Positions 1-40,469 of a stretch of 40,469 bases of DNA are shown in pieces; the first letter of the stretch is position 1, and the number at the start of each line of letters is the position of its first letter. Origin of the DNA: Rhodospirillaceae bacterium (GTDB taxonomy: Bacteria; Pseudomonadota; Alphaproteobacteria; UBA7887); the NCBI GenBank assembly GCA_002728255.1, contig PBWV01000040.1:1-40469 (forward strand), written 5' to 3'. A model generated the notes under the pieces. That model saw nothing but the letters and a program-made list of their open reading frames with translations. It did no database searches and was not told the origin of the DNA. Position numbers and translations under genes: made by a program.

Positions 1-569
1 GGCGCGCGGATTTTTGAGTTGATTCTGTCGCCTTCAGCCAGCATTAGGCGGGCTTGTGTGCTAGCAACTTTTGCTGCTGCAGCTGCCCTAAAGGCCTCAG
101 CCTCAGCTTCATTTTGGATGGCATCCTCATGACGTGCCACACTGTACGCTGCGGAATCGGTGATTCCCTCAATTCGCAATAATTCGTTCTGCCTCCTTGT
201 CAGCCGTGCTATGGCTGCTTGTTCCTCGGCCAAAGCATGGTTTGCCGTCGCTGCTGCCGCATCTCTCAATAGGGTCATTTTTTGCAAATCTACTATTGCG
301 AGGACCTCCCCTTTCGCCACTCGGTCGCCAACGTCCACCAAAATATCTGTCACAGCGCCCGCCACTCTTGAGGCTATCGTGCCAGATTGTCTGGCGACAA
401 AGCGTCCAAGCACTGGTTGGGTTTGGGATAGTGGCTCTGTCACCACTAAATCAACTTCGACAGGCGCGCTTTGTTGAGATTGCGCGGGAGAGATAAGGAG
501 AGGGGTTAATAGGACTAATAGAGCTGTCAACAGGTTGTGTTGAGTAGTGGCGACAAGATTATCTTTCAT
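1..569 (-). CDS. RND/HlyD-family periplasmic adaptor subunit, N-terminal part (cut by window edge)
   Basis: The reading frame runs leftwards from an ATG at 569 and is still open at base 1, so about 189 N-terminal residues are visible. They show a hydrophobic signal peptide (residues about 12-30, LLTALLVLLTPLLI), then a biotinyl/lipoyl-type beta segment (GTIASRVAGAVTDILVDVGD followed by RVAKGEVLAIVD), then a long alanine/glutamate-rich helical hairpin. This order is that of membrane-fusion (adaptor) proteins, which sit in the periplasm and link an inner-membrane RND pump to the outer membrane. The pump gene would be expected downstream, to the left of the window. What is exported cannot be told. 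Family-level call is fairly sure; the C-terminal half is not visible. Confidence 0.8.
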   Translation of the reverse strand, partial: MKDNLVATTQHNLLTALLVLLTPLLISPAQSQQSAPVEVDLVVTEPLSQTQPVLGRFVARQSGTIASRVAGAVTDILVDVGDRVAKGEVLAIVDLQKMTLLRDAAAATANHALAEEQAAIARLTRRQNELLRIEGITDSAAYSVARHEDAIQNEAEAEAFRAAAAAKVASTQARLMLAEGDRINSKIRA

Positions 570-651
570 TTTGGTAGGCACCTAGGGCCCTGGGACGCTT
601 GAGGTTGTTAAAGGAGAAACTGTGGTGGGGGGGGAGTATACCTACACAATT

Positions 652-1299
652 CTAATAGTCTACGGGTAGCGGGTCTAGGCTTCGCCATAAATACCAGCTC
701 GCTACCGAACGCCATGGGCGCCAGGGTTCAGCTCTCGAGATCATTTCTTGAGGTGTCATTTGTTTATTTTTGTTAAAGTGCAGCTTCATGGCATTCTGAA
801 TGCCCACGTCGCCGACTGGTAATATGTCAGGTCTAAGCAAATGGAACATCAAAAACATTTCAGCCGTCCATGGGCCTATGCCCTTGACACGGGTTAGTAG
901 GTTTTTAACTTGGCTGTCGTTTAGATCTGCCCAATTTTGGTTTCTCAGATTTCCCTCGGTAAAGTGATGTGCAAGGTCTAACAGGTACACCGATTTTTGT
1001 CTTGTCACACCACACTCTCGTAGTTCCAAAGCAGTTTGCTGGATCATATGTTCTGGTGAAATTTTGCCCACCTTTTGTTCAAGTTTGTTCCAAATGCTCT
1101 TAGCTGCCTTCACTGAAATCTGTTGTCCAACTATGGAACGGGCCAATGAGAAAAACCCATCGTTGCGTGGTACGAGCCTCCCACGACCACATTTTTTTAT
1201 CACCATTGCCAGAGCAGGGTCCTCAGCAAGGAGATGCCGACGTGCTCTGTTCCAATAAGGTGGGTTAGAAGACTTACGCAATTTTTTGTAGGGGTCCAT
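652..1299 (-). CDS. DNA-3-methyladenine glycosylase II-like (HhH-GPD family)
   Basis: A 215-residue base-excision repair enzyme that would remove alkylated purines such as 3-methyladenine from DNA. The helix-hairpin-helix lies around residues 136-155 (RVKGIGPWTAEMFLMF) and is followed by PVGDVGIQ, whose aspartate (about D164) is the expected catalytic residue of the HhH-GPD family. The upstream GQQIS segment (residues 59-63) is also typical of the AlkA branch. There is no C-terminal four-cysteine iron-sulphur motif, which argues against endonuclease III or MutY. The start is an ATG without a clear ribosome binding site. The gene lies head to head with the transporter at 1550 and is probably a single-gene unit. 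The family is sure; the exact substrate range is not. Confidence 0.85.
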   Translation of the reverse strand: MDPYKKLRKSSNPPYWNRARRHLLAEDPALAMVIKKCGRGRLVPRNDGFFSLARSIVGQQISVKAAKSIWNKLEQKVGKISPEHMIQQTALELRECGVTRQKSVYLLDLAHHFTEGNLRNQNWADLNDSQVKNLLTRVKGIGPWTAEMFLMFHLLRPDILPVGDVGIQNAMKLHFNKNKQMTPQEMISRAEPWRPWRSVASWYLWRSLDPLPVDY

Positions 1300-1549
1300 G
1301 ACTGACGATAGTGGTTGTTATTCAGATGCTATCATGAACTTTGTCCCATTATTTTGCCAAGAACTTTTCTCGATTTTGGGTTAATAATTGCTTGCGTTTG
1401 CCGCTTCCCACGGGCGTTACTCTACTATATTGCCTTCGTTTGGGCCGATAGCGCTAGCTCCTGCATCAAAGATAGGGTATGCACATGTTATTAAAAGACT
1501 TTGGTGGGTCTCTTGGCTCAAATGTATTTATTTCAAGGAGAGAGTGAGC

Positions 1550-3886
1550 ATGCCAAAAGCGACAGCGAACGCACAAACCGAGGCGGGCTATGGTTATGGG
1601 TGGTGGCTTGTAGGTAACCGTTGGTGGGTGGTTGCTGGAGCACTTGTCGTATTTCTTATGGCCGCTTCTGGCGCCCGTTTCTTGGCAATGAACCCAGACG
1701 CCCGTGTGTTTTTTAGTGAGGACAACCCTCATCTTCTGGCGTTAGAGCAGTTGGAGAATACGTATACTAAAGTCGAAAATCTATTGTTTGTGTTGGTACC
1801 TAAGAATGGCGAGGTATTTACGCGAAATACTCTAGAGGGAATTGAATGGTTGACGGAGGAAAGTTGGCAGACACCTTACTCAACTCGGGTTGATTCAATA
1901 ACCAATTATCAAAATACCCGTTCGGAGGAAGATGATCTAGTTGTTGAAAATCTTATTCGTAATGCCGCAGATTTCTCAGATCAAGAGCTGACGGACCTCA
2001 GGGAAAGGGCACTGGATTTGCCTGCGTTAGCGGGGCGCTTGGTTTCGCATCAGGGTCATGTAGCTGCGGTAGAAATATTAGTTATCAAACCCGAGGGCTC
2101 CCTAGAAGCTGTGCCGGAAATCGCTTTGTTTGCTCGGGATTTGCGAGAACGATTCATAGAAAAATTCCCAGGGATTGACGTTTATTTGAATGGCAGTGTG
2201 CCCATTAATATGGCGTTTGTAGAAATACCCACCAATGATGTGATGACCCTAGTGCCCCTTATGTTCCTGTTTATCCTGTTAATTCTTGGCATTTCGCTCA
2301 GGAGCCTATCGGGAACTATAGCTACATTATCGGTCATAATAATGTCGGTAGCTACTGCCATGGGCCTAGCTGGCTGGGCTGGAGCCATTCTGATGCCGTC
2401 ATCTGAGACAGCCATTGTTATTATACTCACGCTGTCTGTTGCCCACAGTGTTCATATCCTTGCCAGCATGAGGTTAAACATGCAGGCAGGTATGGAAAAG
2501 AATCCAGCCTTGGTTGAAGCCCTGCGCATAAATATGTCTCCAGTATTTATAACTAGTGCCACTACGGCGATTGGGTTTCTATGTATGAATTTTTCGGATG
2601 CGCCGCCTTTTCGGCTTTTGGGAAATATCGTGGCTGTTGGGGTTATGGCTGCCTTCCTTCTTTCAGTGACCTTCCTGCCTGCACTGATAGCAATTCTTCC
2701 GGGAAGAGTAACGCAGAGGACAGGTATAGCCAGCCAAGTTATGGAATCTCTGGCTTCTACGGTGGTTAATCACAGAGAGAAATTCTTTTGGGGTACTGGA
2801 GCTATAATTATATTTCTGGGGATTGGGATTACCAAGATAGATTTAGACGATAACTTTTTGAAATATTTGGATGAAAGGTTTCCTATTCGAGCCTCCATAG
2901 ATTTCACTGAGGCCAACTTAAATGGGCTCAATATGCTTCAATATTCCGTCCCGTCGGGGGAGGAAGGTGGAATATCAAATCCAGATTACTTGCGGAAGTT
3001 GGAGGCTTTTGGGAAGTGGTTCAAGTCGCAACCCAAAGTAACTCATGTGACAACGATTACAGAGGTATTTAAGCGGCTCAACCTTAGTATGCATGGAGAC
3101 AATCCGGAGTTTTACAAGATTCCAGATAATAGGGAATTAGCTGCACAATACTTATTGCTCTATGAGATGTCGCTTCCATATGGGCTGGATTTGAACAATC
3201 AAATTAACGTCGGAAAGTCAGCCAGCCAGGTAATGGTGAATGTTAAGGATATTTCCTCTAAAGAGGTTCGAGAATTGGATGCAAAGGCCCAGTCTTGGAT
3301 AGCGGAAAACATGCCTGGTGTATCCTCTCCGGGAACGGGTCTTTCGGTGGTCTTTTCCCATATCTCTGGGCGAAATATCAATTCAATGTTGAAGGGGTCC
3401 ATAACGGCTTTGGTTGTTATCTCATTGATATTAGTTTTTGCTCTGAGAAGTATTAGGATGGGTGTAATAAGCTTAGTGCCTAACCTGTTCCCAGCAATAA
3501 TGGCATTTGGGTTATGGGGTTATGTTCAAGGGACTGTGGGGTTATCGATTGCTATTGTGCTCGCAATGACATTGGGGATCGTCGTCGATGATACAGTTCA
3601 TTTTTTAAGCAAATACCTGCGAGCAAGGCGAGAAGAAAACATGGACCCAGAAGAGGCAACTAGGTACGCGTTTCGAACCGTAGGGGTTGCTTTGTGGATT
3701 ACTTCTATAACACTAGTGACGGGTTTTGGCGTCCTAGCCTTCTCTGGGTTTAAGGTGAACTCGGATATGGGATTTTTGAGTTCTGTTACCATTGGATTTG
3801 CCCTTATCGCGGATTTCTTGTTTTTACCGCCCTTGCTGATGAAGCTCGATCGTTTCAGGGCTCGCAAATCTGGGAGATTAGCATAG
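1550..3886 (+). CDS. MMPL/RND-superfamily transporter (HAE3-like)
   Basis: An inner-membrane protein of 778 residues, with the usual duplicated RND plan in single-chain form: one transmembrane helix, a large periplasmic loop, five or six helices, and then the same again. I start it at ATG 1550 because AAGGAGAGA sits 6-14 bases upstream; the frame is open further up, to a TTG at 1388, but that part has no signal. In the second helix bundle TM10 carries VVDDTVHFLSKY (D680, D681), the expected proton-relay site. The matching TM4 segment reads SVAHSVHIL, with histidine (H299) and alanine where an aspartate is usual. Members export lipids, hopanoids or hydrophobic compounds; the substrate here is unknown. 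It stands alone, divergent from the glycosylase. Confidence 0.85.
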   Translation: MPKATANAQTEAGYGYGWWLVGNRWWVVAGALVVFLMAASGARFLAMNPDARVFFSEDNPHLLALEQLENTYTKVENLLFVLVPKNGEVFTRNTLEGIEWLTEESWQTPYSTRVDSITNYQNTRSEEDDLVVENLIRNAADFSDQELTDLRERALDLPALAGRLVSHQGHVAAVEILVIKPEGSLEAVPEIALFARDLRERFIEKFPGIDVYLNGSVPINMAFVEIPTNDVMTLVPLMFLFILLILGISLRSLSGTIATLSVIIMSVATAMGLAGWAGAILMPSSETAIVIILTLSVAHSVHILASMRLNMQAGMEKNPALVEALRINMSPVFITSATTAIGFLCMNFSDAPPFRLLGNIVAVGVMAAFLLSVTFLPALIAILPGRVTQRTGIASQVMESLASTVVNHREKFFWGTGAIIIFLGIGITKIDLDDNFLKYLDERFPIRASIDFTEANLNGLNMLQYSVPSGEEGGISNPDYLRKLEAFGKWFKSQPKVTHVTTITEVFKRLNLSMHGDNPEFYKIPDNRELAAQYLLLYEMSLPYGLDLNNQINVGKSASQVMVNVKDISSKEVRELDAKAQSWIAENMPGVSSPGTGLSVVFSHISGRNINSMLKGSITALVVISLILVFALRSIRMGVISLVPNLFPAIMAFGLWGYVQGTVGLSIAIVLAMTLGIVVDDTVHFLSKYLRARREENMDPEEATRYAFRTVGVALWITSITLVTGFGVLAFSGFKVNSDMGFLSSVTIGFALIADFLFLPPLLMKLDRFRARKSGRLA

Positions 3887-3969
3887 GCTGTGTGTTTGCT
3901 GTGAGAAGTGATGAGGGAAGGCTTGATAGGTGGCTAGGAGGCGTAGCCGGGGACGTATGTGTTGAGGAG

Positions 3970-3998
3970 TTGCGGCTCTAGACATCCAGGCATATACT
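3970..3998 (+). promoter_or_regulatory. Sigma70-type promoter for dksA
   Basis: A -35 box TTGCGG (3970-3975), a 17-base spacer and a -10 box TATACT (3993-3998) lie just upstream of dksA. Transcription would start near 4005. This makes a TTG start at 4012 almost leaderless and favours the GTG at 4039, which has an AGGGGGG run before it. Confidence 0.65.
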
Positions 3999-4038
3999 CC
4001 GCGGCCCAGAATTGGCCGTCAGGGGGGGCATAGCAAAA

Positions 4039-4521
4039 GTGGCTGCGAGTAAGAGCAGAAAAGCGGGGCGTGTCGATAGGTCGAAACGAAGGAGCAAGGG
4101 CGGGAAGCCCCCACCCTTGCCTGAGCGTTATCAGCCAAATGACAACGAAGAGTTTATGAGTCCGTTACAACAGGAGTACTTTCGGCAGAAGTTATTGGGC
4201 TGGCGGCGGGACATATTGGCCGCGTCGAGTCAGGCTATTAACACGCTCAGGCAGGATACTGGCCCTGAGGCAGATATTGGCGACCGTGCCTCTACTGAGG
4301 CAGGTCGATTGATCGAGCTTCGGGGCCGAGATAGGGCGCGGAAGCTGTTGTCAAAAATCGAGGCCGCCTTACAACGTATTGAGGATGGCACCTATGGTTT
4401 TTGCGAGGAGACGGGAGAGCCTATTGGAATTAGTCGCTTGGAGGCGCGGCCAGTCGCAACATTGAGTTTGGCTGCTCAGGAACGGCACGAGCGAATAGAG
4501 AAAACATATAGCGATGACTAA
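4039..4521 (+). CDS. dksA: RNA polymerase-binding transcription factor DksA
   Basis: DksA binds the secondary channel of RNA polymerase and, with ppGpp, adjusts rRNA and amino-acid promoters. The protein has a basic, low-complexity N-terminus, a coiled-coil region (about residues 40-110, rich in E, R, K and L) and a C-terminal segment YGFCEETGEPIGISRLEARP. That segment keeps a single cysteine where gammaproteobacterial DksA has a four-cysteine zinc finger; this is the normal alphaproteobacterial form. I chose GTG 4039 (160 residues) because of the AGGGGGG run at 4021-4027 and the promoter at 3970-3998; an in-frame TTG at 4012 would add nine residues. It converges on folD with only 11 bases between the stops. 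Confidence 0.88.
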   Translation: MAASKSRKAGRVDRSKRRSKGGKPPPLPERYQPNDNEEFMSPLQQEYFRQKLLGWRRDILAASSQAINTLRQDTGPEADIGDRASTEAGRLIELRGRDRARKLLSKIEAALQRIEDGTYGFCEETGEPIGISRLEARPVATLSLAAQERHERIEKTYSDD

Positions 4522-4532
4522 GGCAAAAATTT

Positions 4533-5426
4533 TCAGGCGATGTCATGGGGCAACGACAGGCCCTGTTGTTCACATGCTGTTTTAACACAATTCCGCAGTA
4601 GACATGCGATCGTCATTGGGCCCACACCGCCAGGGACGGGAGTTATCGCACTGGCCACTTGTGCTGCATCCTCGAACGCAACATCGCCGACTATCCGCTT
4701 GATCCCATCGTTAGTGGTAATGCGGTTGATTCCAACGTCAATGACTATACTACCGGGTTTAATCCAATTCTTTCTAATCATTTCGGGGCGTCCCGCTGCA
4801 GATATTAAGATATCGGCCTGTAAGCATAATTTATGGGGTTCAGGGGTGTTCGAATGTACGATGGTTATGGAACAGTTCTCCGCTAATAAAAGTTGGGCTA
4901 ATGGTTTCCCGACGATGTTGGAACGTCCAACTATCACGGCGTGTAAGCCGGTTAGATCCGACCTCACCTCTTTCAACAGTAACAGGCAACCTTGTGGGGT
5001 GCAGGGCACGAGGCTGCTGATTCCAGATCCAAGACGCCCAACATTAACGGGGTGGAATCCATCTACATCCTTTTCAGGCAATATCAGGTCTAGGATCCCA
5101 TTCGGGTTTATGTGTTGAGGCAGAGGTAGTTGTACTAGGATGCCGTGGATAGAGTGGTCCTTATTGAGAGAGCAAATTTCTTTGGCTAGCTCTTCTTGTG
5201 AGATGTCCGCCGGGAAATCCCGCTGTATGCTATGCATTCCGGCCGCAAAAGTCTGTTTAACTTTATTTCTTGTGTAGATCCGGCTGGCGGGATCCTCACC
5301 CACCATTACTACGGCTAGACCTGGAATCAAGCTGTGATCTTTCTTTAGCCTTTTGACAACCTCTCCTATTGTGGCTCTGAGTTTTTCCGCTGTAGCTTTT
5401 CCATCAATGACATGGGCATGAGGCAT
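4533..5426 (-). CDS. folD: Bifunctional methylenetetrahydrofolate dehydrogenase / methenyltetrahydrofolate cyclohydrolase
   Basis: FolD interconverts 5,10-methylene-, 5,10-methenyl- and 10-formyl-tetrahydrofolate in the cytoplasm with NADP, feeding purine and formyl-Met-tRNA synthesis. The 297-residue length fits. Visible signatures are the catalytic Y51xxxK55 (SRIYTRNKVK), VQLPLPQHI, VPCTPQGCLLLL and the Rossmann motif VIVGRSNIVGKPLAQLLL, with PGGVGPMTIACL near the end. A candidate promoter lies at 5460-5487. The gene faces tRNA-Gln on the other strand and converges with dksA. Confidence 0.96.
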   Translation of the reverse strand: MPHAHVIDGKATAEKLRATIGEVVKRLKKDHSLIPGLAVVMVGEDPASRIYTRNKVKQTFAAGMHSIQRDFPADISQEELAKEICSLNKDHSIHGILVQLPLPQHINPNGILDLILPEKDVDGFHPVNVGRLGSGISSLVPCTPQGCLLLLKEVRSDLTGLHAVIVGRSNIVGKPLAQLLLAENCSITIVHSNTPEPHKLCLQADILISAAGRPEMIRKNWIKPGSIVIDVGINRITTNDGIKRIVGDVAFEDAAQVASAITPVPGGVGPMTIACLLRNCVKTACEQQGLSLPHDIA

Positions 5427-5459
5427 AGGTTGCTCCGAGACGAGAATATGATATGGATG

Positions 5460-5487
5460 CGGATAAGCTTTTATCTGATTTTGTCAA
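5460..5487 (-). promoter_or_regulatory. Candidate promoter for folD
   Basis: Read on the minus strand, a consensus -35 TTGACA (5482-5487) is followed after 16 bases by TATCCG (5460-5465). It lies about 35 bases upstream of the folD ATG. The -10 is only moderately good, so the call rests mainly on the -35 and the position. Confidence 0.45.
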
Positions 5488-5547
5488 ACTATGCATCCAA
5501 TAGCTTGTATAGAGGGCAAACGTTAGATTAGGTATAACTAACCAAAT

Positions 5548-5621
5548 TGGGGCGTAGCCAAGCGGTAAGGCAACGGGTTTTGATCCCGTGATCCCAGGTT
5601 CGATCCCTGGCGCCCCAGCCA
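5548..5621 (+). tRNA. tRNA-Gln (anticodon UUG)
   Basis: A full cloverleaf can be drawn. The acceptor stem is TGGGGCG (5548-5554) with CGCCCCA (5611-5617), the anticodon stem ACGGG/CCCGT encloses the loop TTTTGAT, and the T arm reads CCAGGTTCGATCCCTGG. The anticodon is TTG at 5580-5582, which reads CAA (and by wobble CAG) glutamine codons. The discriminator is G5618 and CCA is encoded at 5619-5621. It stands alone between folD and the FmdB-like gene. Confidence 0.96.
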
Positions 5622-5656
5622 ATTCTTTTGCGCAATGGCAACGATTTCAGATATGT

Positions 5657-5959
5657 CTAATGATCATGGTCATGATCATCCTCGTCCCAAGGGTTGTGCA
5701 CAACTGGTGGAGGAAGCCACACTGTCTCGTACGTTTTTTGGAGCTCCTTTTCTTTGGCAAGTTCATCCGAAATGCTCAATTTCGAGTACTTTGCTTCAGT
5801 GGGACTGGACCAACCACCCATATTCAGGTTAGGTGCCGATGGCACCCTTGGGGTAGATTTGTCGCACTTAGGACATTTGATTTTGGGCTTCTCATTCATT
5901 CCGTGGCGTACCATATAAATCATCGCGCACGGATCGCACATATATTCGTATGTTGGCAT
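5657..5959 (-). CDS. FmdB-family zinc ribbon protein
   Basis: A 100-residue protein that opens with MPTYEYMCDPC, the standard start of the FmdB family, and has a second pair CPKC around residues 34-37, together forming a four-cysteine zinc ribbon. The family was named from a regulator of methylotroph formamidase genes, but for most members the role is unknown. The C-terminus ends in an acidic and histidine-rich tail (DEDDHDHDH), which could bind metal; this is inference. It is transcribed away from the tRNA-Gln and lies downstream of the amidohydrolase on the same strand with an 88-base gap, so read-through from that gene is possible. Confidence 0.82.
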   Translation of the reverse strand: MPTYEYMCDPCAMIYMVRHGMNEKPKIKCPKCDKSTPRVPSAPNLNMGGWSSPTEAKYSKLSISDELAKEKELQKTYETVWLPPPVVHNPWDEDDHDHDH

Positions 5960-6047
5960 GGGAAAAATCTTCTCCGAAAGCCAACGACCGGGACATTGTC
6001 CCGGCCATCGCTCTCATTCTGTTGTTGCTAAGATAATAATTTTTTCA

Positions 6048-7364
6048 CTATGCAACACGATACGTGGGTTCACCAATCGAGTTAGTAGCCGATTCTAGGC
6101 CCCAAAGACGCGCTGCATTGCCGCCAAGAATCTTTGTTTTAATCTCGTCGGTCAATTGCGGATAACCATACCCCTCAACTAGTTCGTCCGGGATCTGGAA
6201 CCGACGGAATGCATCAATTTGCCACTGTGGATTGCCCCACAGGAGGGAGTCGGTACCCCACAGCACGTAATCAGATCCTAGTTGTCCGATCAACGTGCCA
6301 AGCACATGAGCGCATTCCAGTGGCCTACTTGACACGGTCGCTGCAAAGGTGGAGCCAATTTCACAATAGAGATTGTTCCGTTGGGGTTTGAAGGCCTTCA
6401 GTGCCGCCAGTTCTGCATGATATGGCCATGCGGAATGGAAAGCGATGAAGTTTAGGTCAAGGAAGTCGTCACAGACCCTGTCAAAATCCTCAGCGTGAGC
6501 ATAGCGAGCCATGAACTGGCCAAAAGGAATACCTTTATGACAACCAATGTTTTTGATGCCCAACTCGCGAGCCTTCTCCCACATCGGATACGCAAGTTCT
6601 GTGTCGTCAAACCACCAGCCTTTTTTCGGAGTGGAATCAAACGTGTACAGTTTCAGGCCCGAGGTGTCGTAGTCTTCGACGTAATGCTGCATACGCTCCA
6701 GCGTTTCGGTGACACCCTGGTTAGGCGTTAAGCCGCCAGCCAGCATGATGGTGCGGTCTGGCCACAGTTCTTTGACTTCGGCTTGCTCGTCCATCGGGAT
6801 CATGTCGTTTCCGCCGTAATCCTCTCGGAACCCGAATGGATTGAATATCCCTACGTCGGTGTCGCTGCCGTCCAGCAGAAGTTTGCCATAATTCTCTACC
6901 GTCATATCCGATGTGCCGTTTGGAAGGCCCATAGCTTTGCCAAGCCCGTCCAACAAATCAACAAACCACATTCCCTGTTCTGTCGTATTCACGCCCTTTA
7001 CGTAGCCCTCCTTCCGGGTACAGATATGGGTGTGTTGGTCAACAACCGGGCCCATCCTTCCCTTCAGGTAGCTCTTAACTTCAGCAGTAGCAGCGATCTC
7101 TCGGGCTTCAGCTTCTTTTACATCAAAAAACTTCATTCCCGTGGCCGCGTTTACCGCCAACATGGCGCCAGCGAAACCACATGCCGAGCGGAAGAAGTCT
7201 CGTCGACCCACTTCCGCGTTTTCGGCCATTTCTTCCATCCGATTCTGTACTTGCTCTCCTTCCTGGCCAGAAGTGAAATATGCCGTACCCTGTTCAAATG
7301 GATTAGCAGGGTTGACAGCCTTGCCATCAATCCCCTTAAAAGCCTTTCTATAGTCGAATTCCAT
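6048..7364 (-). CDS. Amidohydrolase-2 family metal-dependent hydrolase with a Tat-type signal
   Basis: A TIM-barrel hydrolase or decarboxylase of the amidohydrolase-2 family, 438 residues from ATG 7364; that start has AGGGGG seven bases upstream, whereas an in-frame ATG at 7394 has no such site. Candidate metal ligands are H111 and H113 (DQHTH), H276 (GCHKG), H310 (AFHSAW) and D372 (WGTDS). The C-terminus ILGGNAARLWGL is a family hallmark. A twin-arginine motif GRRDFFRSA (R54, R55) followed by a hydrophobic stretch (residues 61-77) suggests Tat export of the folded, metal-loaded enzyme, but it lies unusually far in, after an acidic stretch of about 50 residues. The divergent neighbour is a porin, which fits a periplasmic role. 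The substrate is unknown. Confidence 0.82.
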   Translation of the reverse strand: MEFDYRKAFKGIDGKAVNPANPFEQGTAYFTSGQEGEQVQNRMEEMAENAEVGRRDFFRSACGFAGAMLAVNAATGMKFFDVKEAEAREIAATAEVKSYLKGRMGPVVDQHTHICTRKEGYVKGVNTTEQGMWFVDLLDGLGKAMGLPNGTSDMTVENYGKLLLDGSDTDVGIFNPFGFREDYGGNDMIPMDEQAEVKELWPDRTIMLAGGLTPNQGVTETLERMQHYVEDYDTSGLKLYTFDSTPKKGWWFDDTELAYPMWEKARELGIKNIGCHKGIPFGQFMARYAHAEDFDRVCDDFLDLNFIAFHSAWPYHAELAALKAFKPQRNNLYCEIGSTFAATVSSRPLECAHVLGTLIGQLGSDYVLWGTDSLLWGNPQWQIDAFRRFQIPDELVEGYGYPQLTDEIKTKILGGNAARLWGLESATNSIGEPTYRVA

Positions 7365-7473
7365 GACGTTCCCCCTCTCACTCGATGCGTTCATTGTCGG
7401 TCAACATCGGGACTTTCCAGAACGATCCTTTAACAGCGGAAGGCTCCGTAGCCACCATCACAAAACATATAAA

Positions 7474-7502
7474 ATTGTAGATGGGCACCTGGGTCTTGTC
7501 AA
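7474..7502 (-). promoter_or_regulatory. Strong sigma70-type promoter for the amidohydrolase
   Basis: On the minus strand TTGACA (7497-7502), a 17-base spacer and TACAAT (7474-7479) form one of the best promoter matches in the window. Transcription would start near 7467, giving a leader of about 100 bases before the ATG at 7364. Confidence 0.7.
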
Positions 7503-7769
7503 AGCGGACTAATTTTTATGCCGGCTTTGGCAAGAATATTTTTGGTAGATGGGCTAAAATACCGGGTTCAATTTATGTCTTAAATATGCCCTATAACTGG
7601 GGTTTCTGTCGAATTTGTTTTGATAAGGGCCTTAGACACAGTTCGACCAAAGAAGCTTCATCATTGTCGGGGAAAAGCCTAAAATGTACCATATTTGGCC
7701 ACTAGGGGTGCCATATGTGTTATAAATACCACACGTGTCAGAAACGACGCGGTATGGGGGTCTCTACTG

Positions 7770-7798
7770 TTGATTTAACGGGTTTCTGATAATCTAAT
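7770..7798 (+). promoter_or_regulatory. Candidate promoter for the porin
   Basis: TTGATT (7770-7775), a 17-base spacer and TCTAAT (7793-7798). It would start transcription near 7805 and leave a leader of roughly 100 bases that holds the hairpins described at 7807-7883. Confidence 0.45.
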
Positions 7799-7828
7799 GC
7801 GGTCGTCGGGCTTTGTGGCCCGTGTTTT

Positions 7829-7872
7829 CCGCCAAAGTTTAGTCGGGGTTATCCCGCTGGCGGAGATTTTTT
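7829..7872 (+). terminator. Terminator-like two-tier hairpin in the porin leader
   Basis: CCGCCA (7829-7834) pairs with TGGCGG (7858-7863), and nested inside CGGG (7844-7847) pairs with CCCG (7853-7856). Three bases (AGA) separate it from a run of six T (7867-7872). It lies about 31 bases upstream of the porin ATG and downstream of its candidate promoter, so it could attenuate the porin or end a short leader RNA. A smaller hairpin CGGGC/GCCCG (7807-7822) precedes it. Confidence 0.4.
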
Positions 7873-7883
7873 GTTCGAACAAA
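7870..7883. promoter_or_regulatory. 14-bp perfect palindrome before the porin gene
   Basis: TTTGTTCGAACAAA is a perfect dyad centred between the T run of the leader hairpin and the porin ribosome binding site (GAGGG near 7891-7895). It could be an operator or an RNA hairpin; no regulator is encoded next to it. Confidence 0.35.
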
Positions 7884-7903
7884 CAAGAGTGAGGGTACTC
7901 AAT

Positions 7904-9400
7904 ATGCATTCGTATACAAAGGGCCTACTTTGCTCCACGGCAGCTGCCGCCTTGATGGCATCTGCTCCGGCGCAGGCCAACGATATGAACGAGATGCGTG
8001 CGGAACTGCAAAACCTTCTTGATCGCATGGAGCGCATCGAAGAGGCGCAGTCACAGACGCAAGTTGCTGAGACATCAGCATTAAGAACTAACCGGACATA
8101 TATCCGGAAACGTGCAGCAGAGCTGCCAAATCGTTATAAGCCTTATGACGTGCGTGATTTATACATTATGCCAGAGAATGCACGCGCCAATGGTGTAGTC
8201 GGCGGTGATCTTCCAGGATCTTTCAAGGTTCCTGGTTCGGACACCTCCGTTGCAATTTCTGGTTGGCTAACCATGGGCACTGTTTATGATGGTGGCACGT
8301 CTGAGGGCGGGTTCGCAACTTGGGGTCATGCTGGTCTGCTGCGTCCCGATGGCGACAACGCTGCTGGTGGTAGCGACCAGTTGACGATGGAGTCCTTATC
8401 CAACGGAATTAGCATAGCGACTTCGTCTGAATCGGATTTGGGAACGATTGGAACCAATATCCTGTTGACCACGGATCGTGATGCTCCTGCATTGGTAAAC
8501 AACTTGAACCTGAACAGAGTATGGGCTCCAAATGCTAACATGACTGTTGGCAACTGGACGTTTGGCCAGCAAGGTTTGGTGTTTACTAGTGGCGCATGTT
8601 ACGGTGAAGCAGTAAACACTGGTGGCGCACCATGCCCATTGGGTCTATCTGCTGCAGTTAAGTATTCTGGTAGCGGTGGCGGAATGGACTATGATGTCCA
8701 GCTGGTAACTCCTCAGGGTGTTCTTGACGCAGACGGTGTAGATGATGTCGGCGGCGTCAATGTCAGAGGTAGCCTTCCAGATCTGCAGGCGCGTATTTCG
8801 CGCCCACTTGGTGCTATGAATTTCAGCATGGGTATGCAAGTTCGTCAGTATGGTTACGACAACAACCAGGGGACCGGTAATACCGCAGCCTTGGCTGGTG
8901 CATCTGATGAAACCATTGGTTATGGTATCTTCCCAGAAATCACAATTCCGCTGGGCATGGATAAGTTGTATGCTGGCGTAGCTTACACCGTTGGCGGTCG
9001 TAATACGAACATCAACCACTCTTTGTGGACAGGTGGTCGTGGTGAGATGGGTACGGTTGATCCGAACACTGTAGGTATTTCCAATACCACGACAGTTTCG
9101 CTTCACTCCTACTATACTCACTGGTGGAACGACACCACGCGGTCTACTATTCACGCGCATGGTGCAAACTCTAACCCAAGCGATTTAAGCACGGGTACAG
9201 ATGGTACCACGCCGCCTCTGACAAAATGGCGGACCGTATCGGGCAACGTTGTTTGGTCAGTTGCTCCACGTGTCACAACCGGTGTCGGCGTTATTTATAA
9301 CTCCGCTCTGTTCCGTGGTGACAACTTGAATAGTAATGATACTGCAGATGCGGCCTCAGAAGCTATAGAAGGCCACTGGAGGGTTACCGTTTCCTACTAA
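7904..9400 (+). CDS. Outer-membrane porin, DcaP-like
   Basis: A 498-residue secreted protein. I start it at ATG 7904, which has TGAGGG about eight bases upstream; it then begins with a classic signal peptide (MHSYTKGLLCSTAAAALMAS, cleavage after APAQA). The mature N-terminus is a short heptad-like helix (ELQNLLDRMERIEEAQ), as in trimeric porins. It is followed by PGSFKVPGSDTSVAISGWLT, which resembles the first strand of DcaP-type porins, and by many glycine- and aromatic-rich beta segments. The last residue is tyrosine (WRVTVSY), the usual outer-membrane barrel signature. It would allow diffusion of small, perhaps anionic, solutes; the substrate is not known. A strong terminator follows. It is divergent from the exported amidohydrolase. 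Porin is sure, the DcaP label less so. Confidence 0.75.
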   Translation: MHSYTKGLLCSTAAAALMASAPAQANDMNEMRAELQNLLDRMERIEEAQSQTQVAETSALRTNRTYIRKRAAELPNRYKPYDVRDLYIMPENARANGVVGGDLPGSFKVPGSDTSVAISGWLTMGTVYDGGTSEGGFATWGHAGLLRPDGDNAAGGSDQLTMESLSNGISIATSSESDLGTIGTNILLTTDRDAPALVNNLNLNRVWAPNANMTVGNWTFGQQGLVFTSGACYGEAVNTGGAPCPLGLSAAVKYSGSGGGMDYDVQLVTPQGVLDADGVDDVGGVNVRGSLPDLQARISRPLGAMNFSMGMQVRQYGYDNNQGTGNTAALAGASDETIGYGIFPEITIPLGMDKLYAGVAYTVGGRNTNINHSLWTGGRGEMGTVDPNTVGISNTTTVSLHSYYTHWWNDTTRSTIHAHGANSNPSDLSTGTDGTTPPLTKWRTVSGNVVWSVAPRVTTGVGVIYNSALFRGDNLNSNDTADAASEAIEGHWRVTVSY

Positions 9401-9419
9401 GGGAAATAGGTTATCGCAG

Positions 9420-9440
9420 TATTATATTAAGAATATAATA
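9420..9440 (+). repeat. AT-only perfect inverted repeat in the porin 3' UTR
   Basis: TATTATATT (9420-9428) and AATATAATA (9432-9440) are perfect complements separated by AAG. The element lies 19 bases after the porin stop codon and four bases before the GC-rich terminator stem. It may act as a second 3' stem or as a DNA site. Confidence 0.5.
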
Positions 9441-9444
9441 ACTG

Positions 9445-9476
9445 AGGCCCCGGCAGAGATGCCGGGGCCTTTTTTC
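9445..9476 (+). terminator. Rho-independent terminator of the porin gene
   Basis: A perfect 10-bp stem AGGCCCCGGC (9445-9454) / GCCGGGGCCT (9461-9470) with a six-base loop AGAGAT is followed at once by a run of T and then CTTTT. It is the clearest intrinsic terminator in the window. It works in the plus direction only, since no T run follows on the other strand. Confidence 0.93.
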
Positions 9477-9520
9477 TTTTCTGAGTTTTCAATTAGGGAA
9501 TAGTCCCTCAATCAAAGCGT

Positions 9521-9814
9521 TTATTCATGCTCGTGCGGCTCAAAAGTTTTTAGTCGGTCCGAAGGCTGTTCGGTTTGATACTTTTGTTTCCATTCTTTGT
9601 AAGGCATACCGTAAACAATGTTGCGAGCAGTATCGTAATCCATTTCCACGCCCATGTCCTCGGCCGCTGCGGTATACCATTTGGATAAGCAATTGCGGCA
9701 AAAACCCGCGAGATCCATAAGGTCAATATTTTGAACTTCGGGGTTTTCCTGGAAATGGGATACGAGCTGTCGAAATGCGGCGGCCTCAATCTCTAGTCTA
9801 ATTGTTTTGTCCAT
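9521..9814 (-). CDS. DUF1244 family protein
   Basis: A small cytoplasmic protein of 97 residues from ATG 9814; an in-frame TTG at 9829 would add five residues. It carries the conserved DUF1244 pattern: EIEAAAFRQLVSHF, then NIDLMDLAGFCRNCLSKW with a CxxC pair, then ARNIVYGMPYKEWKQKYQ. The family is common in Proteobacteria and its function is not established; the CxxC pair might bind metal. It converges on the porin, whose terminator separates the two, and its C-terminus ends in EPHEHE. The family is recognised with good confidence, but the role is unknown. Confidence 0.85.
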   Translation of the reverse strand: MDKTIRLEIEAAAFRQLVSHFQENPEVQNIDLMDLAGFCRNCLSKWYTAAAEDMGVEMDYDTARNIVYGMPYKEWKQKYQTEQPSDRLKTFEPHEHE

Positions 9815-9894
9815 TTTATTATGTCTCAAATAGGGTTGTATAAAAAGTTCTCACCTTTCCTATTTATTTCACTATCGCGCGTGGGTCTAGTGGC

Positions 9895-10752
9895 TTAGTA
9901 AAACAGGCTCGAAGGGCTCTCCCGCACTAGTTCGGTATTTCCACCACTAAATGGCTGGCTGAATTTTCGAAGAAGAGCGTTGTTAGCACGGCGCACTTTC
10001 TCTTCTGTGATATTTTTAAGTATGAAGTGATCGAGTTCTTCCTGGGGGCTTAGTAAATCACGTGCTTGGGTTAACATTGTGATCTGACTTCTGTGAGAAA
10101 AACCGTTAGTGAGTGCAGAGCGGCTATCCAAGGAGAATTGGTGTCCTCCGATGGTGAAGACCCCTTTTCGGCTTAGATAAGCGTACACTGTTTTTTGGGG
10201 GGTTGGCTCCGACGGCTCTTGCCGTATATCTACATGACTGAAACGTGCGAAGTCATACTCGTCTCCGATCGCTTCAGTTTGGTGCATGAGTTCTAATTGT
10301 TTTAGCGAGAGGAATGTAACAAACATTTTGGTTTCGTTTCCACACGCTTGTTGCAGGGTGGCGGTGATGGAGCCATAACTGGCAAATTTAGCTGAAAAGA
10401 CGGGCAACAGATTTTTAATGGAGTATAGGATGACCGGGATAACAGTTTGTTGTAATTCGGAGTGAAATTTCTCTTTAAGACGGGCGGGTGAGGCATTTGA
10501 GCCAGAAGCAAGAACCGGAATCCGGGGGGTTGCTAGATAAGAAGTTCGCAAACTTTTAGACAGAAAAAGATCTCTTGCGGAAGCTTTCTTGTTGTTAAGT
10601 CGGACGATACTCCTTTCAGGCAGTGACTCATCGTACCAGTCAACGGGCCAGCATTCCCCGTGGACAAATAAATATGACGAGGTCGGGGTCCCAAAGGGGT
10701 ATGCCTTGGCTCGATTCACTAGAGCGTTCTGTTCGGGGTCAAGCACCATCAT
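9895..10752 (-). CDS. Gamma-glutamylcyclotransferase-like hypothetical protein
   Basis: A soluble protein of 285 residues with no signal peptide or membrane helix. The segment VLASGSNASPARLKEKF (around residues 80-96) resembles the YGSN nucleotide-binding-like loop of the gamma-glutamylcyclotransferase fold, and KFASYGSITATL, MHQTEAIGDEYDF and VTFLSLKQLELM fit a proteobacterial protein family often annotated that way. In true cyclotransferases a glutamate is catalytic; the E in MHQTEAIG is a candidate, but I cannot confirm it. The start is ATG 10752 (a second ATG follows directly). It is divergent from the glycerate kinase gene. Function is uncertain; treat it as a conserved hypothetical. Confidence 0.5.
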   Translation of the reverse strand: MMVLDPEQNALVNRAKAYPFGTPTSSYLFVHGECWPVDWYDESLPERSIVRLNNKKASARDLFLSKSLRTSYLATPRIPVLASGSNASPARLKEKFHSELQQTVIPVILYSIKNLLPVFSAKFASYGSITATLQQACGNETKMFVTFLSLKQLELMHQTEAIGDEYDFARFSHVDIRQEPSEPTPQKTVYAYLSRKGVFTIGGHQFSLDSRSALTNGFSHRSQITMLTQARDLLSPQEELDHFILKNITEEKVRRANNALLRKFSQPFSGGNTELVRESPSSLFY

Positions 10753-10948
10753 TAGTCACGCCAAAAACCCACGGCGTTTTGGAATTAAAACTAGATTCGC
10801 TGTAGAAAAATACAATGTTGGGGGAACGTTTGGGTTGCGCATACATTTGTTCTCTTATACTGGGATCCTGCGGTCGAGGGCTGGATGATGGGATGTGTTT
10901 AGGCTAGGGTATGGTTATATCTGAACTTTTTGGAGAGCCCAAGGATCA

Positions 10949-12229
10949 ATGATAGGGACACCTGAAATCCTTCTGAGGAAAATGTTTGATAGTGCGGTGA
11001 ACGTTGCTTCCCCTAAACTAAGCCTGCGCCATCATTTACCACCTAGACCCAAGGGTCGCACAATTATTGTGGGAGCTGGGAAGGCTGCGGCTGCGATGGC
11101 ACAAGCTGTTGAAGCGGAATGGGAGGAGATTGGGCAAGCCGGTGAACTGGAGGGTTTGGTTATAACTAGGTACGGCCACTCTCTAGAAACACGATGGGTT
11201 GAGGTTGTGGAGGCAGCCCATCCAGTTCCGGATGCTGCGGGGGTTTCGGCGGCAGGTCGCATCCTGGAGTTTGTAACTGGCCTAGGTTCTGATGATCTTG
11301 TGCTGTGTCTGTTATCTGGTGGTGGATCAGCCCTGCTTACCCTGCCTATCCAAGGTATCAGTCTGGATGAGAAAAGAGCGGTAACACAAAGTTTGTTGAA
11401 CTGCGGTGCAACAATTTCTGAAATTAATTCGGTTCGGAAACACTTATCTGCGATAAAAGGGGGCAGATTGGCTGTTGCTGCTTATCCGGCTCAAACAGTA
11501 ACGCTGGCGATTTCTGACGTTCCGGGTGACGATCCGGCTATTATTGCGTCGGGGCCGACAGTCGCTGATCCATCAACACTAGCCGATGCCAATTACGTAA
11601 TAGAAAAGTATCAAATTAAGCTACCATCGGCGGCTAAAATGGTGCTTGCGAGAGAAAGTAGTGAGACGCCACAGGCGGGTGACCCGCTGCTACAAAGAGC
11701 GAGGGTTCGTCTGATTGTCACTCCTCAGGAAGCCCTAGAGGCTGCAGCAAAAGTGGCTCGCGAGGCAGGAGTTACGCCCATAATTCTGAGTGACTCTATA
11801 GAGGGTGAGAGCCGTGATGTGGCTCAGGTACACGCAGCAATAGCTCGTCAAATTGCGGAAAGAGACCAACCTTGGTCTGCTCCGTGTGTGCTTTTATCTG
11901 GAGGTGAGACTACCGTGACTATCAATGGGAATGGGTCGGGGGGGCCCAATTCTGAATTCTTGCTATCCCTAATGTTGTCTTTAGACGGGGCTTCCGGGAT
12001 TTACGCTTTGGCTTGTGACACCGATGGAATTGATGGCAGCGAAGAAAATGCTGGAGCCATTATTGGGCCGGACACCTTGGCAACAAGTCTGAAGAAAAAC
12101 ATGGCTCCAGCCAAATTCCTAGCTAATAACGATGCATATACCTTTTTCTCGGCTATCGATGGTTTAATAATTACAGGGCCCACGCATACGAATGTGAATG
12201 ATTTTAGGGCGGTGCTTATAGAAAAATAG
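10949..12229 (+). CDS. Glycerate 2-kinase (MOFRL / GckA-TtuD family)
   Basis: This family phosphorylates D-glycerate to 2-phosphoglycerate with ATP and is often mislabelled hydroxypyruvate reductase. The 426 residues show the family's motifs in order: IIVGAGKAAAAMAQAVE near the start, LCLLSGGGSALLTLP, SVRKHLSAIKGGRLA, SDVPGDDPAIIASGPT, then the C-terminal MOFRL part with LSGGETTVT, GGPNSEFLLSL and ACDTDGIDGSEENAGA. It is cytoplasmic and feeds glycolysis from glyoxylate, glycerate or tartrate breakdown. A TATACT hexamer near 10857-10862 could be its -10 box, but I find no good -35. It is transcribed in the same direction as prs but with a 117-base gap. Confidence 0.9.
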   Translation: MIGTPEILLRKMFDSAVNVASPKLSLRHHLPPRPKGRTIIVGAGKAAAAMAQAVEAEWEEIGQAGELEGLVITRYGHSLETRWVEVVEAAHPVPDAAGVSAAGRILEFVTGLGSDDLVLCLLSGGGSALLTLPIQGISLDEKRAVTQSLLNCGATISEINSVRKHLSAIKGGRLAVAAYPAQTVTLAISDVPGDDPAIIASGPTVADPSTLADANYVIEKYQIKLPSAAKMVLARESSETPQAGDPLLQRARVRLIVTPQEALEAAAKVAREAGVTPIILSDSIEGESRDVAQVHAAIARQIAERDQPWSAPCVLLSGGETTVTINGNGSGGPNSEFLLSLMLSLDGASGIYALACDTDGIDGSEENAGAIIGPDTLATSLKKNMAPAKFLANNDAYTFFSAIDGLIITGPTHTNVNDFRAVLIEK

Positions 12230-12346
12230 TTTTGCGGTTGGGAGCCAGGTTTGTGGTAGCTTCCAAAACAGATTTACAGTGCGGCAAGAGATTGATAAAG
12301 TCTGCGTTTGTTGGCGCCTGGGCGCGCAGAGATAGGCCAGATAACC

Positions 12347-13279
12347 ATGAAAATTGTTGCCGGGAATAGTAATCGGCCCCTAGCTGAGGCGATAGCGGCT
12401 TACTGTGGTTCTCCGCTGAGTGCCGCGACTATCAGGAGATTCTCCGACCAAGAAGTCTTCGTTGAAATCGAGGAAAATGTGCGAGGTGAGGATATGTTCC
12501 TGATCCAGCCTACTTCGTTTCCGGCAAACGACAATGTGATGGAGCTTTTAGTTACGCTTGACGCGTTGCGGCGAGCTTCTGCGAAGCGGATTACGGCGGT
12601 AATTCCTTATTATGGTTACGCCCGTCAGGATAGAAAGCCAGGGCCTCGGACGCCGATTTCTGCCAAGTTAGTGGCCAACCTAATTACAACGGCAGGCGCC
12701 GATAGGGTTTTGACCTTGGATCTTCATGCTGGTCAGATCCAGGGTTTTTTTGATATTCCAGTAGATAACCTTATCTCGGGTCCCGTGATGGAGACAGATA
12801 TTCAGCTCCAATTTCCAGGGGAAAGCTTGGTGGTCGTTTCGCCCGATGTTGGTGGGGTAGTTAGAGCACGAGCCATTGCCAACCGGATTGACGGAGACCT
12901 TGCCATAGTTGATAAAAGGCGGGAACAGGCTGGTATTTCCGAGGTGATGAATATAATTGGGGATGTGAGGGGACGGCGTTGTATCCTCGTTGACGACATA
13001 ATCGATTCTGCGGGGACTGTTTGCAATGCGGCGAACGCACTAAGGGAAGCTGGGGCAACTTCGGTGATGGCGTATGTGACTCACGGCGTGTTGTCGGGTG
13101 GCGCAGTTGCCCGTGTTGCCGCGTCTTCCCTGGAAAAACTTGTGATTACAGATAGCATCCAGGCGACGCAACCTGTGGAATTGGCACAGAATATTAGAGT
13201 ACTTTCTATAGCTGATTTGATCGCTGAGGCAATGAAAAGAATAAGTGAGGAAACGTCTGTTTCTAGTCTTTTCGAGTAA
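12347..13279 (+). CDS. prs: Ribose-phosphate pyrophosphokinase (PRPP synthetase)
   Basis: Makes phosphoribosyl pyrophosphate from ribose 5-phosphate and ATP for nucleotide, histidine and tryptophan synthesis. From ATG 12347 the product has 310 residues, the usual length; an in-frame TTG further up (12308) would add 13 unrelated residues. Signatures are [13 protein letters not shown] at the start, [20 protein letters not shown], the [18 protein letters not shown] loop, [14 protein letters not shown] and the PRPP-binding [13 protein letters not shown]. It heads a likely operon with rplY, pth and ychF, with no terminator seen between them. Confidence 0.97.
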
Positions 13280-13330
13280 CGGAGTATTAGATTTTGTTTG
13301 AGGCAATTTTTTTGGACAAGGAGTCAAATG

Positions 13331-14026
13331 ATGGCGGATATCGCTGAAATACAAGCCGAACGACGTATGGGGGTCGGAAAGGGAGTTGCTCGCGCGTTGC
13401 GTCGGGACGGACGTGTGCCGGGGGTGGTTTATGGTGGCGATTCGGATAGTTTGGCAATTTCGTTGGAGACATCGCTTATTACTCGGGAGCATGAAAGGGG
13501 TGGCTTTTTTAGTCGGCTTTACAGTCTAGACGTAGATGGCAAGAATCTCAGAGTACTGGCCCGGGAAGTGCAATTGCATCCTGTAACTAGTGCTGTTCTC
13601 CACGTGGATTTTCTCCGATTAACGGGTGATAGTGAAGTCAACGTTGATGTGCCTGTTGAATTTCTTAACGAAGACCTTTCGCCTGGGGTAAAACGCGGGG
13701 GTGTTTTGAATATCGTAAGAAGGACAGTGGAGCTCGTTTGCCGGGCTGATAGTATTCCCGAGGTGATAGAGGCCGATATTGGGGAATTAGAGATCGGGGA
13801 TTCCGTAAAAATTAGCGCTATAGGTTTGCCGGATGGGGTGAGGCCGAGCATAGGGGATCGTGATTTTACTATTGCTACAGTTGCTGCCCCGACAGTCATG
13901 TTGGAGGAAGAGACTGTCCAGACAGCAGAGGATGGCGAAGAGGACGAAACTCTTGAAGGAGCAGCTAGAGAGGGTGAATCTGACGGCGAAACGCAGAGCC
14001 CCTCGTCGGGCGGCGACACAGAATAA
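13331..14026 (+). CDS. rplY: 50S ribosomal protein L25 (Ctc form)
   Basis: L25/Ctc binds 5S rRNA in the large subunit. The protein (231 residues) has the N-terminal L25 domain with GVGKGVARALRRDGRVPGVV, the central TL5-like beta domain (VNVDVPVEFLNE and SVKISAIGLPDGV), and an acidic C-terminal tail (from about residue 195, rich in D, E, G and S), as in alphaproteobacterial long forms. Two ATG codons lie side by side at 13328 and 13331; AAGGAG (13318-13323) is better spaced for the second. It follows prs by 51 bases and precedes pth by 12, the standard prs-rplY-pth-ychF order. Confidence 0.95.
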   Translation: MADIAEIQAERRMGVGKGVARALRRDGRVPGVVYGGDSDSLAISLETSLITREHERGGFFSRLYSLDVDGKNLRVLAREVQLHPVTSAVLHVDFLRLTGDSEVNVDVPVEFLNEDLSPGVKRGGVLNIVRRTVELVCRADSIPEVIEADIGELEIGDSVKISAIGLPDGVRPSIGDRDFTIATVAAPTVMLEEETVQTAEDGEEDETLEGAAREGESDGETQSPSSGGDTE

Positions 14027-14038
14027 TAGAGCTACGTG

Positions 14039-14635
14039 ATGTTCCTACTGGCGGGTTTGGGAAATCCAGGCGCCAAATATGCCTCAAGTAGGCACAATGT
14101 TGGTTTTATGGCGATTGACGCTATTGCTGAAAAAAATAAGTTTCCTCTTTTCCGGCAGAGATTCGGCGGACTCGTATGTCGGGGAAGGATCGAACCCGAG
14201 GATGTTATTCTGTTTAAGCCAAATGGCTATATGAATAATTCAGGACAACCATTGGCTGCGGTCGTGCAATTTTTTAAGTTGTCATTGCCAAACATATGGG
14301 TGATTCACGATGACCTCGATATCGAACCAGGTCGTGTCAGAGTGAAGACTGGTGGCAGTGCCGGAGGGCACAACGGATTAAAGAGTATCGACAGTCATAT
14401 AGGAAGAGGTTATTCAAGGTTGCGTATCGGAATTGGGCGGCCTCCTCGTGACACCGATGTTTCAAATTATGTGCTCTCGAACTTCAAGTCTAACGACTTG
14501 CCATGGTTGGATAACCTGATTTCGGAGATTGCCGGCACTATGCCATTTCTTTTGAATCGGGATTCCCAGACCTTCTGTAACAACATAGTCTCGTCTATGC
14601 GATCAATTTCTCCGGGACTTAAACCCGACCAATGA
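14039..14635 (+). CDS. pth: Peptidyl-tRNA hydrolase
   Basis: Cleaves peptidyl-tRNA released from stalled ribosomes. The 198 residues carry the family motifs: LAGLGNPGAKYASSRHNVGF with the catalytic histidine in SRHN, KPNGYMNNSG, and IHDDLDIEPGRVRVK with GSAGGHNGLKSI. I prefer ATG 14039; the adjacent in-frame GTG at 14036 is equally possible. It lies between rplY and ychF with short gaps and is probably cotranscribed with both. Confidence 0.96.
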   Translation: MFLLAGLGNPGAKYASSRHNVGFMAIDAIAEKNKFPLFRQRFGGLVCRGRIEPEDVILFKPNGYMNNSGQPLAAVVQFFKLSLPNIWVIHDDLDIEPGRVRVKTGGSAGGHNGLKSIDSHIGRGYSRLRIGIGRPPRDTDVSNYVLSNFKSNDLPWLDNLISEIAGTMPFLLNRDSQTFCNNIVSSMRSISPGLKPDQ

Positions 14636-14658
14636 ATATGGATAGTGGGCTCTAATAA

Positions 14659-15756
14659 ATGGGATTTAATTGTGGTATTGTTGGCTTGCCCAACGTGGGA
14701 AAATCGACCCTGTTCAATGCTTTAACATCGTCCCAAGCTGAAGCAGCAAACTACCCGTTTTGTACAATTGAACCAAATTTAGGTCGGGTCCCGGTGCCGG
14801 ATCCCAGATTGAATACCCTAGCTGACTTAGCGTCATCGGAACGGCGTATTCCTACGAGTCTCGAGTTTATCGATATTGCAGGGTTGGTGAGAGGAGCAAG
14901 CAGTGGGGAGGGGCTAGGGAATCAATTTCTTGCGCAAATCCGGGAAGTGGATGCGTTAGCACATGTGGTCCGGTGTTTTGAAGATGAAGATGTCAGCCAT
15001 ACCCAGGGAACGATTGACCCAGTTTCTGATGTTCAAATTGTGCAAACAGAGCTTATGCTGGCAGATCTTGAGAGCCTGAGCAAACAACAGGTGCGACTAG
15101 AGAAAATGAAAAGAGGTGGGGATGGGGGGGCCGCGGCTCTTTTGCAAGTTGTCAATAAGGTTTCAAGGTGTTTGGAGGAGGGGGAAGCGATCGGGGATTT
15201 GGATTGGGCCGATTCTGAACGGGATCTTGTCGAGAGTTTGAATCTTCTATCCACAAAACCCGTAATGTATGTTTCAAATGTAGAGGAGTCAGCAGCGAGC
15301 CTTGGCAATGCGCACTCCTGTGCCCTTTCGGAGTTAGCGCAAAAGAGTGGGGCGGAGTGTATAATTGTGTCGGCGCAGTTAGAGTCGGAAATTTCCGCAA
15401 TGGGAGATCCCGAGGAGAAAACAGAGTTTCTTGAAGTTATGGGACTCTCCGAATCGGGCCTTAGCCGGATGGTTAGAGCAGGTTATAAATTACTTGATTT
15501 AATTACCTTTTTTACTGTAGGGCCTAAGGAAGCGCGGGCTTGGACGGTAAGGAAGGGATCGGATGCTATCCATGCGGCGGCAAAAATTCATACAGATTTT
15601 GCCAGGGGGTTTATTAAAGCAGACACTATCTCATATGTTGATTTTGAATCAGCGGGTGGTGAAACTAAAGCCCGTGAGGCGGGCAGGCTCAGACAAGAGG
15701 GGCGTGATTATATTGTTGAAGATGGTGATGTCATGTTGTTCCGATTCAATGTTTGA
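14659..15756 (+). CDS. ychF: Redox-regulated ATPase/GTPase YchF (OLA1 family)
   Basis: A ribosome-associated P-loop NTPase of the Obg/OLA1 branch that prefers ATP in characterised members. The 365 residues match the family's length. The P-loop is GLPNVGKST (residues 9-17), followed by [10 protein letters not shown], the G3 motif [10 protein letters not shown], a helical coiled-coil insert (about 125-200) and a C-terminal TGS-like domain ending [13 protein letters not shown]. It is the last gene of the prs-rplY-pth-ychF run; a gap of 264 bases with no clear intrinsic terminator follows before convergent secA. Confidence 0.97.
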
Positions 15757-15864
15757 TGAGTGCGTATGAGTTTTGTTTTTATGTCAGCTAGTTTGGTAAT
15801 ATATTTCGCACTTTTATATTAGATCTTCAGCAAAGGAACAGATTTATCGAATGAAAGGCCATTA

Positions 15865-15961
15865 GGTCGCCCTTATCACAAAAATGTGACTACATCCCAC
15901 ACCCAGCAGTCTACTCTGGCACCCAATTATATCCAGATGGAATAAGGCTACAAGGGGGACC
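15865..15961. other. Candidate structured RNA or DNA element between ychF and secA
   Basis: GGTCGCCCTT (15865-15874) pairs with AAGGGGGACC (15952-15961) with one G-G mismatch, closing a 97-base element. Inside lie TCACA/TGTGA with an AAAA loop (15876-15889) and TCTGG/CCAGA (15915-15919 / 15933-15937). It could fold on either strand as a three-way junction. It matches no RNA family I recognise, and such pairings can arise by chance. Confidence 0.3.
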
Positions 15962-16020
15962 GATAGCCCTCTCAGCGTCTGTATAGTTGACTTAAATTCT
16001 ACTCAAATGGTTCCAAAATA

Positions 16021-18705
16021 TTAGAGTTTGCCATGGCATCGCTTATATTTTTTTCCTGAGCCACAGGGGCATAGCTCATTTCGTCCAACCTTTCCCCAAG
16101 CCTTAGGGTCATCGGGATCGGGTTTTGATCTTCTGGATGTGGCAGTGGGCGGATCTGCTTCTAAACCCGTTTGGGAGGCAATATTATTGGTGGGCGCTTG
16201 ACGACCTAATTGCGCACCCAAAGTTGATGCTTGGTCTCCCGGAGTTGTTTCTGTTTGGAATTCGACGTTACATAAAAGTTTGGTTACTGTTTCTCTAAAA
16301 CGAATCAGTAATGCTTGAAATAAGCTAAATGCTTCTGACTTATACTCGTTTAGCGGATCCCTTTGGCCATATGCTCGCAACCCAATACCCTGCCTTAGGT
16401 GATCAAGCTGCAAAAGGTGATCCTTCCATTGTTGGTCCAAAACTTGAAGTAAGAGGCTTTTCTCCGCTGCTCGCATTAGGGGCGGGCCGTAGCGGACGGC
16501 TTTTTCTGCCATCTTTCTGTCGGCGGCCGCGCTTATGCGGGAAACGATCTCTATTTCTGTGGTCCCTTCTTCTTTTGCCCAAGCCTTTATAGGAAGATCA
16601 AGTCCAAATTGTTCCTTGCAGGCGACACTTAATTCTGTCGTTTGCCACTGCTCAGCATATGCTTTCTCTGGAATATGCTGTTGGACCAAGTCCTCAATAA
16701 CTTCATTTCTCATGTCGGCAATGGTATCAGTGACGTCGTCGTTAGCCATGATTTCACGGCGCTCTTCATAAACTACCTTTCTCTGATCATTCATCACATC
16801 ATCAAAACGTAGTAGATTTTTACGGATATCAAAGTTTCGAGCCTCGACTTTTTGTTGAGCTTTTTCGAGGGCTTTATTTATCCACGGATGGACGATGGCT
16901 TCCCCATCTTCAAGCCCAAGCTTTCTAAGCATTCCATCCATTCTTTCCGAACCGAAAATTCTCATCAAGTCGTCTTCCAAAGACAAATAGAATGTCGATG
17001 CTCCCGGATCTCCTTGCCGACCAGATCTTCCCCTTAATTGATTATCTATTCGTCGACTTTCGTGTCGCTCAGTGCCAATTACATAAAGCCCGCCAGATTC
17101 CACGACATCTTCTCTCCCCTTTACACCGGGCCCTTCCTTTGTCGTAAATTTTTCAGGGGGCGTTTTGGTGACTTCTGCTGGGGCATCCGAGTTCCCGCCT
17201 AGTTGAATATCTGTGCCTCTGCCGGCCATGTTAGTCGCGATGGTAACAGCTGTGCTTGATCCGGCCTGGGCTATAATCAGAGCTTCTTGTTCATGGTAGC
17301 GAGCGTTCAAAACGTTATGCTTAATTTTTTCTTTTTTTAGGCGTTTGGACAGCAACTCAGACTTTTCGATGCTGGTTGTGCCAACTAGTACGGGTTGTTT
17401 CCTGGAGTGACATTCCTTAATTTTCTTCAACACTGCTTCCCATTTTTCTTCCATAGTGCGGTATATTTCGTCGTCGTTATCCGCTCTAATCATGGGTAGG
17501 TGAGTTGGTATTTCTGAGACATCTAAACTATATATCTCGCCAAATTCTGCTGACTCGGTCGCAGCTGTTCCTGTCATGCCAGCTAGTTTGGGGTACATAC
17601 GAAAATAATTTTGGAATGTGATCGAGGCTAGTGTCTGGTTTTCATTTTGGATTTCCGCATTTTCCTTGGCTTCTAGGGCTTGGTGTAATCCGTCTCCGTA
17701 ACGGCGGCCTTCCATCATCCTTCCGGTAAATTCATCTATAATGATCACGCGCTTATCTTTTACGATATAGTCCGTGTCTCTGGTAAATAGCTTGTGGGCC
17801 CGGAGCCCCTGATTAACATGATGCACGATGCTCACATTCTCAATGTCATATAAATGTTCGCTTTGTAGTAGTTTTAGTTTCCTAAGGATGCTCTCTACTT
17901 TCTCTGTGCCCTCTTCTGTAAGTGTTACTGATTTAGCCTTTTCATCTTTTTCAAAATCATTTGCCCCGAGCTCGGGGATGATTGTATCCACTTGTTTATA
18001 AAGAGCGGAATTATCTTCAGTGGGTCCGGAAATAATTAGAGGAGTTCTTGCTTCGTCAATTAAGATGCTGTCGACTTCATCTATAATGGCAAAATTGAAT
18101 GGGCGCTGGACCATAGTGTCTAAAGAGAATTTCATATTGTCCCGTAAATAGTCGAAGCCTAATTCATTGTTTGTTCCATATGTGACGTCGCAGGAGTAGG
18201 CCTTGCGACGATCTTCGTCGCTAAGGTCATGGGAAATGCAGCCTATGCTGAGTCCTAGAAATTGGTATATTTGTCCCATCCACTCAGCATCTCTCTTGGC
18301 CAGATAGTCATTGACCGTTACCACGTGAACTCCTTTTCCAGAGAGAGCGTTAAGGTAAACAGGTAGCGTGGCAACCAGAGTTTTTCCTTCGCCCGTTTTC
18401 ATTTCTGCGATAGTGCCGTGGTGCATGACTATTCCACCAATAAGTTGGACATCATAATGTCTCTGCCCAAGGGTCCGCTTTGAGGCTTCACGTACTGTTG
18501 CAAAGGCTTCTACCAAGAGGGAGTCCAGGTCTTCGCCCTTACTAATCCTCTCTCGGAACAGTTGAGTGCGAGCCTGGAGCTCACTATCACTTAAAGGTGT
18601 GAGTTGGGTCTCTAGGGAGTTAATTTCATCGACAGTCCGGCGGTGAGTCTTAATTATGCGATCATTTGCCGATCCAAATAGGCGTTGCGCCAAAGACGAG
18701 ATCAT
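16021..18705 (-). CDS. secA: Preprotein translocase ATPase SecA
   Basis: The motor that drives unfolded precursors through SecYEG. The 894 residues are typical for alphaproteobacteria. Walker A is MKTGEGKT (about 102-109), the DEAD-like motif is [18 protein letters not shown], then [15 protein letters not shown] and a C-terminal zinc site [13 protein letters not shown] (C879, C881, C890, H891) that binds SecB or phospholipid. The start has AGAAGG upstream, and a good promoter lies at 18753-18781. It is divergent from argJ, a conserved pairing in alphaproteobacteria, and converges on ychF. Confidence 0.98.
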
Positions 18706-18752
18706 TTATAGCCTTCTCATTAAATGTTGCCAGAAGGAGTATTTGTAAACCT

Positions 18753-18781
18753 GAAATAGGCGCCTCAAGGCCCTCTGTCAA
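18753..18781 (-). promoter_or_regulatory. Promoter of secA
   Basis: On the minus strand a consensus -35 TTGACA (18776-18781), a 17-base spacer and TATTTC (18753-18758) lie 48 bases upstream of the secA ATG. Confidence 0.6.
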
Positions 18782-18795
18782 CGGAACTAAGGTCG

Positions 18796-18824
18796 TTGTC
18801 TTGTAGTGGGGGTCCGTATATGCA
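18796..18824 (+). promoter_or_regulatory. Candidate promoter of argJ
   Basis: TTGTCT (18796-18801), 17 bases, then TATGCA (18819-18824) on the plus strand, 46 bases before the argJ ATG. It lies next to the secA promoter in a compact divergent control region. Confidence 0.4.
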
Positions 18825-18870
18825 AGAAATAACTAAAGGTATTAGCTAGGAACTATCGGAGATATTTGCA

Positions 18871-20100
18871 ATGGCTAAGGGGTCCAGGGAGCGAGACTCT
18901 TTCCCAGTTCTTCCGAGGATTAAGGGTGTACGGATGGCGGCTGGAGCGGCTCGAGTGAAGTATGAGGGTCGAAAGGATTTAATGTTGGTTGTCTTTGAGC
19001 GGCCGGTTTCGATTGCGGGAGTATTCACCAAGTCAAAAACTGCGTCGGCTCCTATAAAGTGGGATAAGCGAGTTGTGCGAGCGGGTTCGGCTCGGGCTCT
19101 AGTAGTGAATTCTGGGAATGCTAATGCCTTTACCGGTAACGCTGGAGAGGAGGCAGTTAGGCAAACAGCCGATGTTGCCGGGCGGCTTGTGAAGTGTTCC
19201 CCGGAACAGATACTGGTTTCTTCAACCGGGGTTATTGGTGAAAAACTGAATGTGGCAAGGATTGCGGCCTTTCTTCCAAATTTGTACAAACAACTACGTG
19301 GTAATGCGTGGTGCGATGTGGCCGAAGCAATAATGACCACTGATACTTTCCCAAAAGGGGCATCCTGTGTCGCGAGGCTTAATGGGAGGGAAGTTAAAGT
19401 AATTGGGATTGCTAAAGGTTCTGGGATGATTGCGCCTAATATGGCAACCATGCTTGCGTATGTGTTCACTGATGCCCGGCTGCCGAGCCCAATTTTGAGA
19501 CGGATGCTTAGGAGTGCAAATGACAGGAGTTTTAACTGTATAACTGTAGACGGCGATACTTCGACTAGTGATACGGTTTTGGCCTTTGCGACAGGTGCAG
19601 TGCCACTGGGTTTTACTCCTAAAACCATCCGGGATAAACGCCTGCTGCCATTTCGCGTCGCTTTGCAAAACGTAATGTTGGATCTTGCCAAGCAAATAGT
19701 GCGAGATGGAGAGGGGGCAACAAAGCTTGTGCAGATTGCAATTACTGGTGCTAGTTCAGTCAGCGCTGCTCGTAATATAGGGATGTCCGTAGCTAACTCC
19801 CCGTTGGTCAAGACAGCTATAGCGGGATCAGATCCAAACTGGGGTAGGGTGGCAATGGCCGTGGGAAAGAGTGGGGAGCCTATCTTGCAGGAACGGCTGC
19901 GTATTAGTATAGGCCCGTTTCTCATAACCGAGGAAGGTAGAGTGCGTGAAGAATATCGGGAAGACTTAGTTGCGGCTTATATGCAGGGCCAAGAAATTAA
20001 TATTGGCGTAGACGTGGGTGTGGGACGCAGCCGAGCTACTGTATGGACCTGTGATTTGACCCACGAGTACGTATCAATAAACGCGGATTACAGGAGCTAG
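18871..20100 (+). CDS. argJ: Bifunctional glutamate N-acetyltransferase / amino-acid acetyltransferase
   Basis: ArgJ transfers acetyl from N-acetylornithine to glutamate in arginine synthesis and, in bifunctional forms, also uses acetyl-CoA. The 409-residue precursor self-cleaves at a conserved KGSGMIAPNMATMLAYV segment; the new N-terminal nucleophile would be Thr193. N-terminal features (AGVFTKSKTASAPIKW, VVNSGNANAFTGNAGE) and the C-terminal GSDPNWGRVAMAVG support the call. Start ATG 18871 has GGAG about ten bases upstream. The gene is divergent from secA and is followed by mutT after 52 bases, probably in one transcript. Confidence 0.96.
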   Translation: MAKGSRERDSFPVLPRIKGVRMAAGAARVKYEGRKDLMLVVFERPVSIAGVFTKSKTASAPIKWDKRVVRAGSARALVVNSGNANAFTGNAGEEAVRQTADVAGRLVKCSPEQILVSSTGVIGEKLNVARIAAFLPNLYKQLRGNAWCDVAEAIMTTDTFPKGASCVARLNGREVKVIGIAKGSGMIAPNMATMLAYVFTDARLPSPILRRMLRSANDRSFNCITVDGDTSTSDTVLAFATGAVPLGFTPKTIRDKRLLPFRVALQNVMLDLAKQIVRDGEGATKLVQIAITGASSVSAARNIGMSVANSPLVKTAIAGSDPNWGRVAMAVGKSGEPILQERLRISIGPFLITEEGRVREEYREDLVAAYMQGQEINIGVDVGVGRSRATVWTCDLTHEYVSINADYRS

Positions 20101-20152
20101 TTTGACAGTAATTCCCCATCTGGTGACAGCTTCTTGGGACGGAGTTAGGTAA

Positions 20153-20563
20153 TTGAGAAGTCAGGTGACAGTGGGTGCTGTGGCTTTATTTGATCGCTCT
20201 CATAGGGTTTTGGTTGCTCAAAGGCCTTCGGACGGGTCGATGCCTGATGTCTGGGAATTCCCGGGTGGAAAACAGCGGGTTGGTGAGGATATTCGGTCAA
20301 CTGCTTGTCGGGAGACTCGGGAAGAATTGGGAATAAGAATCGGCGAGCAGAAGTTGTGCCCTTTTGACGTAGTCCAGCACTCGTATGAGACGTTTGATCT
20401 AGTTTTGCACTTGTTCATATGCAGTGAATGGGAGGGTCTCTTGGTTCCAATGGTGCATAATCGCCTTCGCTGGGTGCCACTTCGGCAACTCTTTTCCTAC
20501 CGGATGCCCCCTGCGGATGGGCCCCTCGTAGAAAAGTTGGTTTTGGCTTTTGGTGACACATAG
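20153..20563 (+). CDS. mutT: NUDIX hydrolase, MutT-like 8-oxo-dGTP diphosphatase
   Basis: A 136-residue enzyme expected to hydrolyse 8-oxo-dGTP and so prevent mutagenic incorporation. The Nudix box is complete: it runs from GGKQRVGE to REELGI in residues about 38-61, matching Gx5Ex7REUxEExGU. The N-terminus VAVLAQRP-like segment (VLVAQRPSDGSMPDVWEFPGG) is also typical. The only reasonable start is a TTG at 20153, with GGAG about eight bases upstream, so translation may be weak. It follows argJ, the usual alphaproteobacterial neighbour, and converges on the methyltransferase with 26 bases between them. Confidence 0.88.
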   Translation: MRSQVTVGAVALFDRSHRVLVAQRPSDGSMPDVWEFPGGKQRVGEDIRSTACRETREELGIRIGEQKLCPFDVVQHSYETFDLVLHLFICSEWEGLLVPMVHNRLRWVPLRQLFSYRMPPADGPLVEKLVLAFGDT

Positions 20564-20589
20564 TTAGCGTCGCAAACCAAAAACGTATT

Positions 20590-21459
20590 TCATCCTAGAA
20601 TTTTTTCAAGCCCACTGTCTCCAGTTCCAGGCCTGAGGGGTTGCTGCTGTCGTGGATGCGGCGCCCATCCTATACTGTATAAAACTTCAAATTTTGCGCT
20701 TATCTTGCCTTTGGGTCCGTTACCATGTTTGGGATATAGGTTTGTAGCTTTTGTAAACAGCCCCCGAGGCGTGAAATGCTTGCACCGTTCATTAAGAGCA
20801 TTGCCCTCTCCCATTTTCCTTAGATCTTTCATTAGACTAAACAGATCAGGATAGTCCACTGTAATATAGTCGACATCTACTACGACTATGGTGAAGCCAA
20901 TCCGTTGCATTAGGTCACCCAGGTCGCGTATTTGAACAAACGGGGCCACCCTTGGGAATAATTCTGAGGTTGAGGGGTTTACTGCGTTTGTTAAACTTTG
21001 ACGGAGCTCGCTGAGAGTATCGCCTCCAAGTAGAGCGCCAAGAAATAACCCATCGGAACGGAGACAGCGAAGTATTTCGGCGAGAGCTCGGGGAAGGTCG
21101 TTTGCCCAGTGCAGGTAGAGAGGGCTTAGAACAAGGTCGATACAGCTATCGGCAAGTGGCAGGCGTTCTTCATGGGCTACTAACTGTGGAGGGTCTGCCC
21201 GTCCAGCCATTGCAGCTGAAATATCACAGTTGATGAAGAATTCACGTCCGTGGCTTTGGTCGAGCATACTCTTTGTTTGCCCGCTTCGGCACCCGAGCTC
21301 CAGGACCCGCGGAAATGAACGCCTGATCATTTCTAGCTTTTCGATCAATCGATGGCGAACGTCTTCGAACAAAAAATCATGGCCACCCTTGTATGCGGTC
21401 ATCCTAGAGCGGTTCTTTTTAACCGCATAACGATCGAAGATTTCTTTTTTATTTGTCAT
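20590..21459 (-). CDS. SAM-dependent methyltransferase-fold protein, NDUFAF5-like
   Basis: A 289-residue class I methyltransferase-fold protein. The glycine-rich binding loop is LELGCRSGQT (around residue 52), and later motifs LSPLYLHWANDLPRAL and DGLFLGALLGGDTLSELR match the alphaproteobacterial homologues of the mitochondrial complex I assembly factor NDUFAF5. The C-terminus GWAPHPRQQQPLRPGTG is also typical of this group. The human protein hydroxylates an arginine of a complex I subunit; whether the bacterial one does so is not shown here. BioC-type malonyl-ACP methyltransferase is a less likely alternative. It is divergent from grxC. Confidence 0.8.
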   Translation of the reverse strand: MTNKKEIFDRYAVKKNRSRMTAYKGGHDFLFEDVRHRLIEKLEMIRRSFPRVLELGCRSGQTKSMLDQSHGREFFINCDISAAMAGRADPPQLVAHEERLPLADSCIDLVLSPLYLHWANDLPRALAEILRCLRSDGLFLGALLGGDTLSELRQSLTNAVNPSTSELFPRVAPFVQIRDLGDLMQRIGFTIVVVDVDYITVDYPDLFSLMKDLRKMGEGNALNERCKHFTPRGLFTKATNLYPKHGNGPKGKISAKFEVLYSIGWAPHPRQQQPLRPGTGDSGLEKILG

Positions 21460-21680
21460 TGGCTTCTTGTGTCTTGTGGGCCAGATAGAACGGCGTTACA
21501 AAAGTAATTGATGTGCCACGGAAAACCAAACTATGTTGTTGTCCGAAGTAATATTCTTATGCTTTGTCGCTAACTTCTAACGCTTTTAGTACCAAAAAGA
21601 CCCACAAAGTACTTTGTGCCTTGAAGCACGGGCGGCGTAAGGCTAGCTTAATCTGACTTTGACTCGAGAAGTTTTGTGCC

Positions 21681-21941
21681 ATGAAAAAAGTTGTAATTTA
21701 TACAACGGGGCTCTGCCCGTTTTGTCTGTTAGCCAAGCGGTTGTTTGCCGAGAAAGATGTTGCCTATCAAGAAGTTGATATTCTAATGGACGCGGGGGCT
21801 AGGGCAGATATGATTGAAAAGTCTGGGGGTAGAACCAGTGTGCCACAAATTTTTGTGGATGATATCCACATTGGGGGCTCGGACGATCTTTACGCCTTGG
21901 AGGAGGAGGGGCGTTTGGACGTTATTTTGGGTTTAGTTTGA
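21681..21941 (+). CDS. grxC: Glutaredoxin 3
   Basis: A small (86-residue) thiol-disulphide oxidoreductase that uses glutathione in the cytoplasm. The dithiol active site CPFC (C12, C15) follows MKKVVIYTTGL; the cis-proline region reads RTSVPQIFVDDIHIGGSDDL, the glutathione-binding GG included. GAGAAG lies about ten bases upstream of the ATG. The stop codon is immediately followed by the ATG of the nitrilase-family gene, so the two are translationally linked. In many alphaproteobacteria comF comes before grxC; no intact comF is present here. Confidence 0.95.
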   Translation: MKKVVIYTTGLCPFCLLAKRLFAEKDVAYQEVDILMDAGARADMIEKSGGRTSVPQIFVDDIHIGGSDDLYALEEEGRLDVILGLV

Positions 21942-22760
21942 ATGGAGGTGCGGGCCGCCTGCATCCAAGTGACTAGTGGGCCATCTTTGCAGGATAACGT
22001 GGAGATGGCTTCCAAGTTTCTGGGTGAAGCCTGTTTAAGGGGCGCTAAATTTGTTTTTTTGCCCGAAAACGTGGGTCTTCTGGGCCCCGGTGCAGTTATG
22101 CGTGAGGCCGCGACCCGAGAGGAACACCATGTGGCATTATTGGCTTTTAGGTCACTTGCAGCCAAATTGGATGTTTGGATTTCCGTTGGTTCGTTGGCCG
22201 TTAAGCTTGAAAATGGCGGTTTGGCCAATAGGTCTTACCTACTAGATTCTTGTGGGAACATAGTTTCACGATACGATAAAATCCATATGTTTGACGTAGA
22301 TTTGCCTAATGGGGAGCGATATCGCGAATCAGACAATTACGTGGCCGGTAAGGAGGGTCGTGTTGCAGAGACCCCGTGGGGCCTTTTTGGGCTGACTATT
22401 TGTTATGACCTGCGGTTTCCCCATTTGTATCGTAGCCTAGCTAAGGCGGGGGCGAGCATTATAGGTGTTCCATCCGCCTTTACCCGCACAACAGGCCGGG
22501 CTCACTGGCATATTCTATTACGGGCTCGTGCAATAGAAACTGGCTGTTTTATTGTGGCTTCGGCGCAGTGCGGACGGCACTACGGGAAGCGCTGGACCTA
22601 TGGTCACTCATTGGTTGTGGACCCCAATGGGACTATCTTGCAGGAGGCTGATGAGGAACCTTGTTTCATTATGGCTACCCTCGAGTTAGGGCTGGTCAAT
22701 ACAGCCAGGGTGTCATTGCCCAGTCTGCAACATGATCGTGATTATAAGATAACTATGTAG
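21942..22760 (+). CDS. Carbon-nitrogen hydrolase (Nit1/Nit2-like, possibly deaminated-glutathione amidase)
   Basis: A nitrilase-superfamily amidase of 272 residues with the complete catalytic triad: E42 (FLPENVG), K113 (RYDKIHMFDVDLP) and C154 (TICYDLRFP). The Nit1 branch hydrolyses deaminated glutathione, a by-product of transaminases acting on glutathione; the close link with grxC (zero bases between stop and start) fits a glutathione-related task, but this is inference. Its own start has no separate ribosome binding site beyond the end of grxC, which points to coupling. It converges on the small methyltransferase at 22788. Confidence 0.9.
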   Translation: MEVRAACIQVTSGPSLQDNVEMASKFLGEACLRGAKFVFLPENVGLLGPGAVMREAATREEHHVALLAFRSLAAKLDVWISVGSLAVKLENGGLANRSYLLDSCGNIVSRYDKIHMFDVDLPNGERYRESDNYVAGKEGRVAETPWGLFGLTICYDLRFPHLYRSLAKAGASIIGVPSAFTRTTGRAHWHILLRARAIETGCFIVASAQCGRHYGKRWTYGHSLVVDPNGTILQEADEEPCFIMATLELGLVNTARVSLPSLQHDRDYKITM

Positions 22761-22787
22761 AGGTATCGGCGTAACATTGCCTGACTA

Positions 22788-23330
22788 TTATTTGTGTAAG
22801 ACGGGTCTAGATGCGCAAATTCTTTGTATTTGAGCAGGTTTTGGTTGGTCTATGGTTAGATCTTCGTACGCCAATATATGTAAATGCCCCAGCGTGAGTT
22901 GAATTAGTTCATTAGCTTTCAGTAAATAATCGGGGTTAGTCGGTTTTCCAAATTTTTCATTGCCTATAGCGAATGTTTCATAAACCAGCAAGCCTCCAAC
23001 TGCCAAGGATTCGATGATTTGTGGGAATAAGGGTCTGTGGAGATAATTTGTTACTACAATTGCGGTGAATACGTCGCCTTTGAAAGGCCAAGGGTTGGGT
23101 GATTCAAGGTCCACCTGGGCAATGGATAGGCGCGAACTCTTGAGCTGGTCCAAACGAGATACATCTTTGTCGATAGATACGACTGTATGGCCTTTATCCA
23201 AAAGATATTGGGTGTGGCGACCTGACCCGGCTGCAATATCAAGGATTGGGCCAGAGTGTGGTATTATTGAGCTATGCCGCTGCAACCAAGAGGAAGGCCC
23301 AATGGGTGCGGTGAAATTCTGGTTTACCAT
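22788..23330 (-). CDS. Class I SAM-dependent methyltransferase (unknown substrate)
   Basis: A 180-residue, single-domain methyltransferase. The binding loop ILDIAAGSGRHTQYLLDKGH (about residues 29-48) and the acidic SIDKD segment after it are clear, and VTNYLHRPLFPQIIESLAVGGLLVYETF is the usual later core. It resembles short TehB-like and other small methyltransferases, but nothing points to a substrate. The ATG at 23330 has GGAAAT upstream. It sits inside the otherwise plus-strand nitrilase-DUF1178 neighbourhood, on the opposite strand; this insertion separates two genes that are usually adjacent. Confidence 0.75.
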   Translation of the reverse strand: MVNQNFTAPIGPSSWLQRHSSIIPHSGPILDIAAGSGRHTQYLLDKGHTVVSIDKDVSRLDQLKSSRLSIAQVDLESPNPWPFKGDVFTAIVVTNYLHRPLFPQIIESLAVGGLLVYETFAIGNEKFGKPTNPDYLLKANELIQLTLGHLHILAYEDLTIDQPKPAQIQRICASRPVLHK

Positions 23331-23422
23331 TCCGGATTTCCTATAATTTTGCTTAGTAAATGTCTCCTGCTAGCCTGAAGGAGCCTCTGAAACCATCCTT
23401 TGTCCGGCCGGCGGAGGATAGC

Positions 23423-23512
23423 ATGGGGCTTGCATTCATGCATAATATGGTGACATGTAAGACTCTGAGACAAAAAGTTCCCATATTTGGGATGGATAAG
23501 GCCCTTTTATGA
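23423..23512 (+). CDS. Candidate 29-residue small ORF overlapping the DUF1178 start
   Basis: An ATG at 23423 with a very good ribosome binding site (GGAGG at 23413-23417, five bases upstream) opens a frame of 29 codons. Its TGA stop overlaps the ATG of the DUF1178 gene as ATGA (23509-23512), the arrangement of translational coupling. The peptide (MGLAFMHNMVTCKTLRQKVP and so on) has no recognisable domain. It may be a leader peptide that sets translation of DUF1178, or a chance frame; the strong ribosome binding site is the main argument. Confidence 0.4.
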   Translation: MGLAFMHNMVTCKTLRQKVPIFGMDKALL

Positions 23513-23946
23513 TAGTTTTTGATTTACGTTGCGCCAATGACCATGTTTTTGAAGCATGGTTCGCGGATAGTGAAGCCTTTGAGAAACAGCGCGATGGTGG
23601 GAAAGTCGATTGCCCAGTTTGTGGTGATCGAAAAATAGAAAAAGCCCCTATGGCGCCCAACATAGCAACCGGAAAAGCTAAAGAGACCCCCAACTCTGAA
23701 AGAGCGGCTAAAGAGACTGAGGCGATGGGCCGCATTCTCGATGCTTGTCGTGCCCTGCAAAAAGAGGTCGAGCGCACCAGTGATTATGTTGGCTCTAAGT
23801 TTGCTGAGGAAGCCCGGAAGATACATTATGGAGAGACTGGAAAGCGGAGTATATATGGGGAGGCAACCAATGAGGAAGCAAAAGAGTTGAAAGATGAGGG
23901 GGTTCCAGTTGCTTCTATACCCTGGCTCCCTCCGACTGATAGCTGA
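23509..23946 (+). CDS. DUF1178 family protein
   Basis: A 145-residue cytoplasmic protein with the DUF1178 hallmark start MIVFDLRCANDHVFEAWF, a cysteine pair DCPVCGD (around residues 40-46) and the C-terminal PWLPP. The central part (residues about 65-110) is charged and helical. The N-terminal cysteines with the CPVC pair probably bind zinc. Its function is unknown. In alphaproteobacteria it usually follows the nitrilase-family gene directly, and here a reverse-strand methyltransferase lies in between. AAGG lies about nine bases before the ATG, and a coupled small frame may precede it. Confidence 0.9.
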   Translation: MIVFDLRCANDHVFEAWFADSEAFEKQRDGGKVDCPVCGDRKIEKAPMAPNIATGKAKETPNSERAAKETEAMGRILDACRALQKEVERTSDYVGSKFAEEARKIHYGETGKRSIYGEATNEEAKELKDEGVPVASIPWLPPTDS

Positions 23947-24014
23947 GAAAGTTTCGTGAGGGTTAAATTTTATCCTAGTCATATGTTGTTTCTCACTTGA
24001 ACTGGGAAAGTTAA

Positions 24015-25169
24015 ATGACTTCGTTTGGTAGGGGAATTCTTTCAGATTGGTTCTTAAATGAAGAGTTAACATTTCTCAACCATGGTGCATTTGGGGCTGT
24101 TCCGAGAAGGGTTTTTCGGGCGCAGGAGAAGTGGCGAAGGGAGATTGAGGCTCAACCTGTTATGTTTCTCAATCAAGTCCTGGATCCAGAGTTGAAAAAG
24201 CTCGCTGAGCGGCTGAGCAATTTCGTGGGGGCACCCCCAGGTGAGCTGGTTTTTACATGCAACACCACGGAGGCCATTAGTAGTGTAGCCCACTCAATCA
24301 TTCGCTCTCCAAATGATGAGGTTCTTTTAACTGACCAAACCCACGAAGGTGTTGCCAATATATTTAGGTACTTATGCGGACGGGTTGGTGCCCAAGTCAA
24401 AAGGGTGGCGTTGCCCTGGCCCGTCAGGTCAGAGACTGAAATAATCGATGCTTTTGAGCCGCACCTAACAGGGGGTGTGCGTCTTGTAGTACTTGATCAT
24501 GTGACCTCAAAACAATCAGTTGTCATGCCATTAAAGGCGTTAGTTCAGGCCTGCCAGAGGGCGGATTGTTCAGTTATTGTGGACGGGGCCCATGCTCCTG
24601 GGATGCTCGATCTGGAGGTATCGGAAATAGGTGCGGATTGGTATGTAGGGAACTGCCACAAGTGGCTACTCGCTCCAAAAGGTGCAGCATTTCTTGTGGC
24701 TAAAGATGACAGTTCTCAGGGAATCCATCCCGCCACAATCTCTACAAGTTATGGGAAAGGGTTTTGGAGCGAATTTGCATGGACTGGAACTCGTGATCCG
24801 TCAGCATGGCTCTCGATCGGGGACGCTCTTGATTTCTGGTCGCAAGTTGGGGGAAAAGTCGGCAGAGATTATATGTGTAACTTGGCCGACTGGGCTGGGG
24901 AACAGTTGGCTTCTGATTGGCGTACCGAGAGGGGGGCTATTAGCGATATGACTGGGGCCATGGCAGCTGTGCGGCTACCAGACAACTCAGTGCTGGAAGC
25001 GGCGGGCCCGGATACGTTACACGACTGGCTTTTGAGGGTGCATAAGATCGAAGTTCCTATTTTTTTTCATGGTGGTTCTCTATGGCTCCGAATATCGACA
25101 CACCTTTATAACGATGAAAGTGACGTATCTCGATTGTCCCAAGCGTTGCTTCAGTACGATGGTAGATAA
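24015..25169 (+). CDS. Class V aminotransferase-fold PLP enzyme (isopenicillin-N-epimerase-like)
   Basis: A 384-residue pyridoxal-phosphate enzyme of fold type I. Its N-terminus FLNHGAFGAVPRRVFRAQEKW matches the NHGSFG-type opening of the isopenicillin-N-epimerase-like group. Other signatures are TCNTTEAISSVAHS, VDGAHAPGMLDL (the aspartate that contacts the PLP ring nitrogen) and WYVGNCHKWLLAPKG, in which the lysine should form the Schiff base. These enzymes include cysteine desulphurase relatives and epimerases; the substrate cannot be read from sequence. No antibiotic pathway genes are near. Its stop is one base from the stop of convergent ubiG. Confidence 0.85.
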   Translation: MTSFGRGILSDWFLNEELTFLNHGAFGAVPRRVFRAQEKWRREIEAQPVMFLNQVLDPELKKLAERLSNFVGAPPGELVFTCNTTEAISSVAHSIIRSPNDEVLLTDQTHEGVANIFRYLCGRVGAQVKRVALPWPVRSETEIIDAFEPHLTGGVRLVVLDHVTSKQSVVMPLKALVQACQRADCSVIVDGAHAPGMLDLEVSEIGADWYVGNCHKWLLAPKGAAFLVAKDDSSQGIHPATISTSYGKGFWSEFAWTGTRDPSAWLSIGDALDFWSQVGGKVGRDYMCNLADWAGEQLASDWRTERGAISDMTGAMAAVRLPDNSVLEAAGPDTLHDWLLRVHKIEVPIFFHGGSLWLRISTHLYNDESDVSRLSQALLQYDGR

Positions 25170-25170
25170 A

Positions 25171-25938
25171 TCAGGATTGGTCTAATGGTTTTGAGGCATG
25201 AAGGATGTAACTCACGCTTAGATCTTTAGTGAGAGTCCAAGTTCTGGATAGCGGGGCGTATCCGATTCCTCTAATTCGCATTGGTTCTAATCCATGGGTC
25301 AATAAGCCTTGGATTATTTTGGATGGAGGAGTAAATTTCTCCCACTGATGGGTCCCGCGAGGCAACAGCCTGAGCACATACTCGGCGCCGAGAATTGCGG
25401 CGGCGTAGGATTTTAATGTCTTATTGAAAGTAGAAAGGAACAAGGATCCGCCAGGCTTTAGTACCAGTGATAATGTTTCCAAAAAAATTGCCTTATCCGC
25501 AACGTGTTCCAGAACTTCCATCGCGACAACAACTTCAAATTTTTGCCCTGTGCTGTGTAGTTCTTCCAAAGTTTGGCATCGGTAGTTAATTTTTAGGTTC
25601 ATTTGTTGTGCGTGATCTCGTGCAACACTGATGTTGGCTTTCGACGCGTCAATTCCCGTTACTTTAGCTCCGAGCCTTGCCATGGGCTCGGATAATATCC
25701 CTCCACCACAGCCGACATCCAGCAGTTGGATGCCAGCAAGAGCGTCGCCCTCCCCTGTTGGAGTGCTCATCACTGACGCTAGGTTATCGAGAATAAATGA
25801 GAGCCGGATGGGATTAAGCTTAAATAGCAAAGCTGAGGGCCCATCAGGGTCCCACCACCCGTCGGCCATTGCGTCAAATCGGCTTATTTCTTCGCCGTCT
25901 ACTGTTCGACGAAGATTGGTATCTGTTGGCGGCATCAA
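25171..25938 (-). CDS. ubiG: Ubiquinone O-methyltransferase
   Basis: UbiG performs both O-methylations of ubiquinone synthesis. The 255 residues begin with VDGEEISRFDAMADGWWDPDG, characteristic of UbiG, followed by the SAM-binding motif LLDVGCGGGILSEPMARLGA and VTGIDAS, and VVVAMEVLEHVADKAIFL. The C-terminus includes LPRGTHQWEKF and the GIGYAPLSRTW segment seen in this family. It is divergent from lysC, a conserved pairing in alphaproteobacteria. A second ATG at 25935 is an alternative start. The end lies one base from the stop of the aminotransferase, so transcripts from both sides must overlap. Confidence 0.95.
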   Translation of the reverse strand: MMPPTDTNLRRTVDGEEISRFDAMADGWWDPDGPSALLFKLNPIRLSFILDNLASVMSTPTGEGDALAGIQLLDVGCGGGILSEPMARLGAKVTGIDASKANISVARDHAQQMNLKINYRCQTLEELHSTGQKFEVVVAMEVLEHVADKAIFLETLSLVLKPGGSLFLSTFNKTLKSYAAAILGAEYVLRLLPRGTHQWEKFTPPSKIIQGLLTHGLEPMRIRGIGYAPLSRTWTLTKDLSVSYILHASKPLDQS

Positions 25939-25960
25939 TTAGCTCACGCTGTATCCTAGG

Positions 25961-25986
25961 TTGCTTCGCCGCTCGGGGCGAAGTAA
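25961..25986. promoter_or_regulatory. Hairpin in the ubiG/lysC divergent region
   Basis: TTGCTTCGCC (25961-25970) pairs with GGCGAAGTAA (25977-25986) through ten pairs including one G-T, with a six-base loop. It lies between the ubiG start at 25938 and the lysC start at 26051. No T run follows on either strand, so a terminator is unlikely; an operator or a structured leader is possible. Confidence 0.4.
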
Positions 25987-26050
25987 TTTACTGTAACAGT
26001 TTGATAATAACACATTCAGTTGGCAGTGGCTCGTTGGGAATCAATTTTAA

Positions 26051-27283
26051 ATGGCTCGGATCGTCCAAAAGTTTGGTGGCACCTCGCTTGCCAATATTGA
26101 TAAAATAAATGACGCAGCTAAGCACGTTGCGCAAGCCGTGGCAGATGGGCACGAAGTAGCTGTAGTGGTTTCCGCGATGTCGGGCACTACAAACCAACTG
26201 GCTGCGTGGGCAGAGGAAATAAGTAGCAATCCAGATCCTTGCGAATATGATGCTGTGGTTTCAGCTGGGGAGCAAATAACTGCAGGCTTAATGGCAATGG
26301 CCATTCAAAGGCTTAATATCCAGGCGCGATCATGGTTGGGGTGGCAATTGCCGATTAGAACTGATCTCCAGCATGCACGGGCGCATATTGAAAAAATTGA
26401 GACAGAGGCAATATCCGGCAGTTTGGCTCAAGGGGTAGTCGCAGTAGTTCCGGGTTTCCAAGGTGTCGATGAGGAAAATAGAATAGCAACTTTGGGCAGG
26501 GGTGGATCTGATGCGTCCGCTGTAGCTCTGGCTGCGTCTATAAGGGCAGATTTATGCAATATTTATACCGATGTTGATGGGGTCTATACTAGCGACCCTC
26601 GGATCGTGGCGAGAGCCCGTAAGCTTGACAAGATCACCTATGAGGAGATGCTCGAGCTGTCATCGTTGGGGGCAAAGGTATTGCAGAGCCGTGCGGCGGA
26701 GTTGGCCATGCGCCATAGGGTGGTGGTTCAGGTGTTGTCCACTTTCCACGATTTGCCAGGAACTTTGTTAGTGGATGAGGAGTCAGGAGTGGAACAACAA
26801 ATTGTAAGTGGCATAGCATTCAGTCGTGACGATGCAAAAATTACCTTAACAAATATTCCAGATCAACCTGGAATAGCTGCTGGAATTTTCGGTCCTTTGT
26901 CGCAATCAAATATCAATGTTGATATGATTGTTCAAAATGCTTCAGGGGATGGGACTTCAGCTGACTTGACATTCACTGTGAGTAAGAATGACTTGGGGAG
27001 CGCTATAATGGTGATAGAAGGTGTGAGGTCCTCCCTTAACTATGCAGAACTAATGTCGGACGATAATGTAGCAAAGATTTCCGTGGTTGGTGTGGGCATG
27101 AGAACGCACGCTGGTGTTGCTGCTACGATGTTTGAAACATTGGCAGAAAAAGGCATTAATATACAGGTTATTTCTACCTCGGAAATAAAGGTGAGTGTGC
27201 TTATTGCTAAGGAATATACAGAGCTCGCCCTTCGATCGTTACACACGGCATATGGTCTAGATAGTCGGTCGTCCGGTGGGTAA
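26051..27283 (+). CDS. lysC: Aspartate kinase
   Basis: First step of the aspartate family (lysine, threonine, methionine, diaminopimelate): phosphorylation of aspartate by ATP. The 410 residues show the kinase domain from KFGGTSLANIDKI through SAGEQITAG, GRGGSDASAVALAASI and YTDVDGVYTSDPRIV, then two ACT domains (from about residue 265) for feedback control by lysine or threonine. The ribosome binding site is weak (GGGA). It is divergent from ubiG. Where a PTS EI gene (ptsP) often follows lysC in alphaproteobacteria, rodZ follows here. Confidence 0.97.
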   Translation: MARIVQKFGGTSLANIDKINDAAKHVAQAVADGHEVAVVVSAMSGTTNQLAAWAEEISSNPDPCEYDAVVSAGEQITAGLMAMAIQRLNIQARSWLGWQLPIRTDLQHARAHIEKIETEAISGSLAQGVVAVVPGFQGVDEENRIATLGRGGSDASAVALAASIRADLCNIYTDVDGVYTSDPRIVARARKLDKITYEEMLELSSLGAKVLQSRAAELAMRHRVVVQVLSTFHDLPGTLLVDEESGVEQQIVSGIAFSRDDAKITLTNIPDQPGIAAGIFGPLSQSNINVDMIVQNASGDGTSADLTFTVSKNDLGSAIMVIEGVRSSLNYAELMSDDNVAKISVVGVGMRTHAGVAATMFETLAEKGINIQVISTSEIKVSVLIAKEYTELALRSLHTAYGLDSRSSGG

Positions 27284-27304
27284 TGGGATGAACATCACTC
27301 AATT

Positions 27305-27451
27305 ATGGCTGGAGTAATTGTTGGGACTTTTGGGGGAATTGCGGTAGGGTTAGTGCCAGCACTCTTTGTGGTGGTGCGATATTGTAGAACGGCATCTATG
27401 TCTGGGCACTTGTTAGCTTGGCGACGGGCGATTTATGAAAAGTGCGGCTAA
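27305..27451 (+). CDS. Candidate 48-residue single-pass membrane protein before rodZ
   Basis: A frame of 48 codons from ATG 27305 ends inside rodZ, overlapping its start by 17 bases in another frame. Residues 2-24 are entirely hydrophobic or small (AGVIVGTFGGIAVGLVPALF and VVV) and are followed at once by basic residues (R25, R28, R40, R41), as expected of a single-pass inner-membrane peptide with its tail in the cytoplasm. The ribosome binding site is weak. GT-rich DNA can by chance encode hydrophobic runs, so this is a candidate only; the overlap with rodZ suggests translational coupling if it is real. Confidence 0.35.
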   Translation: MAGVIVGTFGGIAVGLVPALFVVVRYCRTASMSGHLLAWRRAIYEKCG

Positions 27452-28520
27452 GAAAGAGTTGAGGGTGGGAAGAGCCGAACCGTATAGTGGGGTAGGTGCG
27501 GAGCTTAGAATTTTACGCGAGGAGCAAGGCCATAGTCTGCCAGAGGTGGGAAGGGCCTTGAAAATTAGTCCGCGATATTTGACAGCTTTGGAGGAAGGGG
27601 CTTTCGCGGATCTTCCAGGGCCGGCCTACGTGCTTGGTTTTCTCCGCAGTTATGCCGCGTTCCTCGGGGTTAGCCCCGTTGTTGCTGTAGAAAAATTTAA
27701 GAGAGAATCTAGTTATGAGGATAAACCAGATCTCGATTTCCCAGTGCCCGTTCGAGAGACTAATGTCCCCAGGGTGTCGTGGGTGTGGGGATCCCCGGCC
27801 ATAGTAGTGGCCCTGCTCTGTGTTTGGTATTTTATCCAGGAGTCTGGAAAGGTAGAGTTTGATGAGATAGCTGAAGTCCCCGAGAGATTTTGGGAAAGTG
27901 CGGAGCGGCGTCCGATAGCAAAAGATAGGGACATTGTTGCCGAGGTTACCGATGGGCGAGGGGCCGACGAGCCCGTTGGGGAGGTGGAGACCATAGCCGT
28001 TGCAGATACCGAGTTTGAACTCGAGCCGAGCGACAATGTAGAGGCTAAGGCACCCATGAGTTCTGCCGAGGAAGCCGAGCTTTCCGATTCCATTATCAGC
28101 GTGCCTGCGGAATTTGAAGCACCTTCGGTTAGTGATGATCCTGAGGGAGATGAAGTGCGGCCGAATATTGTTCCAACTCCACCAGCCCCACCTGTGGAGA
28201 GTCAGGCTGGACAACAGACACGCATTTATGGTGCAGAGAATTCCATGTCTCGGGTTACCCTTTTGGCGGTTCAAGACAGTTGGGTTCAAGTGGAAGGTCC
28301 AGATGGAAAACTCTTAATTACTAGAATTTTGTATACAGGCGATAGTTATCGGGTGCCGAATCGTTCAGGCCTAACATTAATTACAGGGAACGCAGGTGGT
28401 CTTAAAATAATTGTCGATGATATAGAGGCGCCGCCATTAGGCCCGCTCGGGGCCGTTAGGAGAGGTGTTTTATTGGATCCGGAGGGTTTTTTAGAGTTTG
28501 GGTCTAGTGATTTAGAGTGA
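27435..28520 (+). CDS. rodZ: RodZ-like cytoskeletal protein (HTH-25, TM, DUF4115)
   Basis: RodZ links the MreB cytoskeleton to the membrane and helps set cell shape. The 361 residues have the full layout: an N-terminal helix-turn-helix domain (residues about 18-90, LRILREEQGHSLPEVGRALK), a basic juxtamembrane stretch, one transmembrane helix (116-134), an acidic, disordered periplasmic linker (about 138-255, many E, D, P and A), and a C-terminal beta-rich DUF4115 domain (about 265-350) with DSWVQVEGPDGK. It lies upstream of ispG, as in many Proteobacteria. The upstream start overlaps a small candidate membrane frame. Confidence 0.88.
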   Translation: MKSAAKKELRVGRAEPYSGVGAELRILREEQGHSLPEVGRALKISPRYLTALEEGAFADLPGPAYVLGFLRSYAAFLGVSPVVAVEKFKRESSYEDKPDLDFPVPVRETNVPRVSWVWGSPAIVVALLCVWYFIQESGKVEFDEIAEVPERFWESAERRPIAKDRDIVAEVTDGRGADEPVGEVETIAVADTEFELEPSDNVEAKAPMSSAEEAELSDSIISVPAEFEAPSVSDDPEGDEVRPNIVPTPPAPPVESQAGQQTRIYGAENSMSRVTLLAVQDSWVQVEGPDGKLLITRILYTGDSYRVPNRSGLTLITGNAGGLKIIVDDIEAPPLGPLGAVRRGVLLDPEGFLEFGSSDLE

Positions 28521-28593
28521 ACTTCAGCAGGGTAGTTCTATCAAAGGCCTTTAGGTTCACTTTTCTATAATAATATGGGAAGGAGGGAGTGGT

Positions 28594-29688
28594 TTGAATT
28601 CGTTTCAACGTATACCAAGGCGCGATAGTCGACAGATTAAAGTTGGAGACATATTTGTAGGGGGCGGGGCCCCCATATCAGTTCAGTCAATGACCAATAC
28701 TATTACGGCAGATGTCGCGGCTACGATTGGTCAAGTCCGAGCGCTTGAGGACGCTGGTGCAGACATCGTCAGGGTTTCCTGCCCGGATGAGGAAGCGACG
28801 GAGGCACTTTCCGCAATTGTTGCGGCTGTAAAGGTCCCATTGGTGGCTGATATTCATTTCCACTACAAAAGAGCATTGGAGGCGGCGAAGGCTGGGGCTA
28901 GTTGTCTAAGAATTAATCCAGGTAATATTGGAAGCCCTGGCCGAGTGGCCGAGGTGGTTAGTGCAGCCAAGGATCATGGTTGTAGCATGCGCATAGGCGT
29001 GAACGCGGGGTCGTTAGAAAAAGATCTGTTGGAGCAGTATGGTGAGCCTTGCCCGGAGGCCATGGTGGCTAGCGCACTACGGCATGCCCAAATTTTGGAG
29101 GACCATGATTTTTTTGATTTTAAGATTAGTGTTAAAGCTTCGGACGCCCTTTTAACTATTGCTGCATATAGGGCATTGGCTAATGCTTGTAACCATCCAC
29201 TGCACATTGGAATTACAGAGGCAGGTGGCCTATTGACGGGTGCTGTGAAAAGTGCAGTCGGTTTGGGCGCTCTTCTGCAGGATGGCATCGGAGATACTAT
29301 TCGGGTATCTCTGGCGGCTGATCCTGTTCAGGAGATTCGGGTGGGATTCGAAATTCTCAAGACGTTAGGTCTCAGAGAAAGAGGAGTAAGAATTATTGCT
29401 TGTCCGTCATGTGCGAGGCAGCAGTTTCCGGTAATAAAGACGGTTAAAATTCTCGAGGAGCGATTGGCTCATATCAAAACTCCGATAACGTTGTCTATAA
29501 TCGGTTGTGTGGTCAATGGTCCTGGTGAGGCTAGGGAGACTGATATAGGTTTAACAGGCGGAGGACGAGGCACTCATCAAATTTACTTAAACGGTGTGAC
29601 GGATCACCGAATATCTGATAAAGGCATTGCAGATCACATAGTGGAACTAGTCGAAAGGAAAGCTGCTGAAGTCGAGGCGCAGACTTGA
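28594..29688 (+). CDS. ispG: 4-hydroxy-3-methylbut-2-enyl diphosphate synthase
   Basis: IspG (GcpE) reduces methylerythritol cyclodiphosphate to HMBPP in the MEP isoprenoid pathway, using a [4Fe-4S] cluster. The 364 residues are of bacterial length. The three-cysteine cluster site is CPSC (with [12 protein letters not shown]) and [11 protein letters not shown]. The TIM-barrel part has [14 protein letters not shown] and [12 protein letters not shown]. The start is TTG 28594 with a strong AGGAGGGAG five bases before it. A perfect TATAAT (28566-28571) lies upstream but no clear -35. In related genomes hisS often follows; here a small frame and prfA follow instead. Confidence 0.96.
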
Positions 29689-29780
29689 TGTTCCACATAT
29701 GGGATGAGTTAGCGAAGCGGGGGTTGAACCGAAGAGAATTCTTTGAGGAAGTGTTAATGGAAGCTGTCGAATTTGGATGA
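29688..29780 (+). CDS. Candidate 30-residue small ORF overlapping the ispG stop
   Basis: The ATG at 29688 overlaps the ispG TGA stop as TGATG, and the frame runs 30 codons to a TGA at 29778-29780. The peptide is strongly charged and helical ([20 protein letters not shown] then EVLMEAVEFG), with no known domain. Such overlap is the classic arrangement for re-initiation, so it would be made with IspG if translated. It fills most of the 113-base gap before prfA. It could also be the worn start of a lost gene, or chance. Confidence 0.35.
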   Translation: MFHIWDELAKRGLNRREFFEEVLMEAVEFG

Positions 29781-29801
29781 TATTCATTAATTGTGTAGCT
29801 G

Positions 29802-30887
29802 ATGAACTTTGACGAGAGACTAGAGAAAATCATCGGGCGCCATGGCGAGATTGGGGAGCGTCTAAATGATGGTCAACTCCAGGCTGATGAGCGTGCTCGG
29901 CTTTCTAAAGAATATGCTGAGTTAGCTCCAGCTATTGAGGCCGCTGGTGAGTTCCGTGCCCTTATTTTGGAGATACAGGATTTGGTCAATTTAATTTCTG
30001 ATCCAGACACAGATGGTGAACTGGTGGTTTTAGCTCAGACAGAGCATGAGGAGTTGGCGCAGAGACAGAGGGACTTAGAAAAACAAATTCAGATTTTGTT
30101 GCTTCCCCGTGATCGAGATGATGAAAAAAACGTGATAGTAGAGGTGAGGGCGGGCACGGGCGGCGAGGAGGCGGCCTTGTTTGCGTCAGACTTGTTCAGG
30201 ATGTATCAGAGATATTCAGAAATAAATGGTTGGAAATTTGAAATTTTGCATATTTCGGATACGGGTTTGGGGGGAGTTAAAGAGGCATCGGCATCAATAA
30301 CAGGTAAGGGTGTTTTTGCACGCCTTAAGTTTGAGTCGGGAGTGCACCGGGTTCAAAGAGTGCCTAAGACGGAGGCCTCTGGGAGAATTCATACTTCAGC
30401 GGCCACCATTGCCATTCTTCCGGAAGCCGAGGAAGTTGATGTAGCAGTTGAGGACAAGGATTTACGGATTGACGTGTTCCGGGCAAGCGGTCCAGGTGGC
30501 CAGTCTGTGAATACTACAGACAGTGCCGTTCGAATAACTCATCTTCCCACGGGGATTGTAGTGTCACAACAAGATGAAAAATCACAACATAAAAACAAAG
30601 CAAAAGGTATGCGAATTCTTCGTGCACGGCTTTACGAAAAGGAGCGCCTTGATCAGGCCGAGAAACGTGCTGCTGCAAGGCGGTCTCAGGTCGGTACTGG
30701 GGATAGGTCAGAGAGGGTCAGAACCTATAATTTTCCCCAAGGGCGGGTAACCGATCATCGGGTAAATATTAGTGAATTCGATATTGAAAAGATGCTTGCT
30801 GGAGAATTGCTGAACAACTTTATTGATGCCCTGGCAGCTGAGGACACTGCTCAGCGGCTAGTGGAGATGGGTGAAGAGAATCGTTAA
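29802..30887 (+). CDS. prfA: Peptide chain release factor 1
   Basis: RF1 ends translation at UAG and UAA codons. The 361 residues contain the GGQ loop (residues 232-234, in RASGPGGQSVNTTDSAVR), whose glutamine is methylated by PrmC, and the PxT-type codon-recognition motif as PKT at 188-190 (RVPKTEASGRIHTSA). The N-terminal helical domain and C-terminal FPQGRVTDHRVN are as expected. It overlaps prmC by 17 bases; the two act together on termination. Confidence 0.97.
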   Translation: MNFDERLEKIIGRHGEIGERLNDGQLQADERARLSKEYAELAPAIEAAGEFRALILEIQDLVNLISDPDTDGELVVLAQTEHEELAQRQRDLEKQIQILLLPRDRDDEKNVIVEVRAGTGGEEAALFASDLFRMYQRYSEINGWKFEILHISDTGLGGVKEASASITGKGVFARLKFESGVHRVQRVPKTEASGRIHTSAATIAILPEAEEVDVAVEDKDLRIDVFRASGPGGQSVNTTDSAVRITHLPTGIVVSQQDEKSQHKNKAKGMRILRARLYEKERLDQAEKRAAARRSQVGTGDRSERVRTYNFPQGRVTDHRVNISEFDIEKMLAGELLNNFIDALAAEDTAQRLVEMGEENR

Positions 30888-31758
30888 TGCCTCTCTAGCG
30901 CCGGGCGATTTGCCGCTAATTGTTGGTGACGCGCTGGCGACTATTAGTCCCGTGATTCGATCGGCAGGAATAAATAATCCGGAGGCAGAGGCCCGTTTGC
31001 TCATTTCAGTTGCATTGGAATGGTCCCTCGAACAGGTGTGGCTTCGTGCCGAGGCGCCTATCTGTAGGAATGATCAGGAAAGGATTATCAAGGTTCTGCG
31101 GAGACGGCTAGCCCACGAACCTTTTGCATATATTAGTGGGAAGCAGGAATTTTGGAGCCTAGAGTACTTAGTTGGGAAGGGCTGTCTCATTCCCCGCCCG
31201 GATAGTGAGTGCTTAATTGAAGCGGCTCTAGAGATCCTGCCGCCTTGCAATGTTAGTACCAGTGTTCTGGATCTAGGCACGGGTAGTGGCTGTCTTCTCC
31301 TGTCACTCTTGTCTGAGTGTCCCGCTTTGTGGGGCGTGGGCGTTGATATTAGTTCAAAGGCATTGGAATATGCAGAACGTAATGCAGCCAAATTTAGCCT
31401 TTCCGATCGCGCTCTTTTTATCAGATCTGATTGGGGCTCCTGCTTGAATTTTCGTTTTGATCTAGTTTTGTGCAATCCGCCGTACGTGGAAGCGGGGGAG
31501 GTCTCGGCGCTTATGCCTGAGGTGGCTCATTATGAACCAGCTGTTGCTTTAAGTGGTGGCAGGGACGGGCTAGACTGCTACAGGTTATTAGCCCACCGAT
31601 TGCCAGATCTTTTAACCACGGATGGAAAGGTTTGCCTGGAGATTGGCCTAGGACAAGTTTCCTCGGTGAAACATATTTTTTCTGAATCTGGCCTCCAACA
31701 ATATAGTGAAAAGAAGGATTTATCCGGGGTTGTGAGGTGTTTAGTATTTGCTCTGTAA
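30871..31758 (+). CDS. prmC: Release factor glutamine methyltransferase
   Basis: PrmC (HemK) methylates the glutamine of the GGQ motif of release factors. The 295 residues show an N-terminal helical substrate-binding domain (about 1-110), the SAM-binding LDLGTGSGCLLL (from about residue 133) and the catalytic NPPY (202-205). I start at GTG 30871, which overlaps the end of prfA by 17 bases and has GGAG just upstream. The overlap with its substrate gene is typical and favours coupled translation. Confidence 0.95.
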   Translation: MKRIVNASLAPGDLPLIVGDALATISPVIRSAGINNPEAEARLLISVALEWSLEQVWLRAEAPICRNDQERIIKVLRRRLAHEPFAYISGKQEFWSLEYLVGKGCLIPRPDSECLIEAALEILPPCNVSTSVLDLGTGSGCLLLSLLSECPALWGVGVDISSKALEYAERNAAKFSLSDRALFIRSDWGSCLNFRFDLVLCNPPYVEAGEVSALMPEVAHYEPAVALSGGRDGLDCYRLLAHRLPDLLTTDGKVCLEIGLGQVSSVKHIFSESGLQQYSEKKDLSGVVRCLVFAL

Positions 31759-31911
31759 TATTTCCCTATTTGGGTCAGGAAGTGCGATAAAAAAAAGGCT
31801 TGGAAACAGGACCGGTAAAAGCTAACGTAGACAAAACTGGTTTGGTGACTGGCGACCTGGTTAATTCCGGTGTCACCCGTTTTTCCCAACAGGATTTGCC
31901 AGATCTGCGGG

Positions 31912-31933
31912 CACAACCTCTAAGAGGTTTGTG
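31912..31933 (+). other. Stable hairpin in the leader of the DUF4167 gene
   Basis: CACAACCTC (31912-31920) pairs with GAGGTT plus GTG (31924-31933) with a single bulged T and a three-base loop TAA. It lies about 55 bases upstream of the DUF4167 start. There is no T run after it, so it is not an intrinsic terminator; its role is unknown. Confidence 0.35.
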
Positions 31934-31987
31934 TTGTGGAGGTAGTGCGTCCTGGAAATGACAATGCAGAAAATGTTGTAGTAGGTG

Positions 31988-32398
31988 ATGAAACAAAATC
32001 ACAATTCTAAGCGGCATCGAGGCCGTTCTAATGGTCGGCGCGGATCTCATGGGTCGGGCCATTCAATAGAGAGCAATGGCCCAGATGTAAAAATTAGAGG
32101 TAAGGCTTCGCAGCTATACGAGAAGTACCAGTCATTATCTCATGACGCCCTATCTTCTGGGGATAGGGTGGCGTCGGAAAGCTATCTGCAGCATGCAGAA
32201 CACTATTATCGTGTTATGGCGGCGCAGGCCCCTCAGAACGTAGAAAACTCAAATGAGGGACGTGGCAAGGCTGTTCGCGAGCGTGATGATAAAGTCTCGG
32301 CCGCATCTGGAAAGCAAGAGCCAGCTAGTAGTGGTCCGTCTGATGGATCCGCTTCTAGTGGTGATGAAGTTGGTGAGGGTGAGGCGGCTTCAGCCTAA
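31988..32398 (+). CDS. DUF4167 family protein
   Basis: A 136-residue protein with a highly basic, asparagine/arginine/histidine-rich N-terminus (KQNHNSKRHRGRSNGRRG), then the DUF4167 core with VKIRGKASQLYEKYQSLSHDA and DRVASESYLQHAEHYYRVM, and a low-complexity acidic/serine/glycine C-terminus. The family is widespread in alphaproteobacteria next to prmC, as here. The basic part suggests RNA binding, but no function is established. ATG 31988 is preceded by an equally possible GTG at 31985. The gene that often follows, clpB, is absent. Confidence 0.92.
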   Translation: MKQNHNSKRHRGRSNGRRGSHGSGHSIESNGPDVKIRGKASQLYEKYQSLSHDALSSGDRVASESYLQHAEHYYRVMAAQAPQNVENSNEGRGKAVRERDDKVSAASGKQEPASSGPSDGSASSGDEVGEGEAASA

Positions 32399-32534
32399 GT
32401 TTTGGGATTAAGCCAGCGTGTTTGATGTGGATAGGGAAGTTTTCGGTCCGTCTAGGGGCATTCAGTGGAGATTTCTTCCGACCTTGTTTTGGCAGTAGAT
32501 AATCGCGTGGGGCTGTGGGTGGGTGATCGACTGA

Positions 32535-33194
32535 TCAAAGAATTGATTGGCCTGTTATAGCCCAATCTTTCAAGAAGGCATCCAAGCCCTTGTCGGTTAG
32601 TGGGTGCTCAGCCATTTGTTTGAGGACTTTTGCAGGAACTGTTATCACCTGTGCTCCTAATCGGGCTGCCTCAACAACATGAAGCGGGCTTCGCACAGAG
32701 GCGACAAGGATTTTGGTTTGAAGAGAGTGTTTGTGCTGTTCGTATATTTCTGAGATAGCTCTTATTAATTCCATTCCATTTTGCCCGATATCGTCCAATC
32801 TGCCAACGAATGGCGAAATATAGGTTGCCCCGACCTTTGCTGCCAGCAGTGCTTGGGAAGCCGAGAAGCAAAGTGTGACATTTACGTGGATGGCTTCGTC
32901 GCGGAGCATTTTACAGGCTCGAAGGCCATTCCAGGTTAGGGGGACCTTCACAACAATGTTGTCAGAAATTTTAGAAAGATGGCGCCCCTCTTGAAGCATG
33001 TCCTCCGGCTCTAGTGCCGTTACCTCAGCGCTCACAGGGCCTTTCACTAAATCACAGATCGCGCCCAGTGTGGCTTGATAGGAATGTCCAGTTTTAGCGA
33101 TCAACGATGGGTTAGTGGTGACGCCATCTACAAGGCCCGTTTCCACTAGCTCTGCTATTTCATTTACGTCGGCGGTATCGATGAAGAATTCCAT
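32535..33194 (-). CDS. tal: Transaldolase / fructose-6-phosphate aldolase family protein
   Basis: A TIM-barrel aldolase of 219 residues from ATG 33194 (with GGAATT upstream; longer starts would overlap priA). The opening [13 protein letters not shown] and TTNPSLIAK are standard for the short transaldolase group, and the Schiff-base lysine is K83 in NIVVKVPLT. It would act in the pentose phosphate pathway, or as a fructose-6-phosphate aldolase; these cannot be separated by inspection. It is divergent from priA, 58 bases away, and converges on DUF4167. Confidence 0.9.
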
Positions 33195-33209
33195 TAATAA
33201 TTCCGTTAC

Positions 33210-33238
33210 TTGGGCGATTGGAAATACTATCTTATAGT
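33210..33238 (+). promoter_or_regulatory. Candidate promoter of priA
   Basis: TTGGGC (33210-33215), a 17-base spacer and TATAGT (33233-33238) on the plus strand. Transcription would begin near 33245, only about eight bases before the ATG at 33253 or 17 before the in-frame ATG at 33262, so the mRNA leader would be very short and the later start is possible. Confidence 0.5.
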
Positions 33239-33252
33239 TAACAGAATAACGT

Positions 33253-35451
33253 ATGGTTGAAATGACTGCTAGCCTTGTGGAAGAAGAAAACAATAGAACT
33301 GTGTCTGTATTGTTGTCTGTGCCTCCTTCAAGGCTCTATGATTATGCAGTTCCTCCAGGGATAAATGTGCTTCCAGGAGATATCGTAGATGTTCCACTGG
33401 GAAAGCGTCGGGTATTGGGGGTGGTGTGGGGGCCAGGCTCTCGCTTGCGGCCCTCCATAAAAATTAAACCGTTATTGGGTAAAAGACAAATGACTGGGCT
33501 TAGTCTGGAGCTAAGCCGCCTCGTTGACTGGGTAGCAAACTATTACCTGGCTCCCCCTGGGCTTGTGCTTCGGATGGTACTTAGTACGCCTTCAGCGCTG
33601 CAGGAACGAAAGCCTTTGAAGGGTTACCGGGATAGCGGAAGCCGTCCCCAAAGAATAACCCCGCAGAGGGCTAGGGTTTTTGAGGTCTTAAGCAAATGCG
33701 GGCCGTGTGTGCTGGGAGATATTGTGCGAAGTGCCAATGTTAGCCCGGGCGTTGTCAAGCAGCTAGAGAATGAGGGACACCTTGTGGTTTCCGATATTCA
33801 GTTGCAGCCCGAATCTGAGCCGCCAAACCCAGACTACCAAGTGTCCCAGTTATCACCTGATCAGGAACGTTCTGCCGAGGTTTTGTGTCGAGCAGTAACC
33901 GATCGTAAATCTGGAGTTAAGTTGCTTGATGGGGTGACTGGCGCTGGAAAAACAGAGGTTTATTTTGAGGCAATAGCGGCGGCCATACGAAGGGAGGGGC
34001 AAGCTCTAGTCTTAATTCCTGAGATCGCTCTGACAGAGGATTGGATTAGGCGCTTTCAGGGGCGTTTTGGTGTGCGGCCTTGGGCCTGGCATTCGGAGAT
34101 TGGCCTGACGACGCGTCGTGAGACCTGGCGGCAGGCAAATTCATCTAGTCCCGGAGTGTTCGTGGGAACGCGGTCAGCTTTGTTTTTACCATTCCAAAAG
34201 CTCGGTTTGATAATTGTGGATGAGGAGCATGATCCTTCTTACAAACAGGAAGATGGCGTCGTATATAATGCAAGAGACGTTGCCATAATGCGAGGGAGGT
34301 TTGCTTCGTGCCCTGTTATACTAGTGTCGGCGACGCCTTCTCTCGAGACACATCATAATGTTGAGGTCGGACGCTACGAAAAATTATCCCTTCCCCGCCG
34401 CTTTGGTCTTTCCAGTCTTCCAGACATTGAAGCGATCGATATGCGTGTGAACCCGCCGGTAGCGGGTAGATGGATTTCGCCTAGATTAGATCAAGTTTTG
34501 AGACAAACGATGCAGGAAGGTTCTCAGACGTTGCTTTTTCTAAATCGTCGTGGATACGCTCCTCTGACTTTGTGCGGCGCTTGCGGTTTTCGAATTGAGT
34601 GCAAGTCTTGCAGTGCTTGGCTGGTTGAGCATAGAGAGAGCTCCCTCTTGACGTGTCATCACTGCGGGCACCAGGAAATTAGGCCAAAATGCTGTCCGCG
34701 ATGTGCCGCACTCGACAGCATGGTTGCTTGTGGGCCTGGGGTCGAGCGTTTGGCTGAAGAGGTAAACAAGTTTGTTCCAGAGGCACGAGTCCGCCTTATG
34801 ACGAGTGATACGATAAAGAGCGGGGGTGAAGCAAAAGTTTTAGTCCAGGATATGCTGGCCGGCAATATAGATATCTTGATCGGGACACAGATGGTGACCA
34901 AGGGATTTCATTTCCCATCCCTAACCCTCGTCGGTGTGATTGATGCCGATCTTGGCTTATCTGGCGGGAACCTGCGCGCTGGTGAGAGAAGTATGCAATT
35001 ACTATCACAGGTCTCTGGTAGAGCAGGGAGAGAGAATAAGTCGGGTCGAGCAATATTGCAGACCTATGTACCCGAACATCCGATAATGGCAGCCCTAATC
35101 CAGGGAGATAGAGATAAATTTGTTAGGGAGGAATTGGAGGCCAGGAGGCAGGCTGGTATGCCGCCCTTTAATCGCTTGGTAGGTATGATAGTTGCCTCGG
35201 CAAGCCAACAGTATGCTTTTGAGGTTGCGCGGTTGTTGGTCAGAAAAGCTCCTGTTGTGAGTGGGTTTGAGATTTTTGGGCCGGCTCCCGCGCCAATTGC
35301 GCTTCTTAGAGGTAAATACCGGTTCCGAATTTTAGTTCGAACCCCCCGCAAGTACGGATTGCAGGCTCTTTTGCGGTCATGGTTGGATAGGTTAGACTGG
35401 TCAAAGGAGGTATCAGTCAAGGTTGATGTGGATCCCTACAGCTTTACGTAA
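33253..35451 (+). CDS. priA: Primosomal helicase PriA
   Basis: A 3'-5' helicase that recognises stalled forks and reloads the replisome. The 732 residues have an N-terminal fork-binding domain (about 1-110), winged-helix region, Walker A GVTGAGKT (227-234), Walker B DEEHD (323-327), the VSATPSLE motif, and a cysteine-rich zinc region with eight cysteines in four pairs (CGAC, CKSC, CHHC and CPRC with KC). The C-terminal half has [12 protein letters not shown] and SQVSGRAGR. It is divergent from tal. ATG 33253 and 33262 are both possible starts. Confidence 0.97.
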
Positions 35452-35487
35452 CCGAGCTAAATTAAACTCCTAATATGACGAGTGATA

Positions 35488-35516
35488 TTGCAAGAACTTC
35501 CCTACTGTGTTACCTA
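35488..35516 (+). promoter_or_regulatory. Weak promoter candidate for the atp operon
   Basis: TTGCAA (35488-35493), 17 bases, then TACCTA (35511-35516), in the 167-base gap between priA and atpH. The -10 is poor, and the operon may have a different start site. Confidence 0.3.
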
Positions 35517-35618
35517 ACGCGACGATTGGACGCGAGCCTGGCGAACAGGGCCAAGCATGCTGAAATACATTGTTTTTACAGATAGTTGGTCGATTTATTG
35601 AACATCTGGGGATTGTGA

Positions 35619-36179
35619 GTGGCTAGTACGTCTGTTGGCATGTCAGGCCTCGCTACGAGGTATGCCGGTGCTTTATTTGATTTGGCTAAGGCTAAGGGGT
35701 TGTTGGATGAGACGGCAGCCGACCTCTTAAAACTGAGTGCGACTTATGATGAGAGCTCTGATTTGCGACGTCTGGTGAGTAGTCCGATTTTGGGTAGGGC
35801 CGATCAAGCCAGGGTTATGAATGTGCTGGCTGAGAAGTTAGAGTTGGACCCTCTCACCAAGAATTTTGTTGGTCTTTTGGCGTCAAATCGCCGTTTGGTG
35901 GCACTCCGTTTGATTATAGAGAAATATGTTACCCTGCGGTCACGGGAGAGGGGTGAGATGCCTGCTGAGGTGATTAGCCCGGTGGAACTGACCTCAGAGC
36001 AGCAAACAGCACTAGCACAGATTTTGAAAGGGGCAATTGGCAAAGAGATTGCCATTAAGTTCCAGATAGACGCAAGCTTATTGGGAGGGCTAATCGTAAA
36101 GGTTGGTTCTCTGATGGTAGATGGTTCACTTCGAAATAAACTTCAACATATGCAGCTTACAATGAAAGGGGTCGGATAA
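35619..36179 (+). CDS. atpH: ATP synthase F1 subunit delta
   Basis: Part of the peripheral stalk that joins F1 to the membrane b subunits. The 186 residues show the delta pattern: [18 protein letters not shown] at the N-terminus, [17 protein letters not shown] in the middle and the C-terminal [26 protein letters not shown]. The start is a GTG at 35619 (GGGGA about seven bases upstream); ATG 35640 is an alternative. Its TAA stop overlaps the atpA ATG by one base (TAATG), so atpA translation is coupled to it. First gene of atpHAGDC. Confidence 0.96.
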
Positions 36180-37711
36180 TGGACATCCGTGCCGCTGAGA
36201 TTTCAGAGATCTTAAAGCAAGAAATTGAATCCTTCGAGACGGGCGCTGAGGTGGCAGAGGTTGGTCAGGTGCTGTCAGTAGGAGATGGTATCGCCCGGGT
36301 TTATGGGTTAGACAACGTTCAGATGGGGGAAATGGTTGAGTTTCCTGGCGCTATTCGAGGTATGGCCTTGAACTTAGAAGCTGATAACGTTGGCGTCGTG
36401 ATTTTCGGAGATGACCGAAATATCAAGGAGGGCGATACGGTTAAGCGGACCGGGGCTATTGTCGACGTGCCAGTAGGCAAAAATATGCTTGGCAGGGTTG
36501 TCAATGCACTGGGGGAACCAATTGATGGTAAGGGCCCTATAACGGATGTTGAGCGGCGCAGGATAGAAGTTAAGGCGCCCGGGATTATACCCCGACAGTC
36601 GGTTAGCGAACCCATGCAGACTGGTCTTAAGGCGATAGATAGTTTGGTTCCTGTTGGCCGTGGCCAGCGAGAGCTAATCATTGGCGATCGACAAACTGGA
36701 AAAACTGCTCTGGCTATCGATACCATAATTAACCAAAAAGCTGTTAATCAGTCGGATGATGAAGGTAAAAAGCTTTATTGTATATACGTAGCAGTAGGCC
36801 AAAAAAGGTCGACGGTTGCTCAGATTGTGAAGACATTAGAGGAAAATGGTGCTCTGGAGTACACGGTGGTTGTTTCTGCGTCGGCCTCTGAACCTGCGCC
36901 TCTTCAGTTTCTCGCACCATATGGTGGGTGTGCCATGGGGGAGTATTTCCGTGATAATGGAATGCACGCACTGATTGTATATGATGATTTGTCAAAACAA
37001 GCTGTGGCCTATCGGCAAATGTCTCTGCTATTGAGAAGGCCGCCGGGTCGAGAGGCCTATCCGGGTGATGTGTTTTATCTGCACTCTCGTTTACTGGAGC
37101 GCGCGGCAAAGATGAGTGACGCTGAGGGGGGAGGTTCGCTAACCGCCCTTCCTATCATTGAGACACAGGCAGGAGATGTATCTGCCTATATTCCCACTAA
37201 TGTGATATCAATAACGGATGGCCAGATTTTTTTGGAAACGGAGCTGTTTTACCAGGGCATTCGGCCTGCCATAAATGTTGGTCTATCGGTGAGCCGTGTT
37301 GGCTCAGCAGCCCAAGTGAAAGCGATGAAGCAAGTGGCAGGGTCGATAAAGCTTGAACTAGCACAATACCGCGAGATGGCGGCTTTTTCCCAATTTGCCT
37401 CAGACCTGGACGCATCTACGCAGCAGCTGCTTGCTCGTGGTGAGCGATTAACGCAGTTGCTTAAACAGGGGCAATATTCTCCTTTATCAGTGGAGGAGCA
37501 GATAGTGGTCATTTTTGCAGGGGTCAGGGGATATCTGGACGCCTTGGATGCTGGACAGATAGGACAGTTTGAGGAGCATCTCCTTAAGGATATTAGGGCA
37601 AACGGCAGAGAGCTGTTGGATGCCATCCGCAAGGAGGGGGAGATATCCGAGGACACAGAAGAAAAGCTCAAAGTAGCTATTGAAGCTGCTTCTGAGAGTT
37701 TCAGTAAATAG
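36179..37711 (+). CDS. atpA: ATP synthase F1 subunit alpha
   Basis: The non-catalytic nucleotide-binding subunit of the F1 hexamer. The 510 residues match the family; P-loop GDRQTGKT is at 169-176, and the [19 protein letters not shown] segment supplies the arginine that contacts the catalytic site. The N-terminal [18 protein letters not shown] is typical of alphaproteobacteria. It overlaps atpH and lies 15 bases before atpG. Confidence 0.98.
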
Positions 37712-37726
37712 CTAACGTAGTTCGAA

Positions 37727-40053
<2,327 letters not shown>

Positions 40054-40058
40054 CGCGT

Positions 40059-40463
40059 ATGGCTGAACAACTTACCTTTGAATTAGTGTCCCCGGAGCGA
40101 CTTCTTTTCTCTACGGATGTGGAGATGGTAGTCGTGCCTGGTGACGAGGGTGATTTCGGAGTGCTTGCTGGGCACGCCCCGCTTGTATCTACGGTTAGAT
40201 CAGGAGTGATAGATGTTTATGGATCGGACAGTATTTCTGATCGTATTTTTGTGGCCGGCGGATTTGCAGAAGTCGTAGCGGGGAGGTGTACGGTTTTGGC
40301 TGAGGAGGCTATTAATTTGAAAGAGGTAGAGAAATCTGCCGTTGAAGAGCGTATTCGCCGAAATGAGCAGTCTATCCAAAACCTCAATCCTGGAGAGGAT
40401 GCCAACGCCCTTGAGGTTGACCTTGCGGTGGCTAGGGCTCTAATGGATGCATTAGACGGATAG
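40059..40463 (+). CDS. atpC: ATP synthase F1 subunit epsilon
   Basis: The central-stalk subunit that can inhibit ATP hydrolysis. The 134 residues begin with a beta domain ([20 protein letters not shown] and [19 protein letters not shown]), typical of epsilon, followed by a C-terminal helical part (about 88-134) with [13 protein letters not shown]. It completes the F1 operon; the stop (40461-40463) is six bases from the window end, so what follows is not visible. Confidence 0.96.
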
Positions 40464-40469
40464 CTCGTA

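Follow-up and report, generated by a model that had tools for sequence, protein, structure and literature searches.

The window, the whole stretch of DNA analysed here (40,469 bases), is part of a 2.55-Mb assembly with 53 contigs. Its plus strand carries a gene (7904-9400, with the ATG at 7904) for a 498-amino acid protein that resembles, distantly, outer-membrane proteins of the DcaP or Porin_2 type. The product itself has no Pfam matches at E values up to 1 and no NCBIfam matches at E values up to 0.1. One of its relatives (L007; 26% identity, E 8e-18) scores above the Pfam cut-offs for both DcaP and Porin_2, and two further relatives (L006 and L009) score above the cut-off for Porin_2, so the name porin given to the gene in the initial annotation stands. 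A profile of the porin found no matches in the PDB, a search of viral contigs with the porin was also negative, and structure prediction from a two-sequence alignment was unusable (mean pLDDT 29). The gene is followed on the same strand by a terminator at 9444-9475, a 12-bp GC-rich hairpin with six T (-26.5 kcal/mol) that ranks first among the 133 T runs scored.

The leader in front of the gene contains several elements, all on the plus strand where strand applies. A 6-bp hairpin, H1 (CGGGCTTTGTGGCCCG, 7807-7822), has pair probabilities of 0.93-1.0. It is followed by H2, a 9-bp stem (7826-7834 with 7858-7866) in which seven of the nine outer pairs have a probability of at least 0.92, and which encloses a nested bulged stem formed by CGGG and CCCG (7844-7847/7853-7856). 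The H2 stem carries a 7-nt bulge and has U-A and U-G pairs at its base. Directly 3' of H2 is a run of six T (T6, 7867-7872), a perfect 14-bp palindrome, TTTGTTCGAACAAA, spans 7870-7883, and the Shine-Dalgarno sequence GAGGG with its spacer occupies 7891-7903. The hairpin, two-tier stem, T run, and palindrome of the initial annotation were all recovered at the same positions when the sequence was checked, although the stem had been described as ending three bases before the T run. That distance is correct for the inner arms (CCGCCA at 7829-7834 and TGGCGG at 7858-7863), but the intervening AGA is paired with UUU at 7826-7828, which makes the stem 9 bp long and brings it directly up to T6. In the predicted fold of the RNA, T6 pairs in turn with 7882-7889, and forbidding this pairing costs only 3.4 kcal/mol.

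Further upstream, at 7494-7545, an inverted repeat with 12-nt arms (7494-7505/7524-7535, 92%) precedes a T run and overlaps a minus-strand promoter-like sequence, TTGACA-17-TACAAT (7502-7474), ahead of a divergent amidohydrolase gene.

The porin is present in nine of the 96 genomes searched, the genome of the window included. The sole other genome of the same genus, which is 63% complete, gave no porin matches. Orthologs with a readable upstream region are L017 and L003 (64-66% identity; the same contig, counted once), L004 (62-63%), and L005 (40-42%); L006, another member of the family, is truncated by the end of its contig. A porin search of genome contigs gave one relative, L017, recognised by its length and upstream sequence as the contig of L003. 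Comparisons of the leader therefore involve four sequences, the window among them. The named relative is a Rhodospirillaceae metagenome assembly (SAT1449).

Promoter, upstream repeat, and palindrome

The promoter (7770-7798, plus strand) has the -35 sequence TTGATT (7770-7775), a 17-bp spacer, and the -10 sequence TCTAAT (7793-7798). TTGATTTAACG and the 17-bp spacing are identical in all four sequences with a readable upstream region, as are the five bases TAACG that follow TTGATT; the -10 is TCTAAT in the window versus TGTAAT in the three relatives. The promoter is thus conserved in 4/4 comparable sequences. A general consensus scan misses it, since the rule of that scan wants A at the second position of the -10, and the same scan lists no plus-strand promoters between 7805 and 7904. 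A strict pattern of the promoter, with at most one mismatch, has a single match in the genome of the window and occurs in three of the nine genomes of the order (G000, G005, and G006); a further genome, G008, has the same promoter in L017 and was missed because AG follows its -10. Judging from the position of the promoter, transcription would start near 7805, which would leave H1 two nucleotides from the 5' end of the RNA. The conservation of a promoter just upstream supports the view that the leader is transcribed.

Upstream of the promoter is an operator-like inverted repeat of the form TGTG-N10-CACA (TGTGTTATAAATACCACA, 7716-7733), with its centre 45 bp before the -35 in the window and 46 bp before it in all three comparable relatives. 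The site lies approximately 80-81 bp upstream of the probable start and approximately 150 bp further upstream than the palindrome. Its T tract is on the opposite strand in the window compared with the relatives, as would be expected if a symmetrical dimer site reads either way. The genome of the window has three exact matches to the pattern TGTGNTNTTTNTNNCACA and none to a reversed control; with one mismatch allowed the numbers are ten and three, respectively. The three exact sites are at the porin promoter, at a Porin_O_P gene (L026, site at 1501-1518, 117 bp before the first ATG), and upstream of a small OmpA-like beta-barrel gene (L027, site at 1501-1518).

The Porin_O_P gene adjoins a gene that is bacterioferritin-like by eye. 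Of its five orthologs whose upstream region could be read, three carry the site with no more than one mismatch, where shuffles average 0.32 (8 of 2000 shuffles reach three), and the closest ortholog, L043, and also L049 are without the site; this count omits L042, the source of the match, as well as L047 and L048, in which no reading frame was found. A search at E 0.001 found no match to the OmpA-like gene in the eight other genomes of the order. Three more exact matches in the relatives G005 and G006 (L038, L039, and L041) sit inside unrelated reading frames, which means that single matches can be due to chance. With the same type of site before three outer-membrane genes and its partial conservation, a shared outer-membrane regulator for the three genes is plausible. 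The region upstream of the Porin_O_P gene (L026 1383-1617) also contains several repeats of the GAATGA/ATTCTCA type, which we take to resemble an iron-responsive region.

The palindrome had been proposed as an operator, on top of the leader structures. As a repressor site just upstream of the porin gene it would have the merit of a perfect dyad, and when the leader alone is shuffled a perfect 14-bp palindrome turns up in only 24 of 5000 cases. For the window, however, the occurrence is at chance level: it contains three perfect palindromes with 14 bp or more, and 20 shuffles gave 2.35 on average (range 0-5). Moreover, the dyad is missing from the matching stretches of all three relatives, matched by eye (TTTGTAGAACACA in L005, ATTGTGAACAAG in L004, and TTTGAAACGAGA in L017), and the palindrome would fall at approximately +66 to +79 of the transcript. 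On these three grounds a repressor operator is considered highly improbable and was rejected; the palindrome is probably incidental. It does not fold on its own dyad in the RNA (predicted outer pair probability 0.028). Elsewhere in the window, at 21603-21618, a perfect palindrome reaches 16 bp (CACAAAGTACTTTGTG).

Folding and conservation of the leader

The leader of the window folds better than dinucleotide shuffles, with z about -2.7. For the lengths folded, z is -2.65 for 116 nt (3 of 200 shuffles equal it), -2.93 for 76 nt (3 of 200), and -2.79 for 104 nt (4 of 500). Without the last 20 nt, z is -2.48, and 12 of 500 shuffles equal it. The leader of L017 is similarly structured (z -3.06, equalled by 2 of 500 shuffles), while L004 (z +0.47) and L005 (z +0.46) fold no better than shuffles, with values of -0.2 and -0.34, respectively, when the last 20 nt are removed.

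Sequence conservation is concentrated at the two ends of the leader. The ribosome-binding region, GAGGGT(A/T)C(C/T)CAA(T/C)ATG, is common to all four sequences, as is the promoter; between the two, the leader of the window aligns poorly with those of the relatives, and a search with the leader DNA matched the genome of the window alone (1 of 96 genomes, own counted). As far as these sequences indicate, everything in the leader but its ends changes rapidly over evolutionary time. The leaders of L004 and L005 share CGATATCGATATTTT and the block GGC(C/T)ACACT(A/G)GGTTTTGGC; the window has neither. The covariation that had been proposed as a check on the structures did not appear: RNAalifold on the four leaders returned two pairs, none covarying and both within the ribosome-binding region, with the low power that four sequences give.

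A hairpin 0-2 nt from the probable 5' end is predicted in all four leaders, with weak statistics. The fraction of shuffles that match the 5' hairpin is 0.19 for the window, 0.005 for L017, 0.18 for L004, and 0.085 for L005; the combined Fisher p of 0.0045 is optimistic, because L004 and L005 share sequence and the rows are not independent. T runs occur near the place of T6 in each relative, by eye (six T in L005, six in L017, and four in L004). In L017 a strong stem is followed by five other bases and then the T run, and in L004 and L005 the T runs are without a strong stem, again by eye. None of the three relatives (L017, L004, and L005) has a stable stem that directly adjoins a T run.

A rival account of such a leader would be that it evolves fast, folds by chance, and has no function in its structures. 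The failure of the window leader to align with its relatives, the two leaders of four that fold no better than shuffles, and the chance-level palindrome are all consistent with this account. It is nevertheless thought unlikely: the other two full leaders (window and L017) beat 99% of their shuffles, and the 5'-end hairpin is predicted in all four.

Possible termination, attenuation, and short RNAs

H2 and T6 together resemble an intrinsic terminator upstream of a start codon. With -18.4 kcal/mol, the element ranks fifth among the 133 runs of at least five T on both strands of the window, according to a rough suffix-folding score. By a criterion fixed post hoc with the element already known, 6 of 1500 shuffled versions of the 99-nt leader contain a stem at or below -15 kcal/mol that directly adjoins a run of five or more T. 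A simple terminator scan with loops of at most 8 nt reports H1 with its weak TGTTTTCC tail and omits H2 because of its loop size; the scan finds five sites in 6800-9300 against a shuffle mean of 2.5.

If this were a working terminator, transcripts would stop near 7872 and yield a leader RNA of approximately 68 nt, and readthrough or a factor would permit expression of the porin; the short RNA would be either a by-product or a base-pairing small RNA comparable to ChiZ or IspZ. The 9-bp stem that abuts six U, its rank, and its rarity in shuffled leaders speak for this account, which is nonetheless rather unlikely. The abutting stem has no counterpart in the three relatives, the four leaders have no covarying pairs, the stem has its bulge and its U-A and U-G pairs at the base, and the simple scan leaves H2 unlisted.

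The suggestion that the leader is a transcription attenuator fares in a mixed way, since the terminator-like element is there, but no competing antiterminator fold was seen. When the 3' arm of H2 is blocked, the energy rises from -36.2 to -23.2 kcal/mol and nothing else pairs in its place; when the 5' arm is blocked, it rises to -26.0 kcal/mol and the nested stem only extends into 7857-7860. Blocking either arm therefore costs 10-13 kcal/mol and yields no rival fold, so the leader shows no sign of the usual two-state design. The short reading frames of the leader have no convincing ribosome-binding site (by eye, in the window only). At Rfam gathering scores there is no match in the leader, and the whole window has one tRNA (5548-5618). 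The leader thus has a hairpin and then a T run in common with classical attenuators and riboswitches, but differs from them in having no Rfam match and no competing fold. A constitutive partial terminator, or one aided by a protein or a small RNA, is possible.

A short RNA of approximately 68 nt ending at 7872, close to what had been envisaged initially, would be physically possible from the sequence. The chiP gene of E. coli encodes a porin. PMC7815308 documents two 5'-UTR-derived small RNAs in E. coli: ChiZ, which comes from the chiP leader, ends in a Rho-dependent manner, and for IspZ an end by intrinsic termination is predicted. Such precedents for leader-derived small RNAs are the reason that the short RNA is kept under consideration here. 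Like ChiZ, the candidate would stop within a porin leader, with an end of the intrinsic type as predicted for IspZ; unlike ChiZ, it would not end by Rho, and the combination of stem and T run is missing from the relatives. The parts of PMC8265627 that concern the malK 5' UTR of Vibrio describe Vsr217, an RNA from that leader with a T-rich 3' motif and conservation within the genus, and a second promoter for malK. The candidate RNA would resemble Vsr217 in its origin from a 5' UTR and its T-rich 3' motif. It differs in that the porin leader has no conserved counterpart in the three relatives and in that the consensus scan lists no plus-strand promoter at 7805-7904.

The most far-reaching version of this idea is that the lineage alone has gained an intrinsic terminator in the porin leader, which would release a short, U-tailed RNA of approximately 68 nt with two hairpins that would act as a porin-encoded small RNA or sponge. 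This is regarded as quite unlikely. If true, the RNA would scale with porin transcription and would be under an operator common to other outer-membrane genes.

The leader as a probable structured 5' UTR

The reading that we favour, with moderate confidence and as the simplest one, is that the stretch is an ordinary structured 5' UTR of the porin mRNA, whose 5'-terminal hairpin probably shields the message in the way known from ompA. In its favour are the conserved promoter and ribosome-binding region, the folding of the window and L017 leaders, the 5' hairpin predicted in all four leaders, the lack of covariation and of abutting stems in the relatives, the occurrence of the upstream site at two other outer-membrane genes, and the ompA precedent. 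Transcription would begin at approximately 7805 from the conserved promoter, probably driven by an activator on the TGTG-N10-CACA site centred at approximately -81. The RNA would then carry, in order, H1 nearly at its 5' end, H2, the U-rich stretch, and the ribosome-binding site. Placed at the extreme 5' end, H1 would most likely slow 5'-end-dependent decay, in the manner of the E. coli ompA stem-loop. H2 would add a local structure that this lineage alone has, and ordinary leader sequence, the U-rich stretch, would lead up to the ribosome-binding site. The sequences show the predicted folding and the conservation of the promoter and of the upstream site; the start site, the activator, and the stabilising role of H1 are inferred.

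The ompA leader is somewhat longer than 100 nt and has more than one hairpin. Its stabiliser is reportedly a 5'-terminal stem-loop in the 5' UTR, as Emory et al. in 1992 and Arnold et al. in 1998 are said to have found. Two further reports likewise attribute stabilisation of the E. coli mRNA to elements of the 5' UTR (PMC2777011; PMC7509114). The porin leader resembles that of ompA in belonging to the mRNA of an outer-membrane protein and in having a predicted stem-loop, H1, approximately 2 nt from the probable 5' end. It is unlike ompA in that it is not conserved between relatives, and no sequence relation between the two leaders is claimed.

Some observations run against an ordinary leader. 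H2 abutting six U is rarer, at 6 of 1500 shuffles, than would be expected of a purely incidental hairpin. Neither L004 nor L005 has a leader that folds better than its shuffles, and the 5' hairpin alone is matched by 19% of shuffles in the window and 18% in L004. The start is deduced from a promoter missed by the general consensus scan.

For the most part, then, the leader appears unremarkable, as the normal leader of a probable outer-membrane porin gene. It also carries a caution, since a hairpin with a T run behind it, when seen in just one genome, is not necessarily an attenuator. A useful by-product of the comparison is the conserved promoter with its TGTG-N10-CACA site, which together offer a testable starting point for the control of outer-membrane genes.
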